From: Acidobacteriota bacterium
Lineage (GTDB): Bacteria > Acidobacteriota > Holophagae > Holophagales > Holophagaceae
Direction: 5' to 3'
NCBI GenBank assembly: GCA_016213735.1
Contig: JACQZU010000004.1
Location: 1 to 49,793 of the forward strand
DNA: 49,793 nt
Both the position numbers and the translations under genes were made by a program. The notes below the pieces were generated by a model. It ran no database searches, was not told the DNA's origin, and was given only the letters and a program-made list of their open reading frames with translations. Positions 1 through 49,793 of this stretch are shown here, one piece after another. How positions within the stretch are numbered: the stretch's first letter is position 1; every line of letters starts with the position of its first letter.

Positions 1-297
1 ATGTACCGCGGCGGCCTCAGCTACATGCGCTACAGCGTCAGCGACACCGCCGAGTACGGCGACTACACGGGCGTGCCGCGGATCGTCACCGCCGAGACCA
101 AGGCGGAGATGAAGCGCATCCTGGAGGAGATCCAGGACGGCCGCTACGCCAAGGCCTGGATCGAGGAGAACCGCACGGGCCGCCCCTGGTTCGAGGCCCA
201 GCGCAAGGCCGAGCAGGCCCACATCATCGAGAAGGTGGGCAAGGACCTCCGCCGCATGATGCCTTTCCTGGATCCCGTGGAAGTGCCCGGAGCCTGA
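1..297 (+). CDS. ilvC: Ketol-acid reductoisomerase, C-terminal part
   Basis: The last 98 codons of a ketol-acid reductoisomerase, the second enzyme of valine, leucine and isoleucine synthesis (NADPH-dependent isomeroreduction of acetohydroxy acids). Only the C-terminal knotted helical domain is present. It is recognised by the [14 protein letters not shown] stretch, followed by the KAEMKRIL and [12 protein letters not shown] helices and the closing RRMMPFL. The gene continues upstream of the window, so the ATG at base 1 is an internal methionine, not the start. It ends at TGA 295-297. The catalytic metal-binding residues lie before or at the window edge and cannot be checked. Confidence 0.93.
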
Positions 298-659
298 CCC
301 TGATCCCGGGGGTGACCCCACAGGAACAGAATGGACAGGATGGGCAGGATGGGCAGGATGAGGACCGCTTCCGCTCCTCCCGCCCACCCGCGGCGCGGGC
401 GCGCGGACCCAGCAACAGGATTCCTCCGCTCACCTCCCCAGACTCCACCCACCTCCGCGTTTGCAGTTCCCCTGCCCTCCACCTCGGGCCAGGATCCTGA
501 AGGCCCCGCCTCATACCAAGGGGCGATCAATACAAAATAAAGACAATACTCACCGCCAAGATGCCAAGCACGCCAAGAACCGCATGAGTATTGGATTTCC
601 TTTTCTTGGCGTCTTGGAATCTTGGCGGTGGGTTATTCATCTTTGAACGCCAATTCGTA
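298..659. other. Intergenic region with short repeats and a dispersed element
   Basis: No credible gene. It holds a weak GGGG-TGA-CCCC hairpin at 309-319 just after ilvC, and about three 9-bp tandem units (GGGCAGGAT type) at 333-361. A tract of the form CTCCGCTCACCTCC near 425-440 recurs near 17661-17677. From 515 onward lies copy 1 of a dispersed palindromic element, listed separately. Short reading frames here are low-complexity and lack ribosome binding sites. Confidence 0.6.
333..361. repeat. Short tandem repeat, 9-bp unit
   Basis: Three imperfect tandem copies of a GGGCAGGAT unit, the first beginning ACAGGAT, lie in the ilvC downstream intergenic region. It is outside any gene and has no evident function. 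Confidence 0.7.
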
Positions 660-662
660 TCA
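515..662 (+). repeat. Dispersed palindromic element, copy 1 (about 148 bp)
   Basis: An imperfect inverted repeat rich in CCAAG/CTTGG words: arms at about 551-578 (starting CACCGCCAAG) and 603-630 (ending CTTGGCGGTG). The reverse complement aligns along its full length with 34939-35084, including both ends: ACCAAGGGGC at 515-524 matches GCCCCTTGGT at 35075-35084, and AATTCGTATC at 652-661 matches GATACGAATT at 34939-34948. The right end reaches the stop codon (660-662) of the bd-like gene on the minus strand. Two copies with conserved ends suggest a small mobile or MITE-like repeat; no transposase is present. Confidence 0.8.
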
Positions 663-1751
663 GGCCACGGGCTCCCCCGGGCCTGGCCGGTCCTTCACGG
701 CGAGCACCACCGCCCAGACCGTCAACCCGACGCAGAGGATGAAGACACCGAAGAAGAGGAAGAAGGGGCCCCACTGGGGCGCCACCACCGCCTGCTCCCC
801 CGCGCGGGGGACGGCCAGGTAGACGTCCCGGAGCTGGTGGCGGGTGAGCACCATGGGCACCATGGCGGCCACCGTCAGCTCCAGCACCCGGCGCACCCGG
901 ACGGGCTGGGCCAGGGGGTCGAAATTCCGCGCCAGGAGGGCGAGCAGGCCCAAGGCCAGGAGGATGCCCAGGGTGAGGGGTACCATGGTCAGGGCCCCGC
1001 CCCGCATGAAGCCCTTCAGCACGGGGGCCGGCAGGGCCAGCAGCAGCCAGAACCCGTCCAGGACTTGGAGGGCCGTGGCCAGGAGGGCCGCCCGCAGCCC
1101 CAGGCGGGCCGTGGCCCGGCGGTCCTCCTCCTCCCCCGTCACGCGCAGGGCGGCGAAGGCCAGGAGCGCCCCCGAGAAGCCCAGGGCCGCCAGGACGAAG
1201 TGGAGGTAGCGGGGCAGGAAGGTGGGATCCAGGAGGGCGGACCAGGGCTGGGCGGCGAGGCCGGCCCACCGCGCGGGCTGGAGGTGGGCCAGGTTCACCG
1301 TCACGTGGACCGCGGCCACCCCCAGGAAGAGCAGGGCCTCCGTCCAGAGAATGCCCGTGGCGGCCTCCCCCTTCCGGAGCCGGTGCTTGGCCAGGTAGTT
1401 CAGGTAGTAGGCCAGGGTCAGGAGGCCCAGCATGCCCAGCCAGGCCCAGGCCACCAGCACCGTGGCGCTGTAGAAGAAGCGGCCCAGGAGCACCTGGAGG
1501 AAGAGCAGGGGGGCGATGCCGAAGGTGATGGCCAGGGAGATGGCCCAGCCGTTCAGCTCCACGAAGAAGCGCTGGGTCCGGGCGCCCCCGGGACGGTCCC
1601 GGGGCGTCAGGGCGGCCAGGAGGGTGCCCCCCAGCACGCCGTTCACGAAGAGCAGGTGGATGAAGAAGGTCAGCACCCAGAGCAGGTGGAAGAGCCAGGG
1701 CGGCCCGGGCAGGGGGGCGGGATCCAGGGCGGGGATCAGGTCACTGGGCAT
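660..1751 (-). CDS. Cytochrome bd-family membrane subunit (CydA-prime or CydB-like partner)
   Basis: A 363-residue integral membrane protein with about nine hydrophobic segments and no c-heme motif. Its N-terminus (FFIHLLFVNGVLGG, followed by WAISLAITFGIAPLLFLQVL) resembles the first helices of CydA-type subunits, with a histidine preceding a glycine-rich turn, more than classical CydB. It probably forms the second subunit of the quinol-oxidising complex with the product of the gene at 1741-3093. Its ATG (1749-1751) overlaps the upstream stop by 11 bp, and AGGGGG lies just upstream, so the two are translationally coupled. Its stop codon coincides with the end of a dispersed repeat. Whether the complex reduces oxygen or another acceptor cannot be told from sequence alone. 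I am confident of the bd-like membrane family and unsure of the exact subunit class. Confidence 0.72.
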   Translation of the reverse strand: MPSDLIPALDPAPLPGPPWLFHLLWVLTFFIHLLFVNGVLGGTLLAALTPRDRPGGARTQRFFVELNGWAISLAITFGIAPLLFLQVLLGRFFYSATVLVAWAWLGMLGLLTLAYYLNYLAKHRLRKGEAATGILWTEALLFLGVAAVHVTVNLAHLQPARWAGLAAQPWSALLDPTFLPRYLHFVLAALGFSGALLAFAALRVTGEEEDRRATARLGLRAALLATALQVLDGFWLLLALPAPVLKGFMRGGALTMVPLTLGILLALGLLALLARNFDPLAQPVRVRRVLELTVAAMVPMVLTRHQLRDVYLAVPRAGEQAVVAPQWGPFFLFFGVFILCVGLTVWAVVLAVKDRPGPGEPVA

Positions 1752-3093
1752 GGGGGGCCCCCTTGAGGCTCAGCAGGTAGGCCTTGAGCCCCTCGACCTC
1801 CTTCTCGGTCCCCACCAGGGGCGGCATGAAGGGGTAGACCAGCCTGGAGGCCGGGACCCGCCCCTCCTGCCGGAATTCCGGCTTGGTGTAGGGCTCCCCG
1901 TCCCCCTGCATGGTGGAGAGCAGCCCGCTGAGGACGTCCCCATCCGCCTGGGCAATGAGGCGGCGGATGGAGAGGTAGCCGTCCCGGGTGTGGCAGGCCT
2001 GGCACTGGGCGCGGAACATCGCCCGGCCCACGGCCACGGGGCTGCCGTCGCCTCCGTGGGCGGCCCAGGCGGCCCGGGACAGCGCCCCCTCCCGGTTGAG
2101 CCGCTCCACCTCGGAGGCCATCAGCCCGTTGGAGAACATCACGTCCCGGATCACGAAGGGCTTCCGGCAGCCTTCCCGCAGCCGCTCGTAGCCGCCGAAG
2201 AAGGCGAAGGCCGCCGCCAGGCCGAGGACCGCCAGGGGCCAGCGCTGGAGACGCGGGGCCAGCCAGGCGAAGAGGGCCAGGAGGGTGAACAGCGCCAGGG
2301 ACCCGAGCAACAGGTCCCGGGTGGCGCCCAGGCCCGCGATCACGGGTTTGGCCCCCACGAAGAGGGCCCGGATGTCCCCCGGCAGGGAGCCTTCCCACCA
2401 GCGGTAGGCGCCGTAGCTCAGGAGCGCCCCGCCCACCTGGAGCGCCGCCAGGAGGCGCACCAGGGCGGCCCGGGCCTGGACCTGGGGCTCCCGGAAGGCG
2501 GCGAAGACCAGGTAGGCCCCGGCCAGGAGCAGGCAGATGCCCGTGCGCAGCACCAGGCCCGGCAGGTAGGTGGGGTTGAAGAAGCCGTCCCAGAAGGAGC
2601 GGGTCTGGATCCAGGCCCCGGGCGTGAGCATGAAGGCCAGGATCCCCTGGATGATCACCAGGGACATGTAGGCCGCGAAGGCGTAGAGCCAGATCAGGAC
2701 GAGGTGGGTCCGCGGGGAGACCTTCTCCCAGGTGGCGTAGTAGAGCAGGGCCGTGACCACCTCGAGGATGAAGAAGCCCCATTCGGCGGCCCAGCCCCAG
2801 ACGAAGGTGCGGATGAGGGCCGAGGTGGCGGCGGGCTGCACCAGGCCGATGGTGACCCAGATGCCGACGCCGGAAATCGCCCCGAACACCGTCGAGATCA
2901 GGATGAGCATGAGGGAGCCCCGGCGGGCCAGGTTGCGCAGGGAGGGGTCCCCGCGCCGCACGGCCAGGGTCTCGATCAGGGCGAGGGCGATCCCGCCGCC
3001 CACCGCGAAGTGAGAGACCCAGACGTGGGTGATGGCCACCAGGGCGATCAGCACCCCGCCGCCCAGGGAGAGGTCCCAGATGGGGTAGTCCAC
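1741..3093 (-). CDS. Cytochrome bd-family subunit I with fused C-terminal cytochrome c domain
   Basis: A 450-residue CydA-like protein. About nine membrane helices come first, with a histidine in the first helix region (SHFAVGGG) as expected for a heme b ligand. A mono-heme cytochrome c domain follows: CQACH at about residues 364-368, and a PFMPPL segment near the C-terminus supplying the likely axial methionine. Classical CydA has no c heme, so electrons could enter or leave through a periplasmic cytochrome. GTG at 3091-3093 is chosen because AGGAGG lies 8 nt upstream and the protein then starts directly with the conserved DYPIWDL segment; a GTG at 3112-3114 would add seven residues. It lies 55 nt after the pgi-like gene and overlaps the next gene by 11 bp, which suggests one operon. 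There is no sign of the periplasmic Q-loop signature of E. coli CydA. Confidence 0.8.
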   Translation of the reverse strand: MDYPIWDLSLGGGVLIALVAITHVWVSHFAVGGGIALALIETLAVRRGDPSLRNLARRGSLMLILISTVFGAISGVGIWVTIGLVQPAATSALIRTFVWGWAAEWGFFILEVVTALLYYATWEKVSPRTHLVLIWLYAFAAYMSLVIIQGILAFMLTPGAWIQTRSFWDGFFNPTYLPGLVLRTGICLLLAGAYLVFAAFREPQVQARAALVRLLAALQVGGALLSYGAYRWWEGSLPGDIRALFVGAKPVIAGLGATRDLLLGSLALFTLLALFAWLAPRLQRWPLAVLGLAAAFAFFGGYERLREGCRKPFVIRDVMFSNGLMASEVERLNREGALSRAAWAAHGGDGSPVAVGRAMFRAQCQACHTRDGYLSIRRLIAQADGDVLSGLLSTMQGDGEPYTKPEFRQEGRVPASRLVYPFMPPLVGTEKEVEGLKAYLLSLKGAPHAQ

Positions 3094-3148
3094 GGCCAGA
3101 TCCTCCTGTTTCACGACCGGGGGGCCTCGTCCGGCCCCCGGAGCGGGA

Positions 3149-4285
3149 TCAGATTAGCCCGAGCTTCCCGAAGGTGCGCTTCTTCCCGTCCTCCACCGCG
3201 GGCTGGTCCAGGGGATCCAGTTCCAGGGCCACGCCCAGCAGCCCCACGATGCACTGCCAGGCCATCATGAAGGCGCCCAGGTCGGCTTCGGAGACGGCGG
3301 GCAGGGGCCAGTGCAGGAGGGGCACGCCGGCCGCCTCCAGGGCTTCCATCGTGCCCTCGGCCTGGGCCCGGAGGATGCGGCCGCCGTCCAGGTCCGCCAG
3401 GCGGGGGTAGGGACAGCCCGGGGGCGGCTCCAGGCGCTCGGGCTCCGCCGGGGCCTCCACCGTCGCCACGATGACCCCCAGGTTGCGGGGGCCCGCCATC
3501 CAGCGCTGGAGCTGGCTGTGCTGGTCCACCGGGCCCACGGCGCGGATGGGCGTGATCCCCCGGCGCGTGCTGTCCCGGGCCACCTTGCCCAGGGACTCGG
3601 CCACCAGCTGCACCCACCAGGCGCTGAGCTGCTCCAGGCGCAGCGCGTAGGGCATGAGCACCCATTCCTGGGTCCCCCGCAGGTAGGCCTGGAAGAGGCG
3701 CTCCACCAGCTCCCAGACCCGCGCGCTCCAGGGTCCCGAGCCCGCGGCCACCTGGGCGGACACCTCCCGCGCCCCGGCCAGGAAGGCGCCGGGATCCCGG
3801 CCCATCCAGGCCAGGGGCAGGGTGCCGATGGGGGTCATGGCGCTGTAGCGGCCCCCCACGTCCACGGGGATGGGGGCGATGGGCCAGCCCTCGGCCCGCG
3901 CCAATTTCGCCAGGGGGTTGGCGTCGTCCTGGGTGATGGCGATGGGGGGCCTGGCCAGGGCCTTCCAGCCCGGCCCGGCCCGCAGCCGCGAGAGCCAGGT
4001 CCACAGCTCCAGGGTCTTGCCGCTCTTGCTGGCGAAGACCAGCTGGTCCGAGGCCCCCAGGGCGAGGGGCCGGGCCTCCGGGGAGGCCAGGGAGACCCAG
4101 CGGTCCTTCTGCTCCGGCGAGGCGAAGGCCGCCAGCAGGGTCTCCGAGGGCAGCAGGCTGCCCCCGATCCCGAACCAGAGGATCCGGGAACCCGGGTCCA
4201 CCGCCGGGCAGGGAAGCCCGTCCACCCGCAGCCAGCCCGCCATGGGATTGGCCCTGAGGCCAGCGAAGAGCGCCGCGCGGTCCAT
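3149..4285 (-). CDS. pgi: Glucose-6-phosphate isomerase family protein (short)
   Basis: A 378-residue phosphoglucose isomerase-family protein interconverting glucose 6-phosphate and fructose 6-phosphate. Family motifs are visible: GIGGSLL near the N-terminus, SKSGKTLE (sugar-phosphate binding in SIS folds), GGRYSAMTPIGTLPLA (the conserved GGRFS region) and GPVDQHSQLQ (the DQHSQ active-site segment). It is shorter than the usual 450-550 residues, mainly at the N-terminus and in the helical insertions. The ATG at 4283-4285 is preceded by GGGAGG at ideal spacing; the frame stays open upstream but reads through a palindromic non-coding region. It is first in a minus-strand cluster with the bd-like genes. 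It could act on a related sugar phosphate, but the active-site motifs argue for Pgi. Confidence 0.85.
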   Translation of the reverse strand: MDRAALFAGLRANPMAGWLRVDGLPCPAVDPGSRILWFGIGGSLLPSETLLAAFASPEQKDRWVSLASPEARPLALGASDQLVFASKSGKTLELWTWLSRLRAGPGWKALARPPIAITQDDANPLAKLARAEGWPIAPIPVDVGGRYSAMTPIGTLPLAWMGRDPGAFLAGAREVSAQVAAGSGPWSARVWELVERLFQAYLRGTQEWVLMPYALRLEQLSAWWVQLVAESLGKVARDSTRRGITPIRAVGPVDQHSQLQRWMAGPRNLGVIVATVEAPAEPERLEPPPGCPYPRLADLDGGRILRAQAEGTMEALEAAGVPLLHWPLPAVSEADLGAFMMAWQCIVGLLGVALELDPLDQPAVEDGKKRTFGKLGLI

Positions 4286-4303
4286 GGAAGCCTCCCGCGC
4301 CTG

Positions 4304-4330
4304 AGCATAGCGCCGACGGCGTCCCTTCAA
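4304..4330 (-). promoter_or_regulatory. Candidate promoter for the pgi-like gene
   Basis: On the minus strand TTGAAG (4325-4330) and TATGCT (4304-4309) are separated by 15 bp, about 20 bp before the start codon. The boxes are close to sigma-70 consensus but the spacer is short. Confidence 0.35.
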
Positions 4331-4409
4331 GGATCGGACGCCATTCGCGGGCCAGCGCCCGATGTCCATAGATCCCCGGAAACGGACACGTTGGTGGGGT
4401 GTGACGCGA

Positions 4410-4535
4410 GCCATCCAGGGCGGGAGACATAGCGGCCCGTTATGTCTAGGGCGGCGGCGGAAGTCCGCGCAGCGGACCAGTTGAGATAATCGGCGATTAT
4501 CGCCACTGCGCCGCCGCCCGACCGCCCTGGATGGC
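4410..4535. repeat. 126-bp nested, multi-branched palindrome
   Basis: Five perfect stems nest in 126 bp. The outer stem is 4410-4423 with 4522-4535 (14 bp, GCCATCCAGGGCGG). A left hairpin is 4425-4431 with 4441-4447 (AGACATA/TATGTCT, 9-nt loop). The inner stem is 4449-4459 with 4509-4519 (11 bp). Inside it are two hairpins: 4463-4468 with 4472-4477 (GTCCGC/GCGGAC, 3-nt loop) and 4485-4491 with 4495-4501 (GATAATC/GATTATC, 3-nt loop). It lies upstream of pgi with no overlapping gene. It could be a structured RNA, a palindromic mobile repeat or a DNA cruciform; strand is undetermined. Confidence 0.85.
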
Positions 4536-4657
4536 GGCGATGGATGCTGCCACCCCCCAGGCGCGGGTGGGCGTTGGGCGCTAAACATTGCCGCCGCCGA
4601 AGGCGGCTACCCCTTCCTTTTCACTCCCTCGATGCACCACGTTCTTGATACACGGGG

Positions 4658-4682
4658 AACGCCCCGAGGCAGGGGCGTTTCT
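4658..4682 (+). terminator. Terminator-like hairpin
   Basis: A perfect 8-bp stem AACGCCCC/GGGGCGTT with a 6-nt loop is followed by TTCTT. The shape fits an intrinsic terminator on the plus strand, but no transcription unit is evident upstream. Confidence 0.4.
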
Positions 4683-5023
4683 TCGCGTTCATGGTGCGGA
4701 TCCTGGTGCACCCGACGCGCCCGACACCACGAATGCACCATCCAAAAGTCCGCAGGATTATTGGGCTTCACCGGAGGGACGCCACAGTCAGACGCCATGT
4801 CCAACTTGCCACCGCTGAAAGGCGGTTGCCTCTCCGCGATCAACGGCCCGGGAATGCCCCTTTTGGGGGCCGGTCGAATCCAGGGGACGGAGGGATCGAA
4901 TCCCAGCTTTCCGAGGGGCTCCAGGAACCTCTTTGACCCTGCTTTTGGCCTGCGAGCGGCTCCGCCGCCGTGGGCCTCAAATACCCTGGCGAAGGCCAAG
5001 GGTATAATGTCCATGTCATTTTG

Positions 5024-5043
5024 AAGCCCAAAGGGCGGCTTTT
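5024..5043 (+). terminator. Terminator-like hairpin with short T run
   Basis: AAGCC (5024-5028) pairs with GGCTT (5037-5041), with inner C/G pairs, and the stem runs into TTTT. It follows the TATAAT word at 5003-5008, so a very short transcript is conceivable but unproven. Confidence 0.3.
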
Positions 5044-5311
5044 CGTTGGGAGGTTCCGGGGCCGAATCGAGGCGTTCCGGACCAAATCCGGGAACGAATC
5101 AAAGGCCCAAAAATGGGGGCGAAAAACGGGGTTCCCGGGAACGCGGATTGGACCCTGGATGCCTCCGGGTTGAGGATTCGTCAGGGGGATTCTTGGGGGG
5201 ATCTTCAGGCCGAAAAATGGCCCCATAAATCCCTCCAGGTAGGGATCTCAGGGGACTGGATAAACCAGGGAAATTTTCCAAAAGACTGGAAGGCGGGCTG
5301 GCTCACGGGGC

Positions 5312-5345
5312 GGGTCCGAGACGACCTACCCGTAGGCTCGGACCC
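5312..5345. repeat. Two-tier hairpin
   Basis: GGGTCCGAG (5312-5320) pairs with CTCGGACCC (5337-5345). Inside, CCTAC (5325-5329) pairs with GTAGG (5332-5336) around a CC turn. There is no T tract. It lies about 140 bp beyond the end of the RHS island genes on their strand. Confidence 0.65.
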
Positions 5346-5416
5346 AGCGGGATCACAGGATCAACAGGAGGCGGTTTTAGGACATGACTTATTGATTTTC
5401 GATGCACAAAGGTAAC

Positions 5417-5450
5417 CCCCACCCGAAAGCCATCTGGGCATGAGGTGGGG
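5417..5450 (-). terminator. Possible terminator of the RHS island transcript
   Basis: CCCCACC (5417-5423) pairs with GGTGGGG (5444-5450), enclosing a weaker GCC/GGGC pairing. It lies 36 bp after the stop of the last small membrane protein gene on the minus strand. The following T run is poor, so it may also act only as a 3' end stabiliser. Confidence 0.3.
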
Positions 5451-5485
5451 CAGCCCCTTTCTCTCTTCGTTGGTGGCAATTCTGG

Positions 5486-5725
5486 TTATTGCTGACGAGC
5501 CAAAGGGAATATCGAAGGAGAAATTCTACGTAAGATGAAATAAATAGGAATTGAAATGATTTGCATAATTCCCAACAAAATGAATACCTCAAGGGACAAC
5601 TGATAATACCAAGGAAGCGCCGTGATTGTGTTTTTAATGCCTATTAGTTTAATAAAAAGAGGTTCGAGAATGATTGCAGAAATCAAAACAAATGATTGCA
5701 ATGTTTTTAATTTTGACCATTTCAT
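5486..5725 (-). CDS. Small two-helix membrane protein, candidate immunity protein for RHS tip 2
   Basis: A 79-residue hydrophobic protein with two predicted membrane helices (about residues 10-31 and 45-66) and basic ends. It matches no family I recognise. Its ATG (5723-5725) follows the stop of the second RHS cassette by 15 bp and is preceded by GGAG at good spacing. The gene is strongly AT-rich, unlike the GC-rich backbone but like the adjoining RHS tip, which suggests joint acquisition. In RHS and other polymorphic toxin systems the immunity gene sits directly after the toxin tip, so immunity is the best guess from position. A membrane location would suit protection against a membrane-acting toxin. 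Function is inferred only. Confidence 0.65.
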   Translation of the reverse strand: MKWSKLKTLQSFVLISAIILEPLFIKLIGIKNTITALPWYYQLSLEVFILLGIMQIISIPIYFILRRISPSIFPLARQQ

Positions 5726-5740
5726 TTTTTCTCCATAATT

Positions 5741-7356
5741 TTAATATCGAATTTCTGGCGCAGCACCGTTGCAGTTAGTATCAGAGAAATTCTGAATTGA
5801 TCTGTAATTTGCAGACCAATTATTTTGAATGGTTTGGAAAGTGTTTTGGAGGGCAATTCCATCCGTGATAGTGGAATAAGTAAGCCCACCAACACCCCCA
5901 ACGATAGCCCCTCCAAGAGCACCTAATCCTGCACCAGGACCTGCTCCAACACCCAGCCCCAGAACTGCTCCAATAGCAGCGCCTGCCGTGCCAAAAGTAA
6001 CCCCTCCGCCAATTGCTCCCTTAGCAGTGGCAATACTTATCCCACGCAAATAGGAACGGACTGCTGCTGAATCTGCATTCGCTTTACTTTGGTCATTTTG
6101 TCGCTGTAAGGCAGAAATTTGACCATTACACGGTGTCTTCTGTTGTTGTGTTTGCGGCGGCCCGTTTCGGACAAGCCTAGAAACCGGGTTGCCAAGTGGA
6201 TTCAAATTTGGGTTTCCAACCTCCACATCTACTCCCGAAAGGGGGTTCCCAGCCGAGCCGATCACCTCGACGGTCGCTTCTGCTTGCATTGCAGCGTAAA
6301 GGTAGATCATCGCATCCGCCCAGGATGAAAAATATTGATCCCCTACCTTCCACCAGACTTGCGTTTCCATTCCACTCGGATCCGCCGCCTGCAGAGGACT
6401 CCCCCCCACATACGCGAACTGATTGAACTGGTTCGGATCCACCCCCTGGTCGCTGTTCAGGAACCGATGCCAGGCCGGGCTGTAGTACCTTCCGCCCATG
6501 TAGATCAGTTCCTTCAGCCCGGTGGGATCAGCCTGGAGGTGGCCGGTGTACCCCGTCAGGGGGACATAGCCGTCGGTCCACTCGGCGGAGGTGATGTATT
6601 CGCCGAAGGGCGCGTAGGCCTGGCGGCCCTCGATGCTGCCGTCCGTCCCCCGGGTGAAGACCCGCGGCGTGCCCAGGGGGTCCGTGTGCAGTTCGTGGAT
6701 GGCCCCGAAACTGTCGATCTCCGCGATGGCCCGGCCGCCCAGGTAGACCACGTCCCGGTTCCAGGTCGCCGGGGCACCCTCCCGGCCCTGGACCGCCGCC
6801 AGCCCCGCCGCGCAGGCGTAGTAGCTGGTGGTGCTCAGGGGATCCGTGCTCTGCAGGGCCGGAGCGCTCTCGAAACCCTCCTGCAGCACCGCCGCCCCGT
6901 TGCGCGTCACCCCAAGGTCATCGTAGTCCACGAAGGTGGACGCCGTGGCGTTGGCGCTGGTGGCGGTGAACATGTCCCCGTACAGGTGGATCCACAGATT
7001 ATCCGCCCGCTGCAGCGTGAAGGTGATGGAAAGCCGCTGCCAGGCCCCGTTGCCCGCCAGGGAAACGAACCTCTTGCTGTCCGCCGGATCCCCGGGGCGA
7101 CCGTCGTGGATCCCGAGCGCCCCGCTGACCCCGGCCGGGGCCTTGAACCAGACCGAGGCCGTCACCGTGTCCCCGGCGGCGAAGGCCCCCAGGGCCCGGC
7201 TCAGCGCCCCGGCCCCCGCCGCGGCGTGGTACACCCCAGCCCCCTTCTGGCCCCCGTGGGACCCGCTGCCCACCGCGAAGACCGTCAGCGGCTCCCGGTG
7301 GAAGCCGTACACCGTGTACTGCGTCGTCCCCTCCGTCCCGTTCGTGCGGCGGAAAC
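5741..7356 (-). pseudogene. Start-less orphan RHS C-terminal cassette (tip 2)
   Basis: An open frame encoding the end of an RHS/YD-repeat protein: a lectin- or carbohydrate-binding-like beta domain shared with the full-length RHS gene, then RHS core words (DPLGTPRVFTRGTDGS, YMGGRYYSPAWHRFLNSDQG, FAYVGGSPLQAADPSG), then a unique tip of about 205 residues. The tip contains a long Gly/Ala-rich hydrophobic stretch (GAAIGAVLGLGVGAGPGAG type), suggesting a membrane-inserting segment. The frame runs open to 7711, but 7366-7708 is antisense to an istB remnant, so there is no native start or ribosome binding site. Bases 6965-7356 align without gaps to 9331-9722 of the intact gene. I read this as a silent tip cassette that could be expressed after recombination. 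It is followed at once by a small membrane protein gene. The tip becomes AT-rich in its last 450 bp. Confidence 0.75.
6965..7356 (-). repeat. 392-bp direct repeat shared with the full-length RHS gene (copy A)
   Basis: It aligns to 9331-9722 with a constant offset of 2366 bp and no gaps, with scattered substitutions. Both copies are read in the same RHS frame, so crossing over anywhere within it would join the full-length gene to tip 2 in frame. Homology stops abruptly at 7356, where istB-related sequence begins. Confidence 0.85.
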
Positions 7357-7365
7357 CGCCCGGCC

Positions 7366-7708
7366 CCACCTCCTGATCGTGGATGAGCTCGGCTACCTGC
7401 CCCTGAAACGCCAGGCCGGCCACCTCCTGTTCCACCTGATCCGCCGACGCTAGGAAAAGGGCAGCCTGATGATCACCAGCAACCAGCCCGTGGGCTCCTG
7501 GGGCGAGATGCTCGGCGACGAGGTGGTGGCCACGGCGATCCTTGACCGGCTGCTGCACCACAGCCACATCCTGACCATCAAGGGCGAGAGCTATCGCCTG
7601 AAAGAGAAACGCCAAGCCGGGATCGTCCCGGTCAAGGTGGGCCGCGAGGCCCTTTTCCTGAACTGCCGGAAAGAGAGGGGGGTCTTCTCCCGAACACCGG
7701 CAGAATGA
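7366..7708 (+). pseudogene. istB: IS21-family istB helper ATPase, C-terminal remnant
   Basis: The C-terminal half of an IS21-type IstB AAA+ transposition helper. Visible are the Walker B segment LLIVDELGYLPL, then HLLFHLIRRR, an in-frame TAG at 7451-7453 where the family normally has tyrosine, then EKGSLMITSNQPVGSWG, VVATAILDRLLHHSHILTIKG and YRLKEKRQAG, ending at TGA 7706-7708. Walker A, the N-terminal half and istA are absent, and no terminal inverted repeats were recognised. The fragment abuts the 392-bp RHS homology at 7356. An IS21 element probably took part in bringing the second RHS cassette here and then decayed. It is not functional. Confidence 0.85.
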
Positions 7709-7718
7709 CATGATAACA

Positions 7719-7997
7719 TTATCTCAATCGTTTCCAGTACAACCAAGGCAATGAAATTACAGAAAACCATAGTAAGCCGATGACCCAAAAAACGGTATCT
7801 TTGGATTGTAATTTAAGCTTAATCATTTTGACGAAACCGTATACAACAGAGATAATCCAGCCAATGCCAAAAATCGATGCCAAGGAGATCTGAAGCAATT
7901 GGTGATTCTCAAAATCATTAAAAACATTGGACAAAATAATCAAAGGTATACCCAGTAGTGGCCAGTGGCAAAATATTAGGTCGGATTTTTTTCTCAT
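7719..7997 (-). CDS. Small polytopic membrane protein, candidate immunity protein for RHS tip 1
   Basis: A 92-residue protein with about three membrane helices (near residues 10-25, 37-57 and 68-85) and a basic C-terminus. No known family was recognised. ATG 7995-7997 is preferred over the ATG at 8010-8012 because GGAGAC lies at proper spacing before it; the upstream ATG has no ribosome binding site. It begins 22 nt after the stop of the full-length RHS gene on the same strand and shares its AT-rich composition, which differs sharply from the RHS core. Position suggests an immunity protein for the AT-rich tip of that gene. It lacks obvious sequence similarity to the other small membrane protein at 5486-5725. 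Confidence 0.65.
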   Translation of the reverse strand: MRKKSDLIFCHWPLLGIPLIILSNVFNDFENHQLLQISLASIFGIGWIISVVYGFVKMIKLKLQSKDTVFWVIGLLWFSVISLPWLYWKRLR

Positions 7998-8019
7998 ATT
8001 GTCTCCACTCATTAATATT

Positions 8020-11000
8020 TTATGGGGTCTTACATTCGATTGTTTCAGACGATCTGCTTCCGTTTCTCTTAAAGAAATTCAGGATGCCAAAGTCAAATGA
8101 AACACCAGCACCAAATGCAGCCTTAAAGCCTGCTCCAAGCCCTTTATCGCGCGTATAACCAGCATTTGCACCAAGCTGGCTTCCGGTTGTCGCACCTGCT
8201 TTAACTGTCACTAAATCAAACCCACCGAGCAAATTGACAGTCACTTTGCCACCTGCTGATGCGTTTGGTCCTCGTGCTGCGGCATTTGTCGCGACGCCAA
8301 TTCCATTGAGCCCAGCATTGACTTCAAGTTCTGCTGGACTTGTCTTTGTTGACCCGGAAAAGGTTAATAGCCCAAAGAAGGTCGTGATGCTCTTTTCTAT
8401 TTCGGTCTTCTTTCCTGCCCAAAAACTGAAACCTTTAATTGTCGCATCTCCACCATGACCCTCAGTTTCAGTACGGACGGTGGTGACTGAACCATCAACG
8501 GTAGTAGTTTTTGTCTGCTTTAAGTCACCTTTTGATAGATCCTCTGTTTTTGTTTGCGACAATTCCGCAGCTGGTGTATCCGTCCCCGATTGGCCCTGTG
8601 GCGCCGGTGCTTTGCCTCCCGTTGATTTCTTATCCCCGCCCGTGAGGATGATCAAGGTCGCACCCGGGGCCAGGCCGAGTTGTCCCTCGTACTCCGACTC
8701 TTCCTGGCCCGTGGCCCAACGGTGCCCGCCTTTTCCATCCGAGATGATGAAGGCCCTTCCATCCGGGTCCGAGTGGGTCACCGGGTTGTTGGTCACGTAG
8801 TTGTACAAATTCCAGCTTTCGGGATCGTCCTTGGTCTGGTCGTAGGCCGGATCCACCTGCGCGAACTTCCCGTAGGCCGGCAGGTACATCCGCGCCTGCA
8901 TGTAGATCGCCGATCCCGGCTGGTCCTCGTGGTTGGTGAAGCGGCGGATGCTGGTGGCGCCCTCGCTTCCGAACCTCTCCCCGAAGGGCAGGTTCTTGCT
9001 CTTGCCGACCACGATGCCAGCACCGTCCGTGATCCAGTTCGGACTGCCGAGGTTGTCGCCCTGGATGTAGCGCGTCCCGTCCGCCGTCTCCTCGCTCAGC
9101 AGCTGCCCGAAGCCGTAGACGCAGGATTTCTTCCATTCCAGCGTTCCGCCCGAGACCACCTCTGTCTGCAGGCTGGCGCAGGCGTACCAGGCGGCCTGGC
9201 TCAGCGGGTCCGTCCCGATGGCGAGCCCCGCCTCGAATCCTTCCGTCAGCACCTGCCCCCGCTGCGTGCTGCCCACCGACACGTCGTCGTAGACCACCTT
9301 CGTGGCCGCCGTCTGGTTCAGGCTCGTGCTGGTGAACATGTCCCCGTACAGGTGGATCCACAGATTATCCGCCCGCTGCAGCGTGAAGGTGATGGAAAGC
9401 TGCTGCCAGGCCCCGTTGCCCGCCAGGGAAACGCACTTCTTGCTGTCGGTCGGGGCGCCGATCTTTCCGTCGTGGATCGCCAGGAGGCCCGAGACGCCCG
9501 CCGGGGCCTTGAACCAGACCGAGGCCGTCACCGTGTCCCCGGCGGCGAAGGCCCCCAGGGCCCGGCTCAGCGCCCCGGCACCGGCCGTTGCGTGGTGGAC
9601 CGCCGCCCCCTTCTGACCCCCGTGGGACCCGCTGCCCACCGCGAAGACCGCCAGCGGCTCCCGGTGGAAGCTGTACACCGTGTACTGCGTCGTCCCCTCC
9701 GTCCCGTTCGTGCGGCGGAAACGGAGCCCTTCCCCGTCCAGCAGGAAGCTCGCCGTCACCCCCTCCACCCGCTCCCGCACCACGCGGCCCGACGGGTCGT
9801 AGACCCAGGAGGTCGTGTGCGCCCCCGTGTTGTTCGGGATCGCCTCGACAGAAGCCAGCCGGCCCAGGTCGTCGTACACCGCCCCCGTGGAGAGAGGCCC
9901 GTTCACCGTGTTCACCGCGGAGGGCAGGTCGTTGGACCCGTTGTACGCCGCCGTCCAGGCCAGCACCTCCTCGGGCTTCGTCCCCCCGGCCCCCGCCGTG
10001 TAGGAGAACCCCGAACTGCTCCGGTTGCCCCAGCGGTCATAGGAAAAGGCCTGTTCCATCCGTTCCCCCGGATGGAGCCCCTGGACCGAGGCGCTGCTGA
10101 GGCGCTGGAGCGCGTCGTAATCGAAACTGTCCCCGCCCCGGGACAGCATCAGCCCCCCCGCGCTCCAGGCGATCGCCAGATCCTCCAGGACCGCGCCCCC
10201 CGCTTCGTGCTTGAGCTGGACCAGTTCCCCCTGGTCCCTGCGCCACGCCGTGGTGGCGCCGTTCCCGTAGGTGAGGGTGTCCGTCACGGTGGCGCCCACC
10301 GCAGGGCCATAGGTCATGAGGCCCCGGCGCACGCCCTCCAGCTTCACGTCCCAGGGACGCCGGCTGGCGTCGTAGGTCGTCGTCACGGTCTGGGCGGCCC
10401 GGCCTCCCCCGCTGGGGTAGCTGAGGGAACTCTCCTGCCCGAAGGCGTCCAGCACCCGCGAGACCGTGAAGGACTGGCTCCCGTCCGAGACCGTCTTGGA
10501 TCGCAGGCGGTAGAGATCGTCGTAAAGGTAGGTCTCGGTCAGGGTCGAAGTCCCCACGCCGACGATGTCCATGCTCTCCGTCAGCCCCGCAGGCAGGTGG
10601 GACCCCGGATCGTAGATTCCGAACTGCCGGGTCACCGTGCCTTCGGGGCCCGTTGCGGTCACGGTCTGAGGCAGGAGCCAGGCGTTCAGGTCCGTGGTGG
10701 TCAGGTTGGACCGGTTGCCGCTCCGGCCCTTCTGTGCCACGGTGCGAGGCATCCCCAGCAGGTTGTGCTGGTCGTAATGGGTGGCACCCTCTTCGGGCTC
10801 CAGGCGGTCGGTGAGCCAGCCGATCTTGTTGTAGGTGTAGCTCCGGACCTGGTTCCCCTGCTCCGTCAGGCAGAGACGGCCGTCCTCGTCGTAGGTGTAG
10901 GTGCTCACCTGGCCCGCCTGGTCCACCACCGCCGCCTTCTGGCCCAGCAGGTCGGTGACGGTGGTCCTGGGGTTGTTCCGGTCATCCTGCACCGTGGTCA

Positions 11001-13905
11001 CCACGCCCGTCCGGCCGCTCATCGTTTCCAGCATCCACGTGGGCTGCCGGGTCACGGTGCTGAGGCGCCTGCCCCGGGGGTCCGTCACGCTCTCGACCCG
11101 GTCCAGGGGGTCGTAGGTCCAGGTGGTCCGGCCGTACTCGGCTTCGTCGGGTTTCAGGACCGGGGTCTGGGAGGCCTTCAAGCCCCATTCGTTGTAGGCC
11201 GTCAACTGCCGGCTGCCGTCGGGGAAGTCCACGCGGACCACCCGACCGTGGGCATCCAGGGTCGTGCGGGTCACCAGGGTCCGGGTTTCCCCCGCGACGG
11301 ACTCCTCCTTCCAGCGCCCGTTGGGGTCGTAGGTCGTGGTGGAGGCGAGGGCCCCCACGGCCCCCCGGGGCAGGCGGGTCACCCTCCAGGTGCGACCCCA
11401 CCCGTCGTACTCCGTGGTGGTCACGATGCCGAGGGGATCGGTGCGCTGGGTCTCCCGCCCGAGGCCGTCCCGCTGGTAGGTGGTCCAGCGGCCGTCCACC
11501 AGGTCCCGCTCCCCCGTGAGCCAGTGCTGGGGGCCCGGATCGTAGGTGTACTCATGGCCCGCGGTGACGGGAAGGGTGGGATGCGCCGGGACGGGGACAC
11601 TGTTGTTGGTCAGCGTCTTTTCCACGCGGGTGGGAAGGGGGAGGTCCCCGAGGAAGGAGACCGTGCGCTCCTGGGAGACGAAGGGGGTCCGGGTCCCCGT
11701 CCGGGACTCGATGCGGCCCTTGGGGTCGAAGGTGATGTCCGTGGTCCCGAAATCCACGGAGGTGACGGGCTGCTTCTGGGCGTCCACCCGAAGGCCCGGG
11801 AGGGCGCTGCCGGCCAGGGTTTTCTGCTCCTTCGTGGATTGCAGGGCCCCGAGGGCATCGTTCCATGCCCGGGTCAGGAGCATCCCTTTCCGGTGGATGG
11901 GCCCACTCCCGGGGATCGGGAGGCTGGCGGACCACATTTCGGGTGGATTGTTGTCCACCGCTGGGGGGAATTGGCCTTGCGGCGGCTCCACCACCTCGTC
12001 GCTCTGGGTGGGGCCATAGGCGTCCCGGGTGCCCCCGGCCCGGAGGGTCCGTTTGGGCAGGTCCCGGGTGTGGACCTGGGTCCGCATGGCCACGGGGTTC
12101 AGGGGAAGGCCCACCGCACCCGCGGGATTGGCCCAGCTCCGGAGGTCGTAGCCGTCCACCACGGTGACCTGGTCCACGTCGGAGACGGCGGGTCTCCAGG
12201 CGCCGGAGGCCAGGTCCGCACTTCCCGGGAAACCGCTTCCCCGGATTTTTTCGCGTCCGAGGATCATGGCCGTGGCGAAGGCATAGACCTGGGTGTCCCC
12301 CAGGGCCGGCTGCTTCAGGACGGGATCCACCGCCCAGATCCTGCCCTTGGGATGGGTGATCCGCTCCCCCCTGAAGGGCGTGCCGGCCCCGGGGGCGGCG
12401 CTGGGGTAGGTGAGGATGTGGGTGAGGTGCTCGGGCTGGGTGTACACATCATCCATGCCGGTGGCCTGATCCACCTGGGCCCTCGGCCACACCTTGGCGA
12501 TGAGCACGGTGCGTCCGGGATCCCCGGGGTCCCCACTGGTGGTGGTGATGGTCTGGACCCCCATGAGCCGTTTCCCCGGCACCGGGGTCCCCGCCGCCGG
12601 GATTTCCCCGCTGTCGCGGAAGGGTTTCCAGCCCGACCAGACCCCATTGTCATAGCTGAAGGCCCCCAGGGAATGGGATTCGGCGTAGGTGAAGGTCTCG
12701 GTCAGACCTTCGGGATGACTGACCTCCACCGGCAGGGCGGGGGTGCCCTCGTAGGGCGGATAATAGGAGCCACCGGGCCCCGTGCGCCCCGGAGCCAGGA
12801 TCCGGTTCGGGCTCCACACAAAGGTGGTGGTTCGGGTCTGGTTGGCCGCACTCTCGGCCCAGCTGAGGGGGAGAAAGCCCCCGTCAAAGATCCCTGCCCA
12901 GGTGCTACCTCCCTGGGGGTTCCAGGGTGTCTTCCGCTGATGGGAGCGGTAGCGCCCGGTGAGCGTGGCGGTGGGCAGGCCAAGACTGTTGATCACCGTG
13001 AGGGTGGCCGTGGGTGAACTGTCCACCAGGCTGACCCCGTCCTCCCAGTAGGCCAATGGGAGCACCCCCGTCAAATCCAGGCTGATCGTGTCCGCTGTCA
13101 CGGCCAGGTTCTGCAGGACAATCCTGGTAGGAGCGCCGGGCTGGCCCCCACTCTCCGTGATGGTGACGTGGTCTCCCCAACGGTTGGTCACGTGGGTGAC
13201 GTTCTGGGCACGGATGCTCCATATGGCCTGGTCTTCCAGCAGCACGATGGAGCGCTTGGGCAGGTCCAGGTGCTTCATCCTCTCGTCCACGGGGTCCAGG
13301 TAATCCACATGCCAGTAGGCGTCCAGGAAGAACCGGGTGCCGTCCGAAGCCGGGTAGACGAAGTCCACCTGGAAGACAACGCCTCCCGCACCCGGATCCG
13401 GGCCGAGGTAACTCTCGGCCTCTGTCTGACCGGTATCCACCCCACGCTGGGTGGCCCAGGCCAGCAGTTTGGCCTTGTCGGGGAGGGTCACGCCCGCAGG
13501 TACGCTGCGATGAAACGAGAGTTGGGAACCCTGGTACAGCACGGTGGCCTGGGCTGGGGAAGTGCTGGGATCCGCAAGATCCGGCCATTCCACCGGCTTG
13601 AAGGACCCGCCGAGGTTGGGCGGGATCCGCTCACCGATGGGGATCCCGCTCCGCAGGCCATCGTTGGTGTGAAGGGTCCAGACGAATCCCAGGGGAATGC
13701 GGCCAGGGAGTTTGGGACCCAGGGGGATCCTCAAGCCCAGGTTTCCCTGGACGGCATCCACCGAGCCCAATCGCACAGGGATGGATGCCGTGGCCGATGG
13801 GGCGTCCGGGGTGAAGGGGGGAAGGGGAGAGGTTTGGGCCCCGAGGGGCACCAGGCCCCAGAGGAGCAGGGCAGTCCGAAGCGGCCCCAGGAGGGTTCCT
13901 TGCAT
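8020..13905 (-). CDS. Secreted RHS/YD-repeat protein with polymorphic toxin-like C-terminal tip
   Basis: A 1961-residue protein beginning with a Sec signal peptide (hydrophobic LLLWGLVPLGA, likely cleaved near residue 25). A large N-terminal beta-rich region follows, then many YD-type repeats between about residues 850 and 1400 (for example YTYDEDGRLCLTEQG). Next come a beta-sandwich domain resembling carbohydrate-binding modules, the RHS core end (RMYLPAYGKFAQVDPAYDQ, YNYVTNNPVTHSDPDGR), and a unique tip of about 245 residues rich in Gly, Thr and Ala. YD repeats form a shell that encapsulates a C-terminal toxin in known RHS and Tc proteins. ATG 13903-13905 is chosen because GAGG lies 7 nt upstream; a GTG at 13924-13926 is the alternative. 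The gene starts 30 nt after the Ig-repeat gene and is followed by a candidate immunity gene. The tip turns AT-rich below about 8640. Its toxic activity is unknown. Confidence 0.85.
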   Translation of the reverse strand: MQGTLLGPLRTALLLWGLVPLGAQTSPLPPFTPDAPSATASIPVRLGSVDAVQGNLGLRIPLGPKLPGRIPLGFVWTLHTNDGLRSGIPIGERIPPNLGGSFKPVEWPDLADPSTSPAQATVLYQGSQLSFHRSVPAGVTLPDKAKLLAWATQRGVDTGQTEAESYLGPDPGAGGVVFQVDFVYPASDGTRFFLDAYWHVDYLDPVDERMKHLDLPKRSIVLLEDQAIWSIRAQNVTHVTNRWGDHVTITESGGQPGAPTRIVLQNLAVTADTISLDLTGVLPLAYWEDGVSLVDSSPTATLTVINSLGLPTATLTGRYRSHQRKTPWNPQGGSTWAGIFDGGFLPLSWAESAANQTRTTTFVWSPNRILAPGRTGPGGSYYPPYEGTPALPVEVSHPEGLTETFTYAESHSLGAFSYDNGVWSGWKPFRDSGEIPAAGTPVPGKRLMGVQTITTTSGDPGDPGRTVLIAKVWPRAQVDQATGMDDVYTQPEHLTHILTYPSAAPGAGTPFRGERITHPKGRIWAVDPVLKQPALGDTQVYAFATAMILGREKIRGSGFPGSADLASGAWRPAVSDVDQVTVVDGYDLRSWANPAGAVGLPLNPVAMRTQVHTRDLPKRTLRAGGTRDAYGPTQSDEVVEPPQGQFPPAVDNNPPEMWSASLPIPGSGPIHRKGMLLTRAWNDALGALQSTKEQKTLAGSALPGLRVDAQKQPVTSVDFGTTDITFDPKGRIESRTGTRTPFVSQERTVSFLGDLPLPTRVEKTLTNNSVPVPAHPTLPVTAGHEYTYDPGPQHWLTGERDLVDGRWTTYQRDGLGRETQRTDPLGIVTTTEYDGWGRTWRVTRLPRGAVGALASTTTYDPNGRWKEESVAGETRTLVTRTTLDAHGRVVRVDFPDGSRQLTAYNEWGLKASQTPVLKPDEAEYGRTTWTYDPLDRVESVTDPRGRRLSTVTRQPTWMLETMSGRTGVVTTVQDDRNNPRTTVTDLLGQKAAVVDQAGQVSTYTYDEDGRLCLTEQGNQVRSYTYNKIGWLTDRLEPEEGATHYDQHNLLGMPRTVAQKGRSGNRSNLTTTDLNAWLLPQTVTATGPEGTVTRQFGIYDPGSHLPAGLTESMDIVGVGTSTLTETYLYDDLYRLRSKTVSDGSQSFTVSRVLDAFGQESSLSYPSGGGRAAQTVTTTYDASRRPWDVKLEGVRRGLMTYGPAVGATVTDTLTYGNGATTAWRRDQGELVQLKHEAGGAVLEDLAIAWSAGGLMLSRGGDSFDYDALQRLSSASVQGLHPGERMEQAFSYDRWGNRSSSGFSYTAGAGGTKPEEVLAWTAAYNGSNDLPSAVNTVNGPLSTGAVYDDLGRLASVEAIPNNTGAHTTSWVYDPSGRVVRERVEGVTASFLLDGEGLRFRRTNGTEGTTQYTVYSFHREPLAVFAVGSGSHGGQKGAAVHHATAGAGALSRALGAFAAGDTVTASVWFKAPAGVSGLLAIHDGKIGAPTDSKKCVSLAGNGAWQQLSITFTLQRADNLWIHLYGDMFTSTSLNQTAATKVVYDDVSVGSTQRGQVLTEGFEAGLAIGTDPLSQAAWYACASLQTEVVSGGTLEWKKSCVYGFGQLLSEETADGTRYIQGDNLGSPNWITDGAGIVVGKSKNLPFGERFGSEGATSIRRFTNHEDQPGSAIYMQARMYLPAYGKFAQVDPAYDQTKDDPESWNLYNYVTNNPVTHSDPDGRAFIISDGKGGHRWATGQEESEYEGQLGLAPGATLIILTGGDKKSTGGKAPAPQGQSGTDTPAAELSQTKTEDLSKGDLKQTKTTTVDGSVTTVRTETEGHGGDATIKGFSFWAGKKTEIEKSITTFFGLLTFSGSTKTSPAELEVNAGLNGIGVATNAAARGPNASAGGKVTVNLLGGFDLVTVKAGATTGSQLGANAGYTRDKGLGAGFKAAFGAGVSFDFGILNFFKRNGSRSSETIECKTP
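9331..9722 (-). repeat. 392-bp direct repeat within the full-length RHS gene (copy B)
   Basis: The intragenic partner of 6965-7356, lying within the carbohydrate-binding-like domain just before the variable RHS end. The constant 2366-bp offset and lack of indels point to a recent duplication or to maintenance by gene conversion. Confidence 0.85.
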
Positions 13906-13935
13906 GGTCGTCCTCGCGTTTGTCACGGGCGTCTC

Positions 13936-16900
13936 TCAGTTCACAGGGGTGCAGACCAGGGGGTTCACGCGGATGGTGGCCGTCGCGCTCTTGCTGGGAT
14001 CGGCCTGGCTGGTGGCCGTGACGGTGCAGGTTCCGACCATGAGGGGGGCCGTCCAGGACACGGAATTGCCCGAAGGCGTGCCCAAAATCCCTCCACTGGC
14101 CGTCCATGTGACAGAGGTGTTCGGATTCCCGGCCACAGAGGCCACGAAGGAGAAGGCCGCCCCGACATCCATGGAGAGTTCGCCCGCATTCAGGGTCACC
14201 GAGACGCTTCCCGTGGTGACCGTGAGGGTGATGGTCGTTGAAGCGCTTCCGGCGGCGTTGGTGGCCGTGACGGTGTAGGAAGTGTTTGGGCTCGTGGCCG
14301 TTGGCGTGCCGCTGATCACCCCCGTCGTGCTGGAGATGCCCAGGCCGGCCGGGAGGGGCTGGTCGATGGACCAGGAGGTGGCGGTGCCCCCGGTGTTGCT
14401 GGGTGACCAGGGCGTGATGGGGGTCCCCACGGTGTACACCTGCGAGGGTGGGTTGTAGGAGATGTTGGGGGGCTGGGCGGGCTGTTCCACCGTGAAAGGG
14501 GTGGCGGAATTTACGGCCCCTCCAGGAGTGGTGACCGTGATGGGCCCTGTGGTGGCCCCGGAAGGCACCGAAGCGATGATCTCCGTAGGGGGGTTCACCG
14601 CGAAGGTGGTCGCCGCGGTGCCATTGAACGCCACGCCGGTGACCCCGGTGAAGTTCGTCCCCGTGATGGTCACGCCCGCCCCCACGGGACCGGAGGTTGG
14701 GCTGAACCCCGTGATCGTCGGGGGCGGCACCGTCACCGTGAAAAAGGTGGCGGAATTCACTGTCCCTCCTGGGGTGGTGACCGAGATGGGTCCTGTGGTG
14801 GCCCCGGAAGGTACCGAAGCGATGATCTCCGTGGGGCTGTTCATCGCGAAGGTGGTCGCCGCGGTGCCATTGAACGCCACGCCGGTGACCCCGGTGAAGT
14901 TCGTCCCCGTGATGGTCACGCCCGCCCCCACGGGTCCGGAGGTTGGGCTGAACCCCGTGAGGGTGGGAGCTGGAGCAGACAGGACGATCACGGTCGCCGT
15001 GGCCCGGATGGTAGAATCGGCCGTGCTGGTGGCGCTCACGTGGTAGGTGCCGGGCGTGTTCGGGGCCGTGTAGAGCCCCGACGGGCTGACGCTTCCTCCA
15101 CTCGGCTCCAGAACGGCCCAGGTGACGGTGTTGGGCGTGAGCCCGGCGACGGTGGCGGTGAAGGGCTGGGTGCCCCCCAGGGCCAGGGAGACGGTCTCGG
15201 GGGCCACGGCCACCCAGGCATTGGCCACGGTCAGGAGGACGGCGGTGGTCTGGGAGGGGTCGGCCTGGCTGGTGGCGCGGAGGGTGTAGGTGCCGGGGTT
15301 GGCCGGGGCGGTCCACAGGCGCTGACTGGATGATCCACCAGATCCGGCGCCTCCGGTGGAAAGGGTCCCTCCGCTGGCGGTCCAGGACACCCCGGTGGTG
15401 GGGGTGCCGGTGACGGCGGAAGCCAGGGTCACCTGGGCGGTCGGCAGGGCCCAGGACCGGAATGGCGTCACCGCCAGGCCCACGTTGGAGGCCGCCACGG
15501 TCACGGTGGCCATGGCGATGAGGGTGGGATCGGCCTGGCTGGTGGCGGTGAGGTGGTAGACGCCGGGCAGGGTGGGGGCGGTGTAGACGCCGCCCTGGGT
15601 GACGCTGCCTCCGGCGGCCTCCACGACCCGCCAGCTCACCGCGCCGTTGCCGGAGCCCATCACCTGGGCGCTGAAGGTCTGGACCTGGCCCGGGGACAGG
15701 GCCTGGAGGGCCGGGGACAGGTGGATCCAGGCGGGGCCTACCACGAAGGAAGCCCCGACGGTGGCGACGCCTGCGCTGCCCGTGATGCCGTAGAGGCCGG
15801 GCGTGGCCGGCGCGGTCCAGGTGGTACTGGGGCCCGTCCCGGCGCTGAGGGATCCGCCCGTGGCGGTCCAGGCGGGGGAGGGGGCGAAGGGGTCGTCGGG
15901 CAGCCAGGCGAGGGCCTGGGTCCCGGAGGCCTTCACCCAGCCGCCCTCCGGGCTGATGGCGTTGGCCGTGGCCGAAAGGGATATCGTGGCCGTGGCGCTC
16001 TTGCTGGGATCGGCGACGCTGGTGGCGGTCACGTGAACCGCCCCCCGGGGGGTGGCAGGAGGAGTGTACTGGCCATTCGCGCGGATGCTGCCGCCGTCCG
16101 CCTCCACCACGCTCCAGGTCACCGCCGGGTTGGCGGCCCCGGTCACCCGGGCCGTGAACCACTGCGTCCCGGTGGTGGCGACGATGGTCTGCCCGGGATT
16201 GATGGCGACCGCCACCCCCGGGACCGTCACGGTCGCGGTGGCGCTCTTGGAGATGTCGGCCTGGCTGGTGGCCACCACGTGGTAGGTTCCGCCCGCCAGG
16301 GGGGGCGTGTAGACCCCGGCGCTGTCCACCGACCCGCCTCCGGCTTCCTGCACCGTCCACCATACGGCCGTGTTCGGCGTGTTGCTCACCGTGGCGGTGA
16401 AGGCGAGGGTCTGGCCCGCGAGGACCGTGGCCGAACTGGGGCTGACCGCGACGCTGACCGGGGGAAGGGAGACGGTCACCGTGGCCTGGGCGCTCTTGGT
16501 GGGATCGGCCTGGCTGGTGGCCACCACGTGGTAGCTCCCCGCCGTTCCCGGGGCCGTGTAGAGCCCGGCGGGGCTCACCGTCCCGCCCCCTGCCTCCGTC
16601 ACGCTCCAGGTCACGGCCTGGTTGGCGGTCCCCGTGACCGTGGCGGTGAACGGCTGCGTCCCGCCCGTCAGGAGGCTCGCGGTGGCCGGGGCCACGCTCA
16701 CCGCGATGGCCGGCACCGTCACCGTGGCGGTCGCGCTCCTGGTGGGGTCGGCCTGGCTCGTGGCCACCACGTGGTAGGTGCCGGGCGTCCCCGGGGCCGT
16801 GTAGAGGCCGGAGGCACCCACGGTGCCTCCCCCCGCCTCGGTCACGCTCCAGGTGACCGCCGTGTTCGCGTTGCCCGAAACCGTGGCGGTGAACGGCTGG

Positions 16901-17343
16901 GTCCCCCCCATCAGCACGGTGGCGGTGGCCGGGGAGATCGAAACGGTGACCCCCGCCGTGACGGTGACGGTGGCGCTGGCATATTTGGTGAAATCGGCCT
17001 GGCTGGTGGCCCGCACCATGTAGGTCCCGGGCGTCGTGGGGGCGGTGTAGAGCCCCGTGCTGGTGAGGCTCCCGCCCCCGGTCTTGGTCCAAAAGACCGC
17101 CGTGTTCGGGGAGCCCGTCACCGTGGCGGTGAACTGCTGGGTGGCCCCCGCGGCGAGGGTCACCGTCGTGGGGGCGATCGTGACCGCCACGGCGGCCAGC
17201 AGGGCGCTGCCTCCCAGGACGAAGGACAACAGCAGGGCCTTGGCCAAGCGCGGGAGTTCCAGTCGACGATAGGCAGCCCCCAGCCGGGCCCGCCACCCGG
17301 CGGCCCGTGTCGAGAAGGAGGGGATCAGGCTAGTCATTGCCAT
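13936..17343 (-). CDS. Large secreted Ig-like/TIG repeat protein
   Basis: An 1135-residue protein with an N-terminal basic segment and membrane helix (AKALLLSFVLGGSALLAAVAV, about residues 35-55), so exported or anchored. It then has about nine bacterial Ig-like (Big-2 type) units of roughly 85-90 residues, each with a GLYTAPGTPGTYHVVATSQA-like core and ending SATATVTV. Two nearly identical IPT/TIG domains follow (FSPTSGPVGAGVTITGTNF), then one putative-Ig domain (LPAGLGISSTTGVISGTPTA) and a final Big-2 unit ending in VCTPVN. No sortase or autotransporter signal is visible. The ATG at 17341-17343 has GAGG upstream. It lies 30 nt before the RHS gene on the same strand and is probably co-transcribed, suggesting a surface scaffold or adhesin working with the RHS effector. 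That pairing is inference. Confidence 0.82.
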   Translation of the reverse strand: MAMTSLIPSFSTRAAGWRARLGAAYRRLELPRLAKALLLSFVLGGSALLAAVAVTIAPTTVTLAAGATQQFTATVTGSPNTAVFWTKTGGGSLTSTGLYTAPTTPGTYMVRATSQADFTKYASATVTVTAGVTVSISPATATVLMGGTQPFTATVSGNANTAVTWSVTEAGGGTVGASGLYTAPGTPGTYHVVATSQADPTRSATATVTVPAIAVSVAPATASLLTGGTQPFTATVTGTANQAVTWSVTEAGGGTVSPAGLYTAPGTAGSYHVVATSQADPTKSAQATVTVSLPPVSVAVSPSSATVLAGQTLAFTATVSNTPNTAVWWTVQEAGGGSVDSAGVYTPPLAGGTYHVVATSQADISKSATATVTVPGVAVAINPGQTIVATTGTQWFTARVTGAANPAVTWSVVEADGGSIRANGQYTPPATPRGAVHVTATSVADPSKSATATISLSATANAISPEGGWVKASGTQALAWLPDDPFAPSPAWTATGGSLSAGTGPSTTWTAPATPGLYGITGSAGVATVGASFVVGPAWIHLSPALQALSPGQVQTFSAQVMGSGNGAVSWRVVEAAGGSVTQGGVYTAPTLPGVYHLTATSQADPTLIAMATVTVAASNVGLAVTPFRSWALPTAQVTLASAVTGTPTTGVSWTASGGTLSTGGAGSGGSSSQRLWTAPANPGTYTLRATSQADPSQTTAVLLTVANAWVAVAPETVSLALGGTQPFTATVAGLTPNTVTWAVLEPSGGSVSPSGLYTAPNTPGTYHVSATSTADSTIRATATVIVLSAPAPTLTGFSPTSGPVGAGVTITGTNFTGVTGVAFNGTAATTFAMNSPTEIIASVPSGATTGPISVTTPGGTVNSATFFTVTVPPPTITGFSPTSGPVGAGVTITGTNFTGVTGVAFNGTAATTFAVNPPTEIIASVPSGATTGPITVTTPGGAVNSATPFTVEQPAQPPNISYNPPSQVYTVGTPITPWSPSNTGGTATSWSIDQPLPAGLGISSTTGVISGTPTATSPNTSYTVTATNAAGSASTTITLTVTTGSVSVTLNAGELSMDVGAAFSFVASVAGNPNTSVTWTASGGILGTPSGNSVSWTAPLMVGTCTVTATSQADPSKSATATIRVNPLVCTPVN
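14489..14963 (-). repeat. 246-bp tandem repeat encoding twin TIG domains
   Basis: 14489-14717 and 14735-14963 align at a constant 246-bp (82-residue) offset with few differences, much closer than the other Ig units in the same gene. This implies a recent duplication or homogenisation of the TIG module. Confidence 0.85.
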
Positions 17344-17712
17344 TGCGTTCCTCGAGATGCGGAGGTAGCCCTTGCACAGGGATGGGGCGGGGATGGATGG
17401 AAATTGCCGGATGAGGAAGAAACGATTCGGACTTAAGGGAATGGCGTTGTCAAGAAAAAAAAGTGATAAGATGTTATTTCAACATTTACTCGCCATCCTT
17501 TTTTCAAGTAGGCGGTCGCCCTGCTCCGGTGCGTCCGGGGACCTCGCGAGAAAAGCAATCCCCGAGGCGAGCGCAACCTGCAGAAGTGTGCGGAGGGGGG
17601 CTTCCGTTTTTGGAAGCACCAAGGTCCCAGGCCTACGGCACCCTGCGGAGCCCCTTTACCCCTCCGCTCACCTCCGCGGAGGCGGTCAACCTCGAGGAAC
17701 CGGGACGCCCCC
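17344..17712. other. 369-bp intergenic region upstream of the Ig/RHS operon
   Basis: No gene. An AT-rich stretch (about 17440-17510) contains a perfect TTGACA on the minus strand, listed as a promoter. Towards glgA (17630-17700) there is a CCTCCGCTCACCTCCGCGGAGG tract whose first half recurs near 425-440. No clear glgA terminator is seen. Confidence 0.55.
17424..17453 (-). promoter_or_regulatory. Candidate promoter of the Ig-repeat/RHS operon
   Basis: On the minus strand TTGACA (17448-17453) lies at the edge of an AT-rich block about 105 bp before the start codon. The matching -10 box (CCGAAT, about 17425-17430) is poor, so this is a weak call. Confidence 0.3.
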
Positions 17713-19146
17713 TCAGCCCCCTCCGTCCCCCACCAGGCTCCGGAAGAGGTCCAGGTAGCGGCGGGCGGAGTTGTCCCAGCCGTGGTCGGCGGCCATGGCG
17801 CGGCGCTGCAGGGCGGTCCAGGCGGCGGGGTCCTCGCGGTAGAACTGGCAGGCGCGGGCGAGGGCCAGGCCCAGCTCCCAGGGGTCCTCGGGGCCGAAGA
17901 GCCAGCCGTTGCCGCGCAGGGGATCCGCGGCGTCCACCACGGTGTCGGCCAGGCCCCCGGTCTCCCGGACCAGGGGCAGGCAGCCGTAGCGCAGGGCGTA
18001 CATCTGGGTGAGGCCGCAGGGTTCGCTCCGGGACGGGACCACGAGGACGTCCAGGCCCGCGAACATCCGGTGGGCCAGGCCCTCGTCGTAGCCGATGCGG
18101 GCCGCCACGCGCCCCGGGTGGGCCTTGGCGGCCGCCCTGAAGGCCTCCTCCAACACCGGGTCGCCGCTGCCCAGGAGGGCGAACTGGGCGCCCTGGCCCA
18201 GGAGGGCCTCCAGGTTGGGGAGGAGGAGGTCCAGGCCCTTGATCTCCTCCAGGCGGCTCACCACGCCGAAGAGCGGGGCGATGGGATCTTCCTGGAGGCC
18301 CAGCTCCATCTGCAGGGCGGCCTTGCCGAGGCCTCGCCGTGACAGGGTCGACGCGTCGAAGGGCAGGATGAGGTGGGGATCCGTGGCGGGGTCCCACAGG
18401 TCCGTGTCCACGCCGTTGAGGATGCCGGCGAGCTGCCCCCGGCGCCAGGCCAGGAGGCCCTCCAGCCCGCGCCCCACCGCGGGGTGCTGGATCTCCTCGG
18501 CATAGGTGGGGCTCACGGTGCCCAGGCGGTCCGCGTAGTGGAGGCCCGCCTTGAGAAAGCTGAGGCTCCCGTTGAATTCGGCCCCGTCCACCGCATAGGC
18601 CTCCGGGGGGAGCCAGAGTTCGCCCAGGACCGCCGGTGGGAAGGCTCCCTGGTAGGCGATGTTGTGGATGGTCATGAGGGTTCGGGGCCGGGGGCCCCCC
18701 GCCAGGGCCAGGTAGGCCGGGGCCAGGCCCGCGGGCCAGTCGTGGGCGTGCAGGATGTCCGCGGTCCAGCCATCCCCGTCCCCGTCCCGGGCCAGGGCGG
18801 CGGCGGCCCAGCCCAGGGCGCCGTAGCGCAGGTGGGCCCGGGGCCAGTCCCCGTAGGGCCCCCCGTCTTCCCCGAAGAGCTCCGGGCATTCCAGCGCGTA
18901 GAGGGGGACCCCGTCCCCGGTCTCCCCCAGGAGCACCGTCGCCGGGCCCCTCCGCAGCAGGTCCGGGTGGGACCACACGGGGCGCGCCCCGGGGAGGGCG
19001 GCGCGGATCTCCGGGAAGGCCGGCAGCATCACCCGGGCGTCGGCGCCGAGGCGGCGGAGGGCCTTGGGCAGGGCCGCCATGACGTCGGCCAGGCCCCCCA
19101 CCTTGAGGTAGGGGAAGAGTTCCGCCGCGACGGCCAGGATCCGCAT
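17713..19146 (-). CDS. glgA: Glycogen synthase (ADP-glucose dependent)
   Basis: A 477-residue GT5 glycosyltransferase that adds glucose from ADP-glucose to growing alpha-1,4-glucan. Typical features are the N-terminal EL-FPYLKVGGLADVMAALPKAL segment (the KVGGL lysine binds ADP-glucose), the DWPAG segment, and the C-terminal SEPCGLTQMYALRYGCLPLV motif with the catalytic glutamate of the EX7E family. Length matches the family. ATG 19144-19146 is chosen to start directly at the conserved RILAVAAE strand; a GTG nine bases upstream is possible, and neither has a strong ribosome binding site. It lies 24 nt downstream of glgC on the same strand, forming a glycogen synthesis operon. Confidence 0.93.
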   Translation of the reverse strand: MRILAVAAELFPYLKVGGLADVMAALPKALRRLGADARVMLPAFPEIRAALPGARPVWSHPDLLRRGPATVLLGETGDGVPLYALECPELFGEDGGPYGDWPRAHLRYGALGWAAAALARDGDGDGWTADILHAHDWPAGLAPAYLALAGGPRPRTLMTIHNIAYQGAFPPAVLGELWLPPEAYAVDGAEFNGSLSFLKAGLHYADRLGTVSPTYAEEIQHPAVGRGLEGLLAWRRGQLAGILNGVDTDLWDPATDPHLILPFDASTLSRRGLGKAALQMELGLQEDPIAPLFGVVSRLEEIKGLDLLLPNLEALLGQGAQFALLGSGDPVLEEAFRAAAKAHPGRVAARIGYDEGLAHRMFAGLDVLVVPSRSEPCGLTQMYALRYGCLPLVRETGGLADTVVDAADPLRGNGWLFGPEDPWELGLALARACQFYREDPAAWTALQRRAMAADHGWDNSARRYLDLFRSLVGDGGG

Positions 19147-19170
19147 GGAACCCACTATCGCACGCGGGGT

Positions 19171-20427
19171 TCAGAGCCGGTCGAGCATGCGCTGGGAGAT
19201 GAGGGTCACGCCGCTGGGGGTGCGGTAGAAGCGGTCCCCGTCGGCCTCGGCGTCCTCCCCCGCCACCAGGCCCTCGGGGATGCGGACATCAGGCGCCACC
19301 ACGCAGCGCCGCAGCCGCGCGTGCTCGCCGATGTCGGCGCCGGGCAGCACCAGGGTCTCCTCCAGCCGGGCGTGGGAGTGGACCCGGGCGTTGGTGAAGA
19401 GGACGCTCTGGCGGACGTTGGCCCCGGACACGATGCACCCGGCGGAGATCAGGCTGTTGATGCCCACGCCCTGCCGGTGGGGGTCGCTGTGGACGAACTT
19501 GGCCGGCGGCAGGGGTTCGATGTAGCTGTAGATGGGCCAGGCCTGGTCGTAGAGGTTCAGGGCGGGCACCGCGTGGGTGAGGTCGATGTTGGCCTCCCAG
19601 TAGGCGTCCAGGGTCCCGACGTCGCGCCAGTAGGGGCCCGGGCGGAGCGGATTCTGGACGCAGCTGCGGTCGAAGCGGTGGGCGAAGACCCGGGCCCGGG
19701 GCACCAGGGAGGGGATGAGGTCGGTCCCGAAGTCGTGGCCGGAATCCCGGTCCTGGGCGTCCTGCTCCAGCACTTCGCGGAGGAAATTCGCCTTGAAGAG
19801 GTAGATGCCCATGCTGGCCAGGGCCACCTCTGGATTCCCCGGGATCCCCGGAGGGTTCGGGCTCTTCTCCACCCAGGAGGTGATCCGGTCCTGCTCGTCC
19901 ACGCCCGCGACGCCGAAACCCGTGGCCGAGAGGCGGGGCACCTCCAGGCACGCGATGGTCATGTCGGCGTTGGCGTTGAGGTGGTCCTCCAGGAAGTACT
20001 TGTAGTCCATCTTGTAGACGTGGTCCCCGGCCAGGATCATCACGTTCTCGGGCTCGAAGGCCTGGATGTTGGAAAGGTTCTGGTAGATCGCGTCGGCGGT
20101 GCCGCTGTACCAGGCGTCCTTGTCCAGGCTCTGCTGGGCGGGCCACACGTGGATGTACTCGTTGAGGCGGCCCGGCAGGAAGGTCCAGCCGAACTGGAGG
20201 TGCTCCAGAAGGCGGTGGCTGTTGTACTGCGTCAGCACCGCGATGCGCCGGAAGCCCGAGTTGATGCAGTTCGACAGGGTGAAGTCGATGATCTTGTACT
20301 TGCCGGCGAAGTCGAGGCCCGGCTTGGCGAGGTGGTCCGTAAGGTCCATCAGGCGCTTGCCCCGGCCCCCGGCGAGGATGACCGAGATGGTGTGGCGGGG
20401 GGTGAGGTAGGTCTCCCTGAGCGGCAT
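19171..20427 (-). CDS. glgC: Glucose-1-phosphate adenylyltransferase
   Basis: A 418-residue ADP-glucose pyrophosphorylase making ADP-glucose from ATP and glucose 1-phosphate, the committed step of glycogen synthesis. The N-terminal nucleotidyltransferase signature (VILAGGRGKRLMDLTDHLAKP), GTADAIYQN, the MILAGDHVYKMDY metal-binding segment and a C-terminal left-handed beta-helix region (ISAGCIVSGANVRQSV) are all visible. The usual regulatory arginine/lysine positions were not checked in detail. ATG 20425-20427 has GGAGG six bases upstream. It is followed by glgA after 24 nt and is presumably co-transcribed. Confidence 0.95.
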   Translation of the reverse strand: MPLRETYLTPRHTISVILAGGRGKRLMDLTDHLAKPGLDFAGKYKIIDFTLSNCINSGFRRIAVLTQYNSHRLLEHLQFGWTFLPGRLNEYIHVWPAQQSLDKDAWYSGTADAIYQNLSNIQAFEPENVMILAGDHVYKMDYKYFLEDHLNANADMTIACLEVPRLSATGFGVAGVDEQDRITSWVEKSPNPPGIPGNPEVALASMGIYLFKANFLREVLEQDAQDRDSGHDFGTDLIPSLVPRARVFAHRFDRSCVQNPLRPGPYWRDVGTLDAYWEANIDLTHAVPALNLYDQAWPIYSYIEPLPPAKFVHSDPHRQGVGINSLISAGCIVSGANVRQSVLFTNARVHSHARLEETLVLPGADIGEHARLRRCVVAPDVRIPEGLVAGEDAEADGDRFYRTPSGVTLISQRMLDRL

Positions 20428-20571
20428 CGGGGCCTCCGGGACGCTGGGGGCCGGACCCGTCCGGACTCGCCCAGGGAACCATCGGTGTCCTTGAAGGATC
20501 CCATGAATCCAGGGGTCTTTCGGGCAATTTCTGGCCTCGGCACGGGCCCCCCCGGGCCCTACACTGGGACC

Positions 20572-21222
20572 ATGCTCCTGCCTCTCTACCTCGGCATCCT
20601 CCACGCGGTGGAGCCGGACCACGTGGCCGTGGTGACCGGCGTCTCCCTCGGGGAGGCCCGGCGGGGAGCCTGGAAGGTGGGCCTGGCCTTCGGTCTCTCC
20701 CACATGCTGGCGGTGGCGATCATCGCGGCCCTGGCGGTCTTCCTGGGCCAGGCCTTCTTCGGGGAGCGGGCGTTCGTGTGGCTGGACCGCTGCGCCTGGG
20801 CTTTCGTGTGCCTGCTGGGCCTGTGGAACCTCAGCGCCGCCTTCGGCTGGCGGCGCACCACCCTCCACGCCCACGCCCACCACCACGGCGCCCTGGCCCA
20901 CGAGCACCCCCACGCCCACGGCCAGCCGGAGAGCCACCGTTTCCACCACGCCGCGGCCTGGCTGGGCGCCTTTTTCGGCCTGGGCGGCGTGCGGGGCTTC
21001 ACCACCCTGCTGAACCAGGTGGGGATCCACGGGGTCTGGCCCTTTCTGGGGGCCCTGCTGGCCTTCGGGGCGGGCATCACGGGGATGTTCATCCTCCTGA
21101 GCGCGGCCTCGGGCTGGCTGGCGGCGCGGCTGGGCACCACCGAGCGCTTCCGGCGCGTGCTCTACGCCGTTTCGGGAACGGGGAACCTGGCGATCGGGAT
21201 CTGGCTGCTCCTGCGGCCATGA
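20572..21222 (+). CDS. NicO/UreH-like membrane transporter
   Basis: A 216-residue integral membrane protein with about six helices. It has the HAVEPDH motif in helix 1 (related to the HAxDADH motif of nickel/cobalt permeases), and a cytoplasmic or periplasmic loop dense in histidine (HAHAHHHGALAHEHPHAH, about residues 99-116) suited to binding divalent metal. This places it in the NicO/HoxN/UreH group, probably exporting or importing nickel or cobalt. The next gene, murJ, overlaps by ATGA, so translation is coupled, although no functional link between metal transport and lipid II flipping is known to me. Direction and metal cannot be decided from the sequence. Confidence 0.75.
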   Translation: MLLPLYLGILHAVEPDHVAVVTGVSLGEARRGAWKVGLAFGLSHMLAVAIIAALAVFLGQAFFGERAFVWLDRCAWAFVCLLGLWNLSAAFGWRRTTLHAHAHHHGALAHEHPHAHGQPESHRFHHAAAWLGAFFGLGGVRGFTTLLNQVGIHGVWPFLGALLAFGAGITGMFILLSAASGWLAARLGTTERFRRVLYAVSGTGNLAIGIWLLLRP

Positions 21223-22895
21223 GCCTCGGGTCCGGCCTCTACCGCTCCGCGGGCCTCGTGGGGCTGTGGACCCTGGTCTCCCGGCTTTCCGGGATGCTGC
21301 AGCAGCGGGTGCTCGTGCACTTCCTGGGGCAGGGCCTGGCCTCGGACCTCTTCTTCGTGGCCTACCGTCTGCCGAACCTCCTGCGGCGCTTCGCCGCCGA
21401 GGGCACCATGACGGCGGCCTTCCTGCCCACCATCAGCGAAGTGGAAGCCGCGGAAGGGGAGGACGGGGCCCGGGACATGGTGGCCCGCTTCCTGGGCACC
21501 CTGGGCCTCCTGCTGCTCTTGCTCTGCATCCTGGCCATGGTCGGGATGGGACTGATCATGGGCGTGCAGATGCTCGGCCGCATCGCCCCCGGGGCTCCCC
21601 TGGGCGAGCAGTTCGGGGCGCTGGGCCAGGTGCTCGCGGGGACCCGCCCCGCCCCGGAGGGCCTGGCCCGCACGGTGCTGCTGGGCCGCATCATGTTTCC
21701 CTACCTGGCCCTGGTGAGCCTCACGGCGGGCCTGTCCGCGGTGCTGAACCTGAAGGGCCGCTTCGGCCTGCCGGCATCGGTGAGCACCTTCTTCAACGTC
21801 ACCGTCATGGCGGTGGTCCTGGGCGGGGTGCTCCTGGGCCCTCCCGGGTGGCGGGAACCCATGCAGGCGACGGTGCTCTGCGCCCTGGCCGTGCTGGCGG
21901 GGGGCCTGGTGCAGCTGGGCCTGCTCTGGCCCAGCTTCCGGAGCCTCGGGAACCGGATCTCCTGGGGTTTCCATTTCGGGAACGCCGGCGTGAAACGCAT
22001 CCTGCGCCGCATGGTCCCGGGCCTCCTGGGCACGGGCATCCACCCCATCAACGTGGTGGTCTCCACGGCCATCGCCTCCCAGCTCCCGGCGGGGGCCCAG
22101 ACCGTCCTGTACCAGTCCAACCTCATGGGGGAGCTGGTGCTGGGGCTCTTCTCGGCCAGCCTCGCGACCGTGAGCCTGCCCGCCATGAGCCGCCTCGCGG
22201 ACGAGGGGGACCTGGAGGGGCTGCGGGGAAGCCTGGCTTCGGCCCTGCGGGCCACGGCGCTGATGGCCATTCCGGCCTCGGTGGGCCTGGCCGTCCTGGC
22301 CCGGCCCATTCTTGCCCTCATCTTCCAGAGCGGCCGCTACGGGGAGGCGGCGGTGGCCTGGACGGCGGCCACGCTGCCCTACCAGGCCCTGGGCCTGCTC
22401 TTCGTGGCCACGAGCCGCATCAGCGTGCAGGCCCTCTACGCCCTGAAGGACTACCGCGGCCCGGCCCTGGCGGCGCTCCTGGGCTTCGGCCTGAACCTGC
22501 CCCTGTCCTGGATCCTCATGCACCGCCTGGGGACCTCGGGCATCGCCCTGGCCAACAGCCTGGCCTCCATCGCGGGCCTGGCCTTCGTCGCCTGGCGGCT
22601 GCACCGGCGCCTCGGGCAGCTTCCCCTGGGATCCGTGGGGCGGGGTTGGGGGGCCTTCTCCCTGGGAGCCGCCTGCATGGGGGCGCTGGCCTGGGGGTTG
22701 GGCCTGGGGGTGGACGTCTTCACCTTCCACGGGCCCGGAGGCACGGCCCTCCGCCTGCTTCCCCTCATCGCGGTCAGCGGGGGATTCTATTTCCTGTTGC
22801 TCCGCATGGTCCGGGTGCCGGAGGCCGGCGCCCTGTGGGCGGCCCTGGCGGGGAAGCTCCGGGCTATTTTCCGCAGGCCTTCCGGAGGCGGGTGA
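21219..22895 (+). CDS. murJ: Lipid II flippase MurJ
   Basis: A 558-residue MOP-superfamily flippase that moves the peptidoglycan precursor lipid II across the inner membrane. It has about 14 membrane helices, the characteristic N-terminus (GLWTLVSRLSGMLQQRV, then DLFFVAYRLPNLLRRFAAEG) and the AFLPTISE motif. Length is normal. It starts within an ATGA overlap with the NicO-like gene. Its last 32 bp overlap the convergent CZB-protein gene on the other strand. Confidence 0.93.
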   Translation: MSLGSGLYRSAGLVGLWTLVSRLSGMLQQRVLVHFLGQGLASDLFFVAYRLPNLLRRFAAEGTMTAAFLPTISEVEAAEGEDGARDMVARFLGTLGLLLLLLCILAMVGMGLIMGVQMLGRIAPGAPLGEQFGALGQVLAGTRPAPEGLARTVLLGRIMFPYLALVSLTAGLSAVLNLKGRFGLPASVSTFFNVTVMAVVLGGVLLGPPGWREPMQATVLCALAVLAGGLVQLGLLWPSFRSLGNRISWGFHFGNAGVKRILRRMVPGLLGTGIHPINVVVSTAIASQLPAGAQTVLYQSNLMGELVLGLFSASLATVSLPAMSRLADEGDLEGLRGSLASALRATALMAIPASVGLAVLARPILALIFQSGRYGEAAVAWTAATLPYQALGLLFVATSRISVQALYALKDYRGPALAALLGFGLNLPLSWILMHRLGTSGIALANSLASIAGLAFVAWRLHRRLGQLPLGSVGRGWGAFSLGAACMGALAWGLGLGVDVFTFHGPGGTALRLLPLIAVSGGFYFLLLRMVRVPEAGALWAALAGKLRAIFRRPSGGG

Positions 22896-23217
22896 TGGCC
22901 AGGATGACGTGGCTGGAGAGGGCGAAGAAATCCCCGTCCAGGAGCTGCTGGGCCCCCGCCTGATCGCCTCCCTGAGCCTTCCGGGCCACCTCCCCCGCCG
23001 CCCGGTGGAAGCGGGCGTGGGCGTCCTTCAGGGCGGCGAATTCCGGCCGGGTCCCGCACTCCTTGGCGCCGGCGCCGAGGATCCACTTCCCCAGGTCGCA
23101 CTGGTCCTCCCTCGACAGGAGGGCGGGGTCCAGGCGCTCCTTGGAATTCCCCTGGACCATGGACGCCAGCAGGACCTTCCATCGCTGGTGGGAGGAGACC
23201 GCCTCGCCGAAATCCAT
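22864..23217 (-). CDS. Standalone CZB (chemoreceptor zinc-binding) protein
   Basis: A 117-residue protein made almost entirely of a CZB domain. Expected zinc ligands are His10 (SSHQRW), Cys40 in CDLGKW, and His67 and His71 (DAHARFH), all present. CZB domains usually sit at the end of cytoplasmic chemoreceptors or diguanylate cyclases and sense zinc or oxidants such as hypochlorous acid through the Zn-Cys core. Here there is no attached output domain, so it may act in trans or buffer zinc. The ATG (23215-23217) is preceded by a G-rich ribosome binding site. The 3' end overlaps murJ convergently. Confidence 0.82.
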   Translation of the reverse strand: MDFGEAVSSHQRWKVLLASMVQGNSKERLDPALLSREDQCDLGKWILGAGAKECGTRPEFAALKDAHARFHRAAGEVARKAQGGDQAGAQQLLDGDFFALSSHVILAITRLRKACGK

Positions 23218-23281
23218 GGAACCCCCCCCGCCCAGTATCTCGCGAGGAGATGGGCGCCCGGCGGTCCGAATCCTGGAAGCC

Positions 23282-23794
23282 CTAGACCGCCGGAGCCTCC
23301 ATCCCGTAGGCGCCCCACCCCTCCTTGGTGGGCCCGTAGATTTCCGGCAAAGGAAGTCCCGCCTGCCGGAGGAGCACCGTCATCTGCCCGCGGTGATGCA
23401 CCTGGTGGGCCACCAGCACGTAGAGAAGGAAGCCGCCGCTCCACTGTTCGCCGTAGCAGTTGAAGCTCCGGCCAAGTTCGGCGTTGTTCCAGCCCCCGAT
23501 GCAGTCGTCCAGGGCCTCGGCCGCCCGGGTGTAGGCGGCGATGATGCTGCCCGTGTCCTCGGGAGGTGCTCCGAGGTGGCCGTCCTTCAGTTCGAAGCCC
23601 GGGAGCTTGAGGCCCACCTGGAGGGGCATCTCCACGGCGCTCTCCACGATGTGCCAGGCCAGGCGCCGGAGGTCGCGGTGCTCGGGAGCCACGGCCTGCC
23701 CCAGGGCCCCGGAGGGGATGGCCCCAAGGAGGGCGGTGGTCTTGGCCACCTCCGCTTTCCAGATGTCCCTGAAGTCCTCGACGCGGCGGAACAT
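23282..23794 (-). CDS. DinB-family protein
   Basis: A 170-residue four-helix protein of the DinB/YfiT-like superfamily. The metal-binding histidines typical of the family are visible as WHIVESAVEM (His about residue 47) and HQVHHRGQM (about residues 128-136). Members include bacillithiol- or mycothiol-dependent transferases and many proteins of unknown role; nothing here fixes the substrate. The ATG at 23792-23794 has GGAGG five bases upstream. It lies 66 bp after the Ig-repeat gene on the same strand. Confidence 0.82.
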   Translation of the reverse strand: MFRRVEDFRDIWKAEVAKTTALLGAIPSGALGQAVAPEHRDLRRLAWHIVESAVEMPLQVGLKLPGFELKDGHLGAPPEDTGSIIAAYTRAAEALDDCIGGWNNAELGRSFNCYGEQWSGGFLLYVLVAHQVHHRGQMTVLLRQAGLPLPEIYGPTKEGWGAYGMEAPAV

Positions 23795-23859
23795 GGGGCC
23801 TCCGTTGCTGGGTTTCCCCGAAGGGTAGCCCCAATCCCCGGGCAGGAGAATGGTCCCGG

Positions 23860-25083
23860 CTACTTTCCCTCGGGATTCAAGGGCAGCGGCGGGTCCCCGG
23901 GAAGCCTCCGGAGCTTGAGGGGCAGGGGCTCCCCGAAGGCCTTCCGGAGCGGTTCGGGGACGCCGGACCAGGCCCGGAGGGCCTCGGCCCGTCCCTTGTA
24001 GGCCCCCCAGCAGGCCTGCCACCAGCGGAAGCCGTCCTTCCGGACATAGGGGAGGATCATCATGTCCGCGGCCTCCTTGGGGGCCAGGCGGGCGAGGGTC
24101 TTGAGGCCCGGGGCGAAGCCCGAGACCACCAGGCGGAGGGTCCACGCATCCGCCGGCGCCTCGGCCCGGCGCAGCTGGCCCAGGCGCAGGGCTTCCGCCA
24201 GGTCCCCTTCCTGCAGGACCCGGAGGCGCTCCTCCGGCGCTGCCAGGGGGGCGGGGGCGACGGCGGATCCCACGTCGGCGTCCCCGATCACTTTCCGTGG
24301 CGCCTGCACGGTGATCTCCAGGCTCCGGGAGATGCCCCCGACAGAATTGGTGACATTCAGCGTGTAGACCGTGGTGCGCTCCGGAAGCACCGCGACGCTG
24401 GTCTGGCCGTCCAGCTCCAGCCCCCCGGGCTCCAGGCGGACCTTGGCGTCGCCGTTGCACTGCCATTTCAGGGTGACCTGCTCCCCCGGCTGGACGCTGC
24501 GCTTGTCGGCCGTGAAGGTGCAGGACAGGGCCGCGGGCAGCTGGTCCAGGCGCCGCAGGACCGCCACGTCCAGGCTCCGGGAGGCCCCCCCGGCGGCGTT
24601 GGAGGCCACCAGGGTGTAGCGGGTGTTCTCCAGGGGCGTGACGGTCACCTCGCTCTTGCCGTCCAGCTCCAGGCCCCCGGGCTCCAGGCGCACCTTGGCG
24701 CTGCCCGCGCACTCCCAGCGCAGCACCACGGGCTCCCCGGGAAGAACGGCGGCGGCGCTGGCGTCGAAGCTGCAGATCCGGGCCGGTTCCCCCAGGGGCA
24801 GGCCCGGGACGATCCGCACCTCCACCGCGCCCAGCTCCCGGCCCCCGCCCCGGGATTCGAAGAGCCGGTAGGTGGTGGTGTAGGTGGGCCGCAGGGTGAC
24901 CCGGCCCTTGCCGGGGAGCACCAGCCCCCCGGGCTCCAGGCGCACCGCCTTGGCCGCGGCGCAGTCCCAGGACAGAAGCACCGAATCCCCCGGCCGCACC
25001 TCCCGCGGCTCCGCGACGGGCAGGCAGGGTTCCTGGGCCAGGGCTGGGAGGGCCAGGAGGAGGATGGGAAGGAGGCGCCGCAT
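23860..25083 (-). CDS. Secreted protein with three Ig-like repeats and a SPOR-like C-terminus
   Basis: A 407-residue protein. A clear signal peptide (residues 1-16, LLPILLLALPALA) is followed by three beta repeats of about 85 residues, each containing LxWxCxxxAKVRLEPGGLELDG-like text. A C-terminal region of about 100 residues (PYVRKDGFRWWQACWGAYKGRAEALRA) resembles SPOR-type peptidoglycan-binding domains in its YxxWGxYxxxxEA pattern. It is probably periplasmic or surface exposed. The start at 25083 lacks a good ribosome binding site but places the signal peptide correctly. The gene abuts a truncated four-helix-bundle gene, so its 5' region may be rearranged. No specific function is recognised. 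Confidence 0.65.
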   Translation of the reverse strand: MRRLLPILLLALPALAQEPCLPVAEPREVRPGDSVLLSWDCAAAKAVRLEPGGLVLPGKGRVTLRPTYTTTYRLFESRGGGRELGAVEVRIVPGLPLGEPARICSFDASAAAVLPGEPVVLRWECAGSAKVRLEPGGLELDGKSEVTVTPLENTRYTLVASNAAGGASRSLDVAVLRRLDQLPAALSCTFTADKRSVQPGEQVTLKWQCNGDAKVRLEPGGLELDGQTSVAVLPERTTVYTLNVTNSVGGISRSLEITVQAPRKVIGDADVGSAVAPAPLAAPEERLRVLQEGDLAEALRLGQLRRAEAPADAWTLRLVVSGFAPGLKTLARLAPKEAADMMILPYVRKDGFRWWQACWGAYKGRAEALRAWSGVPEPLRKAFGEPLPLKLRRLPGDPPLPLNPEGK

Positions 25084-25084
25084 G

Positions 25085-25301
25085 GAGGGGTCAGTCTACT
25101 GCGGTCCAGGCCCTCGCGCCCCAGGGCCTCCGCGAGGTTCAGCACCACCGAGGCGCTGGCCCGCACCGCCTGGTCGCACAGCCACCCATGCCCGCGCCCG
25201 GCCCTGCGGGCCAGCGCGATCACCGCCGCGTCCAACTTCACCGCCGCCGCGTACGCATCGAGCCGCTCGTGATCCAGCCGTTCGGTTATCGTCGTTTCCA
25301 T
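25085..25301 (-). pseudogene. Truncated four-helix-bundle (S23-type) protein gene
   Basis: It starts at ATG 25299-25301 with AGGAGG five bases upstream. It encodes the first half of a four-helix-bundle protein of the kind found in 23S rRNA intervening sequences: ERLDHERLDAYAAAVKL, then GWLCDQAVRASASVVLNLAEALGREG. The second half of the family is missing: about 70 codons in, the frame runs into the start of the Ig-repeat gene and loses similarity. I read it as a deletion remnant with an intact start. Confidence 0.65.
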
Positions 25302-25386
25302 CGAAGCCTCCTGTCTCCCGGCCGCGGCGCGCGGCCCTCGCAGAGACACGGCCGCGTGCCCCGGCTGGGAGGTAGGAGGCGGGGGA

Positions 25387-25405
25387 TATCCCCCTAGGGG
25401 GGATA
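25387..25405. promoter_or_regulatory. Palindrome upstream of the truncated gene, possible operator
   Basis: TATCCCCCTAGGGGGGATA is nearly perfectly symmetric, differing only by one extra G. It lies between the stop of the 198-residue membrane protein gene and the start of the four-helix-bundle remnant. It could be a regulator site; there is no direct support. Confidence 0.35.
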
Positions 25406-25413
25406 GCAGGATC

Positions 25414-26010
25414 CTAGCGCTTGTCCTTGGGGGTCCACCGTGGCCCCCGAGCCGTCTTGCCCACGACGGAATACCCTGCGCCGCTGGCCCAACTGGTCGC
25501 GGCTTCGACGAGGGCGGAATTCCCGCTCCGGAGCATCAGCAGGGCGATGCCCTTCTGCTCCTCGCCCTTGGCCTGCCGCAGCACCGCGATGACCAGGGGT
25601 TCGCTCCCGGGCACCGAGGCCTGGATCAGGCACCGGACCACCGTATCCCCTCGCCGCCAGCCGCTGGCGGCGTACCTGAGCAATTCGGCCTCCATGGCCT
25701 GGGGCGCCTTCGTCCCCTTGACCATGGGCTCCAGCACGGCATCGGCCCTGAAGGATTCGCAGGTGACGTAGGTGAGCAGGACCGCGAAGGGCGCGATGGT
25801 CCCGGCCGTCAGCAGGTGGCGAAGGGGCATCCGCCAGGGATGATCCTCTCCCCACCGGGAACGCCAGCCGAAGTAGATCAGCCAGGTGGCCGGGATGCCA
25901 AGGACCAGCAGGATCCCGGCGGAATCCTGGACCGGCCGCTGATCGGAATCGGCCCAGAGCGTCAGCAGGGCCAGGAGCAGGAGGAGCGCACCGCAGCCGA
26001 TCTGCTTCAT
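25414..26010 (-). CDS. Hypothetical membrane protein
   Basis: A 198-residue protein with an N-terminal signal or first helix (residues 5-20), a second helix near 31-48, and a third near 67-85, followed by a soluble C-terminal part of about 110 residues rich in small helices (ALLMLRSGNSALVEAATSW). No family was recognised. ATG 26008-26010 has GAGG nine bases upstream. It follows the zinc-ribbon protein gene by 72 bp on the same strand. Confidence 0.6.
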   Translation of the reverse strand: MKQIGCGALLLLLALLTLWADSDQRPVQDSAGILLVLGIPATWLIYFGWRSRWGEDHPWRMPLRHLLTAGTIAPFAVLLTYVTCESFRADAVLEPMVKGTKAPQAMEAELLRYAASGWRRGDTVVRCLIQASVPGSEPLVIAVLRQAKGEEQKGIALLMLRSGNSALVEAATSWASGAGYSVVGKTARGPRWTPKDKR

Positions 26011-26082
26011 CGTGGTGTCCTCAAAAGAAACCTGCCCGCCACGGAAACAACGCCATAAGCGCCCCGCTTGCTATCCCGCGCG

Positions 26083-26775
26083 TCAACGCCCCTTTGCCAA
26101 GAAGAACAGCAGGGCGAGGAGCAGCGCAGCCGCCAGGGTTCCGGCCACCAGGGCGATCCTCGCCCACATCCTCGAACGGCCCAATTTCCCTAGCCATGCG
26201 GTGAATCCCAGGTCGCAGCGCTGGCAGAGGGTCCAGTCCCCTTCCTCCCAGAGGGCCAAGGTACGCCAGTACGCCAGGGGCGAAGGATTCCCCTCCAGAC
26301 CAGCAATGGCTGCCCTCCGGGCCTCCATGTCCAGTCCCGGCTGCGAGAAGGGGTCGAAGCCTCCGGCTACGGCGTTCTGGAACATCCACTGGGCCGTGGT
26401 CTGGGGGGGGGCGGTGCCGAGGTCCGCCCCGCAGAGGTCACATCGGGAGGGCTGTTTCCAGGAGCGGGAGGCCCTCCATACCCTGCGGACCTCCGCACAG
26501 GAAGCACAGAAGGAACGGGTGTCATCTAGGCGGGGGAGCATGAGCTCCCGCTCGCGCCAGAAGCGGATTTCCTCCTTGCGGGTGCGATCGCGCTTGGAGG
26601 GGAGTCCGAAGGTCCCTCCTGCCGTCTCGCGCTCGAATGCGCTCTCCCCCATGTCGATCAGGGGCGTGAAGGGTTCGAAGCCGGCGGCCACATCCTGCAC
26701 CCAGGTCGCGGAGGGGATTTCCACGGTGCCCCCCCGCTTCAGCCTTCGACCGCATAGGTGGCATTCCACCGCCAT
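26083..26775 (-). CDS. Hypothetical protein with four CxxC motifs and a C-terminal membrane anchor
   Basis: A 230-residue protein with four CxxC pairs: CHLCGRR at the start, CASCAEV, CDLCGAD and CQRCDLG. They can pair into two zinc-ribbon-like folds. A single hydrophobic helix (about residues 207-227, IALVAGTLAAALLLALLFFL) and a short basic tail suggest a tail-anchored protein with the zinc part in the cytoplasm. ATG 26773-26775 is chosen because GGAGGG lies at proper spacing and the first CxxC follows at once; the frame is open upstream but there it overlaps an HxlR remnant. Function is unknown. Confidence 0.68.
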   Translation of the reverse strand: MAVECHLCGRRLKRGGTVEIPSATWVQDVAAGFEPFTPLIDMGESAFERETAGGTFGLPSKRDRTRKEEIRFWRERELMLPRLDDTRSFCASCAEVRRVWRASRSWKQPSRCDLCGADLGTAPPQTTAQWMFQNAVAGGFDPFSQPGLDMEARRAAIAGLEGNPSPLAYWRTLALWEEGDWTLCQRCDLGFTAWLGKLGRSRMWARIALVAGTLAAALLLALLFFLAKGR

Positions 26776-26839
26776 GGGTTCCCTCCGGGCAAGCAAACGG
26801 GGCGCGACGCACAAGTTTACCCACAGGGGAAGAATCCCC

Positions 26840-26990
26840 TCAGCCCGTCTTCCCGTACCTTCGTCGCGCGGCGTCCAGTTCGGGCAGGTGGCATTCCGCC
26901 CAGCGGCAGAGGGCGTCCAGGGGTTCCAACGGGTGCGGCCCAAGGGGCTGAGCGCGTATTCGGTGTGGGGTGGAACCACTGGGAAGACGG
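26840..26990 (-). pseudogene. C-terminal remnant of an HxlR-type transcription regulator
   Basis: On the minus strand two adjacent frames encode the end of an HxlR (winged-helix) regulator. FPVVPPHTEYALSPLG matches the VPPxVEYxLTPLG wing region. After a frameshift at about 26925-26945 a second frame gives PLEPLDALCRWAECHLPELD and ends at 26840. The DNA-binding helix-turn-helix part is absent. This is a decayed fragment, and its normal target is unknown. Confidence 0.6.
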
Positions 26991-27117
26991 CGGGCGCTGG
27001 GGAGGCCCCGTGCGAATCCGCGTGCTTGCCGCACCTCGCCAACCTCGCGTCGGCACCCCTCGGTGGCCTCCAGCGGGCATTCGACGGGATTCCTCTCGGG
27101 CGAGGGGTCCCCCAGGC

Positions 27118-27148
27118 TTTTCCAGGTCCCTGTGGGGCCCCTTATACT
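27118..27148 (+). promoter_or_regulatory. Candidate promoter of the tandem S41 gene
   Basis: TATACT (27143-27148) is a good -10 box 32 bp before the start codon. A weak -35 (TTCCAG, 27120-27125) lies 17 bp upstream. Confidence 0.4.
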
Positions 27149-27179
27149 CGACGCACAACCTCCCTACGATCAGGCCTCC

Positions 27180-29414
27180 ATGCGATTCGCGCTGCTTTCC
27201 CTGTGCCTTCTTTCCGGGCCGCTGGTGGCCCAGACCCCGGAGGTCCGCGCCCAGCGCCTTGCGGAGGCCGCCAGGTTGTGGGCCCGGGTGAAGTGGGTCC
27301 ATCCGGCCCTGGCCCAGGGGCGCATCGACTGGGACAAGGCCCTGCTGGAGGCCATGCCCGACCTGGCTGAGGCCCAGAACGACGCGGCGCGGAAGGCCGC
27401 CCTGCACAAGCTGATGGCCCCGCTGGGGGATCCCGCCTTGCGGATCGGCCCCAGGGAACAGCCCATCTACGTAAAGGCCGACCCGAAGTTCCCGCGGGTG
27501 GCCTGGCTGCCGGGAGACGTGGCGCTGCTCCAGCTCCACCAGACGGTGAGCGGCTGGGATTCGGCTTTCGCCCCGGCGGTGGCGGAGGTCAAGGCCGCCC
27601 TCGCCAAGGCGAAGGGTGTGGTGGTGGACCTTCGCCTCGGAGGACCGCCCTACGGAAACCCCTCCGACCTGGTGGACCGGGTGGTTTCGCACCTCGTCCT
27701 GGAACCCCTGACCCTGCCCGCCCCGCGCTTCCTCTACAACTACGGTTTTCCGCCCCAGAACGGGAACTCCTCCGGGGGCTACTTCAAGGCCTGGATGACC
27801 CAGGCGGCGCGCCAGCTGACGCCCGAAGCCTTGGCCCGCCCGCTGCCGGTGGCTTTCCTGGCGAACGCGTGGACCCCCATCCCGCCCTCGGTGCTGGCGC
27901 TGCAGCGCAGCGGACGGGCGTGGGTGGTGACCGAGGGCCCGCTGCACGCGGGCTGGGTGGTGCCCACGGAGGACATGACCCTGGCCGGGGGTCTGGAGGT
28001 CACCTTCAGCTCGGGGGAACTGGTGTTCGCGGATGGTTCCACTGGTTTCGCCAGCGACCGGGTGGTGGCCCAGAGCCTCCAGGTGGGTCCGGAGACCCCA
28101 GGCGTGCAGGCGGCCCGGGCACTGCTCGACGGGTCCTCCAAGCCGGGGGCCGGCCTCCCCCGGCATCCCCTCGCGCCCCAGCCCCTGTGGGCGCCGGATC
28201 CGGCCTACCCGGGCTCCACCTTTCCCGATCTCTCCCTTCGGCGGCTGGCGGTGATCCGCCTGTGGGCGGTGATGGAGGCCTTCTTCCCCTACAAGGACTT
28301 GATGGACCGCCCCTGGGAGGCGGCCCTGCCCGAATTCCTGGCCCGCATGGAAACGGTCACGGACGGCCGCGGGTACGCCCTGGCCATCGCCGAGATGGCC
28401 GCCCGCCTGCAGGACAACCATGTGTGGGTCTCCGGACCCGAAATCCGCCAGCACTACGGAGACGCCAGCCTCCCGGTCGAGCTCACCGTGGTGCAAGGGC
28501 GGGTGGTGGTCGCCCACGTCCTGGACGCGAAGGCGGCGGCGGGGGTGCAACGCTGGGATGAGGTGCTGGAAGTGGACGGCGAAGCGGTCCAGACGGCGAT
28601 CCAGCGCCTGTCCCAGCGCCTCACCTCGGCCAATCCATGGACCCGGGACCGCAACGTGGTGCACTACGGCTTCCTCGGCCGCGGCACGGACGGAAGCCAG
28701 GCCACCCTGAAGCTGCGCACCGGCGACGGTGCGATCCGGACGGTGCGGCTGCCTCGGACCAAGGCCTTCTGGCAGATGGAGGCGCCCAAGCCGGAAGGCG
28801 AAATCATCCGGATCCTGGAGGGGAACCTCGGCTACGCCGACCTGGGGCGACTGGAGCTCTCCCAGGTGGATGAGCTGTTCGAGAAGGTGAAGCACACCCG
28901 GGGACTGATCCTGGACATGCGGGGCTATCCCCACGGCACGGCCTGGACCCTCGCCCCCCGGCTGAACGTGAAGGGGGCCACCCTCGGCCCCCTGTTCACC
29001 CCCAGCCTCCAGTTCGGGGGGGACTCGGAACGGACCGCTCCCCGGATGACCTGGACCCAGAAACTGCCTCCGGGGGACGGCAAGCCCCTCTACCGGGGCA
29101 AGGTGGTGATGCTCATGAACGAGCTCAGCCAAAGCCAGGCCGAGCACTCGGGCCTCTTCTTCGAGGCTGTCTGCGACATCACCTTCATCGGAAGCCCCAC
29201 CGCGGGTTCCAACGGGGATGTCACCAACCTGCTCCTGCCCGGCGAACTCCGCGTAAGCTTCACCGGCCAGGGCGTGCGCCACGGAGATGGGCGCCAACTC
29301 CAGCGGGTGGGCCTCCAGCCGCACATCCCGGTCACGCCCACGATCGAGGGTCTGAAGGCAGGGCGGGATGAAGTCCTGGAGCGGGCCGTCCAGTTCATGA
29401 CCGCGGGCCGCTAG
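27180..29414 (+). CDS. Secreted tandem S41-type peptidase-like protein
   Basis: A 744-residue protein with a signal peptide (residues 1-18). Two similar halves follow, each with a helical start (WxxVKWVHPALAQGRIDW versus WAVMEAFFPYKDLMDRPW) and a core with a VVVDLR or LILDMR strand. The second half has a PDZ-like segment (VEVDGEAVQTAIQRL) and the S41 signature MNELSQSQAEHSG, with the likely nucleophile serine, then FIGSPTAGSNG. In the first half the equivalent stretch reads ANAWTPIPPSV, with no serine nucleophile at the expected place, so it looks inactive. C-terminal processing peptidases usually use a Ser-Lys dyad; here the tricorn-like GSPTAG form lacks the lysine. ATG 27180-27182 is preceded by a TATACT promoter box but only a weak ribosome binding site. 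Periplasmic or secreted location is likely; the substrate is unknown. Confidence 0.75.
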   Translation: MRFALLSLCLLSGPLVAQTPEVRAQRLAEAARLWARVKWVHPALAQGRIDWDKALLEAMPDLAEAQNDAARKAALHKLMAPLGDPALRIGPREQPIYVKADPKFPRVAWLPGDVALLQLHQTVSGWDSAFAPAVAEVKAALAKAKGVVVDLRLGGPPYGNPSDLVDRVVSHLVLEPLTLPAPRFLYNYGFPPQNGNSSGGYFKAWMTQAARQLTPEALARPLPVAFLANAWTPIPPSVLALQRSGRAWVVTEGPLHAGWVVPTEDMTLAGGLEVTFSSGELVFADGSTGFASDRVVAQSLQVGPETPGVQAARALLDGSSKPGAGLPRHPLAPQPLWAPDPAYPGSTFPDLSLRRLAVIRLWAVMEAFFPYKDLMDRPWEAALPEFLARMETVTDGRGYALAIAEMAARLQDNHVWVSGPEIRQHYGDASLPVELTVVQGRVVVAHVLDAKAAAGVQRWDEVLEVDGEAVQTAIQRLSQRLTSANPWTRDRNVVHYGFLGRGTDGSQATLKLRTGDGAIRTVRLPRTKAFWQMEAPKPEGEIIRILEGNLGYADLGRLELSQVDELFEKVKHTRGLILDMRGYPHGTAWTLAPRLNVKGATLGPLFTPSLQFGGDSERTAPRMTWTQKLPPGDGKPLYRGKVVMLMNELSQSQAEHSGLFFEAVCDITFIGSPTAGSNGDVTNLLLPGELRVSFTGQGVRHGDGRQLQRVGLQPHIPVTPTIEGLKAGRDEVLERAVQFMTAGR

Positions 29415-29516
29415 GACCCCTCCGGGAATGGACCCCCGGAATCGGAATCCGCCGTCCCCCCGGGGACCGGCCACCGGGGGGGAACCTCGGACCCGGTCCC
29501 CCGGGGCGCCGGGGTG

Positions 29517-30035
29517 TCAGTCCCTCACGTAGTAGCCCCGCAGGGTGATCTGGTAGTTGGGCTCCACGGAGGCGCTGGAGCCGTACCGGAACATGGGGAT
29601 GAGTGAATTGCCCGAGGGGACGCGGGTGCCGGCGGTGAGGTGGACCTGGTTCCAGACTCCGTAGGTGGGGATGTAGCCGAAGGGGACGACGATGGCGGTT
29701 CCATCGGTGCTCAGGGGCGCGCAGACCAGGATGCTGAAACTGGAGCCGTAGTAGCTCAGGGCCTGGCCATTGGGCGGGGTGAGGTAGAGGTCCGCGTCGG
29801 TCACGATCAAGGAAAGGCCCTCGGGCACCCGGTAGGTCAGGTTCGGGTACACGGTCTGGACGCCGTTGGTGACCACGTCCCAGCCCACGGTGCCCGCGGG
29901 CTTCTGGTAGCTCATCCAGACCATCTGCTTGGAGGGGACGTTGTTGTGGGTGAGGTCCTGGGCGCCGGAAGGAAGGGCCAGGGCGGCGGGCAGGGCCAGG
30001 GCGAGCAGGGCGCGGAAGGCGAGGGAGAGGGACAT
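29517..30035 (-). CDS. Secreted hypothetical protein
   Basis: A 172-residue protein with a signal peptide (residues 1-25, ALLALALPAALALPSGAQ) and a mature part that reads as beta-rich with many Tyr, Thr and Gly residues (YPNLTYRVPEGLSLIVTDAD). It contains one cysteine and no recognised domain. ATG 30033-30035 has AAGGAG at ideal spacing. It is monocistronic, convergent with the S41 gene and divergent from the nuclease/channel pair. Confidence 0.65.
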   Translation of the reverse strand: MSLSLAFRALLALALPAALALPSGAQDLTHNNVPSKQMVWMSYQKPAGTVGWDVVTNGVQTVYPNLTYRVPEGLSLIVTDADLYLTPPNGQALSYYGSSFSILVCAPLSTDGTAIVVPFGYIPTYGVWNQVHLTAGTRVPSGNSLIPMFRYGSSASVEPNYQITLRGYYVRD

Positions 30036-30397
30036 GGGGGCTCCTTGAGGGACGAAAGGGTTCGGCAGGACTCCCAAGGCTAGGCCCCTCGCCCGCCGGG
30101 GGTCCGACCGGTGGGCGCATTGGGTCCCGTACCAGTTCACCTTCGAGGGCAGGACGGATGTCCGGCTGTCCGGCCCGGGTCTTCCTCGACGGGGCGGGAC
30201 GCTGCCCCGTGCGTTGGACCCAGTGGCCCCCCGCGGTCCCGGAGCCCAGGGGGGTTTGATAGGTATGTTTCTTTCCAACAACTTTCGTTCCTCCCGCTTC
30301 GGCTCGCTCGGGGCCGGGGCGGGTCCTTCCCCGAAAAAAACATCCAGGTTGGCCAGGGGCCAAAGCAGAATGGGGCCGTCGTTCCTTTCAACCACCC
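30036..30397. other. 362-bp divergent intergenic region
   Basis: No gene. It must contain promoters for both flanking genes. A slightly AT-richer stretch lies at about 30255-30300, and a short TTGGCC-AGG-GGCCAA inverted repeat lies near 30348. I see no convincing box pair. Confidence 0.4.
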
Positions 30398-30994
30398 ATG
30401 CGCCCCACCCTGAGCCAAGGATTCGTCCTGTTGATGCTCCTCCTGACCGGAGCGAGCCTGTACTTCACCGCGGGCGTCCTCTCCTTCAAACGAAGCCTCC
30501 AGGGTCGGCCCACCGCCGCCAGCGTGAAGTCGGGCCAGCAGGGGGAGGTCCAGCGGGTCATCGACGGGGACGAACTGTCGGTGCTGGTTGGCACCGAGCC
30601 CATCAGGGTGCGGTTGCTGGGTGTCTCCGCCCCGGATGCCACCATGAACGATCCGGACATGCAGCCCGCCGGGCGGCAGACCTTGCTTTTCCTGGAGAAC
30701 AGGGTCCAGGGGCGCAAGGTGGAGCTCGTGTTCGACGAGTTCAAGCTTGACCCGCGCAAACGCCTGCTCTGTTACGTGCATATCGAGGGGAAGGACCTGG
30801 GTGAGGACCTCGTGGAGCGGGGCCTGGCCCTGTCCTACACCAAGTACCCCTTCTCCAGGCTGGGCGCCTACGCCCTGGCCGAGGATGGGGCCCGCAGGGC
30901 CCGCCGGGGCATCTGGTCGGACCCGAAATTGGTGCTGCGCGCCGAACAGCTCAAGGCCCTGTGGGACGCCCAGCGCCGGAAGGGCGACGAATGA
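30398..30994 (+). CDS. Membrane-anchored thermonuclease (SNase)-like protein
   Basis: A 198-residue protein with an N-terminal membrane segment (about residues 9-28) and a staphylococcal-nuclease-like fold outside. The motif series is VIDGDEL, IRVRLLGVSAPD, then RKRLLCYVHIEGKDLGEDLVERGLA and YAxAEDGARRARRGIW. The family's catalytic arginines have counterparts (RVRLLG and RKRLL), but the catalytic glutamate of the APE motif is aspartate here (APD), so activity is uncertain. Its TGA overlaps the ATG of the potassium channel gene (ATGA), a conserved-looking coupling. Confidence 0.78.
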   Translation: MRPTLSQGFVLLMLLLTGASLYFTAGVLSFKRSLQGRPTAASVKSGQQGEVQRVIDGDELSVLVGTEPIRVRLLGVSAPDATMNDPDMQPAGRQTLLFLENRVQGRKVELVFDEFKLDPRKRLLCYVHIEGKDLGEDLVERGLALSYTKYPFSRLGAYALAEDGARRARRGIWSDPKLVLRAEQLKALWDAQRRKGDE

Positions 30995-32052
30995 TCCGCC
31001 TCCTGTGGCTGCTGTTCGCCCGCCGGGGCAAACCGGTTCCCAGGGTGGGCGTGAAGGTGAAGGCCTTCCTGCTGTTCGCGCTCCTGCTCTGGTACGCCAG
31101 CGCGGGATTCCTGTTCTTTGAACTTCCCAACAAGCCGGACCTGGGGTGGCTGGACTCCCTCTGGTGGGCGCTGGTGACCATGGCCACCGTGGGCTACGGC
31201 GACCTGTTCCCGGTGACCCCCGCCGGTCGCTACCTGGTGGGGGTGCCCACCATGGTTTTCGGCATCGGATTCCTCGGGTACCTGATTTCCGAGATCGCCG
31301 GCTCCCTCATCGAAACCCGTTCCCGGAGGCTGAAGGGCATGCTCGACATCACCCTCACGAAGCACATCCTCTTGGTCAACCACCCCCGCCTGGACGTGGT
31401 CGTTCGCCTGGTGGAGGAACTTCGTTCCGACTCGGCCACCCGGGACCAGGCGATCTGCCTCGTGGACGAGAGCCTCCCGGAATTGCCCACCGAACTGGAA
31501 TCGGCCGGTCTGCTCTTCGTGAAAGGCGACCCGACTCGGGAGGAGACCCTGAAGAAGGCCAATGCCGCCGGCGCCAGCCACGCCATTCTGTTGGCCAAGG
31601 ATCCCGCCGACCCCCATTCCGACGACCGCAATCTGGTGACCACCCTGGTGCTGGAACGACTCAACCCGGGCCTTTTCACGGTGGTCGAGGTGCTCAGTGC
31701 AGGCAAGATCCGACAGGTCGAACTCGCCGGGGCCGACAGCGTCGTCTGTGCGGCGGAGCTCGCCTCCGGTCTGATCGTCCAGGAACTGCAGGACCCGGGC
31801 GTGAAGGCGATCATCGCCGACCTCTGCAGCGACACCGCCGGTCACCAACTCTATTTCATCCCGGTCGAGGGTGCGGAGGGCCGGCGCTATGCCGACCTCG
31901 TTCAGTGGGGGGTCAACCACCAGTGCGCGGTGCTCGGGTACCGTCGCGGAGGGGAGACCCGGCTGGCCTGTTCCGCGGAGGAAGGCCTCGCCCCCGGCGA
32001 CCGGGCGGTCCTGGTGGCCGCCGACCGGCCCGCTTCCCTTCGGCTCGGCTGA
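30991..32052 (+). CDS. Two-helix potassium channel with RCK-type regulatory domain
   Basis: A 353-residue channel. TM1 (about 25-46), a pore helix and the selectivity filter TVGYGD (about residues 68-73), TM2 (about 84-108), then a cytoplasmic RCK/TrkA-N-like domain of about 150 residues and a C-terminal TrkA-C-like portion. It resembles Kch/MthK-type channels, in which nucleotide or ion binding to the RCK gates potassium flow. The RCK glycine motif is degenerate (LVNHPRLDVVV in place of GxGxxG), so nucleotide binding is doubtful. It is translationally coupled to the preceding nuclease-like gene through ATGA. Confidence 0.88.
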   Translation: MIRLLWLLFARRGKPVPRVGVKVKAFLLFALLLWYASAGFLFFELPNKPDLGWLDSLWWALVTMATVGYGDLFPVTPAGRYLVGVPTMVFGIGFLGYLISEIAGSLIETRSRRLKGMLDITLTKHILLVNHPRLDVVVRLVEELRSDSATRDQAICLVDESLPELPTELESAGLLFVKGDPTREETLKKANAAGASHAILLAKDPADPHSDDRNLVTTLVLERLNPGLFTVVEVLSAGKIRQVELAGADSVVCAAELASGLIVQELQDPGVKAIIADLCSDTAGHQLYFIPVEGAEGRRYADLVQWGVNHQCAVLGYRRGGETRLACSAEEGLAPGDRAVLVAADRPASLRLG

Positions 32053-32106
32053 CTCCCGGGACGCCCACCCCTGGAAGCGACCGCGCCGGAGGCTTGAGTT
32101 TGGCCT

Positions 32107-32328
32107 TCATGGAATGAAAGGGCCCCGCTTCAGGGTCGCCTGCCGCGGGGGCGAATCCCGGGCGAGGAGGTCGTCCAGGTTGTGAAATCCGCCCCATCCC
32201 CGGGAATCCAGACCATACTCCCTCGAAATCCCGTGGTGGACACCGGGGAACCCCGGACCCCAAGCGTCCCCCAGCCCCCACAGGGGTCGGACCCGCGGGA
32301 TGTCATAGCCCACCAGCCGCTTTTCCAT
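32107..32328 (-). CDS. Possible small protein of 73 residues
   Basis: An open frame from ATG 32326-32328 to TGA at 32107, preceded by a GGGGAGG tract. Codon third positions are GC-rich as in real genes here. The product is rich in Gly, Pro, Trp and Arg (VRPLWGLGDAWGPGFPG) and matches no family I know. Its start lies only 13 bp from the divergent OmpA-like start, leaving no room for two promoters, so it may be spurious or its transcript may begin inside the neighbouring gene. Confidence 0.35.
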   Translation of the reverse strand: MEKRLVGYDIPRVRPLWGLGDAWGPGFPGVHHGISREYGLDSRGWGGFHNLDDLLARDSPPRQATLKRGPFIP

Positions 32329-32341
32329 GGAGGCCCTCCCC

Positions 32342-33175
32342 ATGACCCATCCCCTCCGGCCCTTCGTCTTCGCCTGGATGTCCCCGCTCCTGCTTTTCGC
32401 ACTCGGGGACAAGCCCGGCTGCAAGGACCACCCCCTTGTCACGCGGATGCCGGGCTACGAGATCGTGTCCTGCGAGAGCAATGCCTTCGGCACCCATCGA
32501 TTCAACTCGCGCGAGGGGGGCGACCTGAAATACCTGAACCCCGAGGGGAAGCTCACCGAGTTGAAGTACAGCCTCCCCTCGCCCCAGGCAGGACAACACC
32601 TGTCCAAGGTCACGCTGGTCCGCAACTACCAGAACGCCCTCCGGGCGGTGGGAGGGAAGGTGATCTACGACAACCCGGAGGGAGGCATCACCGTCGTCCG
32701 ACTCTCGAAGGAAGGCCGGGAAACCTACGTGGAAGTGAAACACTACAGCACCACCTACACGCTGGTGGTGCTGGAGCAGGGCGCCCTTGAACAGGCGGTC
32801 ACGGCCTCCCACATCACCACGGCCCTCGAGGCCCACGGCCGGATCGCCCTCTACGGCATCACCTTCGACTTCAACAAGGCCGACCTCAAGCCCGATTCGG
32901 AGGCGGCCCTCAAAGCCATGAGCGAAGTGCTGAAGGCCTCTCCCGATCTGAAGGTCCACATCGTGGGTCACACGGACAATGTGGGGGATCACCTCACGAA
33001 TCTGAGGCTGTCCAAGGCGCGGGCCGAATCGGTGGCTGCGGCCCTGACCGGACGGTTCGGGATTCAGGCCTCCCGCCTCAGCGCGGAAGGTGTCGCGGCC
33101 CTGTGCCCGGTCGCCACCCAGGCCACGGAGGCAGGCCGGGCCCTCAATCGGCGAGTGGAAATGGTCCGGCGCTGA
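32342..33175 (+). CDS. OmpA-family periplasmic protein
   Basis: A 277-residue protein with a signal sequence (about residues 1-24). A middle domain of about 130 residues (YEIVSCESNAFGTHRF onward) is seen in other OmpA-type proteins. The C-terminal OmpA domain carries the peptidoglycan-binding pattern: TFDFNKADLKPDSEAALKAM, VGHTDNVG, LSKARAESV, then GRALNRRVEM. It probably ties the outer membrane or a complex to peptidoglycan. ATG 32342-32344 is chosen because the GGAGG just inside an upstream ATG (32327) serves as its ribosome binding site. Confidence 0.87.
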   Translation: MTHPLRPFVFAWMSPLLLFALGDKPGCKDHPLVTRMPGYEIVSCESNAFGTHRFNSREGGDLKYLNPEGKLTELKYSLPSPQAGQHLSKVTLVRNYQNALRAVGGKVIYDNPEGGITVVRLSKEGRETYVEVKHYSTTYTLVVLEQGALEQAVTASHITTALEAHGRIALYGITFDFNKADLKPDSEAALKAMSEVLKASPDLKVHIVGHTDNVGDHLTNLRLSKARAESVAAALTGRFGIQASRLSAEGVAALCPVATQATEAGRALNRRVEMVRR

Positions 33176-33401
33176 CCTTGCCTCCCCGGGACAGGGGCGC
33201 CCTCACCGTCCCGGGGGCATCCAAGGCCCGGGTGGAGGACCGACCTTTCAGGCATCCAGCTCCGCCGCGATTTGCCACGTCTTCAGCAGGAAAGCCGCGA
33301 AGGGGCCCCGGGAGCGCCCCTCTCGGCCCGCGCCTCGGCGTCCCTCCGCCCCTCCACGGTGGATCCCCCCGCCCCGGCCCCTTCCGGGAGAGAAGCATCC
33401 C

Positions 33402-34925
33402 TCACACCGGAGTGACACTTCGTCGCTTGGCAGGCCAGGGATCCCGGCGGCGGGCGCGGGCCAGGCGCAGGGCCAGCTCGCGGCGGAGCTCGGCGGGGTC
33501 CACCACGGCGTCCACGTGGAGGTTGGCGGCCAGTTTTTTCAGGTCGATGTCCTGGCGGTACTCCTCCCGGAGCTGCTCCACGTAGGCGGCACGGGCCTCC
33601 TCGGGCTGCTCGGCGATCTTGTTGGCGAAGACCGCGTTCACGGCCGCCTCCGCACCCATGACGGCGATGCTGGCGGTGGGCAGGGCGATCGTGGCGTCGG
33701 GGTCGAAGCCGGGGCCGCTCATGGCGTAGAGGCCCGCGCCGTAGGCCTTGCGCACCACCACGCAGATCCGGGGCGTGCTGCAGCCCGCCATGGCGGAGAT
33801 CATCTTGGCGCCGTGGCGGATGATGCCCTGCTTCTCCACCGCGCTGCCGATCATGAAGCCCGGCACGTCCGATAGGAACACCAGGGGGATCCCGAAGGCG
33901 TCGCACAGCGTCATGAAGCGGGTGCCCTTGTCGGCGCTGTCCACGAAGAGGACCCCGCCCTTGACCCGGGGCTGGTTGGCCAGGATGCCCACGGGCCGTC
34001 CCTCGATGCGGGCGAGGCCCGTGATGAGTTCGCCGGCGTAGAGCTTCTTCACCTCCAGGAAACTCCCCTCGTCCACCAGGGCCTCGACGAGGTCCTTCAT
34101 CTGGAAGGGACTGTTGATGTCCCGGGGGACGATGCCGCGGATGTCCTTGGCCTTGGCCGCGACGGCCTTGGGCTCCGAGAGGGGCAGGGCGTCCTCGCAG
34201 TGCTGGGGGAAATAGGCGAGGTACTGGCGGCAGAGGGCGATGGCCTCGGATTCGGTCTTGCAGAGGAAGTCCCCGCAGCCGCTCACGGCGCAGTGCATCC
34301 GCGCCCCCCCGAGGTCCTCCAGGCTGATCTTCTCCCCGATGACCATTTCGGCCATGCGCGGGCTGCCCAGGTACATGCTGGCGTTGCCCTCCACCATGAC
34401 CACCACGTCGCAGAAGGCCGGGATGTAGGCGCCTCCCGCGGCCGAGGGCCCGAAGAGCAGGCACACCTGGGGCACGAGTCCCGAGAGGGCCACTTCCATG
34501 TGGAAGATGGTCCCGGCGTGGCGGCGGCCGGGGAACATGTCCAGCTGGTCGGTGATGCGGGCCCCGGCGCTGTCCACCAGGTAGAGCATGGGGATGCGCA
34601 TCCGCAGGGCCACCTCCTGGATGCGGACGATCTTCTCCACCGTGCGGGCGCCCCAGGAGCCGGCCTTCACGGTGCTGTCGTTGGCCATGAGGGCTACGGG
34701 GCGGCCCTGGATGGTGCCTGTGCCTGTGACCACGCCGTCGGCAGGAAGGTTGGCATGGAGGGCGTTGGCGAAGAGGCCGTCCTCCGCGAAGGAGCCCTCG
34801 TCCAGCAGCAGGGCGATGCGCTCACGGGCGAAGAGCTTGCCCGCCTTGGCGTTCTTCTCGTGGTCCTTGGCGGCCCCGCCCTTGCGGATCCGCTCCGCCT
34901 CCCGCTGCATCTGCTCCAGGTCCAT
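33402..34925 (-). CDS. Acyl-CoA carboxylase carboxyltransferase (beta) subunit
   Basis: A 507-residue biotin-dependent carboxyltransferase of the propionyl-, methylcrotonyl- or geranyl-CoA carboxylase group. Two crotonase-like halves are seen: the first with VDSAGARI and FGPSAAGGAYIPAF, the second with FLSDVPGFMIG, VRKAYGAGLYAMSG and ALPTASIAVMGAEAAV. It transfers carboxyl from carboxybiotin to an acyl-CoA. The partner biotin carboxylase and carrier are not in the window. ATG 34923-34925 has GGAG at good spacing; the frame is open further upstream only through the dispersed repeat. That repeat forms nearly all of the 5' region from 34939. Substrate is undecided from sequence. Confidence 0.88.
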   Translation of the reverse strand: MDLEQMQREAERIRKGGAAKDHEKNAKAGKLFARERIALLLDEGSFAEDGLFANALHANLPADGVVTGTGTIQGRPVALMANDSTVKAGSWGARTVEKIVRIQEVALRMRIPMLYLVDSAGARITDQLDMFPGRRHAGTIFHMEVALSGLVPQVCLLFGPSAAGGAYIPAFCDVVVMVEGNASMYLGSPRMAEMVIGEKISLEDLGGARMHCAVSGCGDFLCKTESEAIALCRQYLAYFPQHCEDALPLSEPKAVAAKAKDIRGIVPRDINSPFQMKDLVEALVDEGSFLEVKKLYAGELITGLARIEGRPVGILANQPRVKGGVLFVDSADKGTRFMTLCDAFGIPLVFLSDVPGFMIGSAVEKQGIIRHGAKMISAMAGCSTPRICVVVRKAYGAGLYAMSGPGFDPDATIALPTASIAVMGAEAAVNAVFANKIAEQPEEARAAYVEQLREEYRQDIDLKKLAANLHVDAVVDPAELRRELALRLARARRRDPWPAKRRSVTPV

Positions 34926-34938
34926 GTCGTCTCCGTCC

Positions 34939-35084
34939 GATACGAATTTTCGATCAATGACCAAGATCCCACCGCCAAGACGCCAAGACGCCAAGAAAAG
35001 AAAATCCAATACCCATGCAATTCTTGGGGTGCTTGGCGTCTTGGCGATGAGTAAGGCCTTTTCGTGGTATTGAAGCCCCTTGGT
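34939..35084 (-). repeat. Dispersed palindromic element, copy 2 (about 146 bp)
   Basis: The reverse-complement counterpart of 515-662, with inverted arms rich in CGCCAAGA at about 34971-34995 and 35022-35050 and conserved ends GATACGAATT (34939) and GCCCCTTGGT (35084). It occupies the region immediately upstream of the carboxyltransferase gene, ending 13 bp before its start codon, so that gene's promoter may lie within or beyond the element. Confidence 0.8.
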
Positions 35085-35125
35085 CTGAACCTCCAGCGTA
35101 GCGCCCCGGGCCCCGCAGGGAAGGA

Positions 35126-37372
35126 TCAGGGAAGGCCCTGGGCTCGCAGGAGGGCCTGGACACGGGCCTGGCGCTCCAGGCGGGCCCGAAGGCGGGGGAG
35201 ATCCCCCCGGTCCCGGATGCCGGCCTGGTCCATGAGTTGCTCGGCCTCGTCCGCGAGGGCCAGGGCCCCGGAATAATCCTCCCGGTATTCAGCCATCGCG
35301 AGGAGCGCCAGGAACACGCCCCCCGCCGTGTCCCGCACTTTTTCGTCTCCCAGGTTGGCCCGCGAGAAGAGGGGCATGGCGCCCCGGAGGAGGGCCAGGC
35401 TCTCGCCTTCCCGGCCCGCCTCCCCCAGGAGGGTGCCCAGGCGGCCCAGGGCCTCGGCCACCAGCGCGGGCTCGGCCTCGGGATGGGCCCGGCCTAGCTC
35501 CAGGGCGCGGCGGAGGAGGGGTTCCGCCTGGTCGGGGTCGTTCTCGGAGCCTCCGAGGGAGACCAGGGTCTCGAGCAGGCGGAGGTCCTCCGGGCCCCAG
35601 GCCTTCTCCAGCAGGGCCAGGGCCTCCTGCCGGCAGGGCCGGGCCGCCCGGAGGGGGAGGTCCCTGGAGGCCCGCAGCAAGGCCTGGGCCCGTTCCACCG
35701 GACCCCGGGCAACCTCCCGCCAGGGGCCACCGCAAGGTGCCTCCCCCCCCTCCGACCGGGGAGGAGCGCCCAGGGCCTCCACCAGCGAAAGCAGGACCGC
35801 GGGTTGGGCGAGGGCCGGCAAGCGCCCCTCGGGATCCAGGGCCTTCCGAAGGCGCCGGCTGAGGGCGTTCCGCAGGCCCTCCGTGGCCCCGTCGCCCTCC
35901 AGGCAGCGCAGGGCCAGGGCCAGGCCGGGCATGGGCTGGAGCTGGTCTCCCGGGGGAATCCGGGCGAGCCCGTTCCGGGCCCGCTCCCTGGCCATGTCCG
36001 CGTTCCCCATCCGCTGCTCGACTTCGCAGAGCGCGAAGTGCAGCGTGGGATCCGCCTCGCCCTCCGGGATGGCCAGCAGCGCCTCCAGGTGGAAGCGGGC
36101 CTCGGCCCAGCGCCCCTGGGCCCGCAGATTGTCTCCCAGGCGCCGGAGCACCTCCCGGGACGGCATGAAGGAGGCGCCCCCGGGATCGGCTCCGGAGGCT
36201 CCGAGGAGGGACTTCCACAGGGGTTCCGCCGCCTCCAGGCGGCCTCCGCGCTCCAGACGCTGGGCCTGCCCGAGCACCGCGGCCCGGCCTTCGGGGTCTG
36301 CGAGGTGGGCCCGGAGGTCCACCCGAAGGGCCTCCTCCAGGGCGGCCTCCAGGAGGGGCGCCTCCCGTCCTTCGAGGAATTTTTCGGCGGCCGAAAGCAG
36401 GGCCCTCCGCTCCGGGGGTTCCCGGGTCTCCGACAGCGCCTCGGCCAGGATCCGCTCAGCCCCCGCGGGATCCTCCAGGGCCGAGGCGAGGCGGGCGCGC
36501 TGGATGGCCTTCCCGGCGACTCCCGCCGGGGAAGCTTCCAGGGCTCGGTCCAGGCGATGGGCGGCCTTCCGCGCCGAATCCCGCCAGGGCCCTTCCAGGG
36601 ACTGCTCCAGCCACTGACGGAAGGGCTGAAAGTGTTCCCGCAGGATCTCGGGGTCCAGGCGCCCGAGGAGCTCGGCGATGTCCCCGCGCAACGAAGGGTC
36701 GCCCTCCCGGCCCACGAGGCGCCAGACCCCGGCGGCCCCGGAACGGAAGGCCACCTCCGCGAAGGCCCCGGTGAGGTCCCGGTCCCCCCGCCGGAGCCAG
36801 AGGGTGACGAGGTGCCCGGCATCCTTCAATACCCCTTCCCGGTCCGGCGGCCTGAAGCTGAGCCAGCCCCCGTAATGGCGTTCCAGGGCCGCCACCACCC
36901 GGCGCTCGAGGTCGGGCCGGGGGCCGAGGGAATGGGCCATGGAGATCCGGATGGCGGCCTCCTCCCAGGGATCCACGGACATGGATTCCGCCGCGTAGAG
37001 TTCCGCCAGGGCGTCAAGGTAGGGGAGCAGTTCCCGGGCCTCGGTTCCCCGTGCGCGCTGCTGGAGGCGGAGCTGCCGGTGCAGCTCCCCGCAGGCCGCA
37101 GCGTAGTAACCCAGGCCCCGGGCGTCGCTGCCGCGGTCCAGGACCAGGCCGAGAAGGCCCCGGAGGCCGAGGCTGAGGGGGTGGAACCGGCCCAGGTGGC
37201 GCTCCCTCGTGGCCAGGGCGGCGCGCAGCTCTCCGCGGAGGGCGCGCGAGCCCGGGGGGTCGAGCCCCTTCCGGAGGGCCTCCAGGGCCCGGGCATGGGT
37301 CGCTGCGGAGGAATCCAGGGCGGCCCTGGTAGGCGGAGGGGCCTGGAGCGGGGGCGGAGCGGCCGGAATCAT
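35126..37372 (-). CDS. Large helical repeat (TPR-like) protein
   Basis: A 748-residue protein built almost wholly of Ala/Leu/Arg/Glu-rich helices in TPR-like arrays, for example ARFHLEALLAIPEGEAD followed by HFALCEVEQRMGNADMARERA. No signal peptide or membrane segment is evident, so it is probably cytoplasmic. A proline-rich N-terminus (residues 3-14) precedes the repeats. No catalytic domain is seen; it is probably a scaffold. It is divergent from the MFS gene with 67 bp between. The ATG has only a weak ribosome binding site, so the start may be further in. Confidence 0.68.
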   Translation of the reverse strand: MIPAAPPPLQAPPPTRAALDSSAATHARALEALRKGLDPPGSRALRGELRAALATRERHLGRFHPLSLGLRGLLGLVLDRGSDARGLGYYAAACGELHRQLRLQQRARGTEARELLPYLDALAELYAAESMSVDPWEEAAIRISMAHSLGPRPDLERRVVAALERHYGGWLSFRPPDREGVLKDAGHLVTLWLRRGDRDLTGAFAEVAFRSGAAGVWRLVGREGDPSLRGDIAELLGRLDPEILREHFQPFRQWLEQSLEGPWRDSARKAAHRLDRALEASPAGVAGKAIQRARLASALEDPAGAERILAEALSETREPPERRALLSAAEKFLEGREAPLLEAALEEALRVDLRAHLADPEGRAAVLGQAQRLERGGRLEAAEPLWKSLLGASGADPGGASFMPSREVLRRLGDNLRAQGRWAEARFHLEALLAIPEGEADPTLHFALCEVEQRMGNADMARERARNGLARIPPGDQLQPMPGLALALRCLEGDGATEGLRNALSRRLRKALDPEGRLPALAQPAVLLSLVEALGAPPRSEGGEAPCGGPWREVARGPVERAQALLRASRDLPLRAARPCRQEALALLEKAWGPEDLRLLETLVSLGGSENDPDQAEPLLRRALELGRAHPEAEPALVAEALGRLGTLLGEAGREGESLALLRGAMPLFSRANLGDEKVRDTAGGVFLALLAMAEYREDYSGALALADEAEQLMDQAGIRDRGDLPRLRARLERQARVQALLRAQGLP

Positions 37373-37439
37373 GGGCCCACGCTAGCGCCTCCGGCGTCCC
37401 GTGACGATCCCCCTCCGCCGTGCTGCCAGACTGGGCCCC

Positions 37440-38687
37440 ATGACGGAGCCGACGGGAGTCCCCGCGAATCCCCGCACGGAGAGCCCCGAGACCCTCTTCA
37501 ACCGGGGCTTCGTCCTGGTCTGCCTGCTGACTTTCCTGACCTTCTTCGCGGCCTTCCAGCTCTTTCCCACGGTGCCCATCCGCCTCCGCGAACTGGGCGT
37601 CTCTCTCGCGGGAAGCGGGCGCTTTCTCAGCATTTTCACCTTCGGGAGCGCCCTCGGGGCCCTGGCCACGGGGCCCCTGGGGGACCGCGTGGGGCACCGC
37701 CGGATCGTGGTGGGATCCGCCTTCGCCTTCGCCCTCTTTCTGCTCGCCTACGCCCTGATCCGAAGGCCCTGGCTCTTCTTCCTCCTGGCCTTCCCCCACG
37801 GGGTCGTGTGGTCCGGCTTGCTCACTTCCACCATGGCCACCCTCAGCAGCGTGCTCCCCCAGTCCCGCAGGGTGGACGGCCTGTCGCTCTACGGGCTCGC
37901 CAGCCCCGGCGGGGTCGTCTTCGGACCCGCCCTGGCCCTCTGGCTGCAGCACCGGTGGGGCTTTCCCCTGGTGGCCCTGCTCCTCGCGGTCATCTTCACG
38001 GGGCTGGCGTTCTACGCTCGCATCCTCCCCTCCGTGCGCCCCTCGGGCGAGCGGCGTTCCCCGGTTCAGCTTCCGGAGGGCAAGGTCCTGGCCCCTTGCC
38101 TGATCCTGTTCACCTCGGCCTTGGGCTACGGAGCCCTCACCAGCTACACCGCCCAGGAGGCCCTGGCCCTGGGCACGGCCTTCCCATCGGCCTTCCTCAC
38201 CGCCATGGCCGTGGGCATGGTGGCCATGCGCCTCGCCATGATCCGGGTGGGCTTCGGGGAGCGCCCCATTCGCCTCCTTCCGGGCATGCTCGGGGGCGCC
38301 ACCGCCGGGATGCTCGTCCTCACCCTGGTGCCCGGCGGCCTGCTGAGGCACGCCCTGGCGGGTGCGCTCTATGGGGGGGGCTACAGCATGATGCACACCC
38401 TCCTGAACGCCTACGTTCTGGACCACGTGGACCCCGGCCGGCGAGGCGCGGCCTTCGGGGCCCTCCTGTTCTCCTTCGACTCCGGCATCGGCCTGGGGGC
38501 CTGGCTCCTGGGGGGACTCATCGGGGCCGCGGTGGCCGGGGGTCCCCTGGCCGGGGTGGCTGGGTACCGCGTGGGTTGGGCCGCCGGGACCCTCCTGCTG
38601 GCACTTGCCTGGTGGCTGGCCCGCCGCCTGGCCATCCGTTCAGGCCAGGTATTCCTTCCAGGAGATCCTCCGCGGGTCGGGCAGTGA
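37440..38687 (+). CDS. Major facilitator superfamily transporter
   Basis: A 415-residue protein with about 12 membrane helices and the MFS loop 2-3 motif GPLGDRVGHRRIVVGSA (about residues 78-94). The substrate is unknown; the overall pattern is that of a small-molecule or drug exporter. ATG 37440-37442 is preferred to a GTG at 37401 because the downstream start is the more conserved-looking N-terminus, though neither has a strong ribosome binding site. Its last 48 bp overlap the convergent diguanylate cyclase gene. Confidence 0.85.
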   Translation: MTEPTGVPANPRTESPETLFNRGFVLVCLLTFLTFFAAFQLFPTVPIRLRELGVSLAGSGRFLSIFTFGSALGALATGPLGDRVGHRRIVVGSAFAFALFLLAYALIRRPWLFFLLAFPHGVVWSGLLTSTMATLSSVLPQSRRVDGLSLYGLASPGGVVFGPALALWLQHRWGFPLVALLLAVIFTGLAFYARILPSVRPSGERRSPVQLPEGKVLAPCLILFTSALGYGALTSYTAQEALALGTAFPSAFLTAMAVGMVAMRLAMIRVGFGERPIRLLPGMLGGATAGMLVLTLVPGGLLRHALAGALYGGGYSMMHTLLNAYVLDHVDPGRRGAAFGALLFSFDSGIGLGAWLLGGLIGAAVAGGPLAGVAGYRVGWAAGTLLLALAWWLARRLAIRSGQVFLPGDPPRVGQ

Positions 38688-41600
38688 GGTGCGCAGGGTG
38701 AAGTCCCCGGAGGCGATGACGGTGGAAATGTCCGCCAACACCGCCGGCCGCAGGCCCTCGGATCCCCGGAGGGTGCCGGAGTAGGTCCCCACCCAGGCAT
38801 TGCGACCGCTGTTCTTCGCGGCGTAGAGGCACTGGTCGGCGATCTCGATGGCCTCCTCCCACCTGAACGCGTCGGGCTCGCCGGGCAGGACGGGGAAGGC
38901 GGTGAATCCCACGCAGCAGGTGCAGTGGATGGTTTCTCCCTCCGGGAGGACGAAGGCCTTGGCGCCGATGGCTTCAAGAATGTTCTTCGCGATGAGCTCA
39001 CCATTGCGGCGGTGGGTCCGCTTGGCGAGCACCAGGAATTCCTCCCCCCCCCACCGAACCAGGGTGTCGGACTCGCGGCATACGGCCCTGAGAATGTCCG
39101 CGGTCTGTTCCAGGACAGAATCCCCCGCCCGGTGGCCGAAGCGATCGTTCACGGACTTGAAATGATCCATGTCCACCATGAGCAGGACCGTGTCCTCGTT
39201 CCCCTGCCGGGGGTCGGCCCCCTTCTGGAGGAGACCCTGGAAGACGCGCAACACCCGGGCGATCTCCTCGGGCATGGTGATGGCCAGGTATCGCCGGTTC
39301 CGGAGGTGGGTCAAAGGATCGCCCATGCTCAGTTCCTGGAGGGCGAAGTTGGCCTGCGCCAGGGCTTCGGTCCGGGCCTGGACGATGCGTTCCAGCTCTT
39401 CGTTCCTCCGGCGGAGGAGAGCGGTCCGCCACCCCACCCCCGCCGCCAGGGCCCCGAGTCCGCCGGCGATCAAAAGCAGGGTGAACCACCAGGAGGACCA
39501 CCAGGGAGTCCCCACCCGCACGTCCACCCCGCTGGCGGGGCCCGTCCGTCCGGCCCAGTCCTTCATCCGGACCTCGAAGCGGTAGCTCCCGGGACGCAAT
39601 CCCGGATAGCGGGCCTCGCGGATGGTGGTGTCGCGCCAGTCATCCTCCAGGCCCTCCAGGCGCACCTGGAACCGCGTGCCTTCAGCCACGCCCTGCCCCA
39701 CAGGGAGGTAGGCGAAGGAGAGCGTCCGGTCCCGGTAGGGCACCCGGCTGGGCCCGTCGGCAGGCAGGAGGCGCCTTCCGGCTCCGTCCAGGGCTTCCAT
39801 GATCCGGACCCCTGGAGGGCCTTTGGGCACGGCGCGGAACTCGTTCCTGAAATGGGCGATCCCGACGCTGAGCCCAGCCCAGAGGTCTCCCCCTGGATCG
39901 AGCCAGAGACCGTTCTGGGTGCAGTCCACCCCGGGGAGCCCCGATCCCTTGCCAAAGCGCTCCATGCGGGGGCCTTCCCACCAGATCACGCCCTGGGCGG
40001 TGCCCATCCAGAGCCCGCCCGAAGGATCCCGGAGGAGGGACAGGACCACTTGGCCCACGAGGGGATGGGGGCTCCGGAGGGTCTCGATCACCCGGAAACC
40101 GCCGGAGTCGAGACGGACCCTGGAGAGCGCCTTGACGCTCCGGTAGGACAGCCACGCCTCTTCTCCACTGGGCGCCAGGGTGAGGACTTCGTCGTCCTCC
40201 AGACCCGTGGACTTCCGGGCGGTGTACCAGACGCCGGATACCTTCGCCGCCAGACCCAGGGACCCCGCGACCCAGAGATGGCCGTCCCGGGCCCAGACCT
40301 GGTTGATGCTGGCCTTCTCCCGGGGCCAACCGGGGATCCCTTCGGGGGTCATCTTCCAGCCCCCGTGTTGCCGCTGGGCAAGGTACAGGCCCCGGGAGGT
40401 GGCATACCAGAGGGTGCCCGCCCCGGCGCTCGCGATGGAGGTCGGCACCGCCGGGGGGTCCAGGCTGTTGAAGGAAATCCGGGTGGGCACCAGGGAGCCC
40501 CTCGGAAGGGCGAGGAGCCAGGGCGGTTCCCCGGCCTGGAGGCTGGGCATGGCGTAGAGGGTGCCTTCGGGATCCTCCGTCATGGCCGAGAACAGCCTCT
40601 GGCCTGTGCCGGGCAGGGGCTTCCAGCCCCGGGACTCGGCCACCGCCAGCCCGTTGGGCGTGCCGGCGAGCAACGTTCCGTCCCTCCTCCGCAGAATGCT
40701 CCACACCGCGTGGGCGGGCAGCCCCTCGCGCTGCGTGAACCCCTCCCAGGCGAAACGCCCGAGGAGGCGGTGCACGCCTTCCCCGCCCACCCAGAGGTTT
40801 CCTTCCCGGTCCACCAGAAGCACCACGCCCCCGCCCCGGGGGAGCCCCTGCGCTTCCGCCAGCTCCCCGGCTTCCCGATCCCGGTACCAGACGAGGCGGG
40901 AGGCGGTGTTCGCCCACATGCGGCCGAAGGGATCCTCCACCAGGCTTGAATTGTCCGACGTGGAAAGCCCCCCCGCGCCGCAGACGTCCTCCCAGGGGCC
41001 CTGGGCGGAGGGGGCCCGCAGGATGCCCCGCTCGCAGCGGATCCAGTAGATGCCGTTCCGGTCCTTCCGCACGCTCTGGGGATTGCCATGGAAAGCAGGT
41101 GCGGCCGGCATCCGCTCCCAGCGGTCGTCCAGGCCGCGCCAGAGCTGGCCCGCCACCAGGACCAGGAGTTCCCGCCCGTCCTGGGAAGCCCAGGCGCCGC
41201 TCATGCCCCCCACCTTGGGCAGGGCGGCGAGGGCCCGGGGGGCTTCCCGGCCCCGGATCAGAAATCGGTTGTGCTTGCCGTCGTTCAGGATCAGCCATCC
41301 CGTGGGGAGCGCCAGCCCGGCCTTCCCGTTCCATTCCGCGAACCCGAGCTCGGAGGGCTGGAGGAAGCGGGAACCGTCCCAGAGTGCGGGACCCTTCTGG
41401 GTCACCACCCAGAGGCCGCCGTCCGGGGTGGGACCCAGTGCGTTGTTCCCGATGGAGTCGTCGGGAAGGCCGTGTTCCGTTCCAAAGCGCCGGAATTCGT
41501 CGCCTTCCAGGCGGAAAAGACCGTCCTCCGTCCCCACCCAAAGGAAGCCCTGGGCGTCCTGGGCCAGGGAGTTCACGGAGAGGTTGGTGAGCCCCTGCTC

Positions 41601-41765
41601 GATCCCGTAGCTGCGGAATCCGAAGGTCCCCCGGGGATCCGCGACCCCGCCCGAAAGGGTGGTGGCGAGGAGCAGCAGGGCCAGGACCCGAAGGCACGCA
41701 AGGAGGGACCGGGGCTCCGGGGAGGGCTTCAGCGCGGAGGGAATGCGCAGGGGGCCGGACGCCAT
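38640..41765 (-). CDS. Membrane diguanylate cyclase with periplasmic beta-propeller sensor
   Basis: A 1041-residue sensor enzyme. A signal or anchor helix (about 20-40) precedes about 14 two-component-regulator propeller repeats (LAQDAQGFLWVGTEDGLFR and similar) up to about residue 650, then a Y_Y_Y-type domain (RFQVRLEGLEDDWRDT, about 690-755). A membrane helix (about 765-787) and a short coil lead to a GGDEF domain. The active-site loop reads RWGGEEF (about 905), which is catalytically competent, and the RESD five residues before it is an intact inhibitory I-site. It therefore makes cyclic di-GMP from GTP, with product inhibition, in response to a periplasmic ligand. Its ATG overlaps the SDR stop (TGATG), so the two are coupled. 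Confidence 0.88.
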   Translation of the reverse strand: MASGPLRIPSALKPSPEPRSLLACLRVLALLLLATTLSGGVADPRGTFGFRSYGIEQGLTNLSVNSLAQDAQGFLWVGTEDGLFRLEGDEFRRFGTEHGLPDDSIGNNALGPTPDGGLWVVTQKGPALWDGSRFLQPSELGFAEWNGKAGLALPTGWLILNDGKHNRFLIRGREAPRALAALPKVGGMSGAWASQDGRELLVLVAGQLWRGLDDRWERMPAAPAFHGNPQSVRKDRNGIYWIRCERGILRAPSAQGPWEDVCGAGGLSTSDNSSLVEDPFGRMWANTASRLVWYRDREAGELAEAQGLPRGGGVVLLVDREGNLWVGGEGVHRLLGRFAWEGFTQREGLPAHAVWSILRRRDGTLLAGTPNGLAVAESRGWKPLPGTGQRLFSAMTEDPEGTLYAMPSLQAGEPPWLLALPRGSLVPTRISFNSLDPPAVPTSIASAGAGTLWYATSRGLYLAQRQHGGWKMTPEGIPGWPREKASINQVWARDGHLWVAGSLGLAAKVSGVWYTARKSTGLEDDEVLTLAPSGEEAWLSYRSVKALSRVRLDSGGFRVIETLRSPHPLVGQVVLSLLRDPSGGLWMGTAQGVIWWEGPRMERFGKGSGLPGVDCTQNGLWLDPGGDLWAGLSVGIAHFRNEFRAVPKGPPGVRIMEALDGAGRRLLPADGPSRVPYRDRTLSFAYLPVGQGVAEGTRFQVRLEGLEDDWRDTTIREARYPGLRPGSYRFEVRMKDWAGRTGPASGVDVRVGTPWWSSWWFTLLLIAGGLGALAAGVGWRTALLRRRNEELERIVQARTEALAQANFALQELSMGDPLTHLRNRRYLAITMPEEIARVLRVFQGLLQKGADPRQGNEDTVLLMVDMDHFKSVNDRFGHRAGDSVLEQTADILRAVCRESDTLVRWGGEEFLVLAKRTHRRNGELIAKNILEAIGAKAFVLPEGETIHCTCCVGFTAFPVLPGEPDAFRWEEAIEIADQCLYAAKNSGRNAWVGTYSGTLRGSEGLRPAVLADISTVIASGDFTLRTSLPDPRRISWKEYLA

Positions 41766-42538
41766 CAGGCCCCCCGGTGAACCTTGGCCATGGTGTGGCT
41801 GGCCTGGTCGGTGGACTTCACGATCAGTTCATCCACGTTCACGTGGTCCGGCAGCGAGAGGCACCAGCGGATGCACTCCGCCACGTCCTCCCCCCGGAGG
41901 GGCCGCAGTCCTTCGTAGAGGGCCTTGGCCCGGGCGGCGTCCCTGAAGCGGACCAGCGCGAATTCCGTCTCCGCCATGCCAGGATCCACGCTCGTCACCC
42001 GGATGGCTTCCCCGCAGAGTTCCAGGCGCAGGCTGTGGGCCAGGGCCTTCACGCCGTGCTTGGAGGCGCAGTAGACACCCCCGCCTTCATAGGCCGAGTG
42101 GCCCGCGGTGCTTCCGATGAAGAACACGTGGCCCCAACCGGTGGCGCGCAGGTGGGGCAGGGCGGCCCGCACGGTCTTGACCACCCCCTCCACGTTGGTC
42201 CGGAGCATGGCTTCCAGGTCCTCGTCGGGGATTTCCCAGACCTTGTGGACGCCGCTGGCCAGTCCGGCGTTGGCCACGACGACGTGCAGGCCCCCCAGGG
42301 ACGCCGCCGCGGCGTCCACGAATGCGGTGCAGGAGGCCGTGTCCCGCGTGTCCACGGCGCCGGTGAAGACCGGGATCCCGTGGAGGGCCCGAAGGTGGGC
42401 CCCGAGGGCCTCGACCCGGTCCACCCGACGGGCCCCGAGGGCCAGGGGGCATCCCTGCCCGGCCAGGACCCGTGCGGTGGCCTCGCCGAAGCCGCTGGAG
42501 GCCCCGGTGATCAGGACGTGGGGGTGCTCGGGACGCAT
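41765..42538 (-). CDS. Short-chain dehydrogenase/reductase
   Basis: A 257-residue classical SDR. The Rossmann nucleotide-binding motif TGASSGFGEA (about residues 10-19), the NAG motif, catalytic Ser in FIGSTAGHSAY and the YxxxK pair in YCASKHG are all present. An arginine pair after strand 2 (GARRVDRV) suggests NADP preference. It is similar to YdfG/3-hydroxy acid dehydrogenase types. ATG 42536-42538 is chosen for the compact N-terminus; its ribosome binding site is weak. It is coupled by TGATG to the diguanylate cyclase gene. Confidence 0.88.
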   Translation of the reverse strand: MRPEHPHVLITGASSGFGEATARVLAGQGCPLALGARRVDRVEALGAHLRALHGIPVFTGAVDTRDTASCTAFVDAAAASLGGLHVVVANAGLASGVHKVWEIPDEDLEAMLRTNVEGVVKTVRAALPHLRATGWGHVFFIGSTAGHSAYEGGGVYCASKHGVKALAHSLRLELCGEAIRVTSVDPGMAETEFALVRFRDAARAKALYEGLRPLRGEDVAECIRWCLSLPDHVNVDELIVKSTDQASHTMAKVHRGA

Positions 42539-42672
42539 GGGGCCAGAATACTTCCGGGCCCCATGGCCCGGGAGCGAAAAGCGGGACCCGGGCATTGATC
42601 CGGCCCCCTCCGTGGCCCCACCATGGCCTTCCGGACCCGGGCCCCCGCGGGGCCGGTAGCGGAGGGAGGACC

Positions 42673-44028
42673 ATGACCATCCAGCTCAAGGACCTGGCGC
42701 CCCCCGTGCTGGAGACCGAGTACGCCGTCCGGGGTCCCATCGTGGCCCGGGCGCAGGAATTGGAACGCTCCGGGCGCGAGATCATCTACTGCAACATCGG
42801 CAACCCCCAGGCCCTCCAGCAGAAGCCCCTCACCTACCTCCGGCAGCTGCTGGCCCTCTGCCAGTGTCCAGAACTCATCGAACAGGCCCCGGGGCTGTTC
42901 CCTCCGGACCTGCGGGAGACCGCGCGGCGGGTGTTGAAGGGCACGCAGCATGGGCTCGGAGCCTACAGCGACAGCAAGGGAGTGCGCTTCATCCGCGAGG
43001 CCGTGGCCGCCTTCATCGAGGAGCGCGATGGCATTCCCGCCGATCCGGAGGCGATCTACCTGACCGACGGCGCGTCCAAGGGGGTGCAGGCCGCCCTGAG
43101 GATCCTGATCAGCGGCCCCAGGGACGGCATCATGGTGCCCATCCCCCAGTACCCCCTATACAGCGCGACCATCACCCTGCTGGAGGGGAAGCAGGTCAAC
43201 TACTACCTGGACGAAGCCCACGGCTGGAAGCTCAGCCGGGCGATGCTGGAGTCCAGCCTCCAGGAGGCGCGGCGCTACGGGGTCCGGGTGAAGGGCCTCT
43301 GCGTGATCAACCCCGGCAACCCCACTGGCAGCGTGCTGGACGAGGCCAACATCCGGATGGTCATCGCCTTCGCCCGCGAGCACGGGCTGGCGCTCCTCGC
43401 GGACGAGGTGTACCAGGAGAACATCTACCTCCAGGGCGACCATTTCACGAGTTTCGCCAAGGTGATGGCCGGCCTGGGCGAGGAAGAGGTGAGCCTGTTC
43501 AGCTTCCACAGCTGCTCCAAGGGATTCCTGGGAGAGTGCGGGCAGCGGGGGGGCTACATGGAACTGCGGAACATCCCCGCGGATGTGACCGCCCAGATCA
43601 CCAAGCTCCAGTCCGTGTCCCTCTGCGCCAACCTCACGGGGCAGGTGGCCACCTACGCCATGGTCCGCCCGCCTCGGCCCGGAGAGCCGAGCCACGGCGC
43701 TTACCAGGAGGAGCGGGAGAGCATCCTGTCCACCCTGCGCCACCGCGCCGCCCTCCTTGCGGAGGGGTTGAACGCCATACCGGGCATCTCCTGCAACCAG
43801 GTGGCCGGCGCCATGTACGCGTTCCCCAGCATCCGGCTCCCCGAAGGCAGGACGGACGAGGCCTACTGCATGGCCCTGCTCGAGGCCACGGGCATTTGCG
43901 TGGTTCCCGGCACGGGGTTCGGCCAGGTCCCCGGGACCGCCCATTTCCGGACCACCATCCTGCCGCCCACGGAGAAGATGATGGCCGTGGTGGAGGGTCT
44001 TGGAGAATTCCACCGCACCTGGCGTTGA
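42673..44028 (+). CDS. Alanine aminotransferase-type PLP enzyme
   Basis: A 451-residue fold-type I aminotransferase of the alanine aminotransferase group, converting alanine and 2-oxoglutarate to pyruvate and glutamate. Diagnostic segments are IIYCNIGNPQALQQKPLTY, LTDGASKGVQ, INPGNPTGSVL, ADEVYQENIY, and the PLP lysine in SFHSCSKGFLGECGQRGGY, which closely resembles eukaryotic-type ALT. ATG 42673-42675 is preceded by GGAGGGAGGACC. It stands 90 bp before the acyl-CoA dehydrogenase gene. Confidence 0.9.
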   Translation: MTIQLKDLAPPVLETEYAVRGPIVARAQELERSGREIIYCNIGNPQALQQKPLTYLRQLLALCQCPELIEQAPGLFPPDLRETARRVLKGTQHGLGAYSDSKGVRFIREAVAAFIEERDGIPADPEAIYLTDGASKGVQAALRILISGPRDGIMVPIPQYPLYSATITLLEGKQVNYYLDEAHGWKLSRAMLESSLQEARRYGVRVKGLCVINPGNPTGSVLDEANIRMVIAFAREHGLALLADEVYQENIYLQGDHFTSFAKVMAGLGEEEVSLFSFHSCSKGFLGECGQRGGYMELRNIPADVTAQITKLQSVSLCANLTGQVATYAMVRPPRPGEPSHGAYQEERESILSTLRHRAALLAEGLNAIPGISCNQVAGAMYAFPSIRLPEGRTDEAYCMALLEATGICVVPGTGFGQVPGTAHFRTTILPPTEKMMAVVEGLGEFHRTWR

Positions 44029-44118
44029 GCCCCTGACCTCCGGTCAGCGGTTCCGGCCTTTCATCCTGGCCGGATAGACTGGTCCTTCCGCGCACACCGC
44101 CCGCGCTCTGGAGGCTCC

Positions 44119-45264
44119 ATGCTCGACTTCTCCCTCTCCAAGGAACAGCTCGATATCAAGGAGCGCGCCCACGAGTTCGCAGTGAAATTCATGCGGCCCG
44201 TGGCCCGCAAGTACGACGAGACCGGGGAGTGGGCGGTGGACGTCTACAAGGCGGCCTTCGACTTCGGCTACCTGCAGGCGCTCGTGCCGGCGGAATTCGG
44301 CGGGGCCGGGAAGACCCAAGTGGAGGAGGCCATCGTCTGCGAGGAGCTGGCCTGGGGCTGCGGGGGACTCTACACCTCCATCATGGCCAACGGCCTGGCG
44401 ATGACCCCGGTGCTCATCGCCGGGAGCCCCGAGCAGAAGAAGAAGTGGCTGGGCATGCTGGCGGAGGAGCCCCGGTTCGCGGCCTTCTCCCTCAGCGAGC
44501 CCAACGCGGGCAGCGACGCGGGATCCATGAGCTGCCGGGCCGAGAAGCGCGGGGACAAGTACATCCTGAACGGCACCAAGTGCTACTGCACCAACGGGGG
44601 CTACGCCGAGTGGTATGCCCTCTTCTGCAGCACCGACCCCAACAAGGGCGCCCGCGGGACCAGCTGCATCGTCGTCCCGCGGAACACTCCGGGACTCGTG
44701 GTGGGGCGTTCCCTGGACAAGATGGGCCAGCGGGCCTCCAACCAGGTGGAACTCTACCTGAACGACGCGGAAGTCCCGGTGGAAAACCTGCTCGGCAAGG
44801 AAGGGATGGGCTTCATCATCGCCATGAAGACCCTGGACCAGACCCGGGCGGCCGTGGCCGCGGGGGGCGTGGGGGTGGCCCGGGCGGCCTACGAGATCGC
44901 CCTGGAGTACGCCAAGACGCGCATCCAGTTCGGCCAGCCCATTTTCAGCAATCAGGCCATCAGTTTCATGCTCGCGGACATGGCCAAGAAGATCGAGGCC
45001 AGCCGCCTGTTGACCTACCAGGCGGCCTGGATGACCGACAACGGCCTCAAGAACTCCAAGCAGAGCGCCATTGCCAAGACCTTCGCCACCGACACCGCCA
45101 TGGAGGTCTCCACGGACGCCGTCCAGATCCTGGGCGGCAACGGCTACAGCCGGGACTACCTGGTGGAGAAGTGCATGCGGGACGCCAAGCTCCTCCAGAT
45201 CTACGAGGGGACCAACCAGATCCAGCGCCTGGTGATCGCCAAGGAGATCCAGCAGGGAAACTGA
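44119..45264 (+). CDS. Acyl-CoA dehydrogenase
   Basis: A 381-residue flavoprotein of the acyl-CoA dehydrogenase family, oxidising acyl-CoA to 2-enoyl-CoA with electrons passed to ETF. Family signatures are FSLSEPNAGSDAGSM, KTRIQFGQPIFSNQAI, QILGGNGYSRDYLVEK and the catalytic-base segment LQIYEGTNQIQRLVIAKEI near the C-terminus. Length is typical of short/branched-chain (butyryl-CoA-like) members. ATG 44119 has GGAGG at good spacing. The last 80 bp are duplicated at 45367-45446; see the findings. Confidence 0.92.
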   Translation: MLDFSLSKEQLDIKERAHEFAVKFMRPVARKYDETGEWAVDVYKAAFDFGYLQALVPAEFGGAGKTQVEEAIVCEELAWGCGGLYTSIMANGLAMTPVLIAGSPEQKKKWLGMLAEEPRFAAFSLSEPNAGSDAGSMSCRAEKRGDKYILNGTKCYCTNGGYAEWYALFCSTDPNKGARGTSCIVVPRNTPGLVVGRSLDKMGQRASNQVELYLNDAEVPVENLLGKEGMGFIIAMKTLDQTRAAVAAGGVGVARAAYEIALEYAKTRIQFGQPIFSNQAISFMLADMAKKIEASRLLTYQAAWMTDNGLKNSKQSAIAKTFATDTAMEVSTDAVQILGGNGYSRDYLVEKCMRDAKLLQIYEGTNQIQRLVIAKEIQQGN

Positions 45265-45265
45265 T
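45186..45265 (+). repeat. 80-bp duplicated 3' end of the acyl-CoA dehydrogenase gene (gene copy)
   Basis: The last 26 codons and stop, from CAAGCTCCT to CTGAT. They match 45367-45446 at 77 of 80 positions. The three differences all fall in third codon positions and are synonymous. Confidence 0.9.
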
Positions 45266-45366
45266 GCACCCTGTGGGACGCCACCATTTGCCAGGACTGG
45301 CGAATAGGACGGCATCGCCAAAGGCGATGGCCGCCCGAAGGGCGAGGGCACATGAAGTGCCCGAGT
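45266..45366. repeat. 101-bp spacer with a row of hairpins
   Basis: Four adjacent inverted repeats: GCCAG-GA-CTGGC (45290-45301), CATCGCC-AAA-GGCGATG (45313-45329), CGCCC-GAA-GGGCG (45332-45344) and GGGCAC-ATGAA-GTGCCC (45346-45362). It separates the two copies of the acyl-CoA dehydrogenase 3' end. Confidence 0.8.
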
Positions 45367-45446
45367 CAAGCTCCTTCAGATCTACGAGGGGACCAACCAG
45401 ATCCAGCGCCTAGTGATCGCCAAGGAGATCCAGCAGGGGAACTGAT
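45367..45446 (+). pseudogene. Duplicated acyl-CoA dehydrogenase 3' end (second copy)
   Basis: An 80-bp copy of the acyl-CoA dehydrogenase gene end including a stop codon, without a start or the rest of the gene. It could be a remnant left by insertion of the hairpin-bearing segment upstream. Confidence 0.85.
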
Positions 45447-45499
45447 CCTCGATCCCATGGCGGCCGTACTGGCCGGGGCTTGCAGGCATACTTGAAGCG

Positions 45500-47209
45500 A
45501 TGGAATCCCCGGGGTCCGTGGCCGCCAGGCCCTTTTTCAACTTCGTCCTGCTCGTGGCCCTCGGGGCAGGTTGGATGCTGCTGGCCGACCGATTCACGGA
45601 ACCTCCCTTCGGCCTGGGGCTGGGCTCCGCCCTGATCGCGGGGGCCCTCGTGGTCGGGATCGCAGGTTGGCTGGGCTGGGGCTTCCGGCAGGTCTGGCTC
45701 TACCCGCCGCTCCTTCAACGCGCCGAGGCCCTTTGGGCCCGGGGGGGGCCTCCGGAGGCGGTGGAGGCCCTCCTGCTGGACGCGGTCCTGGCCCGGGGAG
45801 AGCTGGGCTTCCGGATCCACATCCTGCGGGGGCACGCCCTCCTGGCCCAGGACCGAAGGGATCCGGCCTGGCGAGCCTACCTGCAGGGCGAACTGGCCCG
45901 GCTGCCCTGGGTGCTGGAACTCCTCGTCGCCCCCGCCTTCCGCATTCGGGCCCAGGATGTAGGGCCCAGGGACCTCAGGCGGTGTGAGCGCCTGCACCGC
46001 CTGGCGCCGCGGATGTCCCGGCTCTGCCACCTGCGGGCCGTGTTCCACCTGCAGGACCCCGCCCAGGCCTCCCAGGACAGGGCCTGGCGGCTCCTCTCCG
46101 AGGCTCTGCCCCAGGGGGCCCACAACCCCCTCCTGCTGGAGGACGTGATGCTGGCGGGCCTCGGCCGGCGCGACGAGTCGCTCTGGCAGCCCGCCCTGGC
46201 CCTTCTGGGGAGCCTGCACCTGGATCCCCGCCTGCCCTGGGACCGTTGCGAGCCCGCGGCAGCGCTTCTCGCGGCCAGCCGGCCCGCCGAGACTCTGGCC
46301 CTCATCCAGAGTCTGGCCCCGGCCCAGAGGGAGGAGCTTCGCCCCATGGAATTGGAGGCCGGCGCCCGAAGGATGCTGGGGGACCTGGAGGGCGCTGACG
46401 CCGTCATCGAGGAGGGGCTCCGGCGCCATCCCGGCAGCTTCCGGCTGTGGATGGAATCCCACCTCCTGGCCGTCGAGGACCGGGCCTACGAGGACGCCCG
46501 CTCCGATCTGGAAGAGGCCCGGCGGGCACGGGATCCCGAGAGCCTGGAACAGGGTTGGGAGTGGGAGCTTCGGGCCGCCGAGTTCGCCTGGTGGGTGGAC
46601 GGGGACGCCGAAAGGGCCCACCGGCACCTGGCCCTGGTTCCCCCGGAGCGGCGAGGAGAAGCCCTTCCCCCGCTGGAACTCCACTTGCAGGTCGCCCGGG
46701 GGGAGCACGACGCGGCCTTCGCGGTCCTGCGGGATCTGCTGAAGGACCATCCTGCCCACCTCGGGCTCCTGCTCCTCCAGGCCGAGTGCCTGGCCGGCAT
46801 GCAGGCCTGGGAATCGCTCCTGCCCTTCCTGGAGCAGATGGAAGGGGAAGCCAGGGAGCGGGCGGAGTACTGGCACCTGCGCGGCCTGTGCCTGGCTCAC
46901 CACGAGAGGCCCCAGGAGGCCCGGGACGACCTGGAGCGGGCCGCCCGCATGGATCCTGGGGACCTGCGCCTTGTGCTGGACGCAGGGCACGCCTGCGCCG
47001 AACTGGGCGAGTGGGAAAGGTCCGAGTTCCACTGGCGCCAGGCCCTTCACTTGGACGGGGCCTGCGAGGAGGCCCTGGTGGAGTTGGCCGAGTCCCGCCG
47101 CTCCCTCCACGACGAGAAGGGCGCCCTCCGGCTGCTCAGGGAATGCCTGCTCCTCCACCCGGAATCGGCCGAGGCCCAGGCCCGGCTCGCGGAACTCGAA
47201 GCCCAGTGA
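45500..47209 (+). CDS. Membrane-anchored TPR protein
   Basis: A 569-residue protein with two N-terminal hydrophobic segments (about 14-30 and 40-60). A long helical-repeat region of about 500 residues follows in the TPR style, with a recognisable TPR near the end (YWHLRGLCLAHHERPQEARDDLERAARMDPGD). It is probably an inner-membrane scaffold. ATG 45500 has no strong ribosome binding site. It is convergent with the transglutaminase-like gene, with 3 bp between stops. Confidence 0.75.
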   Translation: MESPGSVAARPFFNFVLLVALGAGWMLLADRFTEPPFGLGLGSALIAGALVVGIAGWLGWGFRQVWLYPPLLQRAEALWARGGPPEAVEALLLDAVLARGELGFRIHILRGHALLAQDRRDPAWRAYLQGELARLPWVLELLVAPAFRIRAQDVGPRDLRRCERLHRLAPRMSRLCHLRAVFHLQDPAQASQDRAWRLLSEALPQGAHNPLLLEDVMLAGLGRRDESLWQPALALLGSLHLDPRLPWDRCEPAAALLAASRPAETLALIQSLAPAQREELRPMELEAGARRMLGDLEGADAVIEEGLRRHPGSFRLWMESHLLAVEDRAYEDARSDLEEARRARDPESLEQGWEWELRAAEFAWWVDGDAERAHRHLALVPPERRGEALPPLELHLQVARGEHDAAFAVLRDLLKDHPAHLGLLLLQAECLAGMQAWESLLPFLEQMEGEARERAEYWHLRGLCLAHHERPQEARDDLERAARMDPGDLRLVLDAGHACAELGEWERSEFHWRQALHLDGACEEALVELAESRRSLHDEKGALRLLRECLLLHPESAEAQARLAELEAQ

Positions 47210-47212
47210 TCG

Positions 47213-48280
47213 CTACTGCCGCTGCTGCTTGAGGGCGGCGATCTTGGAGTCGTAGCGATCCCGCTCCTCCCGGATGGCCCAGCGCCGGGCCTTCTCCAGG
47301 CTTTCCATGGCGGCGTCGGCCTTCCCCTCCTGGAGGTGGATGCGGACCTGGAGCAGATGGAACTCGGATTCGTAGGGCTGGATCTTGAGGGCGGCCTTCA
47401 CCTCCTTGGCCGCGTCGGCCCACCGCCCCTCCTCCATGGCCTCGTCCGCCAGGAAGGCGTGGTAATAGGGATCCTTCTTGCGGAGGTCCATGCCCAGGGC
47501 CCGGAAATGGATCGCCTCCTCGAATCGGCCCAGACCCCTCGCAAGCATTTCCATGTTTCCCACGGGAGTGCCATCCCGTGGATCCAGGGCGATGGCTCGG
47601 CGGAAGCAGGTTTCGGCGTCGGCTTTCCGGTCGAGGTTGTTCAGCACCACCCCGCGGATGTTCCAGCCCACGGAAGAGGTGGGGTCCACGCGGATGGCCA
47701 GGTCGGCCTCCGCCTCGGCCTGAGCCTTCTCGCCCGCATCCAGCGCCTCCACCGCCCGGTTGCTGTGGTAGAGGGAACGGAACCGGGCCTCGGTCATGAT
47801 GTTGACCAGGTAGTAGCCGGTGCGCTTCCGGAGCTGCGGGAGGAAGTCGGCCACCACCTCCTCGAGGGGGGGGAGGGAAACCACGGCGACGACATGGCGC
47901 TCGAAGCGGATCATGCTCCCGCTCCGTCGCCACCGGTTGGTGTTCAGGGGTTCCGCGGGGCGGGCCTCGATGCCCAGGCTGCGGCAGGCGGCGGTGTAGA
48001 ACGCGGTCAGGGAGAGGCAGTTGGCCTTGCGATCCTGCCACACCTCCGCCACGCTGCGGGTCCGGCTGTTGTCGTAGGTGATCCCCAGGCCGGTCCCCCC
48101 TTCGGAAGTGGGGGCGAAAATCGCGGTGAGCAGGGCCTGGAGCTTGGGCTTGACCCCGGGCTGGATGCCGGTGGCCCGGCGGGCCCATTGGTGGACCTCG
48201 GGAGGGGCGGCGAGGGGATCCGCCTGGCCCAAAAGGGCCATTCCGGCCAGGAGAATGGGGGTCGACAAGCTGATCCTCAA
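47213..48280 (-). CDS. Secreted transglutaminase-like and TPR protein
   Basis: A 355-residue protein with a signal peptide (about residues 1-20). A transglutaminase-like/SirB1-like core follows, with a cysteine in DRKANCLSLTAFY and a histidine in RFERHVVAVVSL spaced as expected for the Cys-His pair, and NSRT before it. Three or four C-terminal TPRs follow (about 185-335), for example VGWNIRGVVLNNLDRKADAET. It starts with TTG (48278-48280), supported by GAGGTG six bases upstream and by the position of the signal peptide; there is no alternative ATG before the hydrophobic core. The substrate is unknown, possibly a peptidoglycan or protein cross-link. Confidence 0.75.
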   Translation of the reverse strand: MRISLSTPILLAGMALLGQADPLAAPPEVHQWARRATGIQPGVKPKLQALLTAIFAPTSEGGTGLGITYDNSRTRSVAEVWQDRKANCLSLTAFYTAACRSLGIEARPAEPLNTNRWRRSGSMIRFERHVVAVVSLPPLEEVVADFLPQLRKRTGYYLVNIMTEARFRSLYHSNRAVEALDAGEKAQAEAEADLAIRVDPTSSVGWNIRGVVLNNLDRKADAETCFRRAIALDPRDGTPVGNMEMLARGLGRFEEAIHFRALGMDLRKKDPYYHAFLADEAMEEGRWADAAKEVKAALKIQPYESEFHLLQVRIHLQEGKADAAMESLEKARRWAIREERDRYDSKIAALKQQRQ

Positions 48281-48361
48281 GATTCCACCTCACCTTCAAG
48301 CTAGTTCACGGCGGAAACCCGGCAAGTTTAGCGGGACAAGTCGTGGCATCCTGGGGTGGAG

Positions 48362-49282
48362 ATGGACACCACCGCGGTCGTCTGTGCCTATTCGCTCGTG
48401 GGCCGAGAGGCGTTGGCCGGCCTGCTCGAGGCGGGCGTCCGGGTCCTGGGTCTTTTCACCTATCCCCACGCGCCGGAGGACGGCTGGTTCGAGCCCCCCG
48501 CCGACCTGGCCCGGCGGGAGGGGATCCCGGTCTGGATGGAGCCACGGTTCAACGAGGACGCGGTTTTCGAACGGATCCGGGGCCTCCGGCCCGATTTCCT
48601 CTTTTCCTTCTACTTCCGGGAGATGATCCAGGGCCGCTTCCTGGACCTTCCTCCCCGGGGCGCCTACAACCTCCACGGGAGCCTTCTGCCTCGTTACCGG
48701 GGGCGCGCTCCCGTCAATTGGGTGCTCGTGAAGGGTGAGCCCGAGACCGGGGTCACCCTTCACCTGATGACCCCCAAGCCCGATGACGGGGACATCGTGG
48801 GCCAGGCACGCATCCCCATGGAGTGGGATGAAACGGCCCTCAGCCTGACCCGGAAGGTGGCCGCGGCGGGGCGAGGCCTGGTCGCCGCGACGGTGGCGGA
48901 CCTCGCGGCTGGCCGAGTGGCCGGAATCTCCCAGAAGACCCTGGGTCCTTCCTCCTATTTCGGAGGCCGCAAGCCCGAGGACGGGGAACTGCGTTTCGAG
49001 CTGGGGGCCGGGGAGGCCTTCAACCTCGTCCGGGCCGTGGCGGACCCTTGGCCCAACGCCTTCCTCCGCCTGCCCAGAGGCGTGGTCCAGGTTCCCTGGG
49101 CCCTGCCCAGCCCCGAGTCCTGCCCGCCGGGGCACTTCAGGCCGGGCCCCCTGGGGCCCCTGGTGGGATTCTCCGATGGCTCCCTGGTCCTGCACAGTCT
49201 TCGACACCAGGGCCAGCGCCTGGAGCGGCCCACGGAAATGGCCGCACTGCTGAGGGAGTTGGGACTGCCGGAATCTCCCTGA
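48362..49282 (+). CDS. ArnA-type formyltransferase
   Basis: A 306-residue formyltransferase-fold protein. The 10-formyl-THF transferase motif YNLHGSLLPRYRGRAPVNWVL (about residues 101-121) carries Asn and His of the catalytic triad, and PDDGDIVGQ supplies the Asp. The wording is that of the N-terminal domain of ArnA (UDP-Ara4N formyltransferase) rather than methionyl-tRNA formyltransferase. The ArnA dehydrogenase half is absent, so it is a standalone enzyme that may formylate an amino sugar nucleotide for surface polysaccharide or lipid A. ATG 48362 is chosen; a GTG six bases upstream is possible. Confidence 0.82.
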   Translation: MDTTAVVCAYSLVGREALAGLLEAGVRVLGLFTYPHAPEDGWFEPPADLARREGIPVWMEPRFNEDAVFERIRGLRPDFLFSFYFREMIQGRFLDLPPRGAYNLHGSLLPRYRGRAPVNWVLVKGEPETGVTLHLMTPKPDDGDIVGQARIPMEWDETALSLTRKVAAAGRGLVAATVADLAAGRVAGISQKTLGPSSYFGGRKPEDGELRFELGAGEAFNLVRAVADPWPNAFLRLPRGVVQVPWALPSPESCPPGHFRPGPLGPLVGFSDGSLVLHSLRHQGQRLERPTEMAALLRELGLPESP

Positions 49283-49313
49283 GGGCTCCGATCCGGGGAA
49301 CCCCTTGGAAATT

Positions 49314-49446
49314 TGGCGGAAGGTGAGGGATTCCCCTTCGGGCCGCACGAATCGCTGGCACGGGGCGGAACGGCTCCGGCAGCCCACCGGGCTGCCCTCG
49401 CCTGCCCCTACCTGCCAGCGATTCTGTGATTTCGAATCCCTCACCT
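49314..49446. repeat. tRNA-derived nested palindrome next to tRNA-Ser
   Basis: 49314-49333 is an exact 20-base copy (TGGCGGAAGGTGAGGGATTC) of the 3' end of the tRNA-Ser gene at 49479-49498. An inverted copy lies at 49432-49446. These form an outer stem (49321-49333 with 49434-49446, 13 bp). Inside are a small left hairpin (CCC-TTC-GGG, about 49335-49343), an inner stem (49349-49360 with 49413-49424, 12 bp), then GGGGC/GCCCC (49362-49366 with 49404-49408) and GGCAGCCC-ACC-GGGCTGCC (49378-49396). The palindrome itself spans 126 bp. Confidence 0.82.
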
Positions 49447-49454
49447 CCAATAAT

Positions 49455-49476
49455 GGCCCGCTTGGGCGGGCCACCT
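49455..49476 (-). terminator. Likely terminator of tRNA-Ser(UGA)
   Basis: GGCCCGC (49455-49461) pairs with GCGGGCC (49466-49472) directly downstream of the tRNA on the minus strand, followed by ATTATT. A 4-nt loop and weak T run. Confidence 0.55.
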
Positions 49477-49478
49477 GA

Positions 49479-49566
49479 TGGCGGAAGGTGAGGGATTCGA
49501 ACCCCCGGTGGGTTTCCCCACGACGGTTTTCAAGACCGTTGCCTTAAACCACTCGGCCAACCTTCC
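49479..49566 (-). tRNA. tRNA-Ser (anticodon TGA)
   Basis: 88 nt with CCA encoded. The acceptor stem is GGAAGGT/ACCTTCC with discriminator G. The anticodon loop CTTGAAA is closed by ACGGT/ACCGT, giving anticodon TGA (49530-49532). The long variable arm (GTGGGGAAACCCAC type) is typical of class II serine tRNAs, and the T loop is TTCGAAT. It reads UCN codons, mainly UCA. Confidence 0.95.
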
Positions 49567-49650
49567 GGTGCCTCATTGTCGGGCCGGCATCCTCCACGGG
49601 GCAAGGATCCTTGCCGGACCGGGCGCCGCCCGGTACCCTCAAAGGTCGCT
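49567..49650. promoter_or_regulatory. Divergent promoter region between two serine tRNAs
   Basis: The 84 bp must carry promoters for both tRNAs. A perfect 16-bp palindrome GGCAAGGATCCTTGCC (49600-49615) places TTGCC on both strands. Outward from it lie TACCCT (49633-49638, plus) and GACAAT (minus, about 49575-49580) at roughly promoter spacing. A shared palindromic -35 region is plausible. Confidence 0.4.
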
Positions 49651-49743
49651 GGAGAGATGCCGGAGTGGCCGAACGGGCTCGCCTGCTAAGCGAGTGTATT
49701 GGGTAAACCAGTACCGAGGGTTCGAATCCCTCTCTCTCCGCCA
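49651..49743 (+). tRNA. tRNA-Ser (anticodon GCT)
   Basis: 93 nt with CCA encoded. Acceptor stem GGAGAGA/TCTCTCC, discriminator G. The anticodon loop CTGCTAA lies between CTCGC and GCGAG, with anticodon GCT at 49685-49687. A long variable arm follows (class II). It reads AGU and AGC serine codons. Confidence 0.95.
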
Positions 49744-49748
49744 CTGAG

Positions 49749-49778
49749 GGGCCGCCAATGGCGGCCCTGAAGGTTTTT
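49749..49778 (+). terminator. Intrinsic terminator of tRNA-Ser(GCU)
   Basis: A perfect 8-bp stem GGGCCGCC/GGCGGCCC with loop AAT (49749-49767) is followed after 6 nt by TTTTT, directly downstream of the tRNA. Confidence 0.75.
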
Positions 49779-49793
49779 ACGGAGAGAGAGGGA

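Follow-up and report, generated by a model that had tools for sequence, protein, structure and literature searches.

What is the nested palindrome at positions 4410-4535 of the window, the whole stretch of 49,793 nucleotides from a member of the Holophagaceae (Acidobacteriota) analysed here, and what may it be used for? On one side of it is the likely start of pgi (about 4285, on the minus strand), on the other an RHS locus. A first-pass annotation, made from the letters of the DNA, had described a 14-bp outer stem, a 7-bp hairpin, an 11-bp inner stem and two hairpins with 3-nt loops, amounting to 45 perfect pairs in a gene-free stretch upstream of pgi, and had suggested that this may be a structured RNA or a palindromic element not yet described. 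On balance, it is best explained as a member of a conserved family of structured nucleic acids residing on mobile elements, most likely a small non-coding RNA of the plus strand.

The fold and its place in the window

All of these parts were found where they had been placed, and five helices contribute the 45 perfect pairs (14 + 7 + 11 + 6 + 7) within 4410-4535 (Table 1). The hairpin P2 is present, but it had been given as 7 bp and consists of ten pairs with one G-U. In the modelled architecture, P1, P2 and P3 form a three-way junction with the joints G, A and GA, and the third arm carries a second junction bearing P4 and P5. The fold is probably extended outward by the predicted helix P0; at this place GCCCAAC and GTTGGGC are paired in the second copy of the own genome and in the G033 copy.

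Table 1. Positions of the element, its helices and joints, and adjoining features in the window
Feature	Position	Strand	Remarks
Element, covariance-model extent	4408-4537	+	R1 119.3 bits, R2 121.4 bits
P0, predicted outer extension, 5' arm	4354-4367	+	pairs with about 4569-4582
P1, outer stem, 5' arm	4410-4423	+	14 bp perfect, partner 4522-4535; 12/14 pairs covary
J1/2, single G	4424	+	G in 15/17 copies, C in 2
P2 hairpin, AGACATAGCG-GCC-CGTTATGTCT	4425-4447	+	most sequence-conserved part, core GACATA/TATGTC
P2 arms	4425-4434/4438-4447	+	10 pairs including one G-U
J2/3, single A	4448	+	A in 17/17 copies
P3, inner stem, 5' arm	4449-4459	+	11 bp, partner 4509-4519
J3/4, GAA	4460-4462	+	GNA in 15/17 copies
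P4 hairpin	4463-4477	+	4463-4468/4472-4477, 6 bp, 3-nt loop
P5 hairpin, core GATAATC-GGC-GATTATC	4478-4508	+	core 4485-4491/4495-4501, 7 bp, 3-nt loop
P3, 3' arm	4509-4519	+	11 bp, partner 4449-4459
J3/1, GA	4520-4521	+	GA in 17/17 copies
P1, 3' arm	4522-4535	+	14 bp perfect with 4410-4423
P0, predicted outer extension, 3' arm	4569-4582	+	pairs with about 4354-4367
Larger unit common to both own-genome copies (G000:C24, G000:C13)	4346-5125	+	about 780 bp, 84% identical
RHS locus, 3' end facing the element	5741-13926	-	RHS-core matches 6368-6616 and 8758-8988

The minimum free energy of 4400-4545 folded as RNA is -94.1 kcal/mol, against a mean of -61.2 (sd 4.0) for shuffled sequences (z -8.3), and as DNA it is -59.6 (z -9.5); in neither case was the value reached by any of 200 shuffles. 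In addition, none of 681 equal-sized tiles covering the whole 49.8 kb is as stable as the element. No convincing gene lies over the element, and the long frame that crosses it on the minus strand probably arose by chance in high-GC DNA.

Rfam 15 (4227 families) gave no match to the element at the gathering thresholds, the weak best scores being 13-17 bits against cut-offs of 39-73, and no Rfam match was obtained at the element in five other copies (L051, L052, L057, L045 and L050). The models of C4 antisense RNA and of the other phage RNAs of Rfam did not match either, and no description of the element was found in the literature searched. With its fold preserved by dozens of compensatory changes in Acidobacteriota, Chloroflexi and phages, this is a real structured nucleic-acid family, absent from Rfam and probably new.

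Copies, covariation and the folded strand

In the own assembly, G000 (28 contigs, 3.59 Mb), BLAST detected a single copy, and it detected several in relatives of the same family. Besides that copy, the own-genome DNA search returned only weak chance pieces, and blastn for plasmid or phage relatives returned only short G+C-rich chance pieces. The covariance model R1, built from eight of these family copies, revealed a second own-genome copy (G000:C13:273903-274027, locus L186) and also matched G033, G064, G065 (two copies), G066, G067 and G070, so that 7 of 77 family genomes are positive. An exact pattern, GGGAGACATA...TTATGTCTAGG, matched only six stretches in the 257-Gb GTDB genome collection, in two new Chloroflexi MAGs, in Holophagaceae and Geothrix MAGs and in a contig binned as Puia. 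Scans of viral contigs added copies in L057, L074 (= L202) and L201, while the pattern matches L058 and L071 were rejected as copies, and a second model, R2, detected G745 and, less strongly, G685, two Acidobacteriota belonging to other families. In all, at least 17 copies found with the covariance models share the nested three-way-junction fold: two in the own genome, others in five more genomes of the family and in the Puia bin, and the rest in two more members of the Acidobacteriota, in two Chloroflexi and on three viral contigs. Several of these contexts are short metagenome contigs whose bin labels, such as Puia, may be wrong; the element, RHS and primase sequences of the contig binned as Puia (Bacteroidota; L056) are Holophagaceae-like and 80-84% identical to G065 DNA, so that it is probably misbinned.

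The element is rare: it was detected in 6 of the 396 genomes of Acidobacteriota and in 1 of the 400 of Chloroflexota (minima, obtained with stricter filters), and a carrying genome has one or two copies while most relatives have none. The dispersed copies that the first-pass annotation had proposed to look for exist, in the own genome and elsewhere, but not in the numbers of a REP-like repeat, and the REP-like reading was rejected because there are only two copies in the own genome and one or two in relatives.

Some copies have further features around them. The window at 4346-5125 and G000:C13:273841-274613 are 84% identical over about 780 bp, which beyond the element seem non-coding. In L047 (6383-7952), an IS3-type insertion splits the element, and a sequence of about 15 bp (TCTAGGCAGGCGGCG) recurs on either side. 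Direct repeats of 50-100 bp lie at about -160 to -70 and +250 to +370 around the g9-genus copies L045, L046, L049 and L056.

In a plain MAFFT alignment of eight copies, not fitted to the structure, 22 pairs are changed on both sides, against a shuffled mean of 6.2. Both-side changes occur in 47 of 65 pairs among 13 copies and compensatory changes in 45 of 56 pairs among 17 copies (reached by none of 500 shuffles), counts which lean upward, since both alignments had been adjusted to the structure of the model and copies that are related cannot be taken as independent. Moreover, 92.1% of the pair cells are paired in the 17-copy alignment, as compared with 36-45% when partners are slid, and single-sequence folding recovers the same fold in most of the copies, including distant ones. 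At the first junction, the three joints G (C in two copies), A and GA hardly change among the groups sampled. The GACATA/TATGTC of P2 persists in nearly all copies, and L182, L186 and L205 show compensatory changes there. The remainder is more variable: P4 ranges from about 15 to about 100 nt, the spacing in P2 varies, and P5 changes in sequence while its pairing is preserved. Since every stem differs among the copies and yet pairs, selection on folding rather than recent copying is indicated; as judged from these alignments, the fold is under selection while the letters drift. The stems are thus kept across 17 copies and not confined to a unique sequence, and the compensatory changes by which a structured non-coding RNA is recognised, and which the annotation had proposed to look for among relatives, are present.

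The paired cells of the 17-copy alignment include 33 G-U or U-G and 3 A-C or C-A combinations (17 and 3 by column). Read from the other strand, the counts would be reversed to 3 and 33, which identifies the plus strand of the window, the one not coding for pgi and RHS, as the strand that folds; reverse-strand matches score far lower. G-U makes up 4% of the paired cells, a rather small share for RNA that would also suit folded single-stranded DNA (ssDNA); because G-T is also the better-tolerated mismatch in DNA, a DNA reading has to be weighed below. No consistent promoter or canonical terminator was found around the copies, the only terminator-like candidate being a weak 5-pair hairpin outside the element. 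RNA is favoured over ssDNA, and it is as RNA that we infer the element to act.

Neighbourhoods of the copies

In all eight testable loci of Holophagaceae type (the window, the second own-genome copy, L044-L047, L049 and L056) the element lies about 0.3-4 kb past the 3' end of RHS, on the opposite strand; L048 and L050 have a contig edge on the RHS side. Roughly calculated for seven copies from five genomes, the probability of such proximity by chance is about 6e-21, a figure which assumes uniform positions and independent copies and so shows only that chance is not the cause. Neither the neighbourhood of an RHS toxin array nor the rarity of the element was foreseen in the earlier annotation. 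Many RHS loci are without the element: with R2, no copy was detected in those regions of the set L187-L200 that bear RHS, so its presence in every RHS locus was rejected, and in L191 a full-model scan gave nothing over noise.

Genes of mobile DNA accompany several of the RHS-linked copies. L045 has a tyrosine recombinase and a CHC2/Toprim primase on the other side of the element, and L056 has a primase and an Xre gene, after which the contig ends. In the G745 locus (L205), the order is element, RHS tip, Xre gene, primase and recombinase, and here the element is upstream of the RHS tip and on the same strand. Only in these three of the element loci was a DnaG-type primase found. L044 and L187 contain a recombinase gene or fragment between RHS tips, while a recombinase motif scan of the DNA read around the copies in the window, L046 and L048-L050 detected none.

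A few observations on these regions may be added. L191 (4900-5900) has the same recombinase, primase and Xre genes without the element and, as judged by eye, an apparent resolvase-like gene instead. In the RHS array of G065, a block of recombinase and RHS tip is duplicated at 98% identity (L044 3999-5898 and L187 4696-6594), which suggests recent rearrangement of tip cassettes. Between the second own-genome copy and its RHS locus, a ThsB-type TIR protein (L186 5350-5841, minus strand; Pfam E 2.6e-27) and a probable membrane protein (4910-5335, minus strand) are encoded, perhaps as a defence module. A DUF6338 gene (L205 3562-4164, minus strand) adjoins the RHS tip in the G745 island.

Other copies are found on what appear, from gene content, to be phages, satellites or plasmids. 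In the Chloroflexi genome G077 (L183), the element has an integrase, an AAA protein and a small terminase to one side of it and, to the other side, a glycogen-branching-enzyme-like gene, an arrangement that resembles the right-hand end of a prophage or satellite. Just upstream of the element, a short HTH reading frame was seen by eye. The Chloroflexi L052/L185 and the viral L057, L074 and L201 have various sets of capsid, portal, terminase or integrase genes. In all three viral contigs, the element follows downstream, at a distance of some hundreds of bases and in opposite orientation, one gene of 120-128 aa whose product starts GQPGNLNAL.HGFYS; no family model recognises this product, and it is taken for small-terminase-like. 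The G064 contig (L182) has a ParA-type ATPase, a weak RepA-like match and no RHS, and seems plasmid-like. No protein family adjoins every copy, no Abi_2 or type III toxin was recognised among the neighbouring proteins scanned, and no reverse transcriptase, as in a retron, was noticed among the ORFs listed around the copies.

The annotation had been reminded of the ends of mobile elements, and the apparent phages, plasmid-like contig and integrative islands bear out that link. Since phages, a plasmid-like contig and chromosomal islands from different phyla all carry it, the simplest view of the element is that it is a functional part of mobile DNA.

Possible functions and comparison with known systems

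As a small structured RNA of a mobile element, it would be transcribed from the plus strand, P2 and the first junction being the face most likely to be bound by a protein or a tertiary partner. By binding a putative protein partner, the RNA might control the maintenance or replication of the mobile element itself, much as phage P4 CI RNA, C4 RNA or RNA antitoxins do, a specific role which is a guess at this stage. A wider and still more speculative proposal is an unrecognised group of mobile elements, some with DnaG-type primase, tyrosine recombinase and RHS toxin cassettes, which may use a folded RNA or ssDNA to move, to replicate or to exchange RHS cassettes; the element would be a part of it (a guide, a regulator or a replication or recombination site) that is shared with phages and satellites of other phyla. 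The placement beside RHS and in phage- and satellite-like contexts offers a concrete handle on how RHS cassettes are acquired or mobile elements controlled.

A possible but less likely reading than RNA is a folded ssDNA site, either an initiation site for the DnaG-type primase of the islands or an attC-like hairpin for the neighbouring tyrosine recombinase. The primase and recombinase of L045 and L205, the primase of L056, the recombinases or fragments of L044 and L187, the integrases of the phages and the Chloroflexi island, and the low G-U share are all consistent with it, but the 33:3 skew of G-U over A-C is stronger than expected from the tolerance of G-T in DNA. The phage G4 origin and the ssi of IncQ plasmids are ssDNA initiation sites of about 130-150 nt with several hairpins, and the element resembles them in size and in its multiple hairpins, and some of its islands also encode a primase. 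No primase was noticed in the viral contigs, however, and the G-U skew points to RNA. Integron attC sites are likewise long imperfect palindromes whose fold is kept over sequence, a tyrosine recombinase is near some copies, and the flanks of several Holophagaceae-type copies hold, by eye, GCCCAAC...GTTGGGC, which matches the attC R''/R' boxes (RYYYAAC/GTTRRRY). However, these arms are missing in the phage and Chloroflexi copies, those of G033 form an unbroken stem of 15 pairs without the unpaired spacer and extrahelical bases of attC, and no recombinase was found by motif scan around the five copies named above. Furthermore, attC has no counterpart of the conserved internal three-way junction and P2 sequence, with one copy per locus no cassette array is apparent, and the spacing in P2 varies, unlike that of a recombinase core site. 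A dif-like or lox-like site in P2 or P5 was considered and rejected, because spacing and sequence vary.

Much less likely than RNA or ssDNA are two further readings. It is improbable that the element is a non-autonomous MITE-like or REP-like repeat moved as DNA, its palindromy serving transposition only: both own-genome copies share about 780 bp, direct repeats surround the g9-genus copies and copies lie at island edges, but most relatives have no copy, neither target-site duplication nor fixed ends are established, and the copies differ in every stem and still pair. REP and BIME sequences are also intergenic palindromes of bacterial genomes, but they number tens to hundreds as against one or two, and they have neither the nested three-way junctions nor the strong long-range covariation. 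It is very improbable that the element serves to terminate or insulate RHS and phage gene clusters at their 3' ends, since, although it is downstream of and opposed to RHS arrays and the small phage gene, it has no U-run, its conserved strand is the antisense strand, in L205 it is upstream of the RHS tip on the same strand, and it is more elaborate and sequence-specific than would be needed.

The favoured reading, a small RNA of mobile elements, has known counterparts. P4 CI RNA and C4 antisense RNA are small structured RNAs of phages and mobile elements. So are the abiF-motif RNAs such as RCd22 (PMC12373285). The element differs from all of these in having no Rfam match and another architecture, and in that no Abi_2 or type III toxin was recognised among its scanned neighbours. 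With P4 CI, C4 and the abiF-motif RNAs, however, it has in common that it is small, structured and located on mobile elements, and that conserved motifs are set on variable stems.
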